Assembly (NCBI RefSeq): GCF_003002825.1
Contig: NZ_PVTE01000018.1
Coordinates: forward strand, 1-64,000
Source: Spirosoma oryzae
GTDB taxonomy: Bacteria > Bacteroidota > Bacteroidia > Cytophagales > Spirosomataceae
Length of the DNA stretch: 64,000 bases
Direction of reading: 5' to 3'
In this document: positions 1-64,000 of the stretch, in pieces
Numbering within the stretch: position 1 is the first letter of the stretch
How the letters are laid out: every line of letters starts with the position of its first letter
The notes under the pieces: model-generated
Database searches by the model: none
What the model was told of the DNA's origin: nothing
What the model saw: the letters and a program-made list of their open reading frames with translations, nothing else
Translations under genes and position numbers: made by a program

Positions 1-282
1 AAGCGCATGCATGAGGCCAGCCCACAGAAGAACAGCAGGCGCGAAGGGCCAATCGCCCAATGGCTAAGATAAGCGGCTTGTTGCAAAGTACATATAGCAA
101 TTACTAACTAGTAAAGGATAGTAAAAACGCCCAGATAAAAAATAAGAGTATTTCTCTTTGTCTTGGGTGGGAGCGTTTTCAAAAGAATAGATAAACAAGG
201 ATTACGGATCCTTGTGCTAATGAAGCTGGCCTTCCCCTAAAGGCAGGTAAAACAGGCACTGACCAAGCACCGTCAATAGGAG

Positions 283-1557
283 TTATTTGGAGAAAAAACG
301 GAGCACAACCCGCCGGTTCTTGGCTTTGTTTAGCTCTGTATCATTGGAAGCTACGGGTGCGTTTGGCCCTTGCCAGCAGGTCACGAGCTGATTCGGATCG
401 ACTCCTTTTTTATGCAAGTAATTCGACACCACTCGGGTGCGGTATTCCGACAGCGTTAGATTCAATGAGCGCGGGCCAACGTTGTCTGTGTGACCCGTTA
501 CCTGAGCCATCAATGGCCGTAGCTTGATCATCCGCCAAGAAATAGAGTCCAACTTCCGCTTGGATACCTCCCCCAGGGCGTACTCACTCTGATTGAAATA
601 TAAGACGGCACTATCAAAGTAGGTTGGCTTGGCCAGATCAATACTCATCAACCTAGCCCCTGCCGCCGGCTTGGCATGGAATTGAACAAAGGTCCAGCCG
701 GGCTCCATCCGGAATTGCTCATCAGCGACAACTTCGCCATTTTGCCCCGTTGCCGTGAAACGATAGGTATTGCCAGGTTTAAACGTGTTCCATCCCAAAG
801 TAGGAGGTGGAACAGGACCCCGAACGGTGTAGTTTTTATCGGCCACATGGCGGAATTCGAAATGGTCTAGTTTCTGATTAGCGGGCAACTCATAAGAGGC
901 CACAAGCACATTGTTGGGCATCAACAGTTTGATCACGTAGAGTTCCTCGTCCGTCTGGCCATCGGTTAGCGTTCCTGAGTACGGTTGATAGCCCTTGGCA
1001 CGCACCTCAAAAGTGATCTTCTCGGTAGCATTCAGCAGTGCTAGAGTAGGCGTCGCATCTGCACTGATATCTACGCATTGAGTGCGGCCAGAAGACGCGT
1101 AGCGGAAGCAAACCGTGGCGGGTATGCGCCTGAACGCACGCGCATCCTGAGTCTGGAAATAGATGGAGCGGTGCTTTGTCGGGACAGCAGGTAAGTAGGC
1201 TTGACGAACTTGCTGGGAATCGGCCATAATCATGGGCAGATCAACCCTAAAGCGGGCATTTGTATCGACCCTGGCGTTCTTGCTGATTGGAATAACCGTG
1301 GTCGGGTATCCCTTGACTCGGAAAGCTAGCTCCTTAGTGGCATCGGTGATCCGAATGCTAAATTCTCCAGTGGCATTACTCTGACCCAAGAAGCGGTTCT
1401 GACCATTTTCCACCGCACTGATACTAGCGATTACGTTCTTTCCCGAAAGCACGTCCCAGCATGATCCTCGGACAACGATGGTATCAGTTGGTATACTGAG
1501 TTTAGCCGGAGCGGCCGGGGACAAGTACAAGAGGCAGGATAGTAGGGCTGCAAACAT
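283..1557 (-). CDS. OmpA-family outer membrane/periplasmic protein
   Basis: 424-residue protein starting with a signal peptide (hydrophobic LLSCLLYLSPAAPA). The middle is beta-rich, with a carboxypeptidase-regulatory-like segment near residues 25-75. The last ~110 residues are a recognisable OmpA C-terminal peptidoglycan-binding domain: the VTGHTDNVGP core and the terminal NKAKNRRVVLRF match the family. The protein is therefore likely exported and non-covalently attached to peptidoglycan. The gene stands alone on the minus strand with about 330 bp free upstream. The N-terminal half is not assignable to a specific function; the OmpA call is secure. Confidence 0.85.
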   Translation of the reverse strand: MFAALLSCLLYLSPAAPAKLSIPTDTIVVRGSCWDVLSGKNVIASISAVENGQNRFLGQSNATGEFSIRITDATKELAFRVKGYPTTVIPISKNARVDTNARFRVDLPMIMADSQQVRQAYLPAVPTKHRSIYFQTQDARAFRRIPATVCFRYASSGRTQCVDISADATPTLALLNATEKITFEVRAKGYQPYSGTLTDGQTDEELYVIKLLMPNNVLVASYELPANQKLDHFEFRHVADKNYTVRGPVPPPTLGWNTFKPGNTYRFTATGQNGEVVADEQFRMEPGWTFVQFHAKPAAGARLMSIDLAKPTYFDSAVLYFNQSEYALGEVSKRKLDSISWRMIKLRPLMAQVTGHTDNVGPRSLNLTLSEYRTRVVSNYLHKKGVDPNQLVTCWQGPNAPVASNDTELNKAKNRRVVLRFFSK

Positions 1558-1886
1558 AATTGCTGGACGGTAATGGCTGGCACAGCGTAATCAAGGAAAT
1601 ACATTCCTGCATGTATAAGGATCCAATACGTTCAGCTTACTTACCCTTATTAATTTACTGTATTATTAAATGCCCATTTCATGAGATTTTAGCGGTCTAG
1701 CTTTCACTACTAGCCGTTTGAGGTGATAGTCGTTTCAAATTGCCATCTCACGAATCAAAGTCTCATGTTCACATGAGTGTTGGAGTATGTGAGACAACTC
1801 CAGTTATTATCGTTGGGTAACTAGCTACTCATGGTGCACTTGTTCATCCCGACCGATCTCCGGGTAAATAGTAGTCGACAAGCCGA
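1558..1886. other. Intergenic region, 329 bp
   Basis: No coding frame is convincing. It should hold the promoter of the OmpA-family gene on the minus strand and the 3' end of the DeoR gene. The only structure I see is a short inverted repeat, CTCATG-ttca-CATGAG, at 1762-1777; the stretch around 1640-1680 is AT-rich. Confidence 0.5.
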
Positions 1887-2636
1887 TCAGTAGATCAGAT
1901 CAATGCCCGCCTGCCGATACGTATCAGCTAAATCAGGGTTGATCTGAGCGTCGGTGATCAATACGTCGACCAGACTCAGCGGGGCAAAAAACAGATACTT
2001 GTCAGTCTCCAGCTTCGAGGAATCACAGAGCAGATAAACCCGGCTGGCCTGTCGGGCTAAGGCGAGCGTTAACTGCGCTTCCTGCTCGCCATTCGCGCTC
2101 AGGCCATTTGCTAGTGAAATACCGTCGACACCGATAAAGGCGCGGTCGGCATGGTACCGGGCGATGTGTTCACCGGCCATACTGCCGTGAATCGCCTGTC
2201 GTTCCTTGTCGACTTCACCACCAATCAGATTCAGCGTTACCGATGAGTTGAGCAGTTCGCTGATAACCGGTAGCGAGTTGGTAATGACCGTGATGCGTTT
2301 GTGTCGAATGAATGGGCACAGGTGGGCTACCGTGCTGCCGCAGTCCATAAAAATTACGTCACCGTCCAGAATCTCCTGCGCAGCCCGTTGGGCAATGGCT
2401 TCTTTATGAGCAACGTTCATCGCCGACTTATTGGCGAACGGTACTACCATGGCGTCGCGTACCCGCATGGCCCCGCCATGGGTACGGTAGATCAACCCCG
2501 CAGCCGCCAGTTGTACCAGATCCCGGCGGACAGTCATGGCCGATGTTTGCAGCAATTCCGCTAGTTCCGGTACGTCAACGGCCCCCTTTTCATCGACCGT
2601 TTGCAAAATAAGCTGCTTCCGCTGTTGGAAATTCAT
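1887..2636 (-). CDS. DeoR/GlpR-family transcriptional regulator
   Basis: 249 residues. The N-terminal DeoR helix-turn-helix is clear (QQRKQLILQTVDEKG, then TSAMTVRRDLVQLAAAGLIYRTHGGA), followed by a DeoR C-terminal sugar-phosphate-sensor domain with typical DCGSTVAHL and GVDGIS motifs. I chose the ATG at 2636 (MNFQQRKQ) rather than a longer frame starting at 2669, because family members begin with this helix and the extra residues read through the putative promoter. It is divergent from the Nudix gene at 2688 and separated only by an A-rich tract, so it may control itself and that gene. Effector unknown. Confidence 0.88.
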   Translation of the reverse strand: MNFQQRKQLILQTVDEKGAVDVPELAELLQTSAMTVRRDLVQLAAAGLIYRTHGGAMRVRDAMVVPFANKSAMNVAHKEAIAQRAAQEILDGDVIFMDCGSTVAHLCPFIRHKRITVITNSLPVISELLNSSVTLNLIGGEVDKERQAIHGSMAGEHIARYHADRAFIGVDGISLANGLSANGEQEAQLTLALARQASRVYLLCDSSKLETDKYLFFAPLSLVDVLITDAQINPDLADTYRQAGIDLIY

Positions 2637-2656
2637 ATAAATGCTGTTGATTTGAA

Positions 2657-2674
2657 CAAAAATAATCAAAAATA
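2657..2674 (-). promoter_or_regulatory. Tandem -7 boxes / possible DeoR operator
   Basis: On the minus strand two overlapping TATTTTTG boxes (2664-2657 and 2674-2667) match the Bacteroidota TAnnTTTG element about 20 bp before the regulator's ATG. The surrounding AACAAA/TCAAA/AACAAA direct repeats are the sort of sequence DeoR proteins bind, so autoregulation is plausible. Inference only. Confidence 0.45.
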
Positions 2675-2687
2675 AACAAAAAAGAAC

Positions 2688-3269
2688 ATGGTGATTGGTG
2701 ATCGGGTGAACATCACGGAAAACAAACTGCTGTCTGACAACTGGTATGTCCTGCGCCGATATACCTATGACTACTTAGGGCGTGATGGACAATGGACGAC
2801 GCAACAGCGGGAAGCGTACGACCGGGGTAACGGCGCGACAATTCTGCTGCATAACCCGCAAACCGGTACGGTGATCCTGACCCGGCAGTTCCGTCTACCG
2901 ACTTATGTCAACGGGAACCCATCGGGCATGCTCATCGAAGCCTGCGCCGGCCTACTCGACGATGACCATCCCGACGACGCGATCCGGCGGGAAACCGAAG
3001 AAGAAACCGGCTTTCGTATCCGGTCGGTCGAGAAAATAATGGAAGCGTATATGAGTCCGGGGTCGGTGACCGAAAAGCTGTTTTTCTACCTGGCCGAATA
3101 CTCGGCGGATACCGAACGATTGCTGGGCGGTGGCGTCGATGATGAGGAAATCGACATTCTGGAGATGCCGCTGACGCAGGCTATGACCCTCGTCAGAACC
3201 GGTGAGATCATGGACGGAAAAACGATCATGCTGCTGCAATACCTGCAACTGCGGCAACTGATGAATTGA
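2688..3269 (+). CDS. nudK: Nudix hydrolase, NudK-like (GDP-mannose pyrophosphatase type)
   Basis: 193 residues. The N-terminus (NKLLSDNWYVLRRYTYDYLG, then EAYDRGNGATILLHNP) and the Nudix box beginning EACAGLLDDDHPDDAIRRE and followed by EETGF match the spacing of E. coli NudK, which hydrolyses GDP-mannose to mannose-1-phosphate and GMP. Catalytic acidic residues of REx(x)EE are present. The late SPGSVTEKLFFYLAEY segment is also typical of ADP-sugar/NudK-type Nudix enzymes. The start lies right against the DeoR promoter region, so the transcript may have a very short leader. Substrate is inferred from family similarity and could be another nucleoside-diphosphate sugar. Confidence 0.82.
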   Translation: MVIGDRVNITENKLLSDNWYVLRRYTYDYLGRDGQWTTQQREAYDRGNGATILLHNPQTGTVILTRQFRLPTYVNGNPSGMLIEACAGLLDDDHPDDAIRRETEEETGFRIRSVEKIMEAYMSPGSVTEKLFFYLAEYSADTERLLGGGVDDEEIDILEMPLTQAMTLVRTGEIMDGKTIMLLQYLQLRQLMN

Positions 3270-3300
3270 CTTTCTCAACACAGAGTCACGGAGAACGCAG
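3270..3300. repeat. Possible single arm of a dispersed repeat
   Basis: CACAGAGTCACGGAGAACG just after the Nudix gene resembles a CAGAG-type element that is often scattered in intergenic DNA. Only one arm is visible here, so this is a weak call. Confidence 0.25.
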
Positions 3301-3380
3301 AGGGTATTTGTGGAGTTGGCTCTGGAACAATAGTCTCTTTGAATAACGCTATCGGCTGGCGCGAGCGCTACGTAAGCGGG

Positions 3381-3965
3381 CTACTGTAGCGGGGAAAAAC
3401 GGACGTGCTCGTAAATTTCGGCTAACGGTAACGACACCCCGGCTGACCGAAGTTCAATGGCGTTGTCAATTGTCGTCTGTACCGTTTTGTCCCAGCTATG
3501 TTCGGTGGTACGAAACCACGATTCGACGCGTGGGTAATTTTGTTCGACCAGCACGTACTCCTGAAAGGAAGGGAGCTGTTCGTAGAGCAGAAATTTACCG
3601 GACCGATCAAATGACGCAGTGCTACGTGATAATACTTCGATAACCAGAAGGGGATTGACAATCAAGTCTTCCCGGCTCTGCCAGAATTGCGGTTCTTCGC
3701 AGACAACCAGCGCATCAGGATACACGCCGACGTTTTCTGACTCAATATAAATTTTCTGATCGCTGTTGTATACGATGAATTTACGCGGAAGCGGCCGCAA
3801 CGCGTACTTAAGCGAACCGATCAGGTTTGCCGCAATCTGATTGTGTCGGGCTTTGGCACCGGCCATGCGAATAATTTTGCCGTTATAGAACTCGTGTTTG
3901 TATCTGGACCGGGATTCCCGGAGCAGATAGTCGTTGAGCGTATATGTCTTTTCTGTAGTTACCAT
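3381..3965 (-). CDS. Uma2 (DUF820) family protein
   Basis: 194 residues matching the Uma2/DUF820 restriction-endonuclease-like fold: the N-terminal RYKHEFYNGKIIRMAG, the central PDALVVCEE (acidic active-site position), and IVNPLLVIEVLSRSTASFDR, which supplies the ExL/I motif of the PD-(D/E)XK core. Such proteins are common in Bacteroidota and cyanobacteria, and their biological role is not settled. The gene sits downstream of the PIG-L gene in the same orientation, but a strong hairpin between them suggests separate transcription. Confidence 0.85.
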   Translation of the reverse strand: MVTTEKTYTLNDYLLRESRSRYKHEFYNGKIIRMAGAKARHNQIAANLIGSLKYALRPLPRKFIVYNSDQKIYIESENVGVYPDALVVCEEPQFWQSREDLIVNPLLVIEVLSRSTASFDRSGKFLLYEQLPSFQEYVLVEQNYPRVESWFRTTEHSWDKTVQTTIDNAIELRSAGVSLPLAEIYEHVRFSPLQ

Positions 3966-4043
3966 TATTAGCTGCCTCGATTACAGGATAGATAGGTTGT
4001 GCTACCGGCGAATCGTCTGTTGTGAAGCTACATAAAATAAAGA

Positions 4044-4111
4044 TTTCAGCACTAGCCGCACAGCGTACACAAAGGTTTTTCTCTGTGTACGCTGTGCGGC
4101 TAGTGCTGAAA
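4044..4111 (-). terminator. 28-bp perfect inverted repeat, probable terminator
   Basis: Perfect 28-bp arms (4044-4071 and 4084-4111) around a 12-nt loop lie 4 bp after the PIG-L stop. Read on the minus strand the hairpin is followed by a T-rich stretch (TCTTTATTTT), consistent with an intrinsic terminator. The arms are much longer than a terminator needs, so it may also be a mobile palindrome. Confidence 0.6.
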
Positions 4112-4114
4112 AAA

Positions 4115-6646
4115 CTACTTCCCGGCGGAGATCATATTGGCGAACAGGCGGTAGGCTCCCGGAACGCCGGCGGGTAATTCGCGGAAGAAAACAAGGCCCG
4201 TATACATGAAACATCCTTTGCCGTAGGTCGCGTAGATGAGGCTGCCTTCCTTGGCGGCTTCACCCGTATCGTGGGCGGAGAAAATCGGCTGATAGGCTTT
4301 GTCCCAGTCCTGTGCGAAGTAGATGCCGCGCTCCTGAATCCAGCCGTTGAAGTCGGCGTCCGTAATTTTATTCGGCTTATTTAACAGCGGGTGGTTGGGG
4401 TCGACAAACGTCATCTTTGCGTCTTCCTCCGTTACTCGTTCGCGGCTGATCGAGAACGGGTAGGGACCAAGCTGCGGCAGGGCGGGTTCGCTGCGGAGGA
4501 AGCCGCTGGGGGGCGTCACATACTGCACGATCAGCGTCCCGCCGTTCTTTACATAATTCATCAGATTCGGTTGGTAGCGCGCCAGCCAATCGTTGGTGTT
4601 GTAAGCGCGAACCCCGGTGACGATAGCGTCGTAGGTCGACAGGTTGCGGCTGAGATCGGCAGCGCCGAGTAACGTCACGCGACAGCCCATCTGTTGCAGA
4701 GCCGCCGGTACTTCATCGCCCGCACCGACAATGTAGCCGATGTTTTTTGCCGTTACCGTCACGTTGAGTTTGACCAGCTTGGCCGTCGCGGGCGGAAACA
4801 GCGTTTGCGTCGGAATGTGTTTGTAGGCAATCACCCGCAGGCCGGAGGTAAACGTACCGTCATTGGTGGTCATCTCCGCCTGTAGCTGCCCGTTCTGGGC
4901 GTCGGCGAGGGGCGTCAGTTGGAACGACAGCCGTTGCTCGTCACCCTTGGCCGTGATTGAGAACGGCTGGGAGGCCGGTTCGATGCGCCAGCCGGCCGGA
5001 GCCGTCAGCTTGAGGGTACCCGATACATTGGCCCGCCCCGCAATCAGCACGACTTCAGCCGTTTTAGGACTGTTGTCGGCGAACGTAAAGACGCGCTCCG
5101 TGAGATTCGCCATAACGTCCGGCTGAATGATAAACGGCCGGTAAACCTCGCCATCGACCGGATCGGCTGATTTGAACACGACCGGGCGCGTGTAGACAAA
5201 CCGTTGCCCGGCAATATCGACGGTGAAGCTGGTCGTCAGCGCCGGTGGGTTTTCGGGCAGACCGATCAGTTGCTGATTGTCGACCTGAAATAAGCCTTTG
5301 TCAATGGGTTTGACGAGCCAGTACGGCTGGGAAATGGCCATCGACTTCGGAATCGTCACCCGTGTCGACAGCACTACCTGATCGTTGGGCTTCAGCGCCA
5401 GATTCAGCGTGCTGTCCTTACCGGTCGAGTAACGCATGCTCACCAGGGTTACAGGCGCTTTTTCGCCCGGTATGTCGGAGCGACTGATCAGGTTCGTGTT
5501 CAGCGTGACCGTTTCGCCGGGGGTAGCCGCGTAGGTAGTCGGATTGGTTTCGAGCCACATACCCAGGCACTGTTGAATGAGATTCTGCACATCCTGCCGT
5601 TTGCTGCGCACGTACAGGTTAGTCGTGTCGAGTTTGCTGATTGCCTGATACAGGCGGACCAGCGCGGGGACCGACGCGGCAGGCTGGGCGGGTTGGTAGC
5701 TGCTGATAACCTGACTGACCAGCGTCTGTACGGGGCCGCTGTTGGGTACTCGTTTCCAGCTTAGGTCGACACCGTCGAACGGGTCTTTCTCGGCCGGGTC
5801 ACCCCCTTTCAGCAGCAGATAATCCATGCGGGGGCTGCGGGACGCCGGTACGCCGAAGCCCTGACTTTTGTGCTGACTCCGGCTTTCGGCGGCAATCTCA
5901 CCGTACGACCGGCCCAGCAGCGGGTTATACAGGCCCGTTTCGATACCGATCAGATTGCCCGCTTCATCGGGGCGCTTGCTGCTTTGAAACGCGTTCGGAA
6001 TAAAGACGTTCCACAAAATACGCTTGGCCTGCCAGGGTTTCACGTAGGCTAGTTGCTCGGGAAACTTGGTCGGGTCGCCTGCCTGTTTGAAAGCTTCTTC
6101 GGCCAGAAAACCCGACGCACTGTGGTGACCATGCCCGGCGCGGGGATCGGGCGGGAAGCGGGTGATGATGACGTCGGGTTGCCGCTGCCGGATCATCCAG
6201 ACCACGTCGGCCAGCACTTTATCCTGCCCCCAGGTCCGCACCGCTTCGTTTGTCGATTTGGAAAAGCCGAAATCATAGGCCCGGCTAAAGTACTGATCGG
6301 GGCCGTCGACGCGCCGGGCCGCCAGCAGTTCCTGCGTACGAATAACACCAATGTTCTCGCCCTGTTCCGAGCCAATTAGGTTCTGCCCGCCATCGCCCCG
6401 CGTCAGCGACAAGTAAGCCGTCCGGACGAGCCGTTCCTTGGCCATGTAGGCCAGCAGTAGCGTGTTTTCGTCGTCGGGATGGGCAGCCACGTACAAGACG
6501 GAACCAAGCACGTTAAGCTTTTTCAGGTCCGACAGAATCTCGCCCGGTGGCTTCTGCCGAACGGGACCGTACGGAACCTGAGCCAGGGTAGAGAAGGTAA
6601 CGAAAAGCGCGAAAACAGCGGTAAGAAGGCGGGTAGTACAACGCAC
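4115..6646 (-). CDS. Secreted PIG-L/LmbE-family deacetylase with C-terminal amidotransferase-like region
   Basis: About 843 residues. After the signal peptide (LLTAVFALFVTFSTLAQ) comes a PIG-L domain: VAAHPDDE (zinc ligands and catalytic Asp), LTRGDGGQN, and GHGHHSASG (third zinc ligand). The family deacetylates N-acetyl sugars. The middle is Ig-like/beta-rich, and the last ~220 residues (DAIVTGVRAYNTNDW, YVKNGGTLIVQYVTP) look like a glutamine-amidotransferase-like/ThuA-like fold. No in-frame ATG exists near the start. The longest frame opens with TTG at 6673, but a -7 box at 6679-6686 puts transcription start almost on that codon. I therefore prefer GTG at 6646, which begins right before the signal peptide. 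Natural substrate unknown. Confidence 0.85.
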   Translation of the reverse strand: MRCTTRLLTAVFALFVTFSTLAQVPYGPVRQKPPGEILSDLKKLNVLGSVLYVAAHPDDENTLLLAYMAKERLVRTAYLSLTRGDGGQNLIGSEQGENIGVIRTQELLAARRVDGPDQYFSRAYDFGFSKSTNEAVRTWGQDKVLADVVWMIRQRQPDVIITRFPPDPRAGHGHHSASGFLAEEAFKQAGDPTKFPEQLAYVKPWQAKRILWNVFIPNAFQSSKRPDEAGNLIGIETGLYNPLLGRSYGEIAAESRSQHKSQGFGVPASRSPRMDYLLLKGGDPAEKDPFDGVDLSWKRVPNSGPVQTLVSQVISSYQPAQPAASVPALVRLYQAISKLDTTNLYVRSKRQDVQNLIQQCLGMWLETNPTTYAATPGETVTLNTNLISRSDIPGEKAPVTLVSMRYSTGKDSTLNLALKPNDQVVLSTRVTIPKSMAISQPYWLVKPIDKGLFQVDNQQLIGLPENPPALTTSFTVDIAGQRFVYTRPVVFKSADPVDGEVYRPFIIQPDVMANLTERVFTFADNSPKTAEVVLIAGRANVSGTLKLTAPAGWRIEPASQPFSITAKGDEQRLSFQLTPLADAQNGQLQAEMTTNDGTFTSGLRVIAYKHIPTQTLFPPATAKLVKLNVTVTAKNIGYIVGAGDEVPAALQQMGCRVTLLGAADLSRNLSTYDAIVTGVRAYNTNDWLARYQPNLMNYVKNGGTLIVQYVTPPSGFLRSEPALPQLGPYPFSISRERVTEEDAKMTFVDPNHPLLNKPNKITDADFNGWIQERGIYFAQDWDKAYQPIFSAHDTGEAAKEGSLIYATYGKGCFMYTGLVFFRELPAGVPGAYRLFANMISAGK

Positions 6647-6678
6647 AGCGGGGTGAATTTTGGGTGTCAGCAACTCAG

Positions 6679-6686
6679 CAAAGATA
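6679..6686 (-). promoter_or_regulatory. -7 box (TATCTTTG) for the PIG-L gene
   Basis: On the minus strand TATCTTTG fits TAnnTTTG. It would place transcription start at about 6672, which decides between the TTG (6673) and GTG (6646) start codons in favour of the latter. Confidence 0.5.
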
Positions 6687-6810
6687 GCCGATGCCGCTCA
6701 TTGACGCCACGAATTTCGTGACACCCGCTTTTTCCGGATAAATGCGAAAAATATAGTAAAAAAAGTCAATAATAACTAGGCTATGTACCATGTGGTGAAA
6801 GGTGAAAATC

Positions 6811-6818
6811 TATATTTG
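6811..6818 (+). promoter_or_regulatory. -7 box (TATATTTG) for hppA
   Basis: Exact match to the Bacteroidota TAnnTTTG element 38 bp upstream of the hppA ATG. No clear -33 TTTG is visible. Confidence 0.6.
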
Positions 6819-6855
6819 TGTGTAGTCCTTTCAGTTCATTCCTAGACTTAATCGC

Positions 6856-9537
6856 ATGAATTACAGTATCTATTTAGTGCCTGTGCTGGGCCTGGTGGGC
6901 CTGTTGGTGATGTTCACCAAGTTTATGTGGGTGTCAAAGCAAGATGCCGGTGACGAGCGTATGCAGGAGATTGCCGGGTACATTGCCGACGGGGCTATCG
7001 CCTTCCTCAAAGCCGAATGGCGGGTGCTTACCTATTTTGGTATCATCGTCGCCATCGTGCTGGGGTACATGGGTAGTCTGGTACCCAACTCCAGCGCGAT
7101 CATCGGGGGATCGTTTCTGCTCGGTGCGTTCCTGTCAGCTCTGGCGGGGTATATCGGGATGAACATTGCTACGAAGGCTAACGTCCGCACGGCGCACGCA
7201 GCCCGCACCAGCCTGACCCGGGCGCTGAACGTCTCGTTTACGGGTGGGTCGGTCATGGGAATCGGCGTGGCCGGTATCGCGGTGCTGGGACTCGGTAGTT
7301 TGTTTATCGTGCTGTACAATCTGTACGTAGGTGCCGACGGCGACGTAAATGGCCTGCCTATGGAAAAGGCGCTTGAAGTGCTGGCCGGCTTCTCGCTCGG
7401 GGCCGAATCGATTGCCTTGTTTGCGCGGGTCGGGGGCGGTATCTATACCAAAGCGGCCGACGTCGGTGCTGACCTCGTCGGGAAAGTGGAAGCCGGTATT
7501 CCCGAAGACGATCCGCGTAATCCCGCGACGATTGCCGACAACGTGGGCGATAACGTCGGCGACGTGGCCGGAATGGGGGCCGATTTGTTTGGCTCCTACG
7601 TGGCGACGATTCTGGCCACGATGGTGCTGGGACGTGAAATCCGTATTCCTGCCGCCGACAATATTACCGGTCACGCGCCGATCGTGCTACCGATGGTCAT
7701 TGCCGGGCTTGGTCTGATCTTCTCCATCATCGCGACGTATTTCGTGCGGGTCAAAGACGATAATGGTAACGTACAGGGGGCCTTGAACCTCGGGAACTGG
7801 GCGTCGATTATCATGACCCTGATCGCGTCTTACTTTCTGGTCAATGCGTACCTGCCCGCCGATACCATGGAAATCCGGGGTATCGTCTTCACGCGCATGG
7901 ACGTGTTCTACGCGATCGTTACGGGATTGATCGTCGGTGCGCTGATGTCGACCATCACGGAATACTACACGGCGATGGGCCGTCGGCCGGTGTTGTCGAT
8001 CATCCGGCAGTCGGCGACGGGGGCCGCCACCAACATCATCGGGGGGCTGTCGGTCGGGATGGAGTCGACGGTATTACCGATTCTGGTGCTGGCTGCTGGT
8101 ATTTTTACGTCCTACCATTTCGCTGGTCTGTACGGCGTAGCAATTTCGGCGGCTGGCATGATGGCGACGACCGCCATGCAACTGGCCATCGATGCTTTTG
8201 GCCCGATTGCCGACAATGCCGGTGGTATTGCCGAAATGAGTTATCTGCCCGAAGAAGTACGGGGCCGGACCGATGTGCTGGATGCGGTAGGCAACACCAC
8301 AGCCGCTACCGGGAAAGGGTTTGCGATCGCATCGGCCGCACTGACAGCCTTGGCTTTGTTCGCTGCCTTTGTCGGTATCTCGGGTATTTCGTCCATCGAC
8401 ATTTACAAAGCCGATGTCCTGTCTGGCCTGTTCGTAGGAGCCATGATTCCGTTTATTTTTTCCTCGCTGGCGATTGCGGCCGTGGGGCGGGCGGCTATGA
8501 GCATGGTCGAAGAAGTACGGCGGCAGTTTCGCGAGATTCCGGGTATCATGGAAGGCACCGGCAAACCCGAATACGAAAAATGTGTCGCCATTTCGACGCA
8601 GGCATCGATCCGGGAAATGGTGCTGCCGGGTGCCATCGCCCTGTCGGTACCCGTGATCGTCGGGTTCATCTTTGGTCCTGAAGTGCTGGGCGGTTTGCTG
8701 GCGGGCGTTACTGTTTCGGGCGTGTTGATGGGTATCTTTCAGAACAACGCCGGTGGGGCCTGGGACAACGCTAAAAAGTCGTTCGAGAAGGGCGTACTCA
8801 TCAACGGCGAGATGTTTTACAAAAAGTCGGAACCACACAAGGCATCGGTGACGGGCGATACCGTGGGCGATCCGTTCAAGGATACCTCCGGTCCGTCGAT
8901 GAACATCCTGATCAAACTGATGTCCATTGTCTCGCTCGTCATTGCGCCGTACATCGCCATTCAGCCATCGGAGCAGCCGGGGTATGCCCATACGGGTGAG
9001 GAGGCCGCCGGAACCAGTGTACCCCTCGACAAATCGACCGCAGCCGACAACCAGGCCGTTAGTACGCCCAATGCATCGCTGGGCACGTTTCGGCCTGAAA
9101 AGCTTACGAGCGGAACCGAGCTAACCATTCCCGACAATGGGATTGAACGTAAACTGCTAGCGTTCATTAAGAGCGATCAGCCGGTCGACAAAGAAACCTG
9201 GTTTGACTTCGACCGGCTTACGTTCGATACGGGTAAAGCGACGTTGCAGGCCAGTTCGCAGGAGCAGTTGACAAACATTGCCGAGATCCTGAAAGCGTAT
9301 CCGGCCGTGACGGTCAAGCTAGGCGGGTATACCGACAACACGGGTAGTCCCGAAGCCAATCTGAAACTGTCGCAGGACCGGGCTGAGTCGGTGCGGGCTG
9401 AACTGGAAAAAATGGGTATTGGCAACGGTCGACTGGCGGCTGAAGGCTACGGACCGGCCCATCCGGTTGCCAGTAACGATACCGAAGCAGGCCGGAGCCG
9501 GAACCGACGCATTGCCATTCGGGTGACGAAAAAGTAA
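6856..9537 (+). CDS. hppA: Membrane-bound ion-translocating pyrophosphatase fused to an OmpA domain
   Basis: 893 residues, longer than usual membrane pyrophosphatases (roughly 650-800). Residues ~1-705 are a multi-spanning membrane PPase with the hallmark catalytic loops [33 protein letters not shown] (from residue 218), [10 protein letters not shown] and [12 protein letters not shown]. It hydrolyses PPi and pumps H+ and/or Na+. [10 protein letters not shown] carries Ala where K+-independent enzymes have Lys, so the enzyme is probably K+-dependent; I cannot safely say which ion is pumped. After the last membrane helix and a ~70-residue Ser/Thr/Ala-rich linker, residues ~775-893 form an OmpA peptidoglycan-binding domain ([23 protein letters not shown]). 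Both termini of membrane PPases are extracytoplasmic, so this domain would face the cell wall. Confidence 0.93.
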
Positions 9538-9954
9538 AGCAGCGGTTCTGTTAACTAGGGTCCGTTGGCTGAAATTTTTTCAGCCAACGGACCCTAGTTC
9601 GTTACATTATGGTCGTTACCTCGTCTGTACCGGCACTTATCCAACTTATACCGTTGGCTCATTCGTAAGCCAATTCATTGATCGATGAGCCAAAAGGTTG
9701 TAACATACCTTTTGGCTCTATAAAAACGATACACGTAATTTATAGTCATTGCTTTATTGGTGGTATACATTGTGTTTTCTATTTAGGCGAAATAGTGTAA
9801 ATGGGCGCTATTTTTGTTGTGTCTTCTGCGGATATACAGGTTAATCGTCTTTAAATCAAGTGGATTCCGGCAAGTTACATCGAGCAAGTACACAGCCTCT
9901 GGGCGTGTAGTCTACTAGGAACGACGACGGGATCAGTATGCTGAATGCTACGAA
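9538..9954. other. Intergenic region, 417 bp
   Basis: No gene seen. It contains the hppA terminator palindrome (9553-9599) and a second hairpin with 11-bp arms, GAGCCAAAAGG (9687-9697) and its complement (9708-9718). AT-rich sequence after 9720 is likely promoter DNA for the hybrid kinase. Confidence 0.6.
9553..9599 (+). terminator. Perfect 22-bp inverted repeat after hppA
   Basis: Arms 9553-9574 and 9578-9599 are perfect complements around a TTT loop, starting 15 bp after the hppA stop. There is an A/T block at the apex but no U-run after the stem, so it may protect the 3' end or act as a non-canonical terminator. Confidence 0.6.
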
Positions 9955-12783
9955 ATGGAAAATTTTGACCTGCTTAAACGACGACTCAATCGGGAACAGA
10001 AAGCCCGGCAACAGGCTGAGCGTGTGCTGGAAGACAAAGCGTGGGAACTGTACAGCGCCAATCAGCAGCTTCAGTATCTCAACGAAAATCTGGCGCAGCA
10101 GGTCGAGCAGGGGGTAACCGAATTAAAGGAGACAGACGCCCGTTACCGAGAGCTAATCGATTCGGTGCAGGATATCATTTACCGGATTTCGCCGGAGGGC
10201 TACTTTACGTTCATGAACCCCATGATCGAGGTGAAACTCGGCTATCTCGTCAGCGAAATCATCGGTCAGCATTTCATCCGGCTTATCCGCCCCGACTTCC
10301 GCACAGCGGTCATTGAGTTTTACCAGCACATGCTGGACACGGGGCAGGATAATACATACATCGAATTTCCCGTGTTGACCAAAACCGGGCAAACGGTCTG
10401 GATCGGGCAGACTGTTCGTCGGATCAACACGACGTCTGGAGCCGAACTGGTTGCCGTAGCCCGCGACATGACGAGTGAGCGGGACGTGCGCGAAACACTA
10501 CGGGCCACGCAAAGCCGACTGGCAAGTTTGATCATCAACCTACAGAAAGGCGTGCTGGTAGAAGATGGCAACCGACAGATTACGCTGGCCAACCAGCTGT
10601 TCTGCGACCTGTTCAGTATTCCGTTTGCGCCGGAAGAGATGATCGACGTGGATTCGGCCCAGCTTGTTCGCCACATGAAACGCCAGTTCGTTGACCCCGA
10701 CGAGTTCGAACGGGATACGCTGGCGATTCTGGCCCGGCAGGAGACCGTACTCGATCAGACGCTGTATTTTGCCGATGGGCGGGTGCTGCAACGGGATTTC
10801 ATTCCAATCGTGCAGGAAGGTCGCTACGAGGGTCATCTCTGGAAATACGGTGATGTGACGGAGCAGTTTCTGGCCCGGGAAGCCACCCGCAAAAATGAGG
10901 AGAAGTACCGCCGGATTCTAAACGACATGGATCTGGGGTTGATCGAACTGAACCGGGAGCGCATTATCCAGCGGGCCTTCGACCGGTTCTGTGCGATGGT
11001 CGGGTACAGCGAAGAGGAACTGATCGGGCGACCAATCAGCGAACTATTGGTTCCCGATGGTACCGTCGATGCGTCGATACAACCGGGGGGGCAGCAATAC
11101 GGCGAATGCCAGCTAATCCGTCGGGATGGAAGCCGAATCTGGGTTATCGTCAGTGAAGTACCACAACTAAACGAGCATAGTCAGATTGTCGGCACCATAG
11201 CGGTGCATTACGACATTACCCAGCGCAAGGTGCTGGAACAGGAGCTGGGGCAGGCGCAGGCTGCTGCCGAAGAAGCGCGGCAGGCCGAAAAACAGTTTCT
11301 GGCCAATATGAGCCATGAAATTCGCACGCCCCTCAACGCGATCATCGGGATGGCGCACCTGCTGTTCGACACGCGCCCGAACCGGCAGCAACTGGAATAC
11401 CTAGAAATTCTGAAAACGTCGGCCGATTTCCTCTACAGCCTGATCTCTGATCTGCTGGATATGGCCAAGATCGAAGCGGGCCGGATCGACGTACACAAGC
11501 AACCATTCGACCTGGTGGGCCTGTTGCGGACCATTCAGCGGGTGTTTCAGATCAAACTTGAGCAGCGCCCCATCGAATTGGAGATGATGATCGACGCGCA
11601 AATCGGCGGAAGCTATGTTGGCGACGAACTGCTGCTCAATCAGATACTGCTCAACCTGATCGGTAACGCCGATAAGTTTACGGAAGAAGGTTGCATCGAC
11701 GTACGCGTTCGACTCCAGAAGGAAGAAGGTGATGTATCCTGGATTGAGTTTTCGGTGCGCGACACGGGCATCGGTATCCCCGAAGAAAAAATCGATCTGA
11801 TCTTCCAGAAATTCCGGCAGGTAAACGCCAACGGCCACAAAGAGAAAGGTACCGGGCTGGGTCTGGCCATTACGCATCAGCTGGTTAGCCTCCAGGGGGG
11901 GCGTATTACGGTCAGCAGTAAAGAAGGTAGTGGAACGACATTCACCGTGACTTTACCATTCCAGCGATCGGACGAAACATTGCTGGTCAACCCGCGCCAG
12001 ATTCAACCCATACCGGCTGACCTGACGGCCTGCCGCTTGCTGGTTGCCGAAGATAATATCATGAATCAGAAGTATATTAGCAGCCTGCTTGACAAATGGG
12101 CTATACCGTTTGTGATCGCATCGGACGGAAAACGAGCCGTCGAAATGGCGCAGCAGCAGCACTTCGACCTGATTCTGATGGATATTCAGATGCCCGTAAT
12201 GGATGGGTACGAAGCGACGATTACAATCCGCAACACCCAGAATGTCAACCAGCAGACGCCCATCGTCGCGCTAACGGCTTCGGCCATGACCGACCAGAAA
12301 ACCAAGGCCAGTTGGGCCGGTATGGACGACTTTGTGACGAAGCCTTTTTCACCAAACAGCTTGTTAGAAACCATTCAACGACATACGCATACGCGCGCGG
12401 CCGCTGCCCCAGCAGAGTCACTGTCAATCGCGGCACCCGAGCTGGATCAGCACCGGCTCAATGAAATTTACGGCTCCGACCAGGCCTATGCGGCTGACAT
12501 GTTTGCCGTATTCCTGTCTGATGTACTACCCGACTTCGCCCAGATTCAGAATCTGATTCTTGAACAGGACTGGTCGGCACTCGGTAAGCTGGCGCACAAA
12601 CTAAAACCGACCTTAGGCATGGTTGGGCTAACGACATTGGAGAAAAAATTGCATGCAATCGAGAAGCAGGCCAACGAAAATCCCGATCAGGACGAGCTCC
12701 AGGCGCAGTGGACCAGCGTACAGGCCGAACTAGAGCAAAGCGTACCTATTGTAAAACAGGAGTTAGCCAGACTAAGTGTATGA
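9955..12783 (+). CDS. PAS-containing hybrid sensor histidine kinase with receiver and HPt domains
   Basis: 942 residues, apparently cytoplasmic (no membrane helix). Order: N-terminal coiled coil (~1-60); PAS domains at ~62-180, ~185-295 and ~315-430; HisKA with FLANMSHEIRTPLNAIIG (phospho-His 454); HATPase with N-box NQILLNLIGNADKF, DTGIGIPEEK and GTGLGLAIT; receiver domain with ILMDIQMPVMDG (Asp 743); and a C-terminal HPt domain with LAHKLKPTLG (His 881). It contains a complete internal phosphorelay, except for the output. The stop codon overlaps the ATG of the LytTR regulator (ATGA), so that protein is the likely output partner. PAS ligand unknown. Confidence 0.93.
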   Translation: MENFDLLKRRLNREQKARQQAERVLEDKAWELYSANQQLQYLNENLAQQVEQGVTELKETDARYRELIDSVQDIIYRISPEGYFTFMNPMIEVKLGYLVSEIIGQHFIRLIRPDFRTAVIEFYQHMLDTGQDNTYIEFPVLTKTGQTVWIGQTVRRINTTSGAELVAVARDMTSERDVRETLRATQSRLASLIINLQKGVLVEDGNRQITLANQLFCDLFSIPFAPEEMIDVDSAQLVRHMKRQFVDPDEFERDTLAILARQETVLDQTLYFADGRVLQRDFIPIVQEGRYEGHLWKYGDVTEQFLAREATRKNEEKYRRILNDMDLGLIELNRERIIQRAFDRFCAMVGYSEEELIGRPISELLVPDGTVDASIQPGGQQYGECQLIRRDGSRIWVIVSEVPQLNEHSQIVGTIAVHYDITQRKVLEQELGQAQAAAEEARQAEKQFLANMSHEIRTPLNAIIGMAHLLFDTRPNRQQLEYLEILKTSADFLYSLISDLLDMAKIEAGRIDVHKQPFDLVGLLRTIQRVFQIKLEQRPIELEMMIDAQIGGSYVGDELLLNQILLNLIGNADKFTEEGCIDVRVRLQKEEGDVSWIEFSVRDTGIGIPEEKIDLIFQKFRQVNANGHKEKGTGLGLAITHQLVSLQGGRITVSSKEGSGTTFTVTLPFQRSDETLLVNPRQIQPIPADLTACRLLVAEDNIMNQKYISSLLDKWAIPFVIASDGKRAVEMAQQQHFDLILMDIQMPVMDGYEATITIRNTQNVNQQTPIVALTASAMTDQKTKASWAGMDDFVTKPFSPNSLLETIQRHTHTRAAAAPAESLSIAAPELDQHRLNEIYGSDQAYAADMFAVFLSDVLPDFAQIQNLILEQDWSALGKLAHKLKPTLGMVGLTTLEKKLHAIEKQANENPDQDELQAQWTSVQAELEQSVPIVKQELARLSV

Positions 12784-13469
12784 AGCAACAGTGTATCATA
12801 GTCGACGACGAAGTGATGGCGCGAAAGTCGCTCCAGCGGCTGTGCGAGCAGAATGAGTCGCTGGAACTATTGAAAACATTCGAAAATGCCGAAGATGCGC
12901 TGGCTTTCCTGACAACTGAATCCGTCGATCTGATCTGGCTCGACGTGGAAATGCCGGGCCTGTCGGGCTTCGATCTGCTGGAAAACCTGACGGCTATGCC
13001 GCAGGTGGTCATGACGACGACCAAGACGGAATACGCCTTCAACGCTTTTCAGTATCAGGTAACCGACTATCTGCAAAAGCCGATTACCATGCCCCGGTTC
13101 AACATGGCTGTGGGGAAAGTACTCGAACTGGCCAGCCGAAAAACAAGCGCGTCGCCGGAGCGTCAGGAAATTTATATCAAAACGGACGGCCGCTACATCC
13201 GTCTTCCCTACAGCGAGATCATGTACGTAGAGAACGTCGGCGACTACGTGAAAATCGTCACGAAAACGCAGGCGCACGTCGTCCACGCAACGATGAAGTA
13301 CCTGGAAGAGAAACTGGGGAGTGCGTTTCTGCGTGTGCACCGATCCTTTATCGTTCACCTCGATCGGATCGTAGATATTGAAGAAAATAACTTGGTTGTC
13401 GCCAATAAAGTCATTCCCATCAGCCGGGCTAATAAACCCGAACTGATGAACCGACTCAATCTGCTGTAA
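12780..13469 (+). CDS. LytTR-type response regulator
   Basis: 229 residues. Receiver domain with acid pocket IVDDE, phosphoacceptor Asp 55 (IWLDVEMPGLSG) and conserved Lys in LQKPI; C-terminal LytTR DNA-binding domain (IYIKTDGRYIRLPYSEIMYV, FLRVHRSFIVHLDRI). I chose the ATG at 12780, which overlaps the upstream kinase stop by 4 bp. The two proteins almost certainly form a translationally coupled phosphorelay pair, with the HPt domain of the kinase as the immediate donor. Confidence 0.92.
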   Translation: MKQQCIIVDDEVMARKSLQRLCEQNESLELLKTFENAEDALAFLTTESVDLIWLDVEMPGLSGFDLLENLTAMPQVVMTTTKTEYAFNAFQYQVTDYLQKPITMPRFNMAVGKVLELASRKTSASPERQEIYIKTDGRYIRLPYSEIMYVENVGDYVKIVTKTQAHVVHATMKYLEEKLGSAFLRVHRSFIVHLDRIVDIEENNLVVANKVIPISRANKPELMNRLNLL

Positions 13470-13497
13470 GACGGTAGGTTCTTGTCGATGTATGGGG

Positions 13498-13525
13498 CGG
13501 CTGGCACGAGCGTGTCAGCCGTTTT
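13498..13525 (+). terminator. Intrinsic terminator between convergent genes
   Basis: CGGCTG...CAGCCG stem with inner CAC/GTG pairs followed by TTTTCG, 28 bp after the LytTR gene stop. Confidence 0.6.
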
Positions 13526-13544
13526 CGTATCCGGAGCCGACGAA

Positions 13545-14804
13545 TCAGGCCGTCACCGGACGACCGTAGCGAAGCAGGGTCCGAAACAAATCGTCGGCGT
13601 TGAACGGCTTGGTCAGGAATGAATTCATGCCGGCCGCGTAGGCGTTGGCCTGATCGGTTGGCGTGGCCGACGCTGTCAGGGCTACGATGGGAATCTGGTT
13701 GTCGTTGAGCCGAATCGCCCGCGTTGCCTGCAAGCCATCCAGCACGGGCATCTGAATATCCATCAAAATCAGATCGTACTGACCGGCAGTATACTTGTCG
13801 AGCGCGATTTGCCCGTTCTCGGCTACGTCGACGGCAACCTGCCACCGTTCCAGAAACCGGCTGGCGATACGCACGTTGATCGGATAATCTTCGACCATCA
13901 GCACCCGCATTCCCAGCAGCGATTGCTCGTTTGGCTGAACGGGTGGGACGGTGGGCCGGGCAGTGTCGAAGGTTGGAATCGCAAAGCACAGCGTCATCGA
14001 CTGCGCCGACTGACGACTGACCTGAATCGAGCTGCCATACAGGCCAAGTAGCCGTTTCGTGACCAGCATAGCCAGGACCAGCCCGTCAGTGGGTTCCTGT
14101 GTGGCTTTTTCGGCCGGTAAAACGGCTTTCTGCAACATCACCTGCCGAACAGGATCATCGCAGGGCAGGTCGAACGTAAAGGTGATGAAACCATCACCGG
14201 TGGGGGTGTACTGGTGATCTACCCGAAGCGTGATCAGTCCACAGCGAACGATCGTACCCGCAATCATCAGCACATTATTGATAATCTGCGACAGCCGGGC
14301 CTGATCGCCCTGCACAACGACTGGTACCGTATCGGCGATCGAAAGTCCCAGACTAACGTCGAACCCCTTTAGCTTACTTTGATTGGTTTTCAGAACGTTA
14401 CCGAGCAACTGCCGGGGCAGTAGGGGGGCCATATTCAGGTTGAGCTGCCCGATACGGATGTGCCGATAGTCCAGTATGTTGGTGAACGCCAGTTCCATAC
14501 TGTCGACTGATGCGCGCAGTTGCTGACAGTAGTCCTGCCAGGCCGGCGGGGGACCTTCCTGCTGCATCATATCGAGTAAGCCGACGATGGCATTCAGCGG
14601 GGTCCGAATCTCGTGATTGATGATCGACAGAAAGGCAGACTCGTCATTGGTACTCGACTGGGGCGGTACAGGGGTTGCCAGTGGCGAATAGCACGATTTG
14701 TTTACTTCCTCAATAAACCGGTTGATGTCGGCTTTTTCCTGATAGTCAACCGGTAGGTAGCGACTGATCTGCTGTTGAAGGAGAGGATGCAAAAAATCAT
14801 TCAT
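13545..14804 (-). CDS. Hybrid histidine-kinase-like protein with degraded ATPase domain plus receiver
   Basis: 419 residues from the ATG at 14804 (MNDFLHPLLQQQ); a longer frame to 14882 adds no family-like sequence. HisKA is intact (INHEIRTPLNAIVGLLDMM, His 64). The following HATPase region has lost its signatures: the N-box position reads SQIINNVLMIAGTIV, no DxGxG motif is present, and the G2 position reads DGLVLAMLVTKRLLG. The C-terminal receiver domain is intact (VLMVEDYPINVRI, ILMDIQMPVLDG with Asp 349, FLTKPF). It may be a phosphatase, scaffold or phosphotransfer partner rather than a kinase. It is convergent with the complete phosphorelay pair next door, with which it could interact. 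Confidence 0.85.
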   Translation of the reverse strand: MNDFLHPLLQQQISRYLPVDYQEKADINRFIEEVNKSCYSPLATPVPPQSSTNDESAFLSIINHEIRTPLNAIVGLLDMMQQEGPPPAWQDYCQQLRASVDSMELAFTNILDYRHIRIGQLNLNMAPLLPRQLLGNVLKTNQSKLKGFDVSLGLSIADTVPVVVQGDQARLSQIINNVLMIAGTIVRCGLITLRVDHQYTPTGDGFITFTFDLPCDDPVRQVMLQKAVLPAEKATQEPTDGLVLAMLVTKRLLGLYGSSIQVSRQSAQSMTLCFAIPTFDTARPTVPPVQPNEQSLLGMRVLMVEDYPINVRIASRFLERWQVAVDVAENGQIALDKYTAGQYDLILMDIQMPVLDGLQATRAIRLNDNQIPIVALTASATPTDQANAYAAGMNSFLTKPFNADDLFRTLLRYGRPVTA

Positions 14805-15534
14805 GGATGAAGTGGGCAGGAAGCCATAAGCAATGCACCGATGAGTGGTATGGCTACCACACGGGCAAGGGTGAGTAATCACGTTTCAGAAGACAAATCT
14901 CCTGCCCGATCGCGTGCCAAATCGGAAATTTCGATGAATGGCGTCTTTACAAGGTTTTTAGGTAAAGACGCCTGCCGCCTGGCTGTATAGGACAGGCCTG
15001 ATTAAACTGATATATCGTAGCAATGATCGTTCCAACTGTTAGTACGAAGCCATTATCTTAGTTTATACACAAAATTCTACCGTTGGTCACTGTATATCGA
15101 GCGATACTGGGTGGCGTGCTTAACTTTAGTTCGAATCTTCCTCTTCTTTCACAAAAATCGGCACCGCTCGCTTGCATAAAGACGCCTGTTTTACGAGCAG
15201 TGCGGGGCGGAAAAGCGCTGCAACCCGTTTGTGTCCTGATATAGTCTGGCAGTATAGTGTTAATAGCCGGACTGTATCAGGACGTAGATGGGGTATGGAA
15301 ATAAACTATATTAAAGAGTCATTAATTGAAAAGTTGTATATAATAAGCTGATTGTTAGAATTTTATATCAAAATGTAACAGGCTGGTGGCTCATTTTTTA
15401 GTAATGTTATCACAAAACCTCTCATTGTAATTTAATTAGCCTTTAAAGCCAATTTAAGACCTTCGCCACACTTTTGCCACCAGCCGCCATGAATGCTAAT
15501 TCAGACAATACGGACGGAAATCTGCAGTGGCCCC
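14805..15534. other. Intergenic region, 730 bp, with hairpins
   Basis: Long gap between divergent regulatory genes without a convincing ORF. It holds a perfect 10-bp inverted repeat GCGTCTTTAC/GTAAAGACGC (14941-14971) and an 18-bp stem with two wobble pairs (15233-15283). The part from 15290 on is AT-rich and likely contains the promoter for the OmpR-type regulator. A regulatory RNA is possible but not demonstrated. Confidence 0.5.
15233..15283. repeat. 18-bp stem-loop in long intergenic region
   Basis: GTCCTGATATAGTCTGGC pairs with GCCGGACTGTATCAGGAC through 16 Watson-Crick and 2 wobble pairs around a 15-nt loop. It lies 250 bp before the response regulator and has no U-run, so it is not an obvious terminator. 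Confidence 0.5.
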
Positions 15535-16215
15535 ATGAAGATTCTACTTATTGAACACGATCCTGCTTACCGGGCTTTTTTACAAGCTGTATTGAACCGG
15601 CCGGCGTATAAAGTTGAAACCGCCACTACAGGCTGGACTGGCATCGCATCCGCGCTGCATGCACGCTACGACCTGTTGTTGCTGGGGGCCGAACTGCCCG
15701 ATCTCAATGGGTTTGAATTGGTACAGCGTCTGCGGCAGGAGGGCGACATTACGCCGGTGCTGATGCTGTCGGCACTGACGTCGGCAGCCGACAAAGCGCG
15801 TGGCCTGTATGCTGGCGCCGATGACTATATGGAACGGCCCGGTGAGCCCGACGAGTTGCTGGCTCGCATCTACGCGCTGAATCGCCGGCGTACGGGGGGC
15901 TTGCACGCGCCCACGGTAATCAGCGTCGCTAATCTTGAACTCAACGTAGCCGAAAAAGTAGCTTACCGGGCTAATAAACGAATTCGATTGACTGCTCGGG
16001 AGTTTCAATTACTTTCGTTCCTGGTTGAGAATGCGGGTCGTGTTGTCACGAAAACGCAGATTCTAGAAAAAGTATGGGATTGCAGCAAAGACGTAAAAAC
16101 AAACAAAGTAGAGGTATACATCAATTTTCTACGCAAAAAAATCGATCACGGCTTCGATCAGAAACTCATCCAGACCGCCATGGGCGTCGGATACCTGCTC
16201 AGTACCAGTTTGTAG
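15535..16215 (+). CDS. OmpR-family DNA-binding protein with pseudo-receiver domain
   Basis: 226 residues from the ATG at 15535 (MKILLIEHDPAY); the earlier ATG at 15493 adds 14 residues outside the fold. The receiver-like domain has lost key residues. The phosphoacceptor Asp position in YDLLLLGAELPDLNGFEL is Gly 51, the acid pocket reads EHD, and the conserved Lys of the KP motif is Arg 101 (ERPGEP). The C-terminal winged helix is intact (LTAREFQLLSFLVENAGRVV, VEVYINFLRKKID, GVGYLL). It therefore probably works without classical phosphorylation. Its 3' end overlaps the frame of the downstream porin, which is a likely target. Confidence 0.88.
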   Translation: MKILLIEHDPAYRAFLQAVLNRPAYKVETATTGWTGIASALHARYDLLLLGAELPDLNGFELVQRLRQEGDITPVLMLSALTSAADKARGLYAGADDYMERPGEPDELLARIYALNRRRTGGLHAPTVISVANLELNVAEKVAYRANKRIRLTAREFQLLSFLVENAGRVVTKTQILEKVWDCSKDVKTNKVEVYINFLRKKIDHGFDQKLIQTAMGVGYLLSTSL

Positions 16216-17597
16216 GGCTGATCTGGCTATGCGGTGTACTCACGATGAGTACGGCACGGGCGCAGCAGGACAACAATAACAACTACCTCGATTCGCTGCA
16301 AAAGTGGAGTCTGCATTATCAGTTTACGACGATTGTGCAGGGCCATGCCGGGTTTCACGGGGACGGTTACGACGGCCGGAATACGCTGAGTCCGCAATCT
16401 GATACGGCACTCTCCGTCACGACAACCTTGTTTCTCGGACGCCGACTCTGGAAAGGGGCCGGCTTGTTTATTAACCCGGAAATCGCCGGTGGTCGTGGGG
16501 TAGGGCATCGCGACAGTCAGTCGCCCTACGACGAGAGTCTGTACGCACCGGCCGTCGGTATTGCCGGTTTCCCCAATGGCGAAACATTCCGGATCGGCAG
16601 CGCCCGCCCCGCGCTCTATATCGCCCGGGTGTACCTGGAGCAGATTTTTCCGCTCGACAATTCCGACGGAGTCGAGGTTGAATCGGGGGCTAACCAGGTA
16701 AAAGGTGTGGTGCCGGCATCGCGGGTTGTCGTGACGGCGGGTAAGTTTTCGGTGGCGGACATGTTCGACAATAACCGATACGCGCACGACCCGCGTACGC
16801 AGTTTCTCAACTGGTCGCTGATGAGTCTCGGGGCCTGGGATTATCCGGCGAACACGCGGGGCTATACGTGGGGGCTGGCCCTCGAATACATTCGACCAAC
16901 CTACGCTATCCGGGCGGCCGCTAACCTGATGCCTAAAACTGCCAATGGGAACGTGCTCGACTGGAACATTCGCCAGTCGGGTGCGTTGACCGTCGAACTG
17001 GAGAAGCAGTATACGCTGCTGAAGTACCCTGGTACAGTACGGGTGCTGGGCTTCCGAAACGTTACTAAAGCACCGGCATATGCGCTGGCGACGCAGCGGC
17101 TGTTGCAAACGGGTTCCGTTGGCGACCCGCCGTTCGTGCTTACCGGCGATCAATACGGTGGCGTCAAGTACGGATTTGGGGTGAACATGGAGCAACCCCT
17201 TGGCGAAACGGGTGGTTTGTTTGCCCGACTAAGCTGGAACGACGGACGTACGGCAACCTGGGCCTTTACCGAAATCGATCGCAGCCTGACGGTGGGCGGG
17301 TTGATCGGTGGTCGGCGCTGGCGTCGGCCCAACGACGGGATCGGCTTGTCCGTCGCGGTCAATGGCATTTCCCCCGATCACCGGGCCTTCCTCAACGCGG
17401 GTGGGATCGGGTTTATGCTGGGCGATGGCAGCTTGCCCAATTACCGAACGGAGAACAGTTGGGAAGCGTACTATAGCGCCCGTATCGCCCGCACGTTGTA
17501 CCTGACGCTCAACTACCAGTTTGTGCAGAACCCCGGTTACAACGGCGATCGGGGGCCGGTCAACCTGTTTGCGCTGCGTACGCACGTCGAATTTTAA
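16074..17597 (+). CDS. Outer-membrane porin, carbohydrate-selective (OprB-like)
   Basis: A signal peptide (FVGLIWLCGVLTMSTARA followed by QQ) precedes a ~440-residue beta-barrel protein with alternating, aromatic-rich strands and an ending typical of barrels (NLFALRTHVEF, terminal Phe). Features such as LNWSLMSLGAWDYPANTRGYTWG resemble OprB-like carbohydrate porins of Bacteroidota and Proteobacteria. The start is uncertain. The signal peptide begins before the first convenient ATG (16245), and the only in-frame ATG upstream is at 16074, 142 bp inside the regulator gene. That start gives a basic ~45-residue extension before the signal core. The true start may be a non-ATG codon near 16180-16200. 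Substrate not deducible. Confidence 0.78.
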   Translation: MGLQQRRKNKQSRGIHQFSTQKNRSRLRSETHPDRHGRRIPAQYQFVGLIWLCGVLTMSTARAQQDNNNNYLDSLQKWSLHYQFTTIVQGHAGFHGDGYDGRNTLSPQSDTALSVTTTLFLGRRLWKGAGLFINPEIAGGRGVGHRDSQSPYDESLYAPAVGIAGFPNGETFRIGSARPALYIARVYLEQIFPLDNSDGVEVESGANQVKGVVPASRVVVTAGKFSVADMFDNNRYAHDPRTQFLNWSLMSLGAWDYPANTRGYTWGLALEYIRPTYAIRAAANLMPKTANGNVLDWNIRQSGALTVELEKQYTLLKYPGTVRVLGFRNVTKAPAYALATQRLLQTGSVGDPPFVLTGDQYGGVKYGFGVNMEQPLGETGGLFARLSWNDGRTATWAFTEIDRSLTVGGLIGGRRWRRPNDGIGLSVAVNGISPDHRAFLNAGGIGFMLGDGSLPNYRTENSWEAYYSARIARTLYLTLNYQFVQNPGYNGDRGPVNLFALRTHVEF

Positions 17598-17616
17598 TGG
17601 CTGAGCCGCCTGTCGA

Positions 17617-17667
17617 CAGGCCGCTGGATGGGTCGGGCATCGGCGCGCCAACCGAGCGGCCTGTTTT
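17617..17667 (+). terminator. Possible terminator after porin gene
   Basis: CAGGCCGCT (17617-17625) pairs with AGCGGCCTG (17655-17663), followed by TTTTG. The loop is long (29 nt), so this is moderate evidence. Confidence 0.4.
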
Positions 17668-17682
17668 GTGGTTTGCTATCAC

Positions 17683-18486
17683 ATGATCCTGTTATTGACC
17701 TGGCTAAGCTCTTTTCTGCCGGGCTTCATTGCTGACTCGGCAACAGCCGTATCGGCCACTCGGCTGGCTGATGCGGCTGCGTTGCCTTATACGGCTGCAC
17801 CGCCGTTCGATACACTAAAAACGGATACCACTCGTCGGCTCAAGGCGTATCTGGCACCTGCGTTCAATCTTGACTTTCGCGACTCATTCCTTGAAAAACA
17901 GCATGTTAACGTGTGGGGCATCAACGCTGGTATCGAATTTGGACTGAAAAAGCACCAGCTTACACTGGGGTATTACTGGATTAGCTACGCGACCTATCTC
18001 AAACTAATCGACTGGCGACGTGATGCGGCCCGGCGGATCAATCTGGGCTACTACACCCGGACCGATATGTGGTTTGTCAGCCTGCTGTACTGGCGGAACA
18101 TCATCAACGATCGACGCTGGATGGTCAGCGTACCCGTTGAAGTGGGGGGGGGAGTCGCCTATGCCATACCGCGCGATCTGCGGCAGGATCAGCCCATTAA
18201 CCGCACCCGACGCGACTTCTTTGTACCGGTGCAGGCGGGGGCTTATGCACAGTGGAAGGCGACACGCTGGGTAGGTCTTAGCGTACAGATTGGGTACCGG
18301 GTGTCGGTCTTTCAAACCGCGATCGACCAGAACTTCAACGGCTCGTATTACAGCGTTGGGGCTACGATTTATCCGGCCCTGGCGACGGATTTTTGGCGAT
18401 TTATTCGGCATAAAGACCGTATTTCGCCTGTGCACCCACCGCGCCCCCGTACTGAAAAGCAGCCGACCGGGGTGCCGATGAAGTAG
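17683..18486 (+). CDS. Predicted outer-membrane beta-barrel protein
   Basis: 267 residues from the ATG at 17683 (MILLLTWLSSFLPGF), chosen because it starts directly at a signal-peptide-like segment. The mature part shows alternating hydrophobic/polar strands (VNVWGINAGIEFGLKKHQL, LTLGYYWISYATYLK, WVGLSVQIGYRVSVFQ) typical of a small beta-barrel. No family name recognised. It follows the porin in the same orientation after a possible terminator. Confidence 0.7.
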   Translation: MILLLTWLSSFLPGFIADSATAVSATRLADAAALPYTAAPPFDTLKTDTTRRLKAYLAPAFNLDFRDSFLEKQHVNVWGINAGIEFGLKKHQLTLGYYWISYATYLKLIDWRRDAARRINLGYYTRTDMWFVSLLYWRNIINDRRWMVSVPVEVGGGVAYAIPRDLRQDQPINRTRRDFFVPVQAGAYAQWKATRWVGLSVQIGYRVSVFQTAIDQNFNGSYYSVGATIYPALATDFWRFIRHKDRISPVHPPRPRTEKQPTGVPMK

Positions 18487-18503
18487 TAACAACTGGTATA
18501 CCG

Positions 18504-19277
18504 ATGCCCGAGTCTCCACCACCCCGCCCCCATCTGACCCGGCATCAGGTTATCATGCTTGTGCTATCGGTTTACGTGATCGTGGCCTTGCTGATTCGGG
18601 AACTACTGTCCTTGTCGAAACAGACACAGCTATTGCTCGACCGGATCGACATGGTTATCTGTCTGTATTTCCTGTACGATTTTGGCTTGCGGCTTTCGCG
18701 GGCACCCGACAAATGGCGGTTTATGCGCTGGGCCTGGATCGATCTGCTGGCCAGTATTCCGGCGGTCGGCTGGCTGCGGCTGGGGCAGCTCGTCCGGATC
18801 GTGCGGATACTGCGGTTGGTACGTGTTTTCCGAACGGCTCGCGACTACCTGACCTTTCGTTTCCGACACCGGGCCAACGGTACGCTGGCCATTGTCCTAA
18901 TCAGTTCGGTGCTGCTGATGTTCTGCGGGGCAATTGCCATGTTCTACATCGAGCGAGTGCCCGACGCCAATATCAAGACATTTGCGGATGCGCTCTGGTG
19001 GGCGTTCGTGACGATCACGACCGTTGGGTATGGCGATCGCTATCCGGTAACGGACGCCGGTCGACTGGTAGCCGCTGTGCTGATGGTAGCCGGGGTCGGG
19101 CTGTTTGGTACGTTTACCGGCTTTGTTGCTAATTTCTTCGTGGGCGAAGAGCAACAACAAAACGAGGATGACCTACAGTTGCTGATTCAGGAAGTGCGGC
19201 AGCTGCGCGAAAAAATCGAACAACTGGAGCAACGGCAAACAGGTTCGCCGACTGGTAAAGCACCTGATACCAATTGA
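18504..19277 (+). CDS. Voltage-sensor-type potassium channel (6TM)
   Basis: 257 residues with six predicted membrane segments. S1 lies near residues 12-35, and S4 is an arginine-periodic helix (LVRIVRILRLVRVFRTAR). S5 follows, then a pore loop with the K+ selectivity filter TTVGYGD, and S6 (LVAAVLMVAGVGLFGTFTGF). A C-terminal coiled coil (LIQEVRQLREKIEQLEQR) probably aids tetramer assembly. The architecture resembles bacterial Kv-like channels. It begins 17 bp after the barrel-protein gene, so cotranscription is possible although the functions are unrelated. Confidence 0.9.
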   Translation: MPESPPPRPHLTRHQVIMLVLSVYVIVALLIRELLSLSKQTQLLLDRIDMVICLYFLYDFGLRLSRAPDKWRFMRWAWIDLLASIPAVGWLRLGQLVRIVRILRLVRVFRTARDYLTFRFRHRANGTLAIVLISSVLLMFCGAIAMFYIERVPDANIKTFADALWWAFVTITTVGYGDRYPVTDAGRLVAAVLMVAGVGLFGTFTGFVANFFVGEEQQQNEDDLQLLIQEVRQLREKIEQLEQRQTGSPTGKAPDTN

Positions 19278-19288
19278 CTCGCCTGCTT

Positions 19289-19741
19289 TTACAACTTCCG
19301 GAAGCGGGCCGCCTGACCAGTGTAATACGGGCTTTCCAGCAAGCGGGCGTATTGCAGCACATTAATGTCGCGGCAGGTCATATAAAAGACACTCGAATCT
19401 GTCCCCGGTTTCAACCGAATCAGGTAGTTGATGCAGTTGGTCCCTTTTACGGACCCCTCGACCTGCTGTACGACCGGCAATCTGGGGTATTGCAGGACAA
19501 AAACGGGTTGCCCCCGCTGAATGGCCTGTACCGTGACATCGACCGTATCGCTGGCGACACTGGTCAGGGTTACCGTAACCGAATCACCCGCAATGGGAAG
19601 CGGTAAGGTGCCTGGCAGACTGGCATAGGTACCGGCGATGGCGGGTGCTGGTGCGGGTAATGTCAGTAGATTCTCGCGAGAGCAGGACAAGCCAGCCAGC
19701 AGAATCGCCAGTGAACCGAACAGGACGCGCTTCGTAAGCAT
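19289..19741 (-). CDS. Putative lipoprotein, unknown function
   Basis: 150 residues from the ATG at 19741 (MLTKRVLFGSLAILLAGLSCSREN): a lipoprotein signal with a loose Bacteroidota-type lipobox GLSC. The mature part is beta-rich (GDSVTVTLTSVASDTVDVTVQ), resembling small immunoglobulin-like domains, with a late YMTCRDINVL segment. The longer frame to 19843 runs through non-family sequence near the rplY terminator. It is convergent with the K+ channel. No known family recognised. Confidence 0.65.
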   Translation of the reverse strand: MLTKRVLFGSLAILLAGLSCSRENLLTLPAPAPAIAGTYASLPGTLPLPIAGDSVTVTLTSVASDTVDVTVQAIQRGQPVFVLQYPRLPVVQQVEGSVKGTNCINYLIRLKPGTDSSVFYMTCRDINVLQYARLLESPYYTGQAARFRKL

Positions 19742-19840
19742 AACGTACACAGAAAGGTGTTTTCTGCAGAACGCAGGGATGCCGTTTTTCTGATGAAAGC
19801 CCGGTAGGATTGACTGAGCGGTTGCTAGTTGAAAACGAAA

Positions 19841-19868
19841 CAACCCCGCTCAAGCCTGAGCGGGGTTG
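19841..19868 (-). terminator. Intrinsic terminator of rplY
   Basis: CAACCCCGCTCA pairs perfectly with TGAGCGGGGTTG around a 4-nt loop. On the minus strand it is followed by TTTCGTTTTC, a classical intrinsic terminator 32 bp after the rplY stop. Confidence 0.85.
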
Positions 19869-19900
19869 CCAACTAATCCGTAAATGGGTTGCTTCGGGGA

Positions 19901-20470
19901 TTACTTCGCCGAAACCGTACCACGCAGTGCGCGGGGAATTTCGATGCTGGCGACCGGGTTAGAGGCATCTTCGAGCAGCGTGATGTCGCTTACTGCGATT
20001 TGGCCAACCCGAACCGACTTACCCAGGTCCAGTGCCGATACATCGACATCGATGTACTCGGGGATGTTCTCGATGGGGCCTTTCACGCGCAGTTTCCGAA
20101 CGCGCGTTACCAGCTTACCACCTTTCTGAACGCCGGGAGCTGTACCGACCAGACGAACTGGAACCGATACTTTCACGTCTTTACCGTCCTGAACCAGCAG
20201 GAAGTCAGCGTGCAGCAGGGTTTCACTAACCGGGTGGAACTGCGTTTCCTGCAGGATAGCGCGGTACACGGTACCTTCGATGTTCAGGCTTACTTCGTAT
20301 ACATTGGGGGTATACACCAGATCCCGGAACAGGATAGCGGGTGCGTAGAAATGCACCTGCGATTCGCCACCATACAATACGCATGGTACATTGCCTTCGG
20401 CCCGAATCGCTTGTGATTCCGTGCGGCCGAGATTCGCTCTTTGAAACCCTACAATCTCGATTGATTTCAT
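19901..20470 (-). CDS. rplY: 50S ribosomal protein L25/general stress protein Ctc
   Basis: 189 residues from the ATG at 20470 (MKSIEIVGFQRANLGRTES). This is the long CTC form: an N-terminal 5S-rRNA-binding L25 domain (IPCVLYGG-like NVPCVLYGG, then ARAPAILFRDLVYTP-like segment) plus the C-terminal TL5 beta domain (VPVRLVGTAPGVQKGGKL, LRVKGPIENIPEYIDVDVS). It binds 5S rRNA in the large ribosomal subunit. It lies downstream of prs on the same strand, an arrangement widely conserved in bacteria. Confidence 0.95.
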   Translation of the reverse strand: MKSIEIVGFQRANLGRTESQAIRAEGNVPCVLYGGESQVHFYAPAILFRDLVYTPNVYEVSLNIEGTVYRAILQETQFHPVSETLLHADFLLVQDGKDVKVSVPVRLVGTAPGVQKGGKLVTRVRKLRVKGPIENIPEYIDVDVSALDLGKSVRVGQIAVSDITLLEDASNPVASIEIPRALRGTVSAK

Positions 20471-20556
20471 AAAAATTGGTGCCAACGGCCCACCGCCGGC
20501 GTTTGCTTTGGTTGATAAACCGGACGTGGGCATCCGGCAGGTCTTTAGTCAGTATT

Positions 20557-20639
20557 TGGTTTACAGTATACGGTTCACGGTTGTTGCACGATTGCTGACC
20601 GGCCGTAAACCGAAAACTGTAAACCGAATACCGTAAACT
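20557..20639. repeat. Family A intergenic inverted repeat (copy A1)
   Basis: Left arm at 20557-20580 (GGTTTACAGTATACGGTTCA...) and right arm at 20603-20639 (CCGTAAACCGAAAACTGTAA...) are imperfect complements (about 20 of 23 positions), with a 20-nt centre. It lies between rplY and prs and is the same element seen at seven other loci in the window. Confidence 0.8.
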
Positions 20640-21579
20640 AATTTCGTATAAACAGTGAGCTGATCGATTCGTGGTCACGGATGCGGCCAATGGCTTTCGC
20701 GAATAGCTCGGCAACCGACAGTACGCGGATCTTCTCGTTGGTTTGACTCATCGGTAGCGTATCGGCCACGACCAGTTCTTCCAGTACTGAATTTGCAATG
20801 TTTTCGTGGGCTTTCCCCGACATGACCGGGTGCGTACAGATCGCCCGTACCGACTTGGCCCCTTTGTCGAGAATGATCTGAGCCGCTTTTGCCATCGTAC
20901 CGCCCGTGTCGATCAGGTCATCGACAAGGACGACGTTCGCGCCTTCGACGTCACCGATTACCTGCATCGACGCAATCTCATTGGCCCGCTTGCGGTGTTT
21001 GTCGCAGAGAACGATGTCGGCGTTGAAATGCTTGGCAAACGTCCGGGCCCGGTTAGCGCCACCCACGTCCGGCGAGGCAATCACCAGATTGTCGAGGTTC
21101 AGGCTACGGATATACGGAACAAAGACCGACGTGCCTTCCAGATGATCGACAGGAATGTCGAAAAAACCCTGAATCTGACCGGCGTGCAAGTCGATGGTCA
21201 TCAGCCGGTCGGCACCGGCCGCTGTCAGCATGTTCGCAATCAGCTTGGCCGCGATAGCAACGCGGGGTTTGTCTTTCCGGTCCTGACGGGCGTAGCCGAA
21301 GTAGGGAATAACGACGGTTACGTAGTGGGCTGATGCCCGGCGGGCTGCATCGACCATCAGCAGCAATTCCATCAGGTTTTCGGTCGGGGGAGGGGTCGAC
21401 TGAATCAGGAATACGTCGCATCCCCGAATCGACTCTTCAAAGCTGGGCGACATCTCACCGTCGCTGAAGCGCCGGCAGGTGTAACCGCCTAAATCTTTAC
21501 CGTAATAGTGTGCAATTTTCTCAGCCAGATAGGTAGACTGGGAGCCTGAAAAAATCTTAACCGGGTTGAATGCCGCCAT
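20638..21579 (-). CDS. prs: Ribose-phosphate pyrophosphokinase
   Basis: 313 residues, normal family length. It makes PRPP from ribose-5-phosphate and ATP. Family signatures: FSDGEMSPSFEESIRG, DAARRASAHYVTVVIPYFGYARQDRKDKPR, MTIDLHAGQIQGFFDIPVDHL, and the PRPP-binding loop VLVDDLIDTGGTMAKAA. The start MAAFNPVKIFSGSQS is typical. A family A repeat abuts its stop, and rplY follows. A TACCTTTG -7 box is 22 bp upstream. Confidence 0.97.
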   Translation of the reverse strand: MAAFNPVKIFSGSQSTYLAEKIAHYYGKDLGGYTCRRFSDGEMSPSFEESIRGCDVFLIQSTPPPTENLMELLLMVDAARRASAHYVTVVIPYFGYARQDRKDKPRVAIAAKLIANMLTAAGADRLMTIDLHAGQIQGFFDIPVDHLEGTSVFVPYIRSLNLDNLVIASPDVGGANRARTFAKHFNADIVLCDKHRKRANEIASMQVIGDVEGANVVLVDDLIDTGGTMAKAAQIILDKGAKSVRAICTHPVMSGKAHENIANSVLEELVVADTLPMSQTNEKIRVLSVAELFAKAIGRIRDHESISSLFIRN

Positions 21580-21600
21580 TTATACCGCCCAAATTTTCCG

Positions 21601-21608
21601 CAAAGGTA
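21601..21608 (-). promoter_or_regulatory. -7 box (TACCTTTG) for prs
   Basis: Exact TAnnTTTG match on the minus strand, giving a leader of about 15 nt before the prs ATG. Confidence 0.55.
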
Positions 21609-21650
21609 CGGAAAAATCGGGCGGTAGGGGGTGATCTGTCTAAATTTCTG

Positions 21651-22229
21651 TCAGCGCCCGAACGAAGCCAGTTGCCGCCCGGCTGCTGTGCGGTGGTAAA
21701 TGCCCACTATGCCCATGGCCGAAGCAACCCCCACACCCGTGCCCGCCAGCACGTCGAGCGGGTAATGCGCGGCTACATAGATACGGCTGTACGAAACCAG
21801 TGCTGCCCACGCAAACACCCAGCCAAACGCCGGATAACGACGACCCAGCAGCAACCAGAGCGACGTGGCCAGCGCAAATGTGGTCGACGCATGCGACGAC
21901 ACGAAGCTGTACGGTCCACCACATTCGAGCACCGGGTGAATGAACTTCTGAATCGCCTGTGTGTGGCAGGGGCGCAGGCGGTGGGTCATCGGTTTCAGAA
22001 CCGACGACGCGACCTGATCGCCGACGGCTACTGATCCGGCAATGGCCAGTAGCAGCCCCAGCGCCTGCTGCCGGAACTGGTAGATTAGCCAGCCAATCAG
22101 CAACGCGTAAAACGGAAACCAGGTGTTGCGCTCCGTTATCTGAATCATCACCGGGTCGAGCCAGGGCGCGCTTTGGTTGTTGAGCCAGAGAAATAGCCGG
22201 GTATCCAGTTCGTTAAGCGTTTCAATCAT
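21651..22229 (-). CDS. PAP2-family membrane phosphatase
   Basis: 192 residues, several membrane helices. The three phosphatase motifs are visible: a KPMTHRLRP segment (motif 1, KxxxxxxRP), SFVSSHAS (motif 2, PSGH-type, with catalytic His) and SRIYVAAHYPLDVLAG (motif 3, SRxxxxxHxxxD). Likely acts on undecaprenyl pyrophosphate or another lipid phosphate at the outer face of the inner membrane. A family A repeat lies immediately upstream, separating it from the sugar isomerase gene. Confidence 0.9.
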   Translation of the reverse strand: MIETLNELDTRLFLWLNNQSAPWLDPVMIQITERNTWFPFYALLIGWLIYQFRQQALGLLLAIAGSVAVGDQVASSVLKPMTHRLRPCHTQAIQKFIHPVLECGGPYSFVSSHASTTFALATSLWLLLGRRYPAFGWVFAWAALVSYSRIYVAAHYPLDVLAGTGVGVASAMGIVGIYHRTAAGRQLASFGR

Positions 22230-22233
22230 GGTG

Positions 22234-22344
22234 ATTTACGGTTTTCTGGTTACAGTATACGGTTTATGAATTGTCAGTATAGAAGGCCTGCGTAGCCAAA
22301 CGGAGTCGCCGTGAACCGAAAACTGTAAACAGTATACCGTGAAC
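22234..22344. repeat. Family A intergenic inverted repeat (copy A2)
   Basis: Left arm 22234-22266 (TTTACGGTTTTCTGGTTACA...) and right arm 22309-22344 (CCGTGAACCGAAAACTGTAA...) flank ~42 bp of unrelated sequence. It fills the gap between the PAP2 and isomerase genes. Confidence 0.8.
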
Positions 22345-22345
22345 A

Positions 22346-23275
22346 TCATAGGACCAGAAATTGACTCAGGTAATTCCGCGCGGTCAGGATGGCGGTGTGT
22401 ACGTCGTCGGAATTGCCTTCGTAGGCCTTGTCTTCCACTTCGATACAGATCGGCCCCCGGTAGCGCACGTCGGTCAGGGCTGCGAAGAAGTCACGCCAGC
22501 GCACGTCGCCCAGTCCCGGTAGCTTGGGCGAATGGTATTCCAGCGGATTGCCCATGATGCCGACCCGGTTGAGCTTGTCGCGGTAGAGTTTGACGTCTTT
22601 CAGGTGGACGTGATGCAACCGATCGCGGTAGTCGTAAATGGGCTTTACCTCGTCCATCATTTGCCAGATCATGTGGCTGGGGTCGTAGTTCAGGCCCAGC
22701 AGGGGAGACGGCAGCAACTCGAACACCCGGTCCCAGATGGCCGGTGTCGTCATCAGGTTTTTACCGCCGGGCCACTCGTCGTTGGTGAACCACATCGGGC
22801 AGTTTTCGATGCCGATCTTTACGTTACAGGCTTCGGCTTCGCGAATGATAGCGGGCCAGTGCTCGGCAACCAGTTTCAGGTTATCGTCGATGGTCAGGCC
22901 CGAATTTCGACCGATAAACGTGTTGACGACGGGTACCGACCCGTCGGACCGCTTCAACCTGGCTGCGGCCCGAATAATTTTTTTGATGTGCTCGCGGTAG
23001 AACGCGGCCTGTTCGGGATTGGGGTCGAGCGGATTGGGGTAGTAGCCCAGCCCCGAAATAGAAACGCCGTGCTGCTGAACCAGCGACTGCACCTGGTCAA
23101 TGTCCATGTTGTCGACGTCGATGTGCGTAACGCCTGCGTACCGCCGGGCATCGGCATTGCCGGTGGGCCAGCACATCACTTCGACGCACTTAAAGCGATT
23201 CTCCGACGCAAATTTCAGCACACCGTTCAGATCACTGTCGGCCAGAATTGCCGATACAAAACCAAGATCAAGCAT
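22346..23275 (-). CDS. Sugar phosphate isomerase/epimerase (xylose-isomerase-like TIM barrel)
   Basis: 309 residues. TIM-barrel AP-endonuclease-2/xylose-isomerase-like family: CVEVMCWPTGNADARRYAG, IGIENCPMWF, GLNYDPSHMIWQMMD and VHLKDVKLY supply the metal-binding Glu/Asp/His residues expected for this fold, and ICIEVEDKAYEGN near the C-terminus provides the last Glu. Substrate specificity cannot be derived. It is 25 bp downstream of trpS, so possibly cotranscribed. Confidence 0.9.
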   Translation of the reverse strand: MLDLGFVSAILADSDLNGVLKFASENRFKCVEVMCWPTGNADARRYAGVTHIDVDNMDIDQVQSLVQQHGVSISGLGYYPNPLDPNPEQAAFYREHIKKIIRAAARLKRSDGSVPVVNTFIGRNSGLTIDDNLKLVAEHWPAIIREAEACNVKIGIENCPMWFTNDEWPGGKNLMTTPAIWDRVFELLPSPLLGLNYDPSHMIWQMMDEVKPIYDYRDRLHHVHLKDVKLYRDKLNRVGIMGNPLEYHSPKLPGLGDVRWRDFFAALTDVRYRGPICIEVEDKAYEGNSDDVHTAILTARNYLSQFLVL

Positions 23276-23300
23276 AGGATTAAGGGTCAGGAATAAGTAG

Positions 23301-24278
23301 TTAGTTGAAGCCTAGCTTCTCGCGTACACGCTGAATAGTCGCCCTGGCTACAGTCCGGGCTTTTTCTTCGCCCGCCTGCAACTCGGCTTCCAGCGCGTCG
23401 GGGTTCTCAATCATGTAGTAATTGTACCGTTCGCGTTCGTCTTTGAACTTGTCGACGATTAGTTCGTATAATGCTTTCTTGGCCATGCCGTAGCCGTAGT
23501 TACCGCCTTCGTAGTTGGCCCGCATGGTCGCAACCTGCTCATCGGTCGCCAGCAGTGAATAAAGCTGGAACGTGATGTCGATATCCGGGTTCTTGGGCTC
23601 CTCCATCGGCGTCGAATCCGACTTAACCTTCTTGATGACTTTCCAGAGTTCGTTGTCGGGCAGGAAAATGTCGATGTAGTTGTTGTACGACTTACTCATC
23701 TTTTGCCCGTCAAGGCCGGGGATCGTCATCAGGCGCTCATCGATCCGCGCTTCGGGCAGCACAAAAATGTCGGCGTTGTATTCGCGGTTGAATGCACCGG
23801 CGATGTCGCGGGTCATCTCGATGTGCTGCCGCTGATCTTTGCCGACCGGAATGATCTCGGCATCGTACAGCAGAATGTCGGCTGCCTGTAACACCGGATA
23901 GACGAACAGGCCCGCGTTGACATTGGCGTATTTGTCCGACTTCTCCTTGAACGAGGTCGCGTTGTTGAGCATCGGCATGGGTGTGAAGCAGTTCAGGTAC
24001 CAGCACAGCTCCGTATGCTCGGCCACCCGCGATTGCCGCCAGAACGTATTTTTCGCCGTATCGAGTCCGAAGGCCAGCCAGGTGGCCGCTACGGCTTTGA
24101 TGAACTCCCGGCGCTGCGGACCGTCTTTGATCGTGGTGAGTGAATGCAGGTCGGCGATGAACAGAAACGATTCATTACCAGGCTGTTTGGAGAGGTCGAT
24201 CGCGGGCTTGATGGCCCCCAGAATGTTACCCAGATGCGGCCGGCCGCTGCTCTGAATACCGGTTAAAATACGGGACAT
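23301..24278 (-). CDS. trpS: Tryptophan--tRNA ligase
   Basis: 325 residues, class I aminoacyl-tRNA synthetase of normal length. The HIGH-type motif is in SSGRPHLGNILGA and the KMSKS motif in LDGQKMSKSYNN. VLQAADILLYDAEIIPVGKDQRQH is typical of TrpRS. The start MSRILTGIQSSGRPHLG fits the family. An isolated arm of repeat family A lies just upstream. Confidence 0.97.
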   Translation of the reverse strand: MSRILTGIQSSGRPHLGNILGAIKPAIDLSKQPGNESFLFIADLHSLTTIKDGPQRREFIKAVAATWLAFGLDTAKNTFWRQSRVAEHTELCWYLNCFTPMPMLNNATSFKEKSDKYANVNAGLFVYPVLQAADILLYDAEIIPVGKDQRQHIEMTRDIAGAFNREYNADIFVLPEARIDERLMTIPGLDGQKMSKSYNNYIDIFLPDNELWKVIKKVKSDSTPMEEPKNPDIDITFQLYSLLATDEQVATMRANYEGGNYGYGMAKKALYELIVDKFKDERERYNYYMIENPDALEAELQAGEEKARTVARATIQRVREKLGFN

Positions 24279-24282
24279 AAAT

Positions 24283-24314
24283 CGGTTGTCGGTTTTCGGT
24301 TCACGGTTTTACGG
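24283..24314. repeat. Family A repeat, single arm (copy A3)
   Basis: CGGTTGTCGGTTTTCGGTTC and following ACGGTTTTACGG match one arm of family A; no second arm is present, so this is a partial copy. Confidence 0.6.
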
Positions 24315-24460
24315 ATCGTCAGCGTGTGGCTTACCGGGGTCTAAACGGGATGCGTCGACCCTGAAATAGCCGCTGAAAATCGGGCACCGGAACAGACGCG
24401 AAGGTACGGAAAGATGCGTATCGGTACTGCCGCTGAACCGGACAAGCCAATACGGTGGGG

Positions 24461-24520
24461 TGCGCCAGTCGCAAAAAAGCCGCCCCCGGTTAGAGAGCGG
24501 CTTTTTTGCGGCTGGCGCAA
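24461..24520. terminator. Bidirectional intrinsic terminator
   Basis: A GC-rich stem (GCCGC/GCGGC core) is extended by A6/T6 tracts and an outer TGCGCCAG/CTGGCGCA pairing. On both strands a GC stem is followed by TTTTTT, so it can stop transcription in either direction, particularly of the minus-strand gene ending at 24650. Confidence 0.75.
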
Positions 24521-24532
24521 CTCATTCGTTTC

Positions 24533-24619
24533 TTGTCATCCCGAGCCTGCGAGGGATCTTCAGTAAAAGCAAAATAAATTGGCTGTTTCCGAAGATCCCT
24601 CGCAGGCTCGGGATGACAA
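24533..24619. repeat. Palindromic element F, 29-bp perfect arms
   Basis: TTGTCATCCCGAGCCTGCGA continuing to GGGATCTTC (24533-24561) is repeated exactly as its reverse complement at 24591-24619, with a 29-nt AT-rich spacer. It is immediately downstream of a terminator and is not needed for termination; it looks like a mobile palindrome. Confidence 0.8.
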
Positions 24620-24649
24620 AATGGAGTAGGGGAAACTCTGTATGGTTTG

Positions 24650-25012
24650 TTAGCTGACCAGAAAATTAACGGCTTGTTTCAGCGTACGTTCGTTGCCGGT
24701 TTCCGGGTCGTTGTACGAACGATCGCCGACGTCGATGGTCATGGTTTTGCCGATAAGCTGCTTCGTATCCAGCTCTTTACCTTCTTTTACTTCGATACCA
24801 GCCATCTCGAACAGACTGACGATAGCGGGCATGCCAGCGGGTGATTGATAGAATCTATGCGACACGTAGCCGTTGTCGTTTTCAAAGCGGACGGCAAAAA
24901 AAGGAATGCCTTTGTGCTCACTGCTTCCCTCGTCGATGCTGGTGATTGTTGCCTGCTGTGTACCATCTGGCAGCAATGCTTTGGCCTGCCCTTCTTCAAC
25001 TGCGATTTTCAT
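24650..25012 (-). CDS. Small conserved-looking protein, unknown (possible OB-fold/DUF669-like)
   Basis: 120 residues, acidic, no signal or membrane segment. The pattern PDGTQQATITSIDEGSSEHKGIPFFAVRFEND, then KQLIGKTMTIDVGDRSYNDPETG, resembles beta-barrel (OB-like) proteins such as phage DUF669 single-strand-binding-type proteins, but I cannot confirm this. The start MKIAVEEGQAKALLPDG at 25012 is the only good one. It stands alone with a terminator downstream. Confidence 0.6.
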   Translation of the reverse strand: MKIAVEEGQAKALLPDGTQQATITSIDEGSSEHKGIPFFAVRFENDNGYVSHRFYQSPAGMPAIVSLFEMAGIEVKEGKELDTKQLIGKTMTIDVGDRSYNDPETGNERTLKQAVNFLVS

Positions 25013-25114
25013 AACGTGTATATGTTAGTTGTATTATAAACGCCCTGTACGGTGGAATGTTTAGCCGAAAATCGACACCTTCGGTAGTGATGATAAGTGG
25101 AGAAGCGGGCGGGA

Positions 25115-25330
25115 TCAGCGTCGGATTGTCTGTTTGTCGACGGCCAGCCAGAACGACCAGATGACGATGGCGTACAGACAGAACAGGCTCAGTCGGAGAT
25201 AGGGCTTCGTATGCGAGTCGTTGTAGATGGTTCGGGTCGTGCGAACGTGAAAAAACGGCGACGAATCGATACCCGCCACCGGGATGGAACGATAGTCGTC
25301 GTATCGATCGCCAAACGTCAGCGGCTGCTG
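25115..25330 (-). other. In-frame continuation beyond a TGA stop (possible pseudogene tail)
   Basis: Directly after the TGA at 25331-25333 the same frame stays open for 71 codons to a second TGA at 25115-25117. It encodes QQPLTFGDRYDDYRSIPVAG..., then a predicted membrane helix (LSLFCLYAIVIWSFWLAV) and a basic end (DKQTIRR). Its composition looks like genuine protein and continues the membrane-protein character of the upstream gene. Confidence 0.6.
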
Positions 25331-26152
25331 TCAGCTGATTTTGGTGCGGAAATCATACGCACGGATGGTTAGCGTCAGGCGGGGCGGGTAGTTTAGCGCG
25401 TAAGGTAAGGTCCGGAGCGAATCCGTAAATTCCTTGCGTCGGGCATAAAACGTGAAGTCAGGGTATTCGGCAAGACGTAACGTGAAACCGGTGTACGAAC
25501 TGCTGCGGTTGGTTGTCTTTCGAATACTGGACAATGTGCCGCTTAGCTGAACCAGCCGGGCCGGTTGCTTGTCGACAGGTTGGTACGCGGCAAAACCAAA
25601 CCAGACGGGCACCAGCCCAACCAGCAACGCGACGATGAGGAAGATCCGCGCCAGCCGTTGTTCGCCGGGCGACAGAACCTGCCTATAGGGTACTGCCGGA
25701 CTGACCGCCGAAAATAGCGCGACCAGTTCATCGAAATTATCGAAATCAACCGACCGGAGGGTAAACCAGTTATCGGGCAGGTACACGACCAGTTCTGTCC
25801 AGCTTCGTTGCCGGTCGAAATTAGGACGGACGGTATGTCCGGTTATGGCTGTGTAAGGATGCTCGAAAGGTTCTTGCCCATATTTCCGAGCGGTAAACGA
25901 CTCCGTACCTGTCTGAATGGATGCTGTATGCTCGATATAAGGCCACGTAAGCAGTAACATCATTATGAGGCCTAGTGAGCCGAAGAAGGTGCTGAAGTTG
26001 AGATCAGGGTAGGGCTGAGTCCATACGGAGTATATCGGTGCGGTCACCATGATAACGCCTAGCAGCAGGATGATGCCGATAAGTAACCAAAACATCCAGG
26101 AGCGTTGGGCTTTTTGAGTCGTCTGATTGGCAGGTGTAGGTGGCATACGCAT
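25331..26152 (-). CDS. Membrane protein of unknown function, probably truncated by an in-frame TGA
   Basis: 273 residues up to the first stop. Predicted membrane helices lie at ~19-42 (WMFWLLIGIILLLGVIMVTA), ~52-71 and ~175-195, with a soluble region between. The stop is a single in-frame TGA; the frame then continues 71 codons and adds a fourth helix, giving a 344-codon protein. A CGA/TGG-to-TGA change or a sequencing error is the simplest explanation; readthrough cannot be excluded. No family name recognised. Confidence 0.65.
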   Translation of the reverse strand: MRMPPTPANQTTQKAQRSWMFWLLIGIILLLGVIMVTAPIYSVWTQPYPDLNFSTFFGSLGLIMMLLLTWPYIEHTASIQTGTESFTARKYGQEPFEHPYTAITGHTVRPNFDRQRSWTELVVYLPDNWFTLRSVDFDNFDELVALFSAVSPAVPYRQVLSPGEQRLARIFLIVALLVGLVPVWFGFAAYQPVDKQPARLVQLSGTLSSIRKTTNRSSSYTGFTLRLAEYPDFTFYARRKEFTDSLRTLPYALNYPPRLTLTIRAYDFRTKIS

Positions 26153-26326
26153 ATCGTAGTCGGGATAACGTCCGGTTAACTACGCATCTGTCGTCGTATG
26201 GTGCTACTCCTACTGGAATGTCGGTTTATCTACTGGTCAAACGGTTATTTCGTGTGCTGTAAATTACCGGTTATTGCGGAGCTGTAGCAAGCAGGATGTG
26301 ATGTACCGCTAGCTAAATACACAAGG

Positions 26327-26704
26327 CTACCGCTGCGCTATTTTCAGCAGCAAAAGTTCGCCCTCAGATTTAGATCGTTGACTTTCTACAAGCGCCTTAG
26401 CTGCGTTTAAGTCTTGAGGGACGGGCCCAATTCCCCAACAACCGCAAGAGTAAAAGTTGTAATTGTGTATCGATAGATATTCAATAGCCAACCACTTTTC
26501 ATCCGCTTTGCGAGTGGGTAATCGAAGATCTAAGCCTAAGTTTTTCATCTCTCCACCACAATCTGGGCACGTTACACGCTCGCCCTCGCGCCGGTGTTGG
26601 GGTATTATATCCTCATCTAACCTGCGTTTGAATCCCTTTCGACAAGTGAAGCAGGCGTAGGTATTTTTGTAAACCTTGAAAGCATATCTACACATGATGC
26701 ACAA
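26327..26704 (-). CDS. Small zinc-ribbon-like protein, unknown function
   Basis: 125 residues with three CxxC pairs (CIMC, CFTC, CPDC) plus a CGC near the end, a layout expected for zinc binding. The start could be 26704 or the Met at codon 4 (26695). Rich in Lys/Arg. The local base composition is clearly more AT-rich than the housekeeping genes around it, and the next gene upstream is likewise AT-rich, suggesting acquired DNA. No family recognised. Confidence 0.55.
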   Translation of the reverse strand: MCIMCRYAFKVYKNTYACFTCRKGFKRRLDEDIIPQHRREGERVTCPDCGGEMKNLGLDLRLPTRKADEKWLAIEYLSIHNYNFYSCGCWGIGPVPQDLNAAKALVESQRSKSEGELLLLKIAQR

Positions 26705-26752
26705 CAGTGAAGTGTTATTAAATCGCCTGAAATATAAAAATGAAAGTGCAAT

Positions 26753-26800
26753 AACTGCCTGCGTGCGTATTACTGGAACTGCCTGCGTGCGTATTACTGG
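26753..26800. repeat. Perfect 24-bp tandem duplication
   Basis: AACTGCCTGCGTGCGTATTA plus CTGG occurs at 26753-26776 and is repeated exactly at 26777-26800, between two orphan genes. Confidence 0.9.
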
Positions 26801-26853
26801 GTTGCTGCTAATGTTTTTCGGGCCACGCTCACTACTGCATAAATGAGAGCAAA

Positions 26854-27372
26854 TTATCTGTTTACCTGGCGAGAACCCACCCAGGTTTGAGTTAACACAT
26901 AATTGGTCAATTCCTTCTCTGGATATTTACCATCGTACGCAAAAATTTCCAACGAGCTAATCAGTCCTTCACTGACAAATAAAATAGTACTCGCACTACC
27001 TTCTAGTTCACTCGATTTAATCTCAACACCATCAGTGAGAATGGTACTACTCGTCAATTTGAATTGATATATTGCTTTGTCATAAAGGAAGCCAACAAAA
27101 AGTTCAGCACCAGTATACTCATAGTCTGAGTCAGTTGAAAACGGAATTTGATTCCGTAGTGCTGTTCCTTCCTCATCACCATCAAGTAGTAAGTCTATTA
27201 TATCTGCTATAAATCTTGACTGTATCATGATCATGTCAACTAACGACTTACATTCCTGAGAGAAATGGTAAGACACAACCGGGCGTTTATCCCATTGTTT
27301 TAAATTGACTGATAAGTCTGAAAATTGCTGGTCGGCCCGAACGGTATTGTTTACGTGTGTCCCGCTACCCAT
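26854..27372 (-). CDS. Hypothetical protein, AT-rich orphan
   Basis: 172 residues, acidic, no signal peptide or membrane helix. Contains FSQECKSLVDMIMIQSRFIADIIDLLLDGDEEG and a beta-rich second half ending in TQTWVGSRQVNR. The ATG at 27372 overlaps the stop of the LacI regulator by 8 bp, so translation is probably coupled, although the composition and content are unlike the regulator. No family recognised. Confidence 0.6.
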   Translation of the reverse strand: MGSGTHVNNTVRADQQFSDLSVNLKQWDKRPVVSYHFSQECKSLVDMIMIQSRFIADIIDLLLDGDEEGTALRNQIPFSTDSDYEYTGAELFVGFLYDKAIYQFKLTSSTILTDGVEIKSSELEGSASTILFVSEGLISSLEIFAYDGKYPEKELTNYVLTQTWVGSRQVNR

Positions 27373-28396
27373 GCACAGCCGATTGCGGAAGCGAAGAGAC
27401 CTGTACGATCAGGTTGGCGGGTAGGTTAACCTGCATGATTCGGTCGGGTGCATCCAGCATGTCCAGCAGGATGCGGGTTGCCTGTTGACTCATCTCCGAG
27501 ACGGGTTGCTGAATGTAGGTAGGGGGGGCATAGAATAGGCCATAGGCGTCGGTCTCGTCGAAACCCACTACGGCTAGTTCATCGGGTACCCGGACGTGCA
27601 GCCGGATGAGCTGTTGCAGGCCCGCCAGCGTCAGCATGTTCGACGCGAAGACGACCGCATCGACCGGATGCGCACCCGTTGTCAGCTCGCGGATGGCCTT
27701 TGCTGTCTCGATCGCTGCGTTACAGGGGTCGACGGCTTTCAGCCAGCTTTTGCGGGTAGGTAGTTCATGGTCGCGCAACGCCGTCAGGTAGCCACGTCCG
27801 CGCTCGGCCATGTGAAACAGCGTCGTATCAAACGTAACCAGTCCGATCCGGTGGTAGCCCGACGAAAGCAGATGCTCGACAGCGTGGTACATCGCCTGGT
27901 AATTGTTCAGCGCAACGTAGCTGGTGTGCAGGCTGGGGTAGTAGCGGTCGAGGAGAACGAAGGGCGTACGCTGCTGCTGGAGCGCCGTCAGTTTGGCTTC
28001 CATACCGGCCGGTGGCGCAATCAGTAAACCGTCGACCTGCCGGTTCAGCAACGTATCGATCAGTTGGCTGCACTTGGCTGGATTCTCGTCCGAGCTACCG
28101 AAAATAACGGTGTAGCCCTGCTGCTCGGCTTCGTCCTCCACCGCCCGCGCCAATGCGGCCGAGAACGGGTTGGCAATATCGGCGACGATCAGCCCCAGTG
28201 TTCGCGTCCGGTTCGTTTTCAGACCCTGCGCCATCCGGTTTGGCTGGTAATTCAGTTCGCTGGCGACCTGCCGGATTCGGGTCGCAATTTCTTTTCCGAT
28301 GCGGTTCTCTTTCTTGTTGTTCAGTACGTACGACACCAGGGCAGTCGATACGCCAAGGCGCTGGGCAATGTCTTTCAGAGAAGGCTTTTTAGACAT
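27365..28396 (-). CDS. LacI-family transcriptional regulator
   Basis: 343 residues from the ATG at 28396 (MSKKPSLKDIAQRLGVSTAL); the earlier ATG at 28420 adds eight residues. N-terminal LacI helix-turn-helix with the hinge helix (NYQPNRMAQGLKTNRTRTLGLIV), then a periplasmic-binding-protein-like sugar sensor (VDGLLIAPP, VFASNMLTLAGLQQL, VVGFDETDAYGLFYAPPTYI). It is divergent from a mannitol-dehydrogenase-family gene; two palindromes with central CG in the shared upstream region are good operators. Likely represses sugar or sugar-acid use genes. Confidence 0.92.
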   Translation of the reverse strand: MSKKPSLKDIAQRLGVSTALVSYVLNNKKENRIGKEIATRIRQVASELNYQPNRMAQGLKTNRTRTLGLIVADIANPFSAALARAVEDEAEQQGYTVIFGSSDENPAKCSQLIDTLLNRQVDGLLIAPPAGMEAKLTALQQQRTPFVLLDRYYPSLHTSYVALNNYQAMYHAVEHLLSSGYHRIGLVTFDTTLFHMAERGRGYLTALRDHELPTRKSWLKAVDPCNAAIETAKAIRELTTGAHPVDAVVFASNMLTLAGLQQLIRLHVRVPDELAVVGFDETDAYGLFYAPPTYIQQPVSEMSQQATRILLDMLDAPDRIMQVNLPANLIVQVSSLPQSAVHG

Positions 28397-28428
28397 GGTG
28401 GGTGCGTGATTATCAGCCACTAACTCAA

Positions 28429-28440
28429 TTAATCGATTAA
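28429..28440. promoter_or_regulatory. LacI-type operator candidate 1
   Basis: TTAATCGATTAA, a perfect 12-bp palindrome with the central CG characteristic of LacI-family operators, 33 bp upstream of the regulator's ATG. Confidence 0.6.
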
Positions 28441-28554
28441 CTTTTTAAACGGGAAAAACACCGTCGGATACCTGTTGTTCTGCTTATAATCCGCTTTCTG
28501 TTACCTAAAACGCACAAGGTAAGTCTAATCTACTGTCTGGTGTACAGTGAGTTT

Positions 28555-28570
28555 GTTTAAACGATTAAAC
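28555..28570. promoter_or_regulatory. LacI-type operator candidate 2
   Basis: GTTTAAACGATTAAAC, a near-perfect palindrome also centred on CG and sharing the ATTAA half-site with candidate 1. The two centres are 128 bp apart. Confidence 0.55.
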
Positions 28571-28648
28571 CATTTTTCGTACGCTTTTGTTAAGTTAGGA
28601 AGCTACTTCGCGAGACCTAGCTAACTGGTAAGACAAAAACACAAGCGT

Positions 28649-28786
28649 ATGGAAGGCATTCACACCCCCGCAGAACAGAGACCGGTAACGGGTTTGCACC
28701 GGTTTATCGACCGTTACCAACCTGTATTTGAATCGTTGAGCCGGAGCGCAACGCCCTTCGGCAGTAACTTCTTCACCAACTACTAA
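28649..28786 (+). CDS. Possible 45-residue small protein upstream of the dehydrogenase
   Basis: ATG at 28649 to TAA at 28784-28786, beginning MEGIHTPAEQRPVTGLHRFI and ending GSNFFTNY. Codon use resembles neighbours. It ends 40 bp before the mannitol-dehydrogenase-family gene and lies downstream of both LacI operator candidates, so it would be in the same transcript. It could be a leader peptide, a small enzyme partner or chance. No family recognised. Confidence 0.35.
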   Translation: MEGIHTPAEQRPVTGLHRFIDRYQPVFESLSRSATPFGSNFFTNY

Positions 28787-28826
28787 CTATCGCCAACAGG
28801 CGTTTCTATAACCAACCTATACGGAT

Positions 28827-30323
28827 ATGCTTACAACCATTCAGGATACACTGACGGCCGACTCGCCGACGGTCGAGCTGCCCGCTTACGACCCCAGTAC
28901 GTTGACTGCCGGCATCGCGCATATTGGCGTCGGTAATTTTCACCGGGCCCACCAGGCGTACTACACCCATCAGCTATTGAACCAACGACCCGACGCCAAC
29001 TGGGGCATTCGGGGTATCAGCATAACCGGCTCTGGACCCGCTACGGCGGCACAGTTTGCCCAGCAGGACAACCTGTATACCCTGACGGAATTCAGCGCCG
29101 ACGGTGATGCCAGCGTGGCCGTTATCGGCTCGATTGTCGACTATATCGCGGCTCAGGATGACCCCGAAGCTGCACTGGAAGCCCTGGCCGATCCGGCAAT
29201 CAAAATCATTTCGCTGACGATTACCGAAGGCGGCTACAAACTCGATGCGAATCGCTCGTTTCAGCTGGATGATGCCGACGTACAGCACGATCTGCACCAT
29301 CCGACGGAACCGAAAACGGCGTTCGGCTACGTGATCGAAGCGCTGGCCCGCCGGAAGCAGCGCGGTAGCGGACCCGTCACGATTCTGTCGTGCGATAACC
29401 TGCAACACAATGGCGATGCCGCCCGCACGGCTTTCCTGGCCTTTGCAACGGCCCGCGACGCAGCATTGGCCGACTGGATAACGCAGCATGTCAGCTTCCC
29501 GAACGCGATGGTCGATCGCATCACGCCCGCTACCCACCGTGCTGACCGGCAGCGACTGAACGCGCAAAGTGGTATCGATGATGCGCTGCCCGTGTATTGC
29601 GAGGAGTTTACGCAATGGATTATCGAAGACGAGTTTGCGGCTGGTCGGCCCGCATGGGAGCAGGCGGGCGTGTTATTCGTCGACGATGTAACGCCCTACG
29701 AGACCGTCAAGCTCCGGCTGCTGAACGCGGCTCACAGCATGCTGGCGTACCCCGCTTTTCTGGCCGGCTTCCGCACAGTGCATGAGGTGATGCAGGACGA
29801 TCTGTTCCGCACCTACCTGTACCGGTTTCTTCAACAGACAGCGCGCTCGCTGACAGCCGAAGCGCAGGTTATCGATCTGGACGACTACATCGACCAACTG
29901 ATGATCCGGTTCTCGAATGAAGCGGTGGGCGATCAACTGGCCCGCCTGTGTGGCGATGGTGCATCCAAGTGGCCGGTATTCGTGCTACCGACCCTGCTCG
30001 ACCACCTTCAGTACGGGCGCGATACTGCCTGTCTGGCCTTTGGCCTGGCTGCCTACGGACATTACCTACAGGCGGGTGTTGACGACAAAGGGAAAAAATA
30101 TACGGTTGTGGAGCCACACCTGAGCGGTGCCGACTGGGCCAACATTCGCCATCAGGATAGTACCTGCCTGCTGACGACCACGCCCTTTGCTGCGGCTGAT
30201 TTGCGGGCTTACCCGGCTTTCCTGGCGCAGTACCGTTCGTACCGGTCGCAGATTGCCCACTATGGTCTCATCTTTTCGTTGAAACAAACCCGCTGTATTC
30301 TCCAGACAAACGAAGCGGCTTAA
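28827..30323 (+). CDS. Mannitol dehydrogenase family protein (polyol/hexuronate oxidoreductase)
   Basis: 498 residues, typical length for the long-chain polyol dehydrogenase family (mannitol 2-dehydrogenase, fructuronate reductase UxuB, altronate oxidoreductase). N-terminal nucleotide-binding part with GVGNFHRAHQAYYTH; middle SCDNLQHNG and FPNAMVDRITPAT are family hallmarks; the C-terminal domain starts around KLRLLNAAHSMLAY with the catalytic Lys/Asn/His set. NAD(P)-dependent interconversion of ketose (or ketouronate) and polyol. Which substrate is used cannot be told from sequence alone. Probably controlled by the divergent LacI regulator. Confidence 0.93.
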   Translation: MLTTIQDTLTADSPTVELPAYDPSTLTAGIAHIGVGNFHRAHQAYYTHQLLNQRPDANWGIRGISITGSGPATAAQFAQQDNLYTLTEFSADGDASVAVIGSIVDYIAAQDDPEAALEALADPAIKIISLTITEGGYKLDANRSFQLDDADVQHDLHHPTEPKTAFGYVIEALARRKQRGSGPVTILSCDNLQHNGDAARTAFLAFATARDAALADWITQHVSFPNAMVDRITPATHRADRQRLNAQSGIDDALPVYCEEFTQWIIEDEFAAGRPAWEQAGVLFVDDVTPYETVKLRLLNAAHSMLAYPAFLAGFRTVHEVMQDDLFRTYLYRFLQQTARSLTAEAQVIDLDDYIDQLMIRFSNEAVGDQLARLCGDGASKWPVFVLPTLLDHLQYGRDTACLAFGLAAYGHYLQAGVDDKGKKYTVVEPHLSGADWANIRHQDSTCLLTTTPFAAADLRAYPAFLAQYRSYRSQIAHYGLIFSLKQTRCILQTNEAA

Positions 30324-30333
30324 TCCACTGCCT

Positions 30334-30609
30334 ATGCAATGGCTTGATATACTGGGCCTTGTCGCCACGGTCTTTACAACCGGAGCGTACGTGCCACAAG
30401 CGTATAAAATCATCCAGACAAAATCGACCCGCAGTCTCTCAACGCCCACCTACACGATGATCGTGATCGGTAGTGCGTTGTGGCTGCTCTATGCCTACGA
30501 CCGGCGCGACTATCCGGTTATGCTGGCCAATGGCGTAACCGGCCTGCTGAGCCTGGTCATTCTGATCATGAAACTCAGCGCCAAAGAAGAAGCCACTGCT
30601 GAGTCGTAG
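30334..30609 (+). CDS. SemiSWEET sugar transporter (PQ-loop)
   Basis: 91 residues, three membrane helices, one MtN3/PQ-loop unit with the TTGAYVPQAYKIIQTKSTRSLS motif (PQ motif on helix 1, as in bacterial SemiSWEETs). These dimerise to form a small facilitative sugar channel in the inner membrane. It begins 10 bp after the dehydrogenase stop, so the two are very likely cotranscribed, supporting a sugar/polyol role for the unit. Confidence 0.9.
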   Translation: MQWLDILGLVATVFTTGAYVPQAYKIIQTKSTRSLSTPTYTMIVIGSALWLLYAYDRRDYPVMLANGVTGLLSLVILIMKLSAKEEATAES

Positions 30610-30632
30610 ATAATCGGCGAAGTGAGGGCCGA

Positions 30633-31367
30633 TCAGTGAAGTGCATTGTAGTGTGAAAAGACGGATATGAGTCCGGCGCGGGTTTTCAAGTCCGGGTCAG
30701 CAGTACTGATAAAACGGTCGATCTCATCCTTTTTGTCAGCCATCAGTGCGAGAATGGCTTTGCGGGTAAGTGATAACCGACTCATATGTCCATTCTGAGC
30801 TACGTACCAGTCGGTGCGCGGGATGAGTACATCGTCTTTCGAACCAGTACTGAGCGCAGCGTTGTAATTGGCTCGTTTCAGGTACACGCTGGGGTAACAC
30901 AGCAGCGTTAGTTGTCCCGATACAACCTGCTCGACAAAACCCGTCAGTTTGGCTGCGTCGCTCCCAAATTCGTGCACGTTGATGTAATGGCTGGTGCCGC
31001 CCAGCAAATTATTTACCCGGAACTGCCGTACCGTCGATCCTTTCGCAACTCGTACGTCGCCCGGTTTGGCCCGAATTTCCAGATTCTCTGCTTTCAGGTC
31101 GTAGCGGACCGGCACGCCGGTGAGCGAGTCTGTGCCGGATATCAATTTCGTGTAGAAGGTGACTGTGCCAGCCTGCCAGGTGGAGTCTAGGTAAGCAGTG
31201 CCAAGCAGTTGCCCCGCGTCGCCGGACAGGCCATATAGTACGCCCGACTGCGGGATCGTTAGCCCGCTAAAATTGATCCGATCCCGGGTTGTCTGGGTCA
31301 TGCTGGTTGGCTGCGAGAACACCTTACAACCGATAAATAGACTGACGATGAGTAACAGGAAGTGCAT
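30633..31367 (-). CDS. Secreted protein of unknown function
   Basis: 244 residues from the ATG at 31367 (MHFLLLIVSLFIGCKVFSQ), which starts a signal peptide; the longer frame to 31442 has no such signal. The mature part is beta-rich (LTGVPVRYDLKAENLEIRAKPGDVRVAKGS) with a C-terminal helical region (LMADKKDEIDRFISTADPDLKTRAGLISVF). Similar layouts occur in uncharacterised Bacteroidota exported proteins; no family named. Divergent from the large amidohydrolase gene. Confidence 0.65.
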   Translation of the reverse strand: MHFLLLIVSLFIGCKVFSQPTSMTQTTRDRINFSGLTIPQSGVLYGLSGDAGQLLGTAYLDSTWQAGTVTFYTKLISGTDSLTGVPVRYDLKAENLEIRAKPGDVRVAKGSTVRQFRVNNLLGGTSHYINVHEFGSDAAKLTGFVEQVVSGQLTLLCYPSVYLKRANYNAALSTGSKDDVLIPRTDWYVAQNGHMSRLSLTRKAILALMADKKDEIDRFISTADPDLKTRAGLISVFSHYNALH

Positions 31368-31554
31368 GGTTAATTCGTAATGGCGTGATAGTAGAATACG
31401 GTGACAACGCAGCCGACGCTTTGTAACGAGTCGATACGGCACTGGTCTACCATGCTTAAAGATAGTACAGGAAGTGAGTAGTTTCTGTACGGTTACTACG
31501 TAGGTATACGAAATTTTATTTGGTTGTTGCGCGATACGACAGGCAGTGTTTTGT

Positions 31555-31562
31555 TATTTTTG
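31555..31562 (+). promoter_or_regulatory. -7 box (TATTTTTG) for the amidohydrolase gene
   Basis: TAnnTTTG match 31 bp upstream of the ATG at 31594. Confidence 0.5.
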
Positions 31563-31593
31563 CCTGTTAAAACCCAATCATCAACCGTATTCT

Positions 31594-34500
31594 ATGAGAA
31601 AACATGTCCTTTCGGGACTGTTTGCGATTGCGTTCGCTTCGGGAGCCTTCGCCCAGACAACCTTCCCTCAGAATGGGGTGCACGACCAGCGGATGGGGCT
31701 CTACGCCTTTACCAACGCTACCATCGTCGTCGACCCGAAAACTACCCTGCAAAATGCGACCCTGCTCGTCCGCGACGGCCGTATCGAAGCCATTGGTAGC
31801 GACGTTAAACTGCCCACCGGCGTTGTCGCGACTGATCTGAAAGGCAAGCGCATTTACCCGGCACTGGTCGAACTCGATTCCGACTACGGTATGCCCGAGG
31901 TAAAGCGGCAACCCGGCGGTGGGCGTGGTAACCCACAACTCGAATCGAACAAGAAAGGCGCGTACTACTGGAATCAGGCCGTACAGCCGGAGAACGATGC
32001 CAGTCTGCTCTTCACGGGCAGCTCGACCAAAGCCGATGAACTGCGCAAACTGGGCTACGGTGCCGCGCTGACGCATCCGCACGACGGCATTATCCGGGGA
32101 ACGGGGACGCTGGTGACCCTGGCCGACGACCGGGAGAACATGGTCGTGCTGAAGCCCAACGCGACCATGCACTACTCGTTCAACCGGGGCACGTCGAATC
32201 AGACCTATCCGAACTCGATGATGGGAGCGGTGGCCCTGATCCGGCAGGCACTCTACGACGCCGACTGGTATAAGCGGGGGGGCAGCAATCAACAGGAAAA
32301 CCTGTCGCTGGCGGCTCTGAACCGCAACCAGAACCTGCCCGTCATCTTCGACGTGACCGACAAACTCGGCGTGCTGCGGGCCGATAAAATCGGCGATGAA
32401 TTCAACAAGCAGTATATCATTCGTAGCGGTGGTGATGATTACCAGCGTATCGACGAAATCAAAGCGACGGGCGCGACGCTGATCGTACCGGTCAACTTCC
32501 CGCAACCGTACGACGTGGAAGACCCCTGGGATGCCGACAACGTGTCGGTCGCCGAGCTGAAACACTGGGAAATGGCACCGATGAATGCGGGTAAACTGGC
32601 GGCTGCCAACATCCCGTTTGCCATCACCACGGCTGGTCTGCGGAACAAGACTGAATTCTGGGCCAACCTGCGCAAAGCCATCGAAAACGGCCTGACAGAA
32701 GAGCAGGCGCTGGCGGCTCTGACGACCGTGCCGGCCCGACTCATCAACGCCGGCGACCTAGTTGGTACGCTGAAAAAAGGAAGTCTCGCCAATTTCATCA
32801 TCACCTCCGGCAACCTGTTCTCGCCCGACAATGTGATCTACGAAAACTGGATTCGGGGTAAGCAGTACATCGTCGGTCAGCAGGTTGTGCAGGACCCGCG
32901 TGGTATCTGGAATCTGACGGTCGGTAATCAGCCGCCGATGAAACTGACGATTAACGGAAAGTCGGCCGAAAAGCCGGAGTTTCAACTGATGGCCGATACG
33001 ACGAAACTGTCGCCCAAAGTGGCCGTCAACGGCGATTTCGTCACCATTCAGGTACAGCTGGATAAGAAAAAGCCCGGCACGACCCGCCTGACGGGATACC
33101 GCACCGGTAACACCATCAAAGGCGACGGTGAAACCCCGGACGGCAAACAGGTAAGCTGGACGGCCACCCGCACGGGTGATGCTCCGGCACCCGTTTCGAC
33201 CACGGCTACCAGCAGCACAGCCACGTCAGCTACGGCTACGCAGGGACAGCTGACTACTACGCTACCGGCTAGTGCAACGGCTGTCGTGTATCCGTTTGTC
33301 GGCATGGGCAACGCTAAAAAGCCACAGGCTGAAACGATGCTGATTCGCAACGCAACGGTCTGGACGAACGAAACTGACGGCCCCCGTGGAAACGGCGTTC
33401 TGCAAAACGCCGACGTGCTGGTCACCAACGGTAAGATTGCGCAGGTCGGTAAGGGGCTGACTGCCCCCGCCGGAGCCCGCGTCATCGATGGTACGGGTAA
33501 GCACCTGACCAACGGTATCATCGATGAGCACTCGCACATCGCCTTGCTATCGGTCAACGAAGGGTCGCAGTCGAGCACGGCAGAAGTCCGCATGGCCGAC
33601 GTGGTCAATTCGGAAGACGTCAACATCTACCGGCAACTGGCCGGGGGCGTCACGACGTCGCAGCTGCTCCACGGCTCGGCCAACGCCATCGGTGGTCAGT
33701 CGGCCATCGTCAAGCTGAAATGGGGGGAAGCGCCCGACGCCATGCTCATCAAAGGTGCCGACGGGTTCATCAAGTTCGCGTTGGGTGAAAATGTGAAGCA
33801 GTCGAACTGGGGCGATGCGGCCCGGATACGCTTTCCGCAAACCCGGATGGGCGTCGAGCAGGTGTACATGGACCATTTCATGCGCGCCAAAGAATACGCT
33901 AAAGGCTGGGATACGTACAACAAGCTGAGTGCGAAGGATAAAGCGAAAGCCACCGCCCCCCGCCGGGACATCGAACTCGACGCGCTGGCCGAAATTCTGG
34001 CGAAGAAACGCTTTATCACCTGTCACTCGTACGTACAGTCGGAGATCAACATGCTGATGAAAGTGGCCGATTCGCTGGGTTTTAAAGTCAACACGTTTAC
34101 GCATATTCTGGAAGGCTACAAGGTGGCCGACAAGATGGCGAAGCACGGGGCGGGTGGCTCGTCGTTTGCCGACTGGTGGGCCTATAAGATGGAGGTACAT
34201 GACGCTATCCCGTACAATGCGGCTCTGATGAAGAGTCAGGGGGTAACGGTGTCGATCAACTCCGATGATGCCGAAATGGCCCGTCGTCTGAACCAGGAAG
34301 CGGCTAAAGCCGTCGAATACGGCGGTGTCAACGAAGAGGATGCCTGGAAAATGGTGACGCTGAACCCGGCTAAACTGCTGCACCTCGACAATCGACTGGG
34401 GAGTATCAAGGCGGGTAAGGACGCTGATCTGGTTGTCTGGAACGCCCATCCGCTGTCGATCTACGCCCGGCCCGACTACACGATCATCGACGGAGCGGTT

Positions 34501-34686
34501 TACTTCAGCCTGAAAGATGAAGATGCCAAACGGGAAGCGATGCTGGCCGAACGCGCCCGGTTAATCCAGAAAAACCTGGCGGCTAAAGCCGGTGGCGCAC
34601 CGACCGTCCGCCCAACTTTCCGCCGGATGCGGATGTGGCATTGCGAAGACATCGAAGGCGTTATGGCAGAAGGGGAAGAAAAATAG
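31594..34686 (+). CDS. Large two-domain amidohydrolase-family protein, exported
   Basis: 1030 residues from the ATG at 31594 (MRKHVLSGLFAIAFASGAFAQ), a clear signal peptide; a longer frame from 31546 lacks one. Two amidohydrolase-like halves. The N-terminal half (~25-430) has LLVRDGRIEAIG and KRIYPALVELDSDYG at the place where active enzymes have a metal-binding HxH, so it is probably non-catalytic. After an Ala/Thr-rich linker (~525-570) the C-terminal half has an intact DEHSHIA (His 646, His 648), SQLLHGSANAIGG, TCHSY, INSDDAEMARR and GSIKAGKDADLVVW, as in imidazolonepropionase-like hydrolases. It is followed by a related single-domain gene. Substrate unknown. Confidence 0.9.
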   Translation: MRKHVLSGLFAIAFASGAFAQTTFPQNGVHDQRMGLYAFTNATIVVDPKTTLQNATLLVRDGRIEAIGSDVKLPTGVVATDLKGKRIYPALVELDSDYGMPEVKRQPGGGRGNPQLESNKKGAYYWNQAVQPENDASLLFTGSSTKADELRKLGYGAALTHPHDGIIRGTGTLVTLADDRENMVVLKPNATMHYSFNRGTSNQTYPNSMMGAVALIRQALYDADWYKRGGSNQQENLSLAALNRNQNLPVIFDVTDKLGVLRADKIGDEFNKQYIIRSGGDDYQRIDEIKATGATLIVPVNFPQPYDVEDPWDADNVSVAELKHWEMAPMNAGKLAAANIPFAITTAGLRNKTEFWANLRKAIENGLTEEQALAALTTVPARLINAGDLVGTLKKGSLANFIITSGNLFSPDNVIYENWIRGKQYIVGQQVVQDPRGIWNLTVGNQPPMKLTINGKSAEKPEFQLMADTTKLSPKVAVNGDFVTIQVQLDKKKPGTTRLTGYRTGNTIKGDGETPDGKQVSWTATRTGDAPAPVSTTATSSTATSATATQGQLTTTLPASATAVVYPFVGMGNAKKPQAETMLIRNATVWTNETDGPRGNGVLQNADVLVTNGKIAQVGKGLTAPAGARVIDGTGKHLTNGIIDEHSHIALLSVNEGSQSSTAEVRMADVVNSEDVNIYRQLAGGVTTSQLLHGSANAIGGQSAIVKLKWGEAPDAMLIKGADGFIKFALGENVKQSNWGDAARIRFPQTRMGVEQVYMDHFMRAKEYAKGWDTYNKLSAKDKAKATAPRRDIELDALAEILAKKRFITCHSYVQSEINMLMKVADSLGFKVNTFTHILEGYKVADKMAKHGAGGSSFADWWAYKMEVHDAIPYNAALMKSQGVTVSINSDDAEMARRLNQEAAKAVEYGGVNEEDAWKMVTLNPAKLLHLDNRLGSIKAGKDADLVVWNAHPLSIYARPDYTIIDGAVYFSLKDEDAKREAMLAERARLIQKNLAAKAGGAPTVRPTFRRMRMWHCEDIEGVMAEGEEK

Positions 34687-34810
34687 GTTTTCAGTTTTCG
34701 ATTTACGGTTTTCGGTGGCTACTGCCGGTTGTCCAATTGTAATAGAGGGCGATGGTCTACACCACCGAAAGCTGTAAACCGTAAACCGAATACCGTAAAC
34801 CGTAAACCGA
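34687..34810. repeat. Family A intergenic inverted repeat (copy A4)
   Basis: Left arm 34687-34717 and right arm 34763-34810, the latter with several CCGTAAACCGAATACCGTAAA-type units in tandem. It lies between the two amidohydrolase-family genes and ends 2 bp before the second ATG. Confidence 0.8.
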
Positions 34811-34812
34811 TA

Positions 34813-36114
34813 ATGAAACGACTATTTATTTCCATACTCTGCCTGGCGTCGCTTACGAGCGTAGCCCAGAACCCTGCACCGGCGAAACAGCAGGACCACG
34901 TCATTGCCCTGATGGGTGGAACGGCCCACCTGGGTAACGGACAGGTAATTCAGAACGCCATCGTCCTGTTCGACAAGGGCGTTATCACCAATGTGGTCGA
35001 CGGAACGCTGGTGAAACTCAATCTGGCCAATGGTACTGAAGTCATCGACGTAAGCGGCAAGCACATTTATCCCGGCCTGATTTCCCCCGCATCGACGGTG
35101 GGGCTGGAAGAGATCGAGGCCGTTCGGGCCACGGTCGACAAGCAGGAAGTGGGCGTGCTGAACCCCAACGTCCGCGCGCTGATCGCCTACAATACCGACT
35201 CCGAAATCATCCCGACGATCCGTAACAACGGTGTACTGCTGACACAGGCCATGCCGCAGGGCGGGGCCATATCGGGTAGTTCGAGCGTCATGATGACCGA
35301 CGGCTGGAACTGGGAAGATGCCGTGCTGAAAAAAGACGACGGCCTATGGCTTAACTGGCCGGGCTATTACGCCAGCGATTTCGATCTGGAGAACTTCACC
35401 CGCGTCGTGAAGAAAAACGACAAACGCGACGAAGCCATCAGTGCACTGCGCGCGACCTTCGGCGACGCGAAAGCCTACGCGGCCGTATCGAACCCGTCGC
35501 CGATGAACCTCCGGCTGGAAGCAATGAAGGGCTTGTTTACGGGGATGCAGAACCTGTACGTCCGGGCTGATTACGCCAAAGACATTGTTGAGGCTGTTCA
35601 ATGGGCTAAAGCGATGGGCGTGGCGAAGGTCGTGATTGTCGGGGGCGAAGAAAGTCACCGCGTGGCCAGTTTCCTGAAAGAAAACAACGTGCCGGTTATT
35701 CTGGGGGCACTGCACCGCCTGCCCAACCGGGAAGACGAAGCCGTCGACCTGCCGTACCGCCTGCCGGGTATCCTGCAAAAAGCGGGTGTGCTGGTCGGAC
35801 TGAGCTATGCCGACGAGTGGTGGCGGACCCGTAACCTGGCGTTTCAGGCGGGTACGGCGGCCGGATTCGGCGTTGCCGATCACGAAGAAGCGTTGAAGAT
35901 GATTACGGCCAACAACGCGAAAATCCTGGGTATCGACGGTCTGGTTGGTACGCTGGAAAAAGGCAAACACGCAACCCTGTTCGTTTCGTCGGGCGATGCG
36001 CTTGACATGCGCACCAATGTGGTCGAGCACGTATTCATGCAGGGGCGCAAAGTCAATCTCGACGACCGGCACAAGCGCCTGTATAGAATGTACAAGGAGA
36101 AGTACACGAAGTAA
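34813..36114 (+). CDS. Amidohydrolase-family protein lacking the HxH motif, exported
   Basis: 433 residues from the ATG at 34813 (MKRLFISILCLASLTSVAQ), a signal peptide. A longer frame would simply translate the upstream repeat, so it was rejected. The fold matches the amidohydrolase family (KHIYPGLISPASTVGLEEI, VVIVGGEESHRVASFLKENNVPVILG, GVADHEEALKMITANNAKILGID, VGTLEKGKHATLFV). The metal-binding HxH expected after YPGLI is absent (ASTVGL). It resembles the N-terminal half of the preceding protein, so the pair may work as a complex with one active subunit. A strong terminator follows. Confidence 0.87.
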   Translation: MKRLFISILCLASLTSVAQNPAPAKQQDHVIALMGGTAHLGNGQVIQNAIVLFDKGVITNVVDGTLVKLNLANGTEVIDVSGKHIYPGLISPASTVGLEEIEAVRATVDKQEVGVLNPNVRALIAYNTDSEIIPTIRNNGVLLTQAMPQGGAISGSSSVMMTDGWNWEDAVLKKDDGLWLNWPGYYASDFDLENFTRVVKKNDKRDEAISALRATFGDAKAYAAVSNPSPMNLRLEAMKGLFTGMQNLYVRADYAKDIVEAVQWAKAMGVAKVVIVGGEESHRVASFLKENNVPVILGALHRLPNREDEAVDLPYRLPGILQKAGVLVGLSYADEWWRTRNLAFQAGTAAGFGVADHEEALKMITANNAKILGIDGLVGTLEKGKHATLFVSSGDALDMRTNVVEHVFMQGRKVNLDDRHKRLYRMYKEKYTK

Positions 36115-36121
36115 CGCGAAG

Positions 36122-36158
36122 AAAGCCGGGCTGCACAACTGCTGCCCGGCTTTTTCGT
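36122..36158 (+). terminator. Intrinsic terminator after the amidohydrolase pair
   Basis: AAAGCCGGGC (36122-36131) pairs perfectly with GCCCGGCTTT (36144-36153), followed by TTCGTTTTT. Confidence 0.85.
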
Positions 36159-36210
36159 TTTTGGCGTAGCGCCCGTTGACAGCGAATACCCGTAAAAACT
36201 GACAAATACG

Positions 36211-36636
36211 ATGGCCAAATCGGACGAACCAAGTATACTGGATAGTGGCCCGTTTTACCACGGCACGAAAGCAGCCCTGTCGGTCGGTGATTTCCTGACG
36301 GCCGGATTTCGGTCGAATTACAGACCGGAAATCATCATGAACCACATTTATTTCACCGCGCTGGTCGATGGGGCAGGGCTTGCCGCTGCGCTGGCTAATG
36401 GTGACGGTGACGAGCGCGTATACATCGTTGAACCGACGGGCCCCTTCGAAAATGATCCGAACGTTACCGACAAGAAGTTTCCGGGTAATCCTACACGGTC
36501 CTACCGCAGTCAGGCACCGGTGAAAATCATCGGTGAAGTAACAGACTGGACACGGCTGACACCGGAACAGCGTCAGCAATGGCGCGACCGACTAGCCGCG
36601 ATCAACGCAGACCCGGAAGCAAAGATTATTAATTGA
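36211..36636 (+). CDS. arr: NAD+-dependent rifamycin ADP-ribosyltransferase (Arr-like)
   Basis: 141 residues. Clear match to Arr enzymes: GPFYHGTKAALSVGDFL, HIYFTALVDGAG, RVYIVEPTGPFENDPNVTDKKFPGNPTRSYRS. The enzyme transfers ADP-ribose from NAD+ to rifamycins and inactivates them; in environmental bacteria Arr proteins may have other substrates. The key His/Tyr/Asp positions (HGTK, YI.EPTGPFE(N/D)DP) are present. It lies between a terminator and a family C repeat, alone on the plus strand. Confidence 0.93.
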   Translation: MAKSDEPSILDSGPFYHGTKAALSVGDFLTAGFRSNYRPEIIMNHIYFTALVDGAGLAAALANGDGDERVYIVEPTGPFENDPNVTDKKFPGNPTRSYRSQAPVKIIGEVTDWTRLTPEQRQQWRDRLAAINADPEAKIIN

Positions 36637-36640
36637 CAGC

Positions 36641-36778
36641 GGTAGAGACCGCACCGACGGCCACGCGGTGGTCGTTACCGTAGCGCGGACCGGCGATCCT
36701 TCGCGTCTCCCCGCTGAATTCCATATAGGCTGTCGAGGGCTGGCGCGTGCTGAGACGCAAAGGGTTGCGTCGCTACTC
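36641..36778. repeat. Family C inverted repeat (copy C1)
   Basis: Starts GGTAGAGACCGC and ends with GAGACGCAAAGGGTTGCGTC/GCTACTC. An internal GATCCTTCGCGTCTCC matches the copy at 59381-59507. It fills the gap after arr, next to the end of the minus-strand gene at 36786. Confidence 0.65.
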
Positions 36779-36785
36779 AAATCGA

Positions 36786-38576
36786 TCAAAGACTAATGTC
36801 AAATTCGGATTGAATGACTAGCTGGGAAGGACGTCCACTGATCAGTTGATAGGAGGCAATCCATTTCTGGGAAACGATCAATTGCACAATCTTTGAGGCT
36901 ATTTTAGGCAAGGTACCCGCCCAGGTGCCAACGAACGGCAGAAATTGAATCCCAACGGAGGGGCTGACCAGCCAGTGCGGTTTTCCATTTTGCAGAAATA
37001 GCCCACTCTCCAGGTAGGAATGAAGGCCGACATACGTGTTTCGAGTGAGCCACAGATCACCCGTCAGATTGACTCCGCCCTTGATTTGATAGAAAGGCTG
37101 AGGTCGTTCGGTAGTCTCCGGTATCAGCGTGTATAACGGTTGCCCATAGGCGAAGGCCGCCGTCAAACCCCGCCAGGTGTCGAAGGTTCCGCGTTTACGG
37201 GCTCTATCGTGGTAATTGTAGTGCTTCGAACCGATAATGATTCGTGTGTCGAACACGCCGTAGGGCAAAAAATCGTCGGTATTGTTGATGTCGCGCACTT
37301 GACCAAAGCCCACGATCAGGCTATTGGCCACCCGGCTGCGGGCGTAGTTACGGTAGTAAGGAATACGGTTCAGCTGGATTAGTTCTTTCTTCCGGATATC
37401 GGTGGGGAAATAGCGGGCAATGTCGCTATCCAGCGGAAGGGGAACCAATGACAGAGCGCCAAAATGGGTGATATAAAAGGTTTCCCGCTGATCGGCCTGA
37501 TGCCGCTTAGGGCTGTCTGGTATGGTTTGTAAAAAGGTGGCGCTTCCAGTTCGGGTAGCGTCAAAGTAAGCGTCCATTACTTCGAAAAGTGACTGGCTGA
37601 CCACCTCAATGGCTCGCTGGTATTTAACCGTTACCGGTACTTTCGTGAGCAGAGCGAACGAGCGGGCCGTCTGCCATTTGTTTTCAGGAATGTTAAGAAA
37701 CCCATCGCCGTTGGTCTTCCAGGTCGTCCCCTGCAAATTGACAACCTGTAAGCCAATCCGGTTGTAGAAGTCGTGTAGCGCCTTGTTATTGGTGATACCA
37801 CCTGCCAGCGAGCGTTTGACAACCATATGGCCGGCGGCACACATATCCTCCACGAAATGGTCCGCAAAAGCATTATAAAGCACCGCGTAAAACAGATAAA
37901 GCCGGGCTTTATCCGCCTGCTGCTGGTGGGCGAACTGACCAGCCTGTTGAGCCAGCTGAATGGCCACTGCATGCAGCGTTACGTACATGCGAATGGAATT
38001 TTGCTTCTTCAGCGCACTGAATACGCGTTCCGTATTTTCCGGGTTTAGCAGATCAACAATGTCCTGTCGGTCAACGGTTTGCAGGTGCCAGGTCAGGGAT
38101 TTGCCGTATGCGTAGAAATGGTTAAAGTTAGTCAGTGCCAGTAGGCCATACTGAAAATCGGTATTGAGTAGCTGTTTATCGGGTGCACCGGATAAAAACT
38201 GCTGGCCGTACTGGATTTGAAGCTGAACGATTCGGTTCAGTACCGAATTGTTGTAGCTTAACTGTTCGCTCATTTCCAGCGGATTACTCTCGTGATCGCC
38301 TGACAGCCCATTCAAGTCCCCGTAACTGATGGTATTGGGGGAAACCGACAGCTCCTCGAAAAGCCATTCCTGATGTTGGGCGTCATAACGTAAGTGAAGC
38401 TGGGTAGCCAGAAACTGAGCAGCCGTTAGTGAGTCGACAAAATAGCCTTTACCCATCATTCGGTTTACTACCTCGCTCATGGCGGCATTACCGATTGCCT
38501 TATGCTCATTGTAGTTGTAGGTCCAGCCCAGACGGCTTGTCAGTAACAGGGCCATAAGTAAACCTAATCGTGTCAT
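36786..38576 (-). CDS. Exported S1/P1-nuclease or zinc phospholipase C-like protein
   Basis: About 596 residues; start at the Met of MTRLGLLMALLLTSRLGWTY (38576), which opens a signal peptide. The mature N-terminus carries YNEHKAIGNAAM, and residues ~220 onward include ADHFVEDMCAAGHMV. The HxxxDx5H spacing is exactly that of the S1/P1 nuclease and zinc phospholipase C fold (HFxxDxxxxxH). The last ~200 residues are beta-rich, with WRGLTAAFAYGQPLYTLIP and VNLTGDLWLTRNTYVGLHSYLES, resembling an outer-membrane barrel. An enzyme domain attached to a surface barrel is an inference. Substrate unknown. Confidence 0.65.
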   Translation of the reverse strand: MTRLGLLMALLLTSRLGWTYNYNEHKAIGNAAMSEVVNRMMGKGYFVDSLTAAQFLATQLHLRYDAQHQEWLFEELSVSPNTISYGDLNGLSGDHESNPLEMSEQLSYNNSVLNRIVQLQIQYGQQFLSGAPDKQLLNTDFQYGLLALTNFNHFYAYGKSLTWHLQTVDRQDIVDLLNPENTERVFSALKKQNSIRMYVTLHAVAIQLAQQAGQFAHQQQADKARLYLFYAVLYNAFADHFVEDMCAAGHMVVKRSLAGGITNNKALHDFYNRIGLQVVNLQGTTWKTNGDGFLNIPENKWQTARSFALLTKVPVTVKYQRAIEVVSQSLFEVMDAYFDATRTGSATFLQTIPDSPKRHQADQRETFYITHFGALSLVPLPLDSDIARYFPTDIRKKELIQLNRIPYYRNYARSRVANSLIVGFGQVRDINNTDDFLPYGVFDTRIIIGSKHYNYHDRARKRGTFDTWRGLTAAFAYGQPLYTLIPETTERPQPFYQIKGGVNLTGDLWLTRNTYVGLHSYLESGLFLQNGKPHWLVSPSVGIQFLPFVGTWAGTLPKIASKIVQLIVSQKWIASYQLISGRPSQLVIQSEFDISL

Positions 38577-38920
38577 TAGCATCGTCAATATAAGCCACCG
38601 AAGGGGGGCGATGTGAATAAATCAATGCAATTGCTACCTACTGTCTGTTCGGATCGAATTGCTCAGTACACATATCCATCAACTGGTATGAGTTATTCGC
38701 TGTAGATTTTATAGCGCTTGTTAGCGCTATTTTTGTATACGTTGCGCGGGCAAAAGTATACGATTGGCGAGCGGTGAATGTCGATTTTAGACGAAAGTGC
38801 CTATTTATTAGACCAAAACGACCGATACGACGCTGTCTCGATGAAAAGTTGGGCTTCGTCTACTGTTAAAATGGCAGAGACGGCGAAAATTTATCGTTGG
38901 ATGCCTGTTTCTACTAGTGA
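38577..38920. other. Divergent intergenic region, 344 bp
   Basis: No gene seen. It contains a short hairpin TAGCGC-ttgtta-GCGCTA followed by TTTTTG near 38712-38733, and AT-rich likely promoter sequence on both sides. Confidence 0.5.
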
Positions 38921-39991
38921 ATGACTTACGCGAACATGCCAGACCTTCCGACGGAAAATAAACTGCTGCTGTATTCATTCAGTGGTAAATTCAGGTGGCA
39001 TCGACGGGCCCTGCTGCTGCTAATACTTTTATCGGCTTTATTTTTCTTATTAAGTCTTCCGGCAGAAGGGTACACGACACGTGCTATAGTGTGGCAGAGA
39101 ATAGGTTTTTTTCTGCTAATTACTGGACCGATCGGGATTAATCTGTACGTCCTGATTCCCCGATTTTTATTTAAAAATAAGTATGGTTGGTACCTCACGG
39201 GGCTGATCGGAGGATACGGATTCTTTTTTGGCATTCATCTTTTTTGCCGGTGGGTTAGCAGTTCATCGTTTAGCTTATATCGCTTACCAGGCCTGTCGAT
39301 TGGCGTAGTATACGAATTTTTATTCTACACAATTATTCTAAGCATGCTTAGCGCGACTACGGCAGCCTGGCAATTGTTCCAGCGCTGGCTGCGAGATGGT
39401 TATCGACTAGCGCAACTTGAAAATAGTCTGGTGCGAACAGAACTAGCCTTGCTGAAAACGAATATCAGTCCCCATTTTCTGTTTAATATGCTCAACAATG
39501 CCGAGGTGCTAACGCAGACTGATCCGCTAATGGCCAGGCAGTTACTGAGTAAACTTGCTGATTTTTTACGCTACCAGCTCTATGATAGCAGCCGGGAGAA
39601 GGTACTGCTGAGTGCGGATATCCTTTTTCTCGATCAGTATCTTGCCCTGGAGAAAATTCGACGGGATCAATTCGATTACACCATAGAGCAGCAGGGAACA
39701 GATCGACCGGTTGAAGTGGCCCCCTTGTTATTTATTCCCTTCGTCGAAAATGCGGTCAAGCATAACCTGGTTTCCTGGGGAGCCTACGTTCACCTAAGTT
39801 TTACACTGACGGCGAACGAGCTACTGTTTACCTGCCGTAACTCGGTCGATAGAACCCAAACTGCCTTCTCTGGAGGATTGGGTTTAGAAACTGTTTACCG
39901 TCGCCTGGACTTGCTGTATCCCAACCGGCATCAACTGGTGGTTGAAGACCAACCGGATAGTTATACTGTTAAATTGACCATTAGCTTATGA
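38921..39991 (+). CDS. LytS/YehU-type sensor histidine kinase
   Basis: 356 residues with four membrane helices in the first ~160 residues and a His_kinase (PF06580-type) domain: LLKTNISPHFLFNMLNN (phospho-His 185) and LLFIPFVENAVKHNL, the N-box of the ATPase domain. An alternative start is the Met at codon 7 (38939). Its stop overlaps the following LytTR gene by ATGA, making an obvious two-component pair. No periplasmic sensor domain; the membrane region is the probable sensor. Confidence 0.93.
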   Translation: MTYANMPDLPTENKLLLYSFSGKFRWHRRALLLLILLSALFFLLSLPAEGYTTRAIVWQRIGFFLLITGPIGINLYVLIPRFLFKNKYGWYLTGLIGGYGFFFGIHLFCRWVSSSSFSLYRLPGLSIGVVYEFLFYTIILSMLSATTAAWQLFQRWLRDGYRLAQLENSLVRTELALLKTNISPHFLFNMLNNAEVLTQTDPLMARQLLSKLADFLRYQLYDSSREKVLLSADILFLDQYLALEKIRRDQFDYTIEQQGTDRPVEVAPLLFIPFVENAVKHNLVSWGAYVHLSFTLTANELLFTCRNSVDRTQTAFSGGLGLETVYRRLDLLYPNRHQLVVEDQPDSYTVKLTISL

Positions 39992-40701
39992 AATGCATCA
40001 TAATCGATGACGAACCTTTGGCTAGAAAAGGGGTGATGCTACTGCTGGAATTACACGCGGAATTGCAGGTAGTCGGCAATTTTAACCAGGCGACCACAGC
40101 GCTGGATTATATAAGGCTCAACCCTGTAGATTTGATTTTTCTGGACATTCATATGCCGGGACTTAACGGTTTAGAATTCGCTCGCCAGCTGGGAAAAAAT
40201 ACGATGATTATTTTCATTACAGCCCATGCCGAATATGCCCTGGACAGCTACGAAGTCGAAGCGATCGACTATTTGGTTAAGCCGATTCAGCCGGCCCGGT
40301 TCAACCTGGCGGTTCAGAAAGCATTGGCATACGCTGACTTGTTAAAACAGGCTAGCCTGAGTACATCCCTGGAATTCACAGCTGACTTTCTGTTCGTTCG
40401 TTCAGAACGTCAGTACGTGAAAGTAGCGCTACAGGATATTTTCTACATAGAAGGGTTAAAGGACTATGTAATTCTTCACCTGGCGGAACAAAAAATTATC
40501 ACGGCCATGAACCTTAAAAAGATTCATGGTCAGTTGCCGCTGGATTTCTTTATCCGGGTAAGCAAATCGTACATCGTGAATGTCACTCACATACAGGCGT
40601 TCGATAATAATAACGTTACGATCTTGGACAAGGAAATCCCCATCGGCAGCAGCTTTCGGGACGCTTTCTTTGATCGAGTCATTCGAAAAGGTAGTCGGTA
40701 G
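39988..40701 (+). CDS. LytTR-type response regulator
   Basis: 237 residues. Receiver domain: acid pocket IIDDE, phosphoacceptor Asp 53 (IFLDIHMPGLNG), Lys in VKPIQ. C-terminal LytTR domain: LFVRSERQYVKVALQDIFYIEGLKDYVILHL and FIRVSKSYIVNVTHI. It is partner of the adjacent LytS-type kinase (4-bp overlap). It closely resembles the LytTR protein at 12780-13469 in layout, so the window holds two separate pairs. Confidence 0.93.
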   Translation: MKCIIIDDEPLARKGVMLLLELHAELQVVGNFNQATTALDYIRLNPVDLIFLDIHMPGLNGLEFARQLGKNTMIIFITAHAEYALDSYEVEAIDYLVKPIQPARFNLAVQKALAYADLLKQASLSTSLEFTADFLFVRSERQYVKVALQDIFYIEGLKDYVILHLAEQKIITAMNLKKIHGQLPLDFFIRVSKSYIVNVTHIQAFDNNNVTILDKEIPIGSSFRDAFFDRVIRKGSR

Positions 40702-41499
40702 CCGGTCTAGTTCATCCAGACGGCGTTCGGGAAGTACATCGGGTAGCGGGGTCAACTGCGTTGGATCATCAGTTAATGGTTGGCTATACGCAATCAACCC
40801 ACCGAAGAAGGGCGCGGACTTACGTGCGCTGTTTTTGAGCGTGCGAAGCCATGCACCAGGCCGCTCAACGACCCGCGTTGAGTAACCCCAACAAACTTCT
40901 GACCGGATTTGACCACAAAGGCTTTCGCTTCCTCAATCGGCCCGCTAGCCAACCTGTTGGCAAAAATATCCTTATACGAAATAGGCTCAGAGCATGGATA
41001 CCAACGCGCAGTCTAACAAATTGTTTGTCAGTGTCTAAGGTGGAAGGGTAAACCCCTTTCTGGCTTGTCTACGCGATAGTTGATCCAGGGGCTCATTAAT
41101 TCGTTTGACAGCTTGATGCCGTATGCCCTGACCAGACCGAATCGCCGATGTGCTCGTCGTGCATGGGTTGCCAATCGGATTTCCGTCGGCTAAACCACGC
41201 CAGTGTCAACCAGGGCGCAGGGGCCATAGAGTAGTGGTGAGGCCCTGACGGGGGACTGCGGTTCTGCCCGTGCGGTCATAACGCTGAAGTTCGGCGTTGA
41301 TAACGTTGGTACCACGCTCCGTTCTATCGATGCCCAAACACGTTCTGAAGGGCGGACCGGTCGCTACCTCAATACGCAGCGTTTCCGTTAAGCAACTCTA
41401 TACGGTAAACCATACACAGTAAAGCCCCGAAAAGCGGCTTTGCTCCGGTTTTTTTCGTGAACTTTGGCCCCGGAAACTTACCGCTGCCGCCATCAACGC
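40702..41499. other. 798-bp region without a confident gene; possible decayed coding DNA
   Basis: Long for this gene-dense window. On the minus strand several short frames have protein-like content but are broken by stops and frame changes. Examples are IEVATGPPFRTCLGIDRTER near 41390-41330, an ORF of 43 codons at 41096-41227 (MAPAPWLTLAWFSRRKS...), RAYGIKLSNELMSPWINYRV near 41150-41070, and ISYKDIFANRLASGPIEEAK near 40980-40925. This may be a frameshifted relic or chance. A small hairpin AAAGCC...GGCTTT at about 41422-41442 precedes corA. Confidence 0.35.
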
Positions 41500-42450
41500 A
41501 TGATTCGTATTTTTCAGGAGGATGAGACCTTCGTCCGCAAAATCCGCGACATCGATTCTTTTTCTGATACCGAACGCACACTCTGGGTTGACCTACAGAA
41601 CCCTACAGCCGCCGAAATCAAGAGCGTCGAGGAAAAATTTGACGTCGACTTTCTAAGTCAGCAGGAGCAACTGGAGATCGAAAGCAGTTCCCGTTACATC
41701 GAGGAGGACGAGTTCCTGATTGCCAACTCCAACTTTCTGGTACCTGACGCGGAACAGCGCTACGTAACGGTGCCGGTCAGTTTTATCCTCAAAGACGACA
41801 CGCTCTTTACCTACCGGAACGCCGACCTGAAATCGTTCGCCGACACGGTCAAGCGCATCAAGTCGCGCCGGGCGATGTTCAAGGATGGCGCGCAGATCAT
41901 GATCTACATCTTCGAATCGCGCATCGACTACGACGCCGATCTGATCGAACTGGTGTCGGGCGAGATCAAGGCGATCAATCGCCTGCTTGATCTCGACGCT
42001 AACCTCGACCGGGAAATGCTGCTGAATATCAACGATTATCAGGAGCTAACCATGTCGATTCGGGAAAACGTGGTCGATAAACAGCGCGTGATTTCGTCGA
42101 TGATCCGGTCGGACGGCTGGTTTACGGATGACGAACAGCAGCGACTGCGCACGCTTATCAAAGACATCAACTCGCTGATCGACCATACGAACTTCATCTT
42201 CGAACGACTCGAATTTCTGCAAAACACCTACCTCGGTCTGATCGACCTGGAGCAGAACCGGGTCGTCAAGATTTTCACCGTCGTATCGCTGGTGTTTCTG
42301 CCGCCGACCCTGCTGGCAAGTATCTGGGGGATGAACTTCGCCGGGATGCCCGAGTTGAGCTGGTCATTTGGCTATCCGATTGCCATTGGTTCGATGCTGT
42401 TGTCGTCGCTGCTAACGATACTCATATTCCGGCGCAAAAAATGGTTGTAG
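41500..42450 (+). CDS. corA: CorA-family divalent metal transporter
   Basis: 316 residues from the ATG at 41500 (MIRIFQEDETFVRK). Large cytoplasmic domain, then two C-terminal membrane helices: the first ends in the GMN signature (LLASIWGMNFAGMPEL), and the second is IAIGSMLLSSLLTILIFRRKKWL with a basic tail. Forms pentameric Mg2+ (or Co2+/Ni2+) channels in the inner membrane. Gene stands alone between the possibly decayed stretch and a convergent methyltransferase. Confidence 0.94.
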   Translation: MIRIFQEDETFVRKIRDIDSFSDTERTLWVDLQNPTAAEIKSVEEKFDVDFLSQQEQLEIESSSRYIEEDEFLIANSNFLVPDAEQRYVTVPVSFILKDDTLFTYRNADLKSFADTVKRIKSRRAMFKDGAQIMIYIFESRIDYDADLIELVSGEIKAINRLLDLDANLDREMLLNINDYQELTMSIRENVVDKQRVISSMIRSDGWFTDDEQQRLRTLIKDINSLIDHTNFIFERLEFLQNTYLGLIDLEQNRVVKIFTVVSLVFLPPTLLASIWGMNFAGMPELSWSFGYPIAIGSMLLSSLLTILIFRRKKWL

Positions 42451-42675
42451 GGCTAATGGGCCGAATAACCGACGAATATTGCCTTCTATGCGTCGGCCAT
42501 GGCTGTTGATGTCGTATCGAACGCCTTCTCTTACAGCCTGGTCGGCCTGGACGACAGACAACCGCTGCTGGCGGGAGTTGGCGCGGTTACCCGGCCGGGC
42601 TCCACAAGACTGGGCGACGCACCAACCAGCCGCCGAGCGGCTGGTATTTATCGGTGGATTGGTAGCCAGTGCTGT

Positions 42676-43293
42676 TTACGACCGTTTCCGTCGGCCCACG
42701 ACAGCGTAGAGTGGATCGCCCGAGCCGCCCGGACTGCGATCAAGCACCTCGATCTGGTCGAACAGTAGACTGTGTTCATAGTAGCTACGAACCAGTTCCT
42801 GGTGCCCCTTATCGTCCATCGACTGCCAGATCATAACCGCTTTGGTCGGAAACAACCGGTTGGAAAAGACGGTGATAAACGGCGCGCCCGGCTTCAGCAC
42901 CCGCGCTATCTCTTGATACACCCTGACCGGGTCGGTCAGGTATTGTACGGAAACCGTCAGCATGCCGCCGTCGAAATATTCTTTTTCGAATGTCAGGCGC
43001 GGTTGCCGGTTGATGTCGTGCACGACGCGAGCGTCTAACTGCGGATTTTGGGTGAGTTCGGTTGCGTTCATGCCCAATCCGACTACCTGTCCGTAGTGTA
43101 CGTCCGTTGGCAAGTGGCTGCGCCAGCTACTCATCAGGTCCAGAATACGGCCGTCGGCGGGCAGGTACTCCCGGAACAGCTGCGTTGTAGCTGCAATGGC
43201 TTGATCGTCAATATGAACGACCAAACGGGGTTGCCTGTAAAAATCGGCATCGTCGGTTTCATCGTAACGGCGAAAGGGGTTGGGGGTAGGCAT
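42676..43293 (-). CDS. Class I SAM-dependent methyltransferase
   Basis: 205 residues. SAM-binding motif I (GRILDLMSSWRSHLP), then VVGLGMNATELTQNPQL, then LTVSVQYLTDPVRVYQEIARVLKPGAPFITVFSNRLFPTKAV, typical of a small family of Rossmann methyltransferases in bacteria. Substrate unknown. Convergent with corA. Confidence 0.88.
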   Translation of the reverse strand: MPTPNPFRRYDETDDADFYRQPRLVVHIDDQAIAATTQLFREYLPADGRILDLMSSWRSHLPTDVHYGQVVGLGMNATELTQNPQLDARVVHDINRQPRLTFEKEYFDGGMLTVSVQYLTDPVRVYQEIARVLKPGAPFITVFSNRLFPTKAVMIWQSMDDKGHQELVRSYYEHSLLFDQIEVLDRSPGGSGDPLYAVVGRRKRS

Positions 43294-43460
43294 GTTAGTG
43301 CTTGCTATCGTCCTGTTTATTGGGTAACCGAGCGTTTATAGGCGGGGTTTTCCGTTCTACAGTATTCCCCGACGACAGAAAATACATCGGGCGATTAAAC
43401 GGTTTTATTCGTTATGTATCAAAGTGATATACACGGTAACCGCCACGATTGGCTCCGACG

Positions 43461-44813
43461 ATGAACATACTGAAAACGATTGCAATGCTTTGCCTGCTGG
43501 TCACGCTGACGACCGGGGTGGGTTTCGTCCGGACGGCGTCGGCGCAGCCGGGCGTAAGCGTACCGATTCAGGCATTTTACGATGAATTGGCTCCCTACGG
43601 ACAGTGGGTGCAGCATCCCTACTATGGCTCGATCTGGCTACCCAGTGCCGGACCCGGTTTTCAGCCGTACGTCAGCGATGGGCACTGGGTTGTCACGGAA
43701 TATGGTAATACCTGGGTGTCTGACTACCCCTGGGGCTGGGCACCGTTTCACTACGGCCGCTGGATTTTCGACGATCAGTACGGTGGCTGGGCCTGGATTC
43801 CCGGTTCCGATTGGGGACCCGCCTGGGTGTCGTGGCGGTCGGGTGGCGGTTATTACGGCTGGGCACCACTGGGTCCGGGTGTGAACGTCAACGTAAATAT
43901 CAACATCCCTGCGCCGTACTGGACGTTTGTGCCGCAGATATACATCAACAGTCCGCAGTGGTACGGCTATCGGGCACCACGGCCACGGGGTGTGGCGATC
44001 TACCAGAATACGACGATCATCAACAACGTCTACCAGTACGGTAATCAGGCTTATTTCTATGGTCCGTACCGGGGTGAAATCGAGCGCGTGACGCGTCGGC
44101 CCGTGCAAGTGTACCGCATCGATCAACTCGACAGGCCGGGCCGCACCATTATTTCAGGCAATTCGGTCGGGTTCTACCGACCCGGCCTGGGTAATCGACG
44201 TGACTACGACCGGGGTAATTACGGATATAACAACCGCTACGACAATAACTACGGCAGTCGCGGCAATGGTACCTACAACGACGGTCGCTACGGGAACAAC
44301 TACCCGGACGGTCGGCGGTATGACAACGGTAATCGCCAGCCGGGAAACGCCTATCCGGACAGACGTTACGATAACACGCCGAATGGTGGCTATAACGGTA
44401 ATAACCGCAACTATCCCGGCTCTACCAATCCACCATCACCCGGTAATCCAACCAACGGTAACGGCCGTTACGACAATGGTGGCTATAGCCGGGGCGATGG
44501 CGGATTCGGTAATGGAAACCGGCCTGACGCTAACCGGGGTGGCTACAACAACCCGTCGATCAACCAGCCCAGTCCACAGCCCACTCCGCCACAGAGTCAG
44601 CCCGAGCGGCAGTATAATGGCGGGGTGAGCCGGGAACCGGCACAACCGCAGCCCGGCATGTCGCGTGGCGATGGTGGCTTTGCGCCGGGTGGCCGTGGTG
44701 GATTCAGCCAGCCGAACCAGCGTATGGAGCAGCCGCAGGGGCAGCCAGCTGGGCAACCACAGGGTGGCGAGCGCGAAGCTGGTGGCCAACGGGGTGGTCG
44801 CGGACCACGCTAG
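43461..44813 (+). CDS. Exported YXWV/DUF6600-like protein with Gly/Asn/Tyr-rich tail
   Basis: 450 residues; ATG 43461 (MNILKTIAMLCLLVTLTTG) opens a signal peptide ending in TASAQ. Residues ~30-190 contain repeated aromatic motifs (ELAPYGQWVQHPYYGSIWLP, GHWVVTEYGNTWVSDYPWGW, YGGWAWIPGSDWGPAWVSWR) typical of DUF6600/YXWV proteins of Bacteroidota and Proteobacteria. From ~240 on the sequence is low-complexity (G/N/Y/R then P/Q/G-rich), probably disordered and exposed. Function unknown; a surface or envelope role is likely. Confidence 0.85.
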   Translation: MNILKTIAMLCLLVTLTTGVGFVRTASAQPGVSVPIQAFYDELAPYGQWVQHPYYGSIWLPSAGPGFQPYVSDGHWVVTEYGNTWVSDYPWGWAPFHYGRWIFDDQYGGWAWIPGSDWGPAWVSWRSGGGYYGWAPLGPGVNVNVNINIPAPYWTFVPQIYINSPQWYGYRAPRPRGVAIYQNTTIINNVYQYGNQAYFYGPYRGEIERVTRRPVQVYRIDQLDRPGRTIISGNSVGFYRPGLGNRRDYDRGNYGYNNRYDNNYGSRGNGTYNDGRYGNNYPDGRRYDNGNRQPGNAYPDRRYDNTPNGGYNGNNRNYPGSTNPPSPGNPTNGNGRYDNGGYSRGDGGFGNGNRPDANRGGYNNPSINQPSPQPTPPQSQPERQYNGGVSREPAQPQPGMSRGDGGFAPGGRGGFSQPNQRMEQPQGQPAGQPQGGEREAGGQRGGRGPR

Positions 44814-44871
44814 TCGTCAAATTCATTTTACCATTACTACACTACTTGCTTTAGTCAAGCTCACCGTGACG

Positions 44872-44904
44872 GGCCAGTGTCAGAAACGACACTGGCCTTT
44901 TTTG
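44872..44904 (+). terminator. Intrinsic terminator
   Basis: GGCCAGTGTC pairs perfectly with GACACTGGCC (loop AGAAAC) followed by TTTTTTG. It ends the preceding gene and sits just before truA. Confidence 0.9.
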
Positions 44905-44929
44905 TTGCGCGCGACTATAGCTGACCGCG

Positions 44930-44937
44930 TATTTTTG
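44930..44937 (+). promoter_or_regulatory. -7 box (TATTTTTG) for truA
   Basis: TAnnTTTG match ending only 4 bp before the truA ATG, with TTG 22 bp upstream as possible -33. Transcription would start at or next to the start codon, implying a leaderless mRNA. Confidence 0.5.
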
Positions 44938-44941
44938 TGGG

Positions 44942-45700
44942 ATGCGCTATTTTATCGAGTTATCGTACCGGGGAACGGCCTACCGGGGCTGGCAGACACA
45001 GGCCAATGGGGTCAGCATACAGTCGACACTGGAGCAGGCGCTGTCGAAGCGGCTGGGCTGGCCAGTGTATGTACTGGCCAGTGGTCGGACCGATGCGGGC
45101 GTGCACGCCGAACAGCAATTTGCTCACTTCGATACCGACCAGCCGCTTGCCCTGACCGACGATCTGCTCTACTCGCTCAACTGCATCCTGCCCGACGACA
45201 TCGCGATTCATACTATCTTCCCTGTCGAAGCTTCCGCCCATGCCCGGTTTTCGGCGGTGTCGCGCTACTACCAATACCATATTACTCGTGATAAAAACGT
45301 GTTTCAGCCAGGCCTGACGCTCCATTTTCGCCCGTCGCTCGACCTAGATCGAATGAACGAAGCCTGTCAGATTCTGCTGCGCTACACCGATTTTAAAAGC
45401 GTCAGTAAAGCACGCGCCAACGTAGCCCACTTCCGCTGCGAGCTGGCCTTCGCGTACTGGACCGCCCAACCCGACGGTAGGCTCACGTTCCACATCAAAG
45501 CCAACCGATTTCTCTGGGGGATGGTCCGTACGATCGTCGGGATGATGCTGGAAATCGGGCAGGACCGGCTGAGTCTCGACGCCTTCGATCAAATCTTACA
45601 GGCCCGTGATCGCACCGTCGCCGGGCGAGCGGCCCCCGCCAACGGCCTGTATCTGGTCGAAGTCGCCTATCCCGCCGAGGTATTGGTGAACCGTGTGTAG
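44942..45700 (+). CDS. truA: tRNA pseudouridine(38-40) synthase
   Basis: 252 residues, family-typical length. Catalytic Asp 51 lies in SGRTDAGVHA; other signatures are YRGTAYRGWQTQANG, ARFSAVSRYYQYHI, FHIKANRFLWGMVRTIVGMM. It isomerises uridines 38-40 in the tRNA anticodon arm. Gene stands alone between a terminator and a family B repeat. Confidence 0.96.
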   Translation: MRYFIELSYRGTAYRGWQTQANGVSIQSTLEQALSKRLGWPVYVLASGRTDAGVHAEQQFAHFDTDQPLALTDDLLYSLNCILPDDIAIHTIFPVEASAHARFSAVSRYYQYHITRDKNVFQPGLTLHFRPSLDLDRMNEACQILLRYTDFKSVSKARANVAHFRCELAFAYWTAQPDGRLTFHIKANRFLWGMVRTIVGMMLEIGQDRLSLDAFDQILQARDRTVAGRAAPANGLYLVEVAYPAEVLVNRV

Positions 45701-45704
45701 ACAA

Positions 45705-45811
45705 GTGTAGCCTGGACCTCCCGGTCCGGGTGCCCGTCAGGGCAACTCTTACAGGCGGTAGCCTGATTGGCCGCTATCGCGCCCTTCAGACGTGGACGTC
45801 TGGGTTACACC
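45705..45811. repeat. Family B inverted repeat (copy B1)
   Basis: Begins GTGTAGCCTGGACCTCCCGG, continues through GCCCGTCAGGGCAACT, and ends with CAGACGTGGACGTCTGGGTT/ACAC. It sits between truA and the convergent FAD monooxygenase. Sub-palindromes CAGACGTGGACGTCTG and GGACCTCCCGGTCC are shared in style with B2 and B3. Confidence 0.7.
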
Positions 45812-45812
45812 G

Positions 45813-47021
45813 CTATACGTCATACGCCGGCAGGTCGAACTCGGCTTCTTCCTCGGCGTGTTTGTCGTCTTTCTTCGTAAACAGACCCATTAGCTTCTTG
45901 ACCGTGTCGCTGGCGGCTACGGCGAAGGCTTTGTTTAACACGAACACGCCGAATTTCGATTTGGGGTAAACAATCCAGGGAACGCCGGGGGGTAACTTCT
46001 GCACCGACTCAACATAGGGGCGCAACCGCTGCTCGTAGCTGGCAAAAGCGTCCTGATAGTTGGTGTGCGTGGCTAATTCTCCGGCCAGCACGTAAGCGCC
46101 TACCATGGCCAGCGTAGTGCCTTTCCCACTTACCGGAGCCGGACAATAGGCTGCGTCGCCGGTCAGGGCTAATCTGCCGTTTGACCAGCGGGGGGCTTTG
46201 ATTTGACCCACGCCATCGAAATAGATGTCGTCGTTGGTGTCGAATTCACGAGCCAGCCTGGGTGCTTCCCAGCCCGCGTTCTGAATCTTTTCTTTTAGTA
46301 GCGGTCGGTAATCAGCCGATGTTAGCTTAGCGTATTCGTCCTCAGGCAGCAAAAAGTTGAACGACGCCCGCGTAGTTCCTTTGTTGTCGGGCCGTAACAG
46401 AATCACCCGGCGATCATCGGCAGTATACCAGCGGGCCCAGTTCGTATCTGTCGGTCCTTTGGGTATGGTGAGGTAGGCGCTACACAGACCCAGGTAGTGG
46501 AACGTCGGTTCGTCGCCAACCATCAGTTTGCGGGTTTTCGACCGGATACCGTCGGCGGAAATGACCAGGTCGAACCGTTCGGTCGTTCCACTGTTGAACG
46601 CGACGCCGACGCCATCAGCGTCCTGCGTCAACCCGGTTATGTAATCGTCAAAGCGGTAGTTGGCTTTGGTCCGGCTGGCTTCGTACAGAATACTGACGAG
46701 GTCACCCCGGAGAATTTCCAGCTCCTGCGTCAACCCGGTTGGATCGTCTTTCGAAAATGCGGCTTCCGCGTTGTTGTCGGCGTCGACAAACTGCGTACCG
46801 ATCTCCGTCGTGTTGGCTGCCCGGACGGCTTCTTCCAGCCCCATCAGGCGGATGATTTTTCGGGCCGGTCCATTGACGTCGATATTCTGACCACCCAGCC
46901 GGAGGGCAGCCGACCGTTCGACGACCGTGACGTCAAAACCGTATTTACTCAGCCAGTAGGCCAGTGTAGGCCCGGCTATACTGGCTCCTGAGATGAGCAC
47001 TCGTTGCGGTTTGGTTTGCAT
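45813..47021 (-). CDS. FAD-dependent aromatic/tetracycline-type monooxygenase
   Basis: 402 residues from the ATG at 47021 (MQTKPQRVLISGASIAGPTL); longer frames add non-family sequence. The N-terminal Rossmann motif (VLISGASIAGPTLAYWLSKYG) binds FAD, DLVISADGIRSKTRKLM carries the DG motif, and LTGDAAYCPAPVSGKGTTLAMVGAYVLAGEL is the GD motif. The group includes TetX-like and PHBH-like hydroxylases; the substrate is unknown. It is divergent from a MarR regulator, a common pairing for inducible detoxification or aromatic metabolism. It is not assigned as a resistance gene here. Confidence 0.88.
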   Translation of the reverse strand: MQTKPQRVLISGASIAGPTLAYWLSKYGFDVTVVERSAALRLGGQNIDVNGPARKIIRLMGLEEAVRAANTTEIGTQFVDADNNAEAAFSKDDPTGLTQELEILRGDLVSILYEASRTKANYRFDDYITGLTQDADGVGVAFNSGTTERFDLVISADGIRSKTRKLMVGDEPTFHYLGLCSAYLTIPKGPTDTNWARWYTADDRRVILLRPDNKGTTRASFNFLLPEDEYAKLTSADYRPLLKEKIQNAGWEAPRLAREFDTNDDIYFDGVGQIKAPRWSNGRLALTGDAAYCPAPVSGKGTTLAMVGAYVLAGELATHTNYQDAFASYEQRLRPYVESVQKLPPGVPWIVYPKSKFGVFVLNKAFAVAASDTVKKLMGLFTKKDDKHAEEEAEFDLPAYDV

Positions 47022-47110
47022 GGAGTAATGAATAGATGCGTTCTGTAGCTCTTTTGACATGCCCATATCTGCTTACTTTTGACAGGATTGGCAGAAGTGA
47101 CACATCTATA

Positions 47111-47147
47111 ATTACTATATCGTAGTTATTTTGTTTTAATACTACGA
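47111..47147. promoter_or_regulatory. MarR operator candidate
   Basis: Between the divergent genes, ATTACTA-TATCG-TAGTTAT (47111-47129, one mismatch) overlaps a second inverted repeat TCGTAGT...ACTACGA (47120-47147). Size and layout suit a MarR dimer site. Confidence 0.5.
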
Positions 47148-47161
47148 AAACATTTTAAGCT

Positions 47162-47788
47162 ATGGGTAAGCAATCGGCGGTACCGTTGATGATCGAGTGG
47201 GAGCGATACTGTGATGAGCACCCACAGGGTAACCTACGGGAGTTCGCGAGCTGGCTGCTCAACACCCTCGATCCCATACGGGAAGCGCCGTCGGTATCTG
47301 TCGCTGAACCGCTTGCCGCACCAGACGTGCAACTGCCAGAGGCTTTCCAGCAGGACGACGACTTTTTATCATGGTTTTACATGAGTCGACTGAATCGATT
47401 CGTCCGGTCTTACGCTAAGTCAATCATGGCCGAGTATAGCTTTTCCGGGCCCGACGAATTCCTGTTTCTATCGATGATTCACTACATGGACCGGCCTACC
47501 AAGAAAGAAGTATGCATGGCCAATGCCGTTGAGCTGACAACCGGCGTCGACATTCTGCGTCGACTCATGAAGCGCGGACTGATACTGGAAGCGACCGATG
47601 AGCGCGACGCCCGGTCAAAGCGGTTATCACTGACAGACAGCGGCCGAACGATGGTACAGGTCGTCGGTAAAGAGTTGGAGCAACTGCCACACAGCGTGTT
47701 GGCCGACCTGTCTGAAGCCGACCGCCGGCAATTCATGCAAACCCTGCAATACCTCAATAACTACCATTTCCTGAACTACAAGCTGTAG
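47162..47788 (+). CDS. MarR-family transcriptional regulator
   Basis: 208 residues. The first ~70 residues are an extra, less conserved arm; the rest is a MarR winged helix (LFLSMIHYMDRPTKKEVCMANAVELTTGVDILRRLMKRGLILEATDERDARSKRLSLTDSG is split here across family blocks: the TKKEV helix, the VDILRRLMKRGLI recognition part, and the DERDARSKRLSLT wing). Likely represses the divergent FAD monooxygenase and itself; inverted repeats between the genes are the probable operator. Ligand unknown. Confidence 0.9.
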   Translation: MGKQSAVPLMIEWERYCDEHPQGNLREFASWLLNTLDPIREAPSVSVAEPLAAPDVQLPEAFQQDDDFLSWFYMSRLNRFVRSYAKSIMAEYSFSGPDEFLFLSMIHYMDRPTKKEVCMANAVELTTGVDILRRLMKRGLILEATDERDARSKRLSLTDSGRTMVQVVGKELEQLPHSVLADLSEADRRQFMQTLQYLNNYHFLNYKL

Positions 47789-47898
47789 TGTAGCCCAGAC
47801 GTCCACGTCTGGAGGACGCGACAGCGGCCAGCATGGCTACCACCTAACACAATTAGCCTAACGGCTACCAGACCTAGAGGTCTGGGCTACGCGGCTAC
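47788..47898. repeat. Family B inverted repeat (copy B2)
   Basis: Arms GTGTAGCCCAGACGTCCACG and its counterpart CCAGACCTAGAGGTCTGGGC flank a centre with GGACGCGACAGCGGCC and ACACAATTAGCC. Located between the MarR gene and the haem-uptake cluster. Confidence 0.75.
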
Positions 47899-47913
47899 GG
47901 CCAATTCTATCTG

Positions 47914-47930
47914 TTTAGAAAATTTCTAAA
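47914..47930. promoter_or_regulatory. 17-bp perfect palindrome before the haem cluster
   Basis: TTTAGAAAATTTCTAAA (8-bp half-sites around one A) lies 41 bp before the first ORF of the haem-uptake cluster in AT-rich promoter-like DNA. It is a good candidate operator for an iron- or haem-responsive repressor. The cognate regulator is not in the window. Confidence 0.5.
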
Positions 47931-47970
47931 TAATCTCTCTTTTTATTTGGATTGATTATAAACAAGGGCG

Positions 47971-48375
47971 ATGTTTGCAACGAACCTTCTGGCAAACGCT
48001 ATGCGCTGCACCTATCGAACCCTTGCTGATTCGGCCAACGGCCGCATCGGGCTGTACGGAGACATGGCTTCCTGCCTTGACTCGGCCGATGCGCAGCACA
48101 ACGTCGTTTTCGAATACGGAAACATCACGCAGTGGCTGGCGTACGATGAGTTGGTTCAACTGGAATGGAACGTGCGGCACGTCGACCCCGACGCTTATTT
48201 CGAGCTGTACCCCAACGACAATCGCATCCACCTGTCGACGCCCTCGCCTTACCTCTGCTTTAGTTTCCTGCCCGACGAGTTGACCGAACTGCGGGCGCTG
48301 CTGTCGGAAGCGGTGGCAAGTGTAACCGATTTTCAGCGGCAGTGGACGCGCATTCTTAACGAGTCGATCAACTAG
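47971..48375 (+). CDS. Small haem-cluster protein, paralogue 1 (DUF6686-like)
   Basis: 134 residues (or 124 if started at the Met at 48001, MRCTYRTLADSANGRIGLYG). No signal peptide. The block YRTLADSxxGxxGL, an aromatic F.YGNITQWLAYDELVQL and a C-terminal FLPDELTELRALLSEAVASV match, piece by piece, the proteins at 51321-51668 and 51689-52024. It resembles the DUF6686 group that occurs with HmuY/TonB genes in Cytophagales; that label is from memory. It ends 15 bp before the TonB receptor, so cotranscribed. Function unknown, likely cytoplasmic. Confidence 0.7.
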   Translation: MFATNLLANAMRCTYRTLADSANGRIGLYGDMASCLDSADAQHNVVFEYGNITQWLAYDELVQLEWNVRHVDPDAYFELYPNDNRIHLSTPSPYLCFSFLPDELTELRALLSEAVASVTDFQRQWTRILNESIN

Positions 48376-48390
48376 TCTGCGCCCCGTTCG

Positions 48391-50499
48391 ATGCTTACCA
48401 GTCTACTCCTCCTCCTTATCGGTATTCAGCAGCCCGCAGTCCCACCTGCCGACACGATGCGAAGCCGGTCGCTCGACGCGGTCGTCGTGACGGCGACGCG
48501 TACGGAACGGCAGGTCGGCTCGTTGCCAATGCCGGTTACGGTCGTGGGAAAAGCGCAGATACAGCAGTCCGGTAGTTTACGGCTCAACGATATTCTACGG
48601 GAGCAAACCGGTCTGACGATCGTCAGCGATCACGGGCAGGGGCTTCAGGTACAGGGATTTGCGCCCGATTATACGCTGATATTGGTCGATGGTGAACCGC
48701 TGATCGGCCGTACCGCCGGTACGCTGGATCTGAACCGGCTGACGGTTGGCAACATCAAACAAATCGAGGTGGTGAAAGGACCGTCGTCGAGTCTGTATGG
48801 TTCGGAAGCGCTGGCTGGAGTAGTCAATATCATCACCGAAAGTCCGACCCGCACCCAGGGAAGTGTGTCGGCGCGGTACGGCGCGAATCGAACCAGCGAC
48901 CTGACCGCCGACGTAGCCCTGCGACAGGGGAAAACCAACCTGTATCTGTTCGGTAATCGATATGCGTCGGCGGGCTACGATCTGACGCCCGAAACGTACG
49001 GCAATACGGTCTCGCCATTCACAAACTATACAGGCAGTGGCCGGCTGACGAGTCAGCTAAGCAACCGGGTAAAGCTCACACTCACAGGTCGGTACTTTGC
49101 TGAAAATCAGAACGCCAACACGCAACTGACCGATCAGCAGCTTATCGTGGGGGCGGGTAGGGTAAATGAGTACACGATTAACCCGGTCGTTACGCATCAG
49201 GTGTCGGACGCCTGGAAACTGATGTACCGCTACTACCGCTCGGGCTACCGTACATCAAGCGATCTGCGCTACCAGACGACCGGGGCCGATTACGACGCCA
49301 GCTATTTCCGGCAGACATTCAACCGACCCGAGCTGGTAGTCGAACGGACGATTCGCAACCGGCATTTTTTAACCCTTGGCGTGGGCTATATCGGCGAAAG
49401 CGTGGAAGCAACGCGATACCCCGGCCGGCAGCTATTCTCTACCCGCTATAGTTTCGCGCAGTTCGAATGGATACCGACCCGGCGGCTGACGATCATTGCC
49501 GGTGGCCGTTACGACAACCACAGTCAGTACGCAGCGCAGTTCAGTCCCAAGCTATCGGCGCGGTATGAAGTAAGTCCGACGATTGCGTTGCGGGCCAGTA
49601 GTGGGGTCGGTTTCAAAGCGCCTGACTTTCGGCAGTTATACCTCAACTTCGACAATGGCGTGGTGGGGTACAGCGTATTCGGCACGCAGGAATTGGCCGC
49701 TGGCATCGCCCGGTTGCAACAGCAGGGGCAAATCGCGGAAATCCTGGCCGATCCCGCGCGCTTCGGTACTATTCGGGCGGAGCGTTCGATGGCGTACAAC
49801 CTGGGCATAGCCGCTAATTTTCAGCAGAAATACAACCTGCCACTGCTGCTGTCGGTCAACCTGTTCCGGAACGACGTTCGCGATTTGATCGAAACGCAGG
49901 TCGTGGCGCAAAAGACCAATGGGCAGAACGTATTCAGCTACACCAACCTCAATCGGGTATTTACGCAGGGGGCTGAAATCGACGGCAGTTACCGGCTGAC
50001 GGCAGGTGCGGGTCGACTGACAATAGGTGCGGGCTATCAGTATCTCGATGCCCGCGACAAGAGTGTGGTCGATGCGATTCGGGCCGGGCAGGTATTTCGG
50101 CGCAATCCCGAAACGCTGATAACGGAGCAGGTGAAGATGGCCGACTACGGTGGCCTGCTGAACCGGTCGCGGCATATGGCCAACCTGAAATTTTTCTACG
50201 AACTGCCCCGGCATGGCGTATCGGCTTCGGTGCGGGGCATCTACCGGAGTCGCTACGGATTTTCCGATCGCAACGGTAACCTGATCCTCGACGTCGACAA
50301 TGAATACGTACCCGGCTATATCACCTGGCATCTGACAGCCGCCAAGACGATTCGGCAACTGACGGTACAGGCGGGCGTCGACAACCTGACCGGGTACACC
50401 AATCCGCAATACATCCCGACGCTGGCCGGGCGGCTCTGGTACGCCAGCCTGCGCTGGAACTGGCAGCAGCGACCGGCAACACAATCCAACTCTCTATAA
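48391..50499 (+). CDS. TonB-dependent haem/iron receptor
   Basis: 702 residues, signal peptide at the N-terminus (LTSLLLLLIGIQQ). Plug domain: AVVVTATRTERQVGSLPMPV (TonB-box-like region), LNDILREQTGLTIVSD, QIEVVKGPSSSLYGSEALAGVVNIIT. Then a 22-strand-type barrel, FKAPDFRQLYL (FRAP-like box), and a C-terminal aromatic end (YASLRWNWQQRP...). I see no clear NPNL motif usual in HmuR-type receptors. Imports haem or a related iron ligand across the outer membrane; the assignment comes from the adjacent hmuY and hmuTUV genes. Confidence 0.93.
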   Translation: MLTSLLLLLIGIQQPAVPPADTMRSRSLDAVVVTATRTERQVGSLPMPVTVVGKAQIQQSGSLRLNDILREQTGLTIVSDHGQGLQVQGFAPDYTLILVDGEPLIGRTAGTLDLNRLTVGNIKQIEVVKGPSSSLYGSEALAGVVNIITESPTRTQGSVSARYGANRTSDLTADVALRQGKTNLYLFGNRYASAGYDLTPETYGNTVSPFTNYTGSGRLTSQLSNRVKLTLTGRYFAENQNANTQLTDQQLIVGAGRVNEYTINPVVTHQVSDAWKLMYRYYRSGYRTSSDLRYQTTGADYDASYFRQTFNRPELVVERTIRNRHFLTLGVGYIGESVEATRYPGRQLFSTRYSFAQFEWIPTRRLTIIAGGRYDNHSQYAAQFSPKLSARYEVSPTIALRASSGVGFKAPDFRQLYLNFDNGVVGYSVFGTQELAAGIARLQQQGQIAEILADPARFGTIRAERSMAYNLGIAANFQQKYNLPLLLSVNLFRNDVRDLIETQVVAQKTNGQNVFSYTNLNRVFTQGAEIDGSYRLTAGAGRLTIGAGYQYLDARDKSVVDAIRAGQVFRRNPETLITEQVKMADYGGLLNRSRHMANLKFFYELPRHGVSASVRGIYRSRYGFSDRNGNLILDVDNEYVPGYITWHLTAAKTIRQLTVQAGVDNLTGYTNPQYIPTLAGRLWYASLRWNWQQRPATQSNSL

Positions 50500-50531
50500 A
50501 TCAATTCGTAATCTCCCAATCAGTACACTGT

Positions 50532-51176
50532 ATGAAACTAATTGCCAACCTGACCCTGCTCACCCTGTCAGCCGCGCTGCTGACGGCCTGTTCAAAAGAC
50601 GACAACGCCGTAACAACGCAACCCGTGCAGTCGGTAACCGTGCGGGATCTGCCCGCCGACCCGGTATCGACAACGGCCAGCAGTGGTACCGCCACGCAGC
50701 CGGTGGCCGCTACTGGTAAGTACACGCTCTACAGCCTGCGCGACAACAAAGTCATTGCCAACACCGACTCGGCCAGCAACAAATGGGACATTGGCTTTCG
50801 CAGCACGTCGATCATCGTCAACGGTGGTGCTATGCGGTCGGGACAAGGCGGAGCCAACGTGTATACCGGTACGTTCGACGCCTTAACGGCCATTCCAGCG
50901 TCGACAACTTTTGCTCAGGACCAAAGTGTTACGCAACTCGCTGTGCCGGGTGGCTCGGGTAATGGCTGGTACAATTACAGCAGTACGACCAACCTTGTGT
51001 CGGCCATACCGGGACGGGTGCTGCTGATCCGCACCGGCGACGGTACCAAATACGCCAAACTGGAAATTCTGAGCTATTACCTGGGGGCACCCGCCAACCC
51101 GACCAGTACGACGCCCAGCCGGTATTTCACCTTCCGCTACACCTATCAGCCGAATGGCTCAACCACACTGAACTAA
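50532..51176 (+). CDS. hmuY: HmuY-family haem-binding lipoprotein
   Basis: 214 residues; lipoprotein signal with lipobox LLTACSKDD. The mature part has the HmuY pattern: YTLYSLRDNKVIANTDSASNKWDIGFRSTSIIVNGGAMRSG, then WYNYSSTTNLVSAIPGRVLLIRTGDGTKYAKLEILSYY and the terminal YFTFRYTYQPNGSTTLN. In related bacteria HmuY captures haem at the cell surface and hands it to the TonB receptor. It follows the receptor by 32 bp in the same operon. Bound ligand residues cannot be assigned without alignment. Confidence 0.92.
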   Translation: MKLIANLTLLTLSAALLTACSKDDNAVTTQPVQSVTVRDLPADPVSTTASSGTATQPVAATGKYTLYSLRDNKVIANTDSASNKWDIGFRSTSIIVNGGAMRSGQGGANVYTGTFDALTAIPASTTFAQDQSVTQLAVPGGSGNGWYNYSSTTNLVSAIPGRVLLIRTGDGTKYAKLEILSYYLGAPANPTSTTPSRYFTFRYTYQPNGSTTLN

Positions 51177-51320
51177 TTCGTAGTTGGCTGACGCATAACT
51201 ACAAAACACAAACCTCTTAAGCCCTTAGCTGAGGTGGTCGGTGCCGTGGCGCGGCCCGGAACCCACAGGCACACCAACCGGCCACCCGCTAAGGCACAAC
51301 GTTTCGTCAATATCCTCACC

Positions 51321-51668
51321 ATGACTAACGCACTCAATACGCCAATCCAACTAGCGAGCAGCCCTCGGGGCGAAGTAGTACTGTATGCCGATACAGCCTT
51401 ATGGTATTCGTTTCGCTTCGGGGCGCTGCAACGTTATTTAACAGCCGATGAATTTCACCGACTGCATGAGTCGGCCATGAGTTTCGAACTGAACGCGCTG
51501 CCCGACGCTGCCCGGAATATGCTGACCCCGTCCTCGACAGGCGAAGCCCCGGTTGTAACGCTGTTTGGCCGACTGACGCGCCATGATCTGCTGGAATTGA
51601 AAGCCTTGCTGGGGCGGGCGGCTTTGCTGGTCACGGCGCTCAACCGAATCTGGAACGACCTTAACTAA
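51321..51668 (+). CDS. Small haem-cluster protein, paralogue 2
   Basis: 115 residues from the ATG at 51321 (MTNALNTPIQLASSPRGEVV); the earlier frame from 51234 adds non-family sequence. Matches paralogues 1 and 3 in LYADTALWYSFRFGALQRYLTADEFHRLHESA and LTRHDLLELKALLGRAALLV. It lacks the Cys residues of paralogue 3 and has no CxxC. Located between hmuY and paralogue 3 in the same orientation. Function unknown. Confidence 0.72.
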   Translation: MTNALNTPIQLASSPRGEVVLYADTALWYSFRFGALQRYLTADEFHRLHESAMSFELNALPDAARNMLTPSSTGEAPVVTLFGRLTRHDLLELKALLGRAALLVTALNRIWNDLN

Positions 51669-51688
51669 ACCGACTTGACTTTTTGCGC

Positions 51689-52024
51689 ATGAAACACAAC
51701 CATAACTTCCGGACGCTGGCCGACAATACGGTCGGGTATGTGGGTATCTGCGATGGGTGCCGCACCGTTAATGTCGCGTTTCAGAATTCACTATTCTGCC
51801 TGACGCTCGATCAGTTCGATACGTTTTCGGAGATGATTTTCGAGCGACTGGCTATGCGTCCGTTCTGCACGACGCATGGCAAGGAATTGCTGCTGCCAAC
51901 GCCCATGCCGAATTATTTCCTGCTCTTCAGCGACGACGATCTAAACACGCTGGCTGGGCTGCTGCGGGAAGCGGCTCCGGTTCTGGCCGCCGAACAAATC
52001 CTCGATCTAAGCCGGACGAATTGA
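51689..52024 (+). CDS. Small haem-cluster protein, paralogue 3 with CxxC (DUF6686-like)
   Basis: 111 residues from the ATG at 51689 (MKHNHNFRTLADNTVGYVGI). Carries CDGC near residue 22 and further Cys/His residues (LFC, RPFCTTHGKE) that could bind metal or haem. Shares FRTLADNTVGYVG, FCLTLDQFDTFSEMIFERL and FSDDDLNTLAGLLREAAPVL with the other two small proteins. It is 20 bp after paralogue 2, probably the last gene before the D1 palindrome. It fits DUF6686 best of the three. Function unknown. Confidence 0.75.
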   Translation: MKHNHNFRTLADNTVGYVGICDGCRTVNVAFQNSLFCLTLDQFDTFSEMIFERLAMRPFCTTHGKELLLPTPMPNYFLLFSDDDLNTLAGLLREAAPVLAAEQILDLSRTN

Positions 52025-52073
52025 TGGTTTTGAGTTTATAGCGGTACCTAACCCGCTTTTGGGTAGTGCCGTT

Positions 52074-52144
52074 TACCCCCCCAGCCCCCTGAAGGGGGAG
52101 CATTCCGCAAATGAACCACTCCCCCTTCAGGGGGCTGGGGGGTA
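52074..52144. repeat. Family D palindromic element (copy D1)
   Basis: Perfect 26-bp arms (52074-52099 and 52119-52144) built on CCCCCCAGCCCCCTGAAGGG, with a loop containing CATTCCGC. The loop is also conserved (in reverse orientation) in copy D2. Lies between the small-protein gene and hmuT. Confidence 0.85.
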
Positions 52145-52262
52145 GGCCAGCCGGATAAAGCTTGCCCGTTAACAGACCTGATTCAAGTCCTTAATAGCCC
52201 TACCTTGAAAGGGCGGGGAGGCCGAAACAACGTCAAACCTCGAACTACAAACGGTAAACAAA

Positions 52263-53102
52263 ATGAAAAACTTCCTGCTTACACTGCTGGTCATGGCGTC
52301 CGGCCTGGTTCGGGCGCAGACCGCACCACCTCGTATCGTATCGCTCGATGGTACTGTCAGTGAAATTCTGAGCGATCTGGGGCTGGAAAACCGACTGGTC
52401 GGCGTCGACGTGACAAGTACCTACCCGGAATCGCTGAAGAAACTGCCGAAGGTTGGCCATAACCGCACCATCTCCGCCGAAGGAGTACTCGCCCAGCAGC
52501 CGACGCTGGTCCTGACGACCGAAAAAGCCGGTACCAAAGCCGATGTGCTCGACCAGATCCGGTCGGCGGGTGTGCAGGTCGTGTCGTTCAGGCAGGACTT
52601 TTCGGTCGAAGGCACCAGGAAACTCATCAACGATGTAGCCGCTGCCTGCCGGGTACCAAGTAAAGCCAAAGCGTTAATTCGTCAGGTCGATACCGATATG
52701 GCGAAGGTGCAGAAAGCGACGGGTAAACCGAACGTGCTGTTCATCTATGCGCGTGGTACCGGTACGATGCTGGTGGCCGGTAGGGGAACGCCGGTAGAAA
52801 AGATGATCGCACTGGCGGGTGGCCAGAACGCAACGCCCCAGTTTACCGATTTTAAACCCTTAACGACCGAAGCTCTCGTCGCTGCCGATCCCGACGTTAT
52901 TCTGCTGTTCGACAGTGGGCTGGAAAGTTTGGGCGGGCCTGTCGGCCTGCTGAGTGTGCCGGGCGTCGCCCAGACGAAAGCGGGAAAAAACCGCCGGTTT
53001 GTTACGATGGACGGCCACCTGCTGACAGGATTCACCCCCCGGCTCGGTAAGGCTCTGAGTGAACTGGCAAAGGGCATTTCGCTGACGGGCAAGGCTTTGT
53101 AA
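52263..53102 (+). CDS. hmuT: Haem ABC transporter substrate-binding protein
   Basis: 279 residues; signal peptide (FLLTLLVMASGLVRAQT). A class III periplasmic binding protein: IVSLDGTVSEILSDLGLENRLVGVDVTSTYPESLKKLPKVGHNRTISAEGVLAQQPTLVLT is broken up here into its family blocks (ISLDGT..EIL, VGVD, LPKVGH, EGVLAQQPTLVL). It binds haem in the periplasm and delivers it to HmuUV. Directly precedes the permease gene, from which a family A repeat separates it. Confidence 0.93.
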   Translation: MKNFLLTLLVMASGLVRAQTAPPRIVSLDGTVSEILSDLGLENRLVGVDVTSTYPESLKKLPKVGHNRTISAEGVLAQQPTLVLTTEKAGTKADVLDQIRSAGVQVVSFRQDFSVEGTRKLINDVAAACRVPSKAKALIRQVDTDMAKVQKATGKPNVLFIYARGTGTMLVAGRGTPVEKMIALAGGQNATPQFTDFKPLTTEALVAADPDVILLFDSGLESLGGPVGLLSVPGVAQTKAGKNRRFVTMDGHLLTGFTPRLGKALSELAKGISLTGKAL

Positions 53103-53109
53103 GTTATAG

Positions 53110-53226
53110 AATTTACGGTTTATGGTATTCGGTTTACGGTGCGAGACGTGTAAACGTCCACCTGGCTTCTTACCTGTAACAAATGCCGTATACTGAATAC
53201 CGTAAACCGAATACCATAAACTGTAC
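53110..53226. repeat. Family A intergenic inverted repeat (copy A5)
   Basis: Left arm 53110-53141 (GAATTTACGGTTTATGGTAT...) and right arm 53185-53226 (GCCGTATACTGAATACCGTA...). Fills the gap between hmuT and hmuU and ends 7 bp before the hmuU ATG. Confidence 0.8.
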
Positions 53227-53233
53227 ACCACAA

Positions 53234-54322
53234 ATGCTAACCCAAACACCACCGGCTCCCACAATCCCTCGTTCGGCGGGGCTACTTCCCGTGCCCCGGC
53301 GCAACTGGCTATTGCCTGCGCTGGTGGCCGGATTGATCGTGACGATCGTGCTGTCGGTAGGAGTAGGGGCGGTAGCGATTGCGCCCGTCGACGTGTTGCG
53401 AATACTGGCCGGGCGGCTGGGTTTCGACACGGACGTTAATGAGACAAAAACCGTCATTCTGACGACAATTCGACTGCCAAGAGTGTGTTTGGGTATACTG
53501 GTTGGATCGGGGTTAGCCGTGGCGGGCGCGGCTATGCAGGGTTTGTTCCGAAACCCGCTGGCCGACCCCGGTTTGATCGGTATTTCGTCGGGTGCATCGT
53601 TGGCCGCTGTACTGATGATCGTGCTGGAAGTGACGCTCTTCCAGAAACTGGCGGGGCTGGCAGGCTATTATGCCCTGTCGCTGGTGGCGTTTGCCGGGGC
53701 CTGCGGGACGACACTACTCGTATATCGGCTGGCGCGGGTGGCGGGTCGGTCGGTTGTTACGACGATGTTGCTGGCCGGTATCGCGATCAATGCGCTGGCC
53801 GGTGCCCTGACGGGCTTACTCACCTACCTGGCTACCGACGATCAGCTGCGGACGATTACGTTCTGGGCGCTGGGTAGTCTCGGCGGAGCATCGTGGACAA
53901 CCGTGCTGGTGCTGTTACCCTTCATGGCGGTGGTGCTGATCGGTATGCCCCGACTGGCCAAATCGCTGAACCTGCTGGCGCTGGGCGAGAGTCAGGCGGC
54001 TATGCTGGGCGTGAACCTGACACGGCTCAAACGGCAGGTTATTATCCTGGCGACGCTGGCCGTCGGTACGTCCGTGGCGGTCGCGGGCGTTATCGGCTTC
54101 GTCGGCCTGGTCATTCCCCACCTGATTCGGCTGGTCGCTGGTTCCGACCACCGGCATGTACTGACCGGGTCGGCGCTGGGCGGGGCAATCGTTTTGACGG
54201 CTGCCGATGCCCTGTCGCGAACAATCGTAGCCCCGGCCGAACTACCCATCGGCATCGTAACGGCTCTGATCGGCACCCCCGTTTTTATCTGGATGCTCAT
54301 TCGCCAACGAAATCTAGGGTAG
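53234..54322 (+). CDS. hmuU: Haem ABC transporter permease (FecCD family)
   Basis: 362 residues from the ATG at 53234 (MLTQTPPAPTIPRSAG); the longer frame would translate the upstream repeat. FecCD/BtuC-type permease with about ten membrane helices: LPRVCLGILVGSGLAVAGAAMQGLFRNPLADPGLIGISSGAS is the family hallmark (cut here into LPRVCLGILVGSGL, AMQGLFRNPLADPGLIG, ISSGAS), and near the end GFVGLVIPHLIRLVAGSDHR. Forms the inner-membrane channel with HmuV. Confidence 0.94.
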   Translation: MLTQTPPAPTIPRSAGLLPVPRRNWLLPALVAGLIVTIVLSVGVGAVAIAPVDVLRILAGRLGFDTDVNETKTVILTTIRLPRVCLGILVGSGLAVAGAAMQGLFRNPLADPGLIGISSGASLAAVLMIVLEVTLFQKLAGLAGYYALSLVAFAGACGTTLLVYRLARVAGRSVVTTMLLAGIAINALAGALTGLLTYLATDDQLRTITFWALGSLGGASWTTVLVLLPFMAVVLIGMPRLAKSLNLLALGESQAAMLGVNLTRLKRQVIILATLAVGTSVAVAGVIGFVGLVIPHLIRLVAGSDHRHVLTGSALGGAIVLTAADALSRTIVAPAELPIGIVTALIGTPVFIWMLIRQRNLG

Positions 54323-54354
54323 ACGATCAGGGCTGTTAAGTTCTAGCCTGTTTA

Positions 54355-54452
54355 CCCGGCAGCGGCCGTCCGTCCCAGCCCCCTGAAGGGGGAGTGGTTT
54401 CTTCGCGGAATGCTCCCCCTTTAGGGGGCTGGGACGGACGGCCGCTGCCGGG
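54355..54452. repeat. Family D palindromic element (copy D2)
   Basis: About 40-bp arms (54355-54394 and 54413-54452) with one mismatch, built on the same CCCAGCCCCCTGAAGGGGG core as D1. The loop TTCTTCGCGGAATG read in reverse complement matches the D1 loop at most positions, so the element sits in opposite orientation. Confidence 0.85.
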
Positions 54453-54532
54453 TGGTTCGGCCGAAGTAAATTTGGCTTCTGGTAGTATCAAATCAAGAAC
54501 TTAAGAGCCCTAGGGTAGACGATGGCCCCGTA

Positions 54533-54566
54533 CGAACCGAAAACCGAATACCGTAAACTGAAAACC
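54533..54566. repeat. Family A repeat, single arm (copy A6)
   Basis: CGAACCGAAAACCGAATACC plus GTAAACTGAAAACC, one arm of family A, ending 4 bp before the hmuV ATG. Confidence 0.65.
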
Positions 54567-54570
54567 CCCT

Positions 54571-55347
54571 ATGCTGCAAACCGAACAACTAACTTATCGC
54601 ATCGACAAGCGGACGCTGGTCAACAGTGTGTCGATGCGGGCGCGGGCGGGCGAACTGCTGGCGATCGTCGGGCCGAACGGGGCCGGGAAGTCCACGCTGC
54701 TGCGGCTCTGCGCCGGTGAACTGAAGCCCGCATCGGGTCAGGTGTCGTGGGGTGGGCAGCCATTGTGGGCGCATTCGGCCAGTGAGCTGGCGCGTCTGCG
54801 TGGCTTCCTCCACCAGCAGAACACGCTGGCGTTTCCATTTCGGGTCGACGAACTCGTGCTGATGGGCCGCTACCCGCACCATGGCGCACACCCGTCTTCG
54901 GCAGACTATGCCATCGCCGAAGACGCCCTGCGCATGGTCGACATGAGCGCCTTCGCCAGCCGAATCGTGACGACACTGTCGGGTGGAGAACAGCAACGTG
55001 TCCAACTGGCGCGAATATTGGCCCAACTGTGGGACGTCAACGAAGGCTTACTGCTGCTTGACGAACCGACTACCGGGCTCGACTTGCTGCATCAGCACCA
55101 ACTGCTCGACATTGCCCGACAGATGGCCCGACGAGGCTACACCGTCGTCGCCGTACTACACGACCTGAACATGGCGGCCCAGTATGCCGACCGGCTGCTG
55201 CTGCTGCGTTCCGGGCGGGTCGAAGCGCTCGGCGCACCCCGCGACGTGCTGACAGAGACGTTGGTCGAACGCGTGTTCAACGTACCCGTGCAGATACTCG
55301 ATAACCCCCGAACCCACAGCCCGATGGTAGTGGTAGGAAGGGTATAA
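54571..55347 (+). CDS. hmuV: Haem ABC transporter ATP-binding protein
   Basis: 258 residues. Walker A IVGPNGAGKSTLLRL, signature VTTLSGGEQQRVQLARIL, Walker B LLLLDEPTTGLD, and AVLHDLNMAAQYADRL. The length and the FPFRVDELVLMGRYPHHG stretch are typical of HmuV-type ATPases. Powers haem import together with HmuTU. Confidence 0.95.
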   Translation: MLQTEQLTYRIDKRTLVNSVSMRARAGELLAIVGPNGAGKSTLLRLCAGELKPASGQVSWGGQPLWAHSASELARLRGFLHQQNTLAFPFRVDELVLMGRYPHHGAHPSSADYAIAEDALRMVDMSAFASRIVTTLSGGEQQRVQLARILAQLWDVNEGLLLLDEPTTGLDLLHQHQLLDIARQMARRGYTVVAVLHDLNMAAQYADRLLLLRSGRVEALGAPRDVLTETLVERVFNVPVQILDNPRTHSPMVVVGRV

Positions 55348-55350
55348 CGT

Positions 55351-55458
55351 TATTCGGTATTCGGTTCACGGTAGTCCATCGCACGTTAAGTTTTCTTCAG
55401 AAGATACGCTGAACTGAAGACCGTATACCGAAAACTGTATACCGAAAACATTAAACTT
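55351..55458. repeat. Family A intergenic inverted repeat (copy A7)
   Basis: Left arm 55351-55373 (TATTCGGTATTCGGTTCACG...) and right arm 55413-55458 (CCGTATACCGAAAACTGTAT...). Fills the hmuV-hmuS gap. Confidence 0.75.
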
Positions 55459-55466
55459 TAAACGAA

Positions 55467-56483
55467 ATGACTACACTCGAAACACTGACGACGCGCTGGG
55501 CCGACTTGCGGCAGCAGCAACCCAATCTACGCATCCGCGATGCCGCCCGGCAACTGGGCGTGAGCGAAGCGGAACTGCTCGCAACAGGTACCGGTAAAAC
55601 GGTGGTGCGGCTGGCGGGGGACTTTCGCGAACTGCTCAAACAGGTTGCGACGCTTGGGCACGTCATGGCGCTTACCCGCAACGATGCTCTGGTTCACGAA
55701 CGGAAAGGCACGTACGAAAGCGTGTCGTTCAATGGGCATGTCGGGCTGGTACTCGGCCCTGATATCGACCTGCGCCTGTTTATGAGTCGCTGGACGTTTG
55801 GATTTGCTGTTGACGAAAATGGTCGGCAGAGCTTACAGTTTTTCGACGCGCAGGGACAGGCCATTCACAAAATCTACCTTACTGAACAGTCGAACCGGAC
55901 CGCCTACGACGCGCTGGTCAGTCAGTTCTGCAGCGACGACCAAAGTGATACACTGCTCATTGAGCCCGCCCCCGACCGGACGGTCGACCAGCCCGATGAA
56001 GCGATCGACGTAGCTGGCTTTCAGGCCGGATGGCTGGCAATGCAGGACACGCACGAGTTCTTTGGTCTGCTCCGCCAACACGGCGTGGGGCGTCAGCAGG
56101 GGCTGCGACTGGCTCCCGACGGGTACGCCCAACTGCTGACGATGGAGCAAGTGAAACAGGCAATGACCCTGGCGTCGGACCGCGCGGTGCCCATCATGGT
56201 GTTTGTGTCGAATCCCGGCTGTATCCAGATACACACGGGACCGGTGCAGAAACTGGTACAGATGGGACCGTGGTATAACGTCCTCGATCCACTGTTCAAC
56301 CTGCACCTGAACGAAACGCTGATCGGGCAGGTCTGGCTGACTAAAAAACCGACCGCCGACGGTATCGTTACCAGCCTGGAACTCTTCGACAAAGATGGTC
56401 AGAACGTATGCCTGCTCTTCGGCGAACGCAAACCCGGCAAGCCCGAACTGGAAAGCTGGCGCGCGATCGTGGCAGCGTTGTAG
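55467..56483 (+). CDS. hmuS: Haem-degrading/haem-handling protein
   Basis: 338 residues, the family's usual length (HmuS/ChuS/HemS). Two tandem homologous halves (~25-165 and ~190-335): FRELLKQVATLGHVMALTRNDALVHERKGTYESV and VKQAMTLASDRAVPIMVFVSNPGCIQIHTGPVQKLVQMGPWYNVLDPLFNLHL (shown here as family blocks VMALTRND, VHERKG, IQIHTG, MGPWYNVLDP). It binds haem in the cytoplasm; family members act as haem chaperone and/or oxygenase. End of the cluster; a family B repeat follows its stop. Confidence 0.94.
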   Translation: MTTLETLTTRWADLRQQQPNLRIRDAARQLGVSEAELLATGTGKTVVRLAGDFRELLKQVATLGHVMALTRNDALVHERKGTYESVSFNGHVGLVLGPDIDLRLFMSRWTFGFAVDENGRQSLQFFDAQGQAIHKIYLTEQSNRTAYDALVSQFCSDDQSDTLLIEPAPDRTVDQPDEAIDVAGFQAGWLAMQDTHEFFGLLRQHGVGRQQGLRLAPDGYAQLLTMEQVKQAMTLASDRAVPIMVFVSNPGCIQIHTGPVQKLVQMGPWYNVLDPLFNLHLNETLIGQVWLTKKPTADGIVTSLELFDKDGQNVCLLFGERKPGKPELESWRAIVAAL

Positions 56484-56581
56484 CCTGGACCTCCCGGTCC
56501 GGGTGGACGCGAAGCGGCCTTAAAGCTACCGCATACACAAGTTGCCCTGACGGGCACCCGGACCGGGAGGTCCAGGCTACG
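56479..56581. repeat. Family B inverted repeat (copy B3)
   Basis: Arms TGTAGCCTGGACCTCCCGGT and the complementary GACCGGGAGGTCCAGGCTAC at the two ends; the centre carries GGACGCGAAGCGGCC and GTTGCCCTGACGGGC, shared with B1/B2. Overlaps the last codon of hmuS and lies before the convergent helicase gene. Confidence 0.8.
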
Positions 56582-56593
56582 CACCTCGACAGG

Positions 56594-58708
56594 CTACACC
56601 GCCTTCCTGCGTGAACCTTTCGCTGGTTTGCCACTGTGTAGTTCGATGATGCGCAGTATGTCGGCACCAATCTGGCGGGCACGGGTTTTTCCGAAGCCTT
56701 TGATCGCCATCAGCTCATCCATGGTCGACGGGCGCTGACTGGCCAGTTCGGTGACGGTTTTATGGGGAAGTACCATGAAGCCCGTCGTGCCATGCTCACT
56801 CGCCAGTTCGTTGCGCCACTTCATCAGGGCACCGTACAAGCCACCCTTCCCGGTACTGCCTTCCTTCTCGGCAGGTTCGTTTTTCTTCCGACTCGGCACA
56901 AAGTCAAGCTCGACTTTGTGCCGGGCCTGTTGGTATGCCGTTGCGTCGAACGCGGATCGAAGCGTGTCGAAGCCGTGCTGTTTGCTAATCAGTTCTTTCT
57001 CCAGTTCGTCAAGGTTTTCGAACAGGCTGTCGCGGGCTTGCTTGTTGTCGGTCGCCGTGTCGAGTCGGTGCAGCAGGGGCAGGGCTTCGTCGGTAAGCAG
57101 CGCGTGAAAATAGCCGCCCGCTTTCTGAAGCCGGTCGCGCAGTGGTTCGTTGGCTTCGGGCAGCACGTCGGGCAGAAAGTAGCCGGGCAGTTGTCGGACG
57201 AACCGCCGGGCCACAACGCGGCCTTTCTCGGTCAGCAGTTCGGTTAGTTGCAGCAGGAGTAGCATCAGGTCGCCCGAAAAAGCACCACTGTGATCGTGGA
57301 TCACCTTACGCGATCGGTGCAGTAGTGAATGAGCCGTTTCGAACGAAAACAGTTCTTCGAGTAGCTGTTCCTGGTACGCCCGTTTGGCATCGGTCAGGTG
57401 CTGTTCGGTGGGTGTCTGTTGCTGTACCTGTTCGTGAAAGTCGTCCAGCCGTTGCTCGCTCTTGATGCTGTGCATCGGAATTTCGGCCCGCAGCACCAGC
57501 CCATCCAGCGTTTTGCACCGGCTCAGCGCCACGTACACCTGCCCGTGTGCAAACGCCGACGATGCATCGATGATCGCCCGCTCGAAGGTCAATCCCTGAC
57601 TTTTGTGAATCGTGATGGCCCAGGCCAGTTTCAGCGGATACTGCGTAAACGTGCCGATGACCTCACTGGTAATCTCTTTTGTCGTCGGGTCGAGGGCGTA
57701 GCGGACGTTCTCCCACGAAACCCGCTCGACGGTCAGCGGCTCACGATCGCCTTGGCATTCGACATAAATCTGGTCGTCATCAATGGCGGTAACACGCCCG
57801 ATCTTGCCGTTATAATAGAGCTTGTCGCGCGAAATATCGTTTTTGATAAACATGACCTGCGCCCCGATTTTCAGGTCCAGGTCGGCGTCGGTGGGGAAGG
57901 CGTGGGCGGGAAACTCCTTGTCGATTTCGGCTTCGAACGAACGTAGCTTACCCTTCAGCGCCTTCAGCTTTTCACTGTTGATCTGCTGCGCCCGCTGATT
58001 GTGCGTCGACAGCGTGATGTAGCCGTCGCGTTCGTCGGGCGCAAAGTCGGGAATGTACCGCTGATTCAGATCCGCCAGCTGATCGCGCGTGATCGTCTTT
58101 TCGCGGATGCCATTCAGCATATCGATAAACCGCTGGTCGGCCTGTCGGTAAATGTGCGTCAGCTCGATTGAGACGTAGGGCGTCTGTTGCAGCGCGCGGC
58201 TACCGAAAAAATAGCCTGTCTCGTAATACGGGCTCAATAGCTGCCAGTCTTCGTCGCGGATCACGGGCGGCAGCTGCTGCATGTCGCCGATAAGCAGTAG
58301 TTGTACGCCACCAAAGGGCTCCGGTCGATGACGGTACCGGCGCAACACTTCATCGATACCATCGAGCACGTCGGCCCGTACCATACTGATCTCGTCGATG
58401 ACCAGCAGGTCGAGCGTGCGGAAGATCTTGATTTTCTCGCGGTTGATGTTGTTTTCGCGAACGGCGCTGCCCGGCACGAGCGGTCCGAACGGTAACTGAA
58501 ACAGCGAGTGAATCGTGACACCCCCGGCATTGATGGCCGCGACGCCCGTTGGGGCCACCACAACCATACGTTTGCCGATCGACTGCCGAATCTGCCGCAG
58601 AAACGTCGTTTTTCCGGTACCGGCCTTCCCCGTCAGAAAGACGTTTCGGCTGGTGTGCATGACGAAGTTGTAGGCGAGATCGAGTTTTTCGTTTACGGCA
58701 GCAGGCAT
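56594..58708 (-). CDS. AAA/Pif1-RecD-like helicase with C-terminal HRDC domain
   Basis: 704 residues. Walker A FLTGKAGTGKTTFLRQ (~25-37), VVAPTGVAAINAGG, Walker B LLVIDEISMVRADVLDG, then YLGNMQQLPPVI-type LIGDMQQLPPVIRDED, and the superfamily-1B motifs WAITIHKSQGLTF and VYVALSRCKTLDGLVL. The last ~60 residues are an HRDC-like domain (PSTMDELMAIKGFGKTRARQIG). A 5'-3' DNA helicase acting in replication or repair is likely; similar HRDC-tailed proteins are common in Bacteroidota. Alone in its unit. Confidence 0.92.
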   Translation of the reverse strand: MPAAVNEKLDLAYNFVMHTSRNVFLTGKAGTGKTTFLRQIRQSIGKRMVVVAPTGVAAINAGGVTIHSLFQLPFGPLVPGSAVRENNINREKIKIFRTLDLLVIDEISMVRADVLDGIDEVLRRYRHRPEPFGGVQLLLIGDMQQLPPVIRDEDWQLLSPYYETGYFFGSRALQQTPYVSIELTHIYRQADQRFIDMLNGIREKTITRDQLADLNQRYIPDFAPDERDGYITLSTHNQRAQQINSEKLKALKGKLRSFEAEIDKEFPAHAFPTDADLDLKIGAQVMFIKNDISRDKLYYNGKIGRVTAIDDDQIYVECQGDREPLTVERVSWENVRYALDPTTKEITSEVIGTFTQYPLKLAWAITIHKSQGLTFERAIIDASSAFAHGQVYVALSRCKTLDGLVLRAEIPMHSIKSEQRLDDFHEQVQQQTPTEQHLTDAKRAYQEQLLEELFSFETAHSLLHRSRKVIHDHSGAFSGDLMLLLLQLTELLTEKGRVVARRFVRQLPGYFLPDVLPEANEPLRDRLQKAGGYFHALLTDEALPLLHRLDTATDNKQARDSLFENLDELEKELISKQHGFDTLRSAFDATAYQQARHKVELDFVPSRKKNEPAEKEGSTGKGGLYGALMKWRNELASEHGTTGFMVLPHKTVTELASQRPSTMDELMAIKGFGKTRARQIGADILRIIELHSGKPAKGSRRKAV

Positions 58709-58790
58709 TCGGGAAGTCGTCTGGAGTAGACAAGGATAACGGTTTCTACTGCCCCGCCGGTTCCGAGTTTACTAGACAGGATTTTTTTAT

Positions 58791-58869
58791 TGGACAGGAT
58801 TACAGGATGGACAGGATGTATTATCAATTTGTCTAAAATCAAATCCTGTCCATCCTGTAATCCTGTCCA
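58791..58869. repeat. Palindromic element G, 27-bp perfect arms
   Basis: TGGACAGGATTACAGGATGG plus ACAGGAT (58791-58817) and its exact reverse complement at 58843-58869, spacer 25 nt. The arm itself is built from repeated ACAGGAT units. Lies between the EamA gene end and the helicase start. Confidence 0.8.
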
Positions 58870-58875
58870 TGAAAA

Positions 58876-59298
58876 CTACTCGCGGGAGGTGGCGATGATG
58901 ATGGCGCCGACGACCATGATGGCTGCGCCGGTGAGCACCTGCCAGCTGAGTTTCTCCTTCAGGAATACCCCCGCCAGAATGACCGAGAAAACCAGCGTCA
59001 GGTTTGTCAGGGGCGATACCTGCGAGGCATTGCCCAGTTTGAGCGCGCGAAACGACAGCAGCGACGACAGACAAGTAACGACGCCCGCAACGATCAGAAA
59101 AATCCAGCTGCGCCGGTCGATCGTACGCAAGTCCGGGAGTTTGCCCTGCCCGAGGATGACACTCCACGAGACCAGTAAAATCATAACGGCCTGTACGGCA
59201 AAGGCCAGATTCGAATCGACGTTTTTGACCCCGGCTTTGGTCAGCGTCACAACGATGGCTGAGGCCAAAGCCGCCAGCAGGGCAAAAACAATCCACAT
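58876..59298 (-). CDS. Half-size EamA (DMT-superfamily) transporter
   Basis: 140 residues, about five membrane helices: a single EamA unit (LLAALASAIVVTLTKAGVKNVDSN, then SLLSFRALKLGNASQVSPLTNLTLVFSVILAGVFLKEKLSW as family blocks FRALKLGNAS, VSPLTNLT, FLKEKLSW, GAAIMVVGAIII). Usual EamA proteins have two units, so this probably works as a dimer. Inner-membrane metabolite exporter or importer; substrate unknown. Confidence 0.9.
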   Translation of the reverse strand: MWIVFALLAALASAIVVTLTKAGVKNVDSNLAFAVQAVMILLVSWSVILGQGKLPDLRTIDRRSWIFLIVAGVVTCLSSLLSFRALKLGNASQVSPLTNLTLVFSVILAGVFLKEKLSWQVLTGAAIMVVGAIIIATSRE

Positions 59299-59380
59299 GA
59301 TGCGAAGGGAGAAGGAGCGGAGTAAAGTAGCCGCATAGTCATAACGAAAACTCGGAACGTTCGGTGCATTTTTGGGTTTT

Positions 59381-59507
59381 GTGTAGAGACGCGATCCTTC
59401 GCGTCTCAGCGCGCGTCAGCTGATAGCATCTAGGTATAACCATGTGGTGGCACAACCATCGGTGCGATACCGTCCGGGCGATGAGACGCGAAGGGTCGCG
59501 TCTCTAC
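59381..59507. repeat. Family C inverted repeat (copy C2)
   Basis: GTGTAGAGACGCGATCCTTC/GCGTCTC at one end and GAGACGCGAAGGGTCGCGTC/TCTAC at the other are complementary ends of a 127-bp element, related to C1 (36641-36778). It lies just before the DUF2027-Smr gene. Confidence 0.7.
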
Positions 59508-59528
59508 CAGTAAAAACACTGAAAACAA

Positions 59529-60551
59529 ATGAATATTGGTGATAAAGTCCGGCTGTTACGGGCGAAAGGAGAGGGCATCGTGTCGCGGTTTTTGCCGGGC
59601 AACATGGTCGAAATTGAGATTGAAGATGGCTTCCGGATTCCGGTGATGCGTTCGGAACTGGTTCCCGTGTCGCCACTGGAAGCGGAAAAACTGCTCCGTA
59701 AGTCGACATTCGAGCCGCAGAAACCAACAGCGCCGTCGGCCCCGTCGATTCTGGCCAACCAGGGTATTTACCTGGCGTTTGTCGCGGTCAATGATCGAGA
59801 GTATTCGTTGTATCTGGTCAACAATACCGACTGGGATTTTCCGTATGCACTGGGCGAAGAGTCGGCCGCACCCACGGGCGGTGTGCAGTTCCGGGGCTTG
59901 TTTGCCGGCATGCTCAAAGCGCGGGCGCATCAGAAAATGAACGACCTCTACACGCACGCGACCTTTGAAAACTGGCCGACGTTCGTGGTGCAGGGGTTGT
60001 GGTTCCGCGCGGGCAAGTCGACGTTGCGGGCTCCGCTGGTGAAACGATTCAAAGCACGGGCCGCGACGTTTTTTAAGAATAAAACCACCGTGCCCGTCCT
60101 GAATCAGCCCGGTTTTGTCAGTCAGCTCGATGCCGAAGGAACTGAGCCGGCACAACCCGCAGCCCCGTCGAGTAACCGGCCCCGCCCGCATACGATTCGA
60201 CCCGACGAGTTGAAAGCCGAAATGCTGAAGCCAAAGAATGATCCCGACGCTATCGCGGTCGACCGGCCGTCGTCGGTGGTTGATCTGCATACGGAAGCGC
60301 TGCTGCCGAAAGGGACGGGCAACCGTGGTCCCGCCGACCTACTGAAGCTGCAACTGGATACCTTTGAGAAAGCACTCGAAAACGCCGTTGCCAGTGGTAT
60401 GAGCGAAATCACGTTTATTCACGGCGTCGGCAGTGGTGCGTTGCGGACTGAACTGCACAAGCGGCTGGGGCAACACGCCCACGTCCGGTTTTTCGAAGAT
60501 GCCCAGAAACAGAAATTTGGCTATGGTGCCACGAAGGTCAGCCTTAAGTAA
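59529..60551 (+). CDS. DUF2027 domain protein with C-terminal Smr domain
   Basis: 340 residues. N-terminal MNIGDKVRLLRAKGEGIVSRFLPGNMVEIEIEDGFRIPV (DUF2027/MutS2-like KOW part, blocks GDKVRLL, GIVSRFL, VEIEIEDGF), a middle beta-rich segment, a Pro-rich linker, and a C-terminal Smr domain with VVDLHTEALLP and ITFIHGVGSGALRTELHKRL (HGxGxGxL). Smr domains are often nucleases; the DUF2027-Smr combination is Bacteroidota-typical, function unclear. The next gene begins inside its 3' end. Confidence 0.9.
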   Translation: MNIGDKVRLLRAKGEGIVSRFLPGNMVEIEIEDGFRIPVMRSELVPVSPLEAEKLLRKSTFEPQKPTAPSAPSILANQGIYLAFVAVNDREYSLYLVNNTDWDFPYALGEESAAPTGGVQFRGLFAGMLKARAHQKMNDLYTHATFENWPTFVVQGLWFRAGKSTLRAPLVKRFKARAATFFKNKTTVPVLNQPGFVSQLDAEGTEPAQPAAPSSNRPRPHTIRPDELKAEMLKPKNDPDAIAVDRPSSVVDLHTEALLPKGTGNRGPADLLKLQLDTFEKALENAVASGMSEITFIHGVGSGALRTELHKRLGQHAHVRFFEDAQKQKFGYGATKVSLK

Positions 60552-61953
60552 CTACCGGGCTGGGGTATTCAGTCTGTGGCTGCTGCTCGGGCTGGCGAGT
60601 TGTCAGTCTGCGAGTCAGCTGGACCCCAAAGCGCCGAAAGAAGCGTATAAATTCACCGAAATGGACATCCGCAGCGAGCGTCATCTATCCACCGTTCACG
60701 TACCCGTATCGATTTCGATCAACGATGTGCAGCGTCAGATCAACGCGCAGGTCAACGGGTTGATCTACGAAGACAACGACCCGAACGACAACAACGGCGA
60801 CAAGTTTCTGACGAAGGTGTGGAAACGCGGAACGATTCTCGTGTCGGCGCAGGATAGTCTGTTTCAGTTTGTCGTGCCGCTGCGCATCTGGGTGCGGGCG
60901 GGCGTGTCGGTGCTGGGCTTCACCCAATACAAGGAAACCGAATTTGAACTGGACCTGCGGTTCAAGAGTAAGTTCGACCTCGATCCCGACTGGTCGGTAC
61001 ACACCCAGACGCAACCCGACGGCTACGGCTGGGTGCGTCGCCCGACGATCAGCGTTATCGGCCTGAACATCCCGATCACCAATCTGGTCAGCCGGATGAT
61101 TGACAAGAACCTGGGGACGATTACGCAGGCGATCGATCAGCAGATTCGGAAAAACGTCGATCTTAAGACACCAGTGCTGCGGGCGTGGAATCTGCTGCGT
61201 GAACCGTACCTGATTTCGGAAGCGTACCGCACCTATTTGCAGGTCGTGCCGAAGCGCGTGCTGATAACGCCCCTGCGGTTCGACGGTAGCGTGATTCGCT
61301 CGACCATTGGCATCGAAGGCTTTACCCTGACGACCACGGGCAACAAACCCGACGTACGCCCGGCCGTGTCACTGCCTGACCTAACGGTGGTAAATCAGGT
61401 AAAAGACGATTTTCGGATAGGTCTGCTCAGCGAAGTCAGTTATCCCGAAGCGGCCCGGCTGGCTGCGGAGAATTTCGTGGGCAAGACGTTTCCGCTGACG
61501 GGGGGCTACAGTATCACGCTCACCAGCATCGATCTATACGGCCAAAATGAAAACCTGATTATCAAAGCCGGCTTATCTGGTACGATCAAGGGCGACATCT
61601 ACCTACGCGGTCGACCGTATTACGACCCGAAGACACAGACAATTTCACTGCAAAATCTGGCGTACGATCTCGATACGCGGAATATTCTACAGCGGTCGGC
61701 AAGCTGGCTGTTACAGGGCACCTTCGCCAAAACGCTCCAGGAACAACTGACTTTCCCCGTTGGCTCGCAGATTACGGATGTGCAGAAACAGTTGCAGGCT
61801 CGATTACACAACAATGCGATTGCCAAAGGCGTGGTAATCAACGGTCGCATCGACCATATTCAGCCCGATCAGGTGTACCTGACGTCGACCGGCATGTTAG
61901 CCGTCGTCAACGCCACCGGCCGAATCGACGTGAAGGTCGACGGGTTGCAGTAA
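60523..61953 (+). CDS. DUF4403-family lipoprotein
   Basis: 476 residues from the ATG at 60523 (MVPRRSALSNYRAGVFSLWL), overlapping the Smr gene by 29 bp. The following LLLGLASCQSAS is a lipoprotein signal with lipobox LASC. The rest is a tandem beta-rich (TULIP-like) protein: HVPVSISINDVQRQINAQV and the mirror VGSQITDVQKQLQARL near the end. DUF4403 proteins are thought to be lipid- or hydrophobe-binding; no function assigned here. Cotranscription with the Smr gene is clear from the overlap. Confidence 0.88.
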   Translation: MVPRRSALSNYRAGVFSLWLLLGLASCQSASQLDPKAPKEAYKFTEMDIRSERHLSTVHVPVSISINDVQRQINAQVNGLIYEDNDPNDNNGDKFLTKVWKRGTILVSAQDSLFQFVVPLRIWVRAGVSVLGFTQYKETEFELDLRFKSKFDLDPDWSVHTQTQPDGYGWVRRPTISVIGLNIPITNLVSRMIDKNLGTITQAIDQQIRKNVDLKTPVLRAWNLLREPYLISEAYRTYLQVVPKRVLITPLRFDGSVIRSTIGIEGFTLTTTGNKPDVRPAVSLPDLTVVNQVKDDFRIGLLSEVSYPEAARLAAENFVGKTFPLTGGYSITLTSIDLYGQNENLIIKAGLSGTIKGDIYLRGRPYYDPKTQTISLQNLAYDLDTRNILQRSASWLLQGTFAKTLQEQLTFPVGSQITDVQKQLQARLHNNAIAKGVVINGRIDHIQPDQVYLTSTGMLAVVNATGRIDVKVDGLQ

Positions 61954-61962
61954 GGTAGATGA

Positions 61963-62169
61963 TCTACAGTTTACAGTATCCGGTTTACGGCAACTTCACA
62001 GGGCGAGGGTGTGGTAAATTCGCTGGGTTAAAACCCGGCGCAAGAACCGCTCTTTTACTGTTGCACCGGGTTAAAACCCGGTGCAACAGTAACCATTGAG
62101 TGTCGAGACCAGAACGCCAGCCCTAACGCTACCAAACCGTAAACCGAATACTGTAAACCGTAAACCGAC
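61963..62169. repeat. Family A element (copy A8) with nested palindrome
   Basis: Left arm 61963-61990 and right arm 62134-62169 (ACCGTAAACCGAATACTGTA...) enclose about 140 bp that includes element E (62022-62092). The repeat abuts the end of the DUF2278 gene. Confidence 0.8.
62022..62092. repeat. Element E, containing a 38-bp perfect palindrome
   Basis: 62055-62092 is a perfect 38-bp palindrome (half-site TTACTGTTGCACCGGGTT, apex AA). A related GCTGGGTTAAAACCCGGC lies at 62022-62039. Found inside family A copy A8. Confidence 0.85.
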
Positions 62170-63210
62170 TTAAAACCGAACCAGCCGTCCTTCCAGGCTA
62201 GCCTGTTGTTTGGTATAGCGGACGCCACTGGTTTTTAGCCCCGTGCTGTTCAGCAGCGTAATCGTTCCACCGTTGTTCGAGAGCTGAAACGAACTGTTGG
62301 CCGGAATGCGCAGCTCGACTGTGCCCGCAGCCGGAACCGTCAGGTTGCCGATAGTGAACGCCTGTTGCTGCCGATCGACCAGCTTCCAGCCGTTGAGCGA
62401 CACCGGCGAATCAGTCGTGTTAAGCAGGATGACTTTCTCGTTGCCCGCTTCGTTGCCTCGGGGGTTGACCAGAGCCGCTGCGATAACAACTTCCCCGTCA
62501 ACGGGGGTGTTGTCGATGGGATTGGTGCCGGCGATACGATTGCCGGTCTGATCGTCGGTGTGTAGCGTGGGTGGGTTGAGCGTGTTGAACTGCGTCTGGA
62601 AAGCCAGCAGAATCGCCGTCCAGCGACCCAGTGCCGGGTAGTAAATCAGCAAACCCCCATCCTGAAAAACACCATTGTCTTTCTCGAACTTACCCGGCGG
62701 GTTCCCCTGATTCATGTGAATGTCGTGGATACCCTGATCCTTGATTTCGGGGAAATACTTGTCTTTGCTGGTCGTGCCGGGCCACCGTTCGCCAAACACG
62801 AAAATGCGGGCGTTGGGATCGGCTTTCGACTTGTCGAGCGCCTGCGTCAGCTTTTCCTCCAGGTCGTTGTCGAGGCCGGGGGCGTTGTTGGGCAGCGGAA
62901 TCATCCGACTGAAATCACCAATCATGTTGCGCCGGAGAAAGTCAAGCCCAAACTGACGGCGTTTGTCGGGGTCGTTGATACTGTATGTGCCGTTAGCCGG
63001 AAAAGCGGTTAGCAGCCGGTTACAGAGTTCGTGCTGGTAGTCGTCGTTGACGTACGTAAGCAGCATCGACCCGTCCTGCGACCGAACGTTGACGGCTACC
63101 CGGAAGAAATCGCCCCCCGTGTCGAGTTTGATTTCAAAGTGATTGGCGTCGGGTGCCATCAGACCGCGATCGTAGCGGCCTACAAACAAGTGATAATTGG
63201 TGAGTGCCAT
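62170..63210 (-). CDS. DUF2278 (YukJ-like) protein with lamin-tail domain
   Basis: 346 residues. N-terminal ~200 residues match DUF2278: MALTNYHLFVGRYDRGLMAP, HFEIKLDTGGDFFRVAVNVRSQDGS, and DIHMNQGNPP. The C-terminal ~90 residues (EKVILLNTTDSPVSLNGWKLVDRQQQAFTIGNLTVPAAGTVELRIP as blocks ILLNTTDSPVSLNGWKL, TVPAAGTVELRI) are a lamin-tail domain. Same combination occurs in other Bacteroidota and Firmicutes; function unknown, and no signal peptide is visible. Faces rnpB. Confidence 0.9.
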   Translation of the reverse strand: MALTNYHLFVGRYDRGLMAPDANHFEIKLDTGGDFFRVAVNVRSQDGSMLLTYVNDDYQHELCNRLLTAFPANGTYSINDPDKRRQFGLDFLRRNMIGDFSRMIPLPNNAPGLDNDLEEKLTQALDKSKADPNARIFVFGERWPGTTSKDKYFPEIKDQGIHDIHMNQGNPPGKFEKDNGVFQDGGLLIYYPALGRWTAILLAFQTQFNTLNPPTLHTDDQTGNRIAGTNPIDNTPVDGEVVIAAALVNPRGNEAGNEKVILLNTTDSPVSLNGWKLVDRQQQAFTIGNLTVPAAGTVELRIPANSSFQLSNNGGTITLLNSTGLKTSGVRYTKQQASLEGRLVRF

Positions 63211-63353
63211 AGGGAAATGAAAGTTGGCGGAAGATTACGTGGATTTGCGCTACGGTCTGTCAAGGTATTGTTACTAATCGCCAATCCTGAGCAAACGGTT
63301 TGGCCACGAATCGATATTTAGGACATTTTCGGTCGTATCCGCATCGAAAGGCG

Positions 63354-63361
63354 TACCTTTG
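63354..63361 (+). promoter_or_regulatory. -7 box (TACCTTTG) for rnpB
   Basis: TAnnTTTG match. Transcription would start at about 63367-63369, coinciding with the start of the P1 helix of RNase P RNA. Confidence 0.6.
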
Positions 63362-63367
63362 TACCCG

Positions 63368-63886
63368 CCAATGCAATACGAGTTGTCTTATCGCGCCAGC
63401 CTTCGGGCCGGTGAGGAAAGTCCGGGCAGCGCAGAGCGCCATACTTCCTAACGGGAAGGCAGCCGACTGGCGACGGTCGGCTGACAGACAGGGCAACAGA
63501 AAATATACCGCCGATTTTTAATGGCGAATGAATGAATGAGTGAATGAGTGAATAGCTCCGCGAGAACGTTACTGGACGCGCCAGCTATTCACTCATTCGC
63601 TCATTCGCTCATTCACTCATTGATTCTGGTAAGGGCGAACCGGTGGGGTAAGAGCCCACCGCCCGGCGGGTGACCGACGGGGCACGGTAACCCTTATGGG
63701 CTGAAAGACCAAATAAGCGTCGGACGCGCGGCTGCTCGTCGCCAGCAGCCTGGTTTCGGCCGGGTGAAAACCGACGCGGGTAGGTCGAACGAGGTGTCCG
63801 GGTGACTGGCATCCCAGATAAATGATAAGACGGCTGGCTTTACGGCTGGTCGACAGAACCCGGCTTATAGACTCGTACTGCATTGG
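63368..63886 (+). ncRNA. rnpB: RNase P RNA (bacterial type A) with expanded P12
   Basis: Catalytic RNA that trims tRNA 5' ends. Ends pair as P1: CCAATGCAATACGAGT (63368-63383) with ACTCGTACTGCATTGG (63871-63886). Conserved blocks: GAGGAAAGTCCGGGC, GGCAACAGAAAATATACCGCC, GTAAGAGCCCACCG-type stretch, and CAGAACCCGGCTTATA near the end. Length 519 nt, longer than usual (~350-420), because the region between ACCGCC and GTAAGGGCGAACCGG carries an extra hairpin of repeated octamers (63526-63621), in the place of the variable P12 stem. A terminator follows. Confidence 0.93.
63526..63621 (+). repeat. Octanucleotide-repeat hairpin inside rnpB
   Basis: Left arm 63526-63557 contains AATGAATG, AATGAGTG, AATGAGTG and then AATAGCT; the right arm 63583-63621 is the complementary set with ATTCACTC/ATTCGCTC units. 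Of 32 paired positions 29 are Watson-Crick, one more is a G-U wobble and two are mismatches. The loop contains CGCGAGAAC...GACGCG. Confidence 0.9.
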
Positions 63887-63891
63887 TTTTT

Positions 63892-63940
63892 CAACTCCCC
63901 GGCTAACAGATCCGCGCTGTCAGCCGGGGAGTTGTTTGTT
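63892..63940 (+). terminator. Terminator of rnpB
   Basis: CAACTCCCCGGCTaACA pairs with TGTcAGCCGGGGAGTTG (63892-63908 with 63918-63934), followed by TTTGTTTG and a T6 run at 63946-63951. Confidence 0.85.
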
Positions 63941-64000
63941 TGTGCTTTTTTGGCTGATCAATTGGTTGGTGTACAGGGTGGGAATTGCTAATTCTTACGC

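Follow-up and report, generated by a model that had tools for sequence, protein, structure and literature searches.

The P12 helix of the RNase P RNA gene (rnpB) of Spirosoma oryzae ends in a long hairpin with octamer-repeat arms, and it is likely that dispersed palindromes have used this helix again and again as a site where they are tolerated, the insert being a copy of one dispersed family. The hairpin occupies the apex of P12, is palindromic, resembles hairpins dispersed through the same genome, has counterparts that recur across the rnpB tree and is unlike the P12s of some close relatives. Positions given here refer to the window, that is, the whole stretch of 64,000 nucleotides that was analysed, and the features of the gene are collected in Table 1.

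The gene matches the class A RNase P RNA family (RF00010) at 236.6 bits against a gathering score of 100 (E 3.4e-77) and along all 367 positions of the covariance model (1-367). By score and full length it belongs to that class, and its core is intact, as an earlier note on this DNA had held. It gives the single RF00010 match in the whole genome, so that the copy number of rnpB is one, and its core sits on a short end branch (0.0016) in the core tree described below. In the covariance-model alignment the octamer hairpin is inserted at the P12 apex, where model positions 136 and 137 flank it; together with the inverted repeat, the tandem repeats and the fold, this confirms the octamer-repeat hairpin within P12 that the note had recognized and the placement that it had wished to see checked against a covariance model. 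The inverted repeat pairs 63526-63557 with 63583-63614 over 32 nt at 91% complementarity, comprising 29 Watson-Crick pairs, two G-U and one A-C; the earlier count of 29 pairs was correct, and its one wobble becomes two. RNA folding of 63505-63633 yielded -62.3 kcal/mol with a z of -8.93, a value equalled by none of 200 shuffles, and with the pairing counts this upholds the suggestion that the helix is retained. The hairpin lies in the interval first assigned to it, 63526-63621, within a full P12 that is slightly larger. Occurrences of GAATGARYGAATGA with up to two mismatches number ten in the window, every one within 63526-63626 (control, over 100 shuffles: mean 1.34, largest 7). A second, smaller insertion relative to the model, 25 nt at 63727-63751 after model position 245, is non-octameric.

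Table 1. rnpB, the parts of its enlarged P12 and the adjoining inverted repeat, in window positions
Feature	Position	Strand	Basis or remark
rnpB	63375..63883	+	RF00010 match
Enlarged P12	63511..63629	+	119 nt between ACCG and TAAGGGCGAA; anchored extraction, covariance model, fold
P12 5' arm	63526..63553	+	3.5 copies of GAATGAGT (Tandem Repeats Finder)
P12 3' arm	63587..63621	+	4.4 copies of ATTCACTC (Tandem Repeats Finder)
Terminal motif GGCGAATGA	63523..63531	+	Also in four congeners' P12s and five grpE-dnaJ spacers; motif picked after inspection of those very sequences
Apical motif GCGCCAGC, complement GCTGGCGC	63578..63585	+	Common to dispersed hairpins; motif picked after inspection of those very sequences
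Inverted repeat then T-rich run	63892..63934	+	18-nt arms, 94% complementary; probable rnpB terminator

Among 149 genomes searched, which included the own genome and 35 other congeners, rnpB was found in 145, and P12 could be parsed in 141 genes, the own one included and the broken G100 copy, G099, G108 and G147 left out. Alignment across relatives, a check named in the earlier note, revealed a bimodal distribution of P12 length: 103 of 141 fall within 8-40 nt and 38 within 54-202 nt. The enlarged P12 of this gene is thus not unique. Within the genus (36 genomes), 26 carry a long P12, seven have 8 nt (CCGAAAGG) and three have 16-17 nt; as ten of 36 genomes stand at 8-17 nt, the long helix cannot count as an ordinary conserved P12. 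Twelve genomes of other genera in the same family and order have long P12s too (G037, G042, G052, G060, G072, G077, G081, G088, G094, G118, G142 and G146). The two arms pair over 22-49 positions in 37 of the 38 enlarged P12s; the exception, G081, pairs at 8 positions only, so not every enlarged P12 is a repeat hairpin. Scanning genome contigs for CACTCATT adjoining the 3' P12 boundary returned 27 stretches, ten of them in rnpB: seven with octamer-repeat arms, one with a single octamer (L309) and two ordinary P12s. The octamer-bearing ones belong to Spirosoma (4), Fibrella (2) and Hymenobacter (2), and by this pattern scan the two Hymenobacter loci (L291 and L296) show an octamer-armed P12 in another genus. 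Two congeners have peculiarities of their own. At the apex of the G003 P12 (L034) lie some 90 nt of unrelated sequence, and in G033 a short contig (L064, contig C646) yields a pair of RF00010 matches some 500 bases from each other, the weaker at only 54 bits, which may reflect a decayed duplicate or faulty assembly.

To follow P12 through descent, we used a tree of rnpB cores from which P12 was left out (141 rows, 340 columns), a quick build in which 57 of 137 inner branches are open and which came with long-branch warnings. On this tree the long or short state of P12 requires 15 changes, at least ten of these changes being forced by starred (well-supported) branches, compared with 33.8 changes for shuffled labels. 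Among genomes G000-G090, 24 pairs have a core identity of at least 0.93, and several of them are unlike at P12. The own genome (G000) and G022 share a core identity of 0.976 and have P12s of 119 and 81 nt that are 45% alike; the corresponding values are 0.965 with 99 and 17 nt for G025/G029, 0.957 with 8 and 113 nt for G008/G013, and 0.944 with 54 and 120 nt for G042/G088. The same hairpin is kept (91-97% alike) in G001/G019, G004/G021/G028, G026/G035 and G037/G072, and some other close pairs keep one common short loop.

Hairpins of the same kind are abundant elsewhere in these genomes. A blastn search of the own genome with the P12 hairpin, in which the best 40 of 62 candidates were scored, gave at least 89 aligned pieces at at least 40 places including the query itself (E <= 10). 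The search for other such palindromes that the earlier note had in mind thus found relatives at at least 39 other places, at least 24 of them at E <= 0.001 and the best at 8.6e-15. All 18 of these other places that were read are hairpins, of about 74-130 nt with limits set by eye; 14 lie between called ORFs and four reach across an open-frame edge, ORFs being called by a simple script, and copies often stand directly between a stop codon and the next start codon. Every P12 type tried, four in all, is found again in its own genome, the aligned pieces including self numbering at least 40 (G000), 54 (G017), 51 (G021) and 20 (G032); with some 25 candidates scored per genome, these and the following piece counts are lower bounds. 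The types are not private to one genome. The G017 type occurs in G005 (at least 54 pieces), G013 (at least 36), G010 (at least 24) and G007 (at least 19); G007 and G010 have minimal P12s. The G021 type is found in G018 (at least 71), G017 (at least 61), G000 (at least 42) and others, compared with at least 51 in G021, and the G032 type in G017 (at least 22, compared with at least 20 in G032). Of the 36 genomes, 25 had no match at E 0.001 to the G017 type, 11 none to the G021 type and 26 none to the G032 type. We conclude that on many occasions P12 has gained a hairpin, lost it or had it rewritten, the types involved being those resident in the host.

Composition ties the P12 inserts to the dispersed copies and sets them apart from native P12s. 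The insert has the three properties by which we define a dispersed hairpin family here, namely arms of 7-8-nt repeats, a G-rich 5' arm and relatives in the same genome. G outnumbers C in the 5' arm of 34 of 38 enlarged P12s and of all 30 spacers described below, but of only 5 of 70 short P12s of 14-40 nt, 57 of which have more C than G; this asymmetry, opposite to that of the short native helix, favours insertion over native helix growth. The sequence GCTGVCGC or its complement stands at the apex of 9 of 38 enlarged P12s, against 0.15 expected; own copies have it in 6 of 18 cases (0.06) and high-scoring G017 copies in 9 of 15 (0.03). A terminal GGCGAAHGA is present in 5 of 38 enlarged P12s (0.03) and 5 of 30 grpE-dnaJ spacers (0.013); both motifs were picked after inspecting those very sequences and the expectations come from mononucleotide shuffles. 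Since most enlarged P12s have no apical (29 of 38) or no terminal motif (33 of 38), descent of all from one ancestral element is not established. The octamer-hairpin load of a genome is related to its P12 state (26 enlarged, 10 short; Mann-Whitney p 0.0005), a test that ignores relatedness, scored about 24 candidates per genome and is not part of our main evidence. Genomes with a minimal P12 also carry hairpins, of other types.

Further palindromes were seen in the window. Those at 20552-20631, 34686-34801 and 53114-53225 have heptamer-like arms (ACCGTAA/TTACGGT), one lying between called ORFs and two overlapping a called ORF start. GC-rich palindromes at 52077-52142 and 54354-54453, both between called ORFs, have CCCAGCCCCCTGAAGGGGGAG in common and are perhaps another dispersed family. 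Another palindrome between called ORFs (24533-24619) has 41-nt arms (TTGTCATCCCGAGCCTGCGAGGGATCTTC...), and an inverted repeat at 58785-58875, with 33-nt arms of 9-nt tandem units (TGGACAGGA), falls almost wholly inside the start of a called ORF. In other genomes, a GC-rich element resembling GACCGGGCCGCCGG is nested in octamer hairpins of two spacers (L257 in G005, L250 in G030) and of one P12 (L065 in G034).

A second site occupied by such hairpins is the spacer between two genes that we take, from sequence motifs, to be grpE and dnaJ. In the own genome the spacer hairpin is at L115:1501-1594. A dnaJ query matched in 33 of 36 congeners, the own genome included, and all 30 loci that were returned and read (L228-L257) have a long hairpin in this spacer of 61-111 nt, with fold z values between -3.4 and -16.1 relative to mononucleotide shuffles, weakest in G007 and G010. 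Arm types vary by species (GAATGAGT, GAAAGAGY, TGAATGAT, GTGTAGAG and unrepeated ones), and species with a short P12 also have the hairpin. Its presence in the spacer is kept although the sequence turns over. P12 and spacer of one genome are often of different types, with no 7-mer sharing at all (0.00) in G021, G024 and G032; mean sharing of a P12 was 0.156 with its own spacer and 0.083 with other spacers (permutation p 0.0004, n 22, relatedness ignored). The persistent occupation of this spacer suggests a possible operon role for such hairpins.

These observations are best explained by several families of dispersed palindromic elements in Spirosoma, with the P12 insert copied from one of them. 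Such an element would measure about 60-130 nt and consist of two arms, mostly of imperfect 7-8-nt repeats with the 5' arm G-rich, often with GCTGVCGC at its apex, and would lie mostly between neighbouring genes. The P12 and dispersed copies probably share a common origin; simple octamer arms can also look alike by convergence, which counts against it. The likely route into P12 would be insertion or conversion. Once there, the palindrome would fold by itself and stack on the base of P12, and since the tip of P12 is peripheral and the palindrome self-folding, we propose that RNase P RNA tolerates it, presumably with a near-neutral effect. The accessible part of the source describes the role of P12 as variable and sometimes dispensable (PMC2858038). 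tmRNA served as a control: in 35 of 36 congeners it spans 372-375 nt, and the remaining one, the incomplete genome G022, has no match over the cut-off; this constant length indicates that palindrome invasion is not general to RNA genes. Concerning movement, we identified neither a mobilising enzyme nor a target duplication for the hairpins. The Y1 transposase family PF01797 has one match (36.8 bits) in the own genome and none in G001, G003, G015, G019, G022, G030 and G031, all hairpin-bearing congeners; Y1 transposases do not track the hairpins across these seven, which makes RAYT or IS200-type mobilisation less probable.

The earlier note had instead likened the hairpin to cyanobacterial tandem repeats, implying that native P12 grew in place by short tandem repeat slippage and that its other arm followed, so that the helix was kept. 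Arms made of tandem octamers fit such growth, as does the trio G004, G021 and G028, which keeps its repeat type and shows two independent, pair-keeping double changes. Slippage is nevertheless improbable in our judgement, given a strand asymmetry opposite to that of short P12s, motifs common to P12s and dispersed copies, similar hairpins elsewhere in the genome and P12s that are unlike at 96-98% core identity, and the proposed expansion of a native helix was not borne out. Least plausible of all is a lineage-specific extension conserved for RNase P function, such as protein or substrate binding. It is largely refuted by the turnover of the sequence and by close relatives with minimal P12 loops.

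An RNA-level role deserves somewhat more weight, though it too is unlikely as the principal explanation. P12 and intergenic hairpins might be maintained as RNase III sites or stability elements, with P12 cut and RNase P RNA in two pieces. The helix is long and near-perfect, the genome encodes RNase III (TIGR02191, 204.8 bits), and cutting of the long P12 by this enzyme would be possible by analogy with Coxiella, where, in the accessible part of the report, RNase III excises the 23S rRNA intervening sequence and the fragmented rRNA is functional (PMC4990558). The hairpin found in each of the grpE-dnaJ spacers read would also be in keeping with such a role. Mismatched arm positions of enlarged P12s are more often G-U than A-C (66 vs 44, p 0.045), a weak excess that drops to 18 vs 9 (p 0.12) when counted by genome and to 21 vs 13 (p 0.23) in the spacers, compared with 26 vs 8 (p 0.003) in short P12s. 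Six comparisons of close relatives contained, besides the two independent double changes, five single pair-keeping and seven pair-breaking differences, and ten of 36 genomes do without a long P12. RNA-level constraint on the long arms is thus weak, and most of their pairing can be inherited from the arriving palindrome. A role of this kind does not exclude an origin from dispersed palindromes. A bolder combination, which we hold to be rather doubtful, would see the hairpins as a structure-conserved, sequence-free class whose arms are repeatedly rewritten by DNA-level copying from hairpins of the same genome, with P12 and the grpE-dnaJ spacer as fixed docking sites and RNase III cutting P12 to give a two-piece RNase P RNA in species with a long P12. 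Repeated reuse of P12 by dispersed palindromes remains the reading that we prefer. Small palindromes then appear to have entered an essential single-copy ribozyme gene time and again and rewritten it at one helix, and the short, filled and differently filled P12s of close relatives form a natural series for studying hairpin spread without a known transposase. This series also bears on how much a ribozyme tolerates and on whether long inserts give a split RNase P RNA.

Several known systems invite comparison. STRR repeats in rnpB of heterocyst-forming cyanobacteria were reportedly described by Vioque in 1997. The likeness, drawn from the title of that study alone, lies in short tandem repeats within rnpB; in P12 the repeats differ in building both arms of a single palindrome, which pair with each other, and this palindrome has relatives throughout the genome. 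Intervening sequences are held by helices 25 and 45 of 23S rRNA, the Coxiella element being 428 nt long with a 28-bp stem, according to the accessible part of the source (PMC4990558). They resemble the P12 insert in that a hairpin sits in an essential RNA, within one of its peripheral helices; the P12 insert is shorter than 428 nt and offers no room for the Coxiella ORF. REPs of the GTAG and CGTC families are short palindromes in high copy number, mostly between genes; they are 20-40 bp long, their stems measure 5-13 bp, and a GTAG or CGTC tag is left unpaired at one end. The CGTC family has no known transposase and is present in Bacteroidetes among others, as far as the accessible part of the source describes (PMC3733652). 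Set beside that description, the hairpins studied here match in copy number and mostly intergenic position (at least 39 other places; 14 of 18) and differ in their far longer arms and in the lack of a terminal tag by eye, which places them outside REPs as defined by stem and tag. The apical GCGTCAGC does contain CGTC, but at the apex.

A word search of titles and abstract starts in the open-licence literature found no hairpins of this kind described in Bacteroidota or in P12. The closest counterpart is found in Rickettsia, whose palindromic elements (RPEs) are dispersed palindromic repeats of 105-146 bp that occur inside RNA genes, including those of M1 RNA and tmRNA, with a perhaps neutral effect, by the accessible part of the source (PMC2229807). 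Likened by that description, both are dispersed palindromes inside the RNase P RNA gene; the P12 hairpins differ in belonging to another phylum, in their 7-8-nt repeat arms, in sparing tmRNA and in being of several types at one site in different species. Palindromes in rnpB are as such already known, with Rickettsia palindromic elements as the precedent; apparently new, as far as our searches show, are the Bacteroidota setting, the repeat-armed type of element, a single helix whose content turns over repeatedly and the link to a persistently occupied operon spacer.
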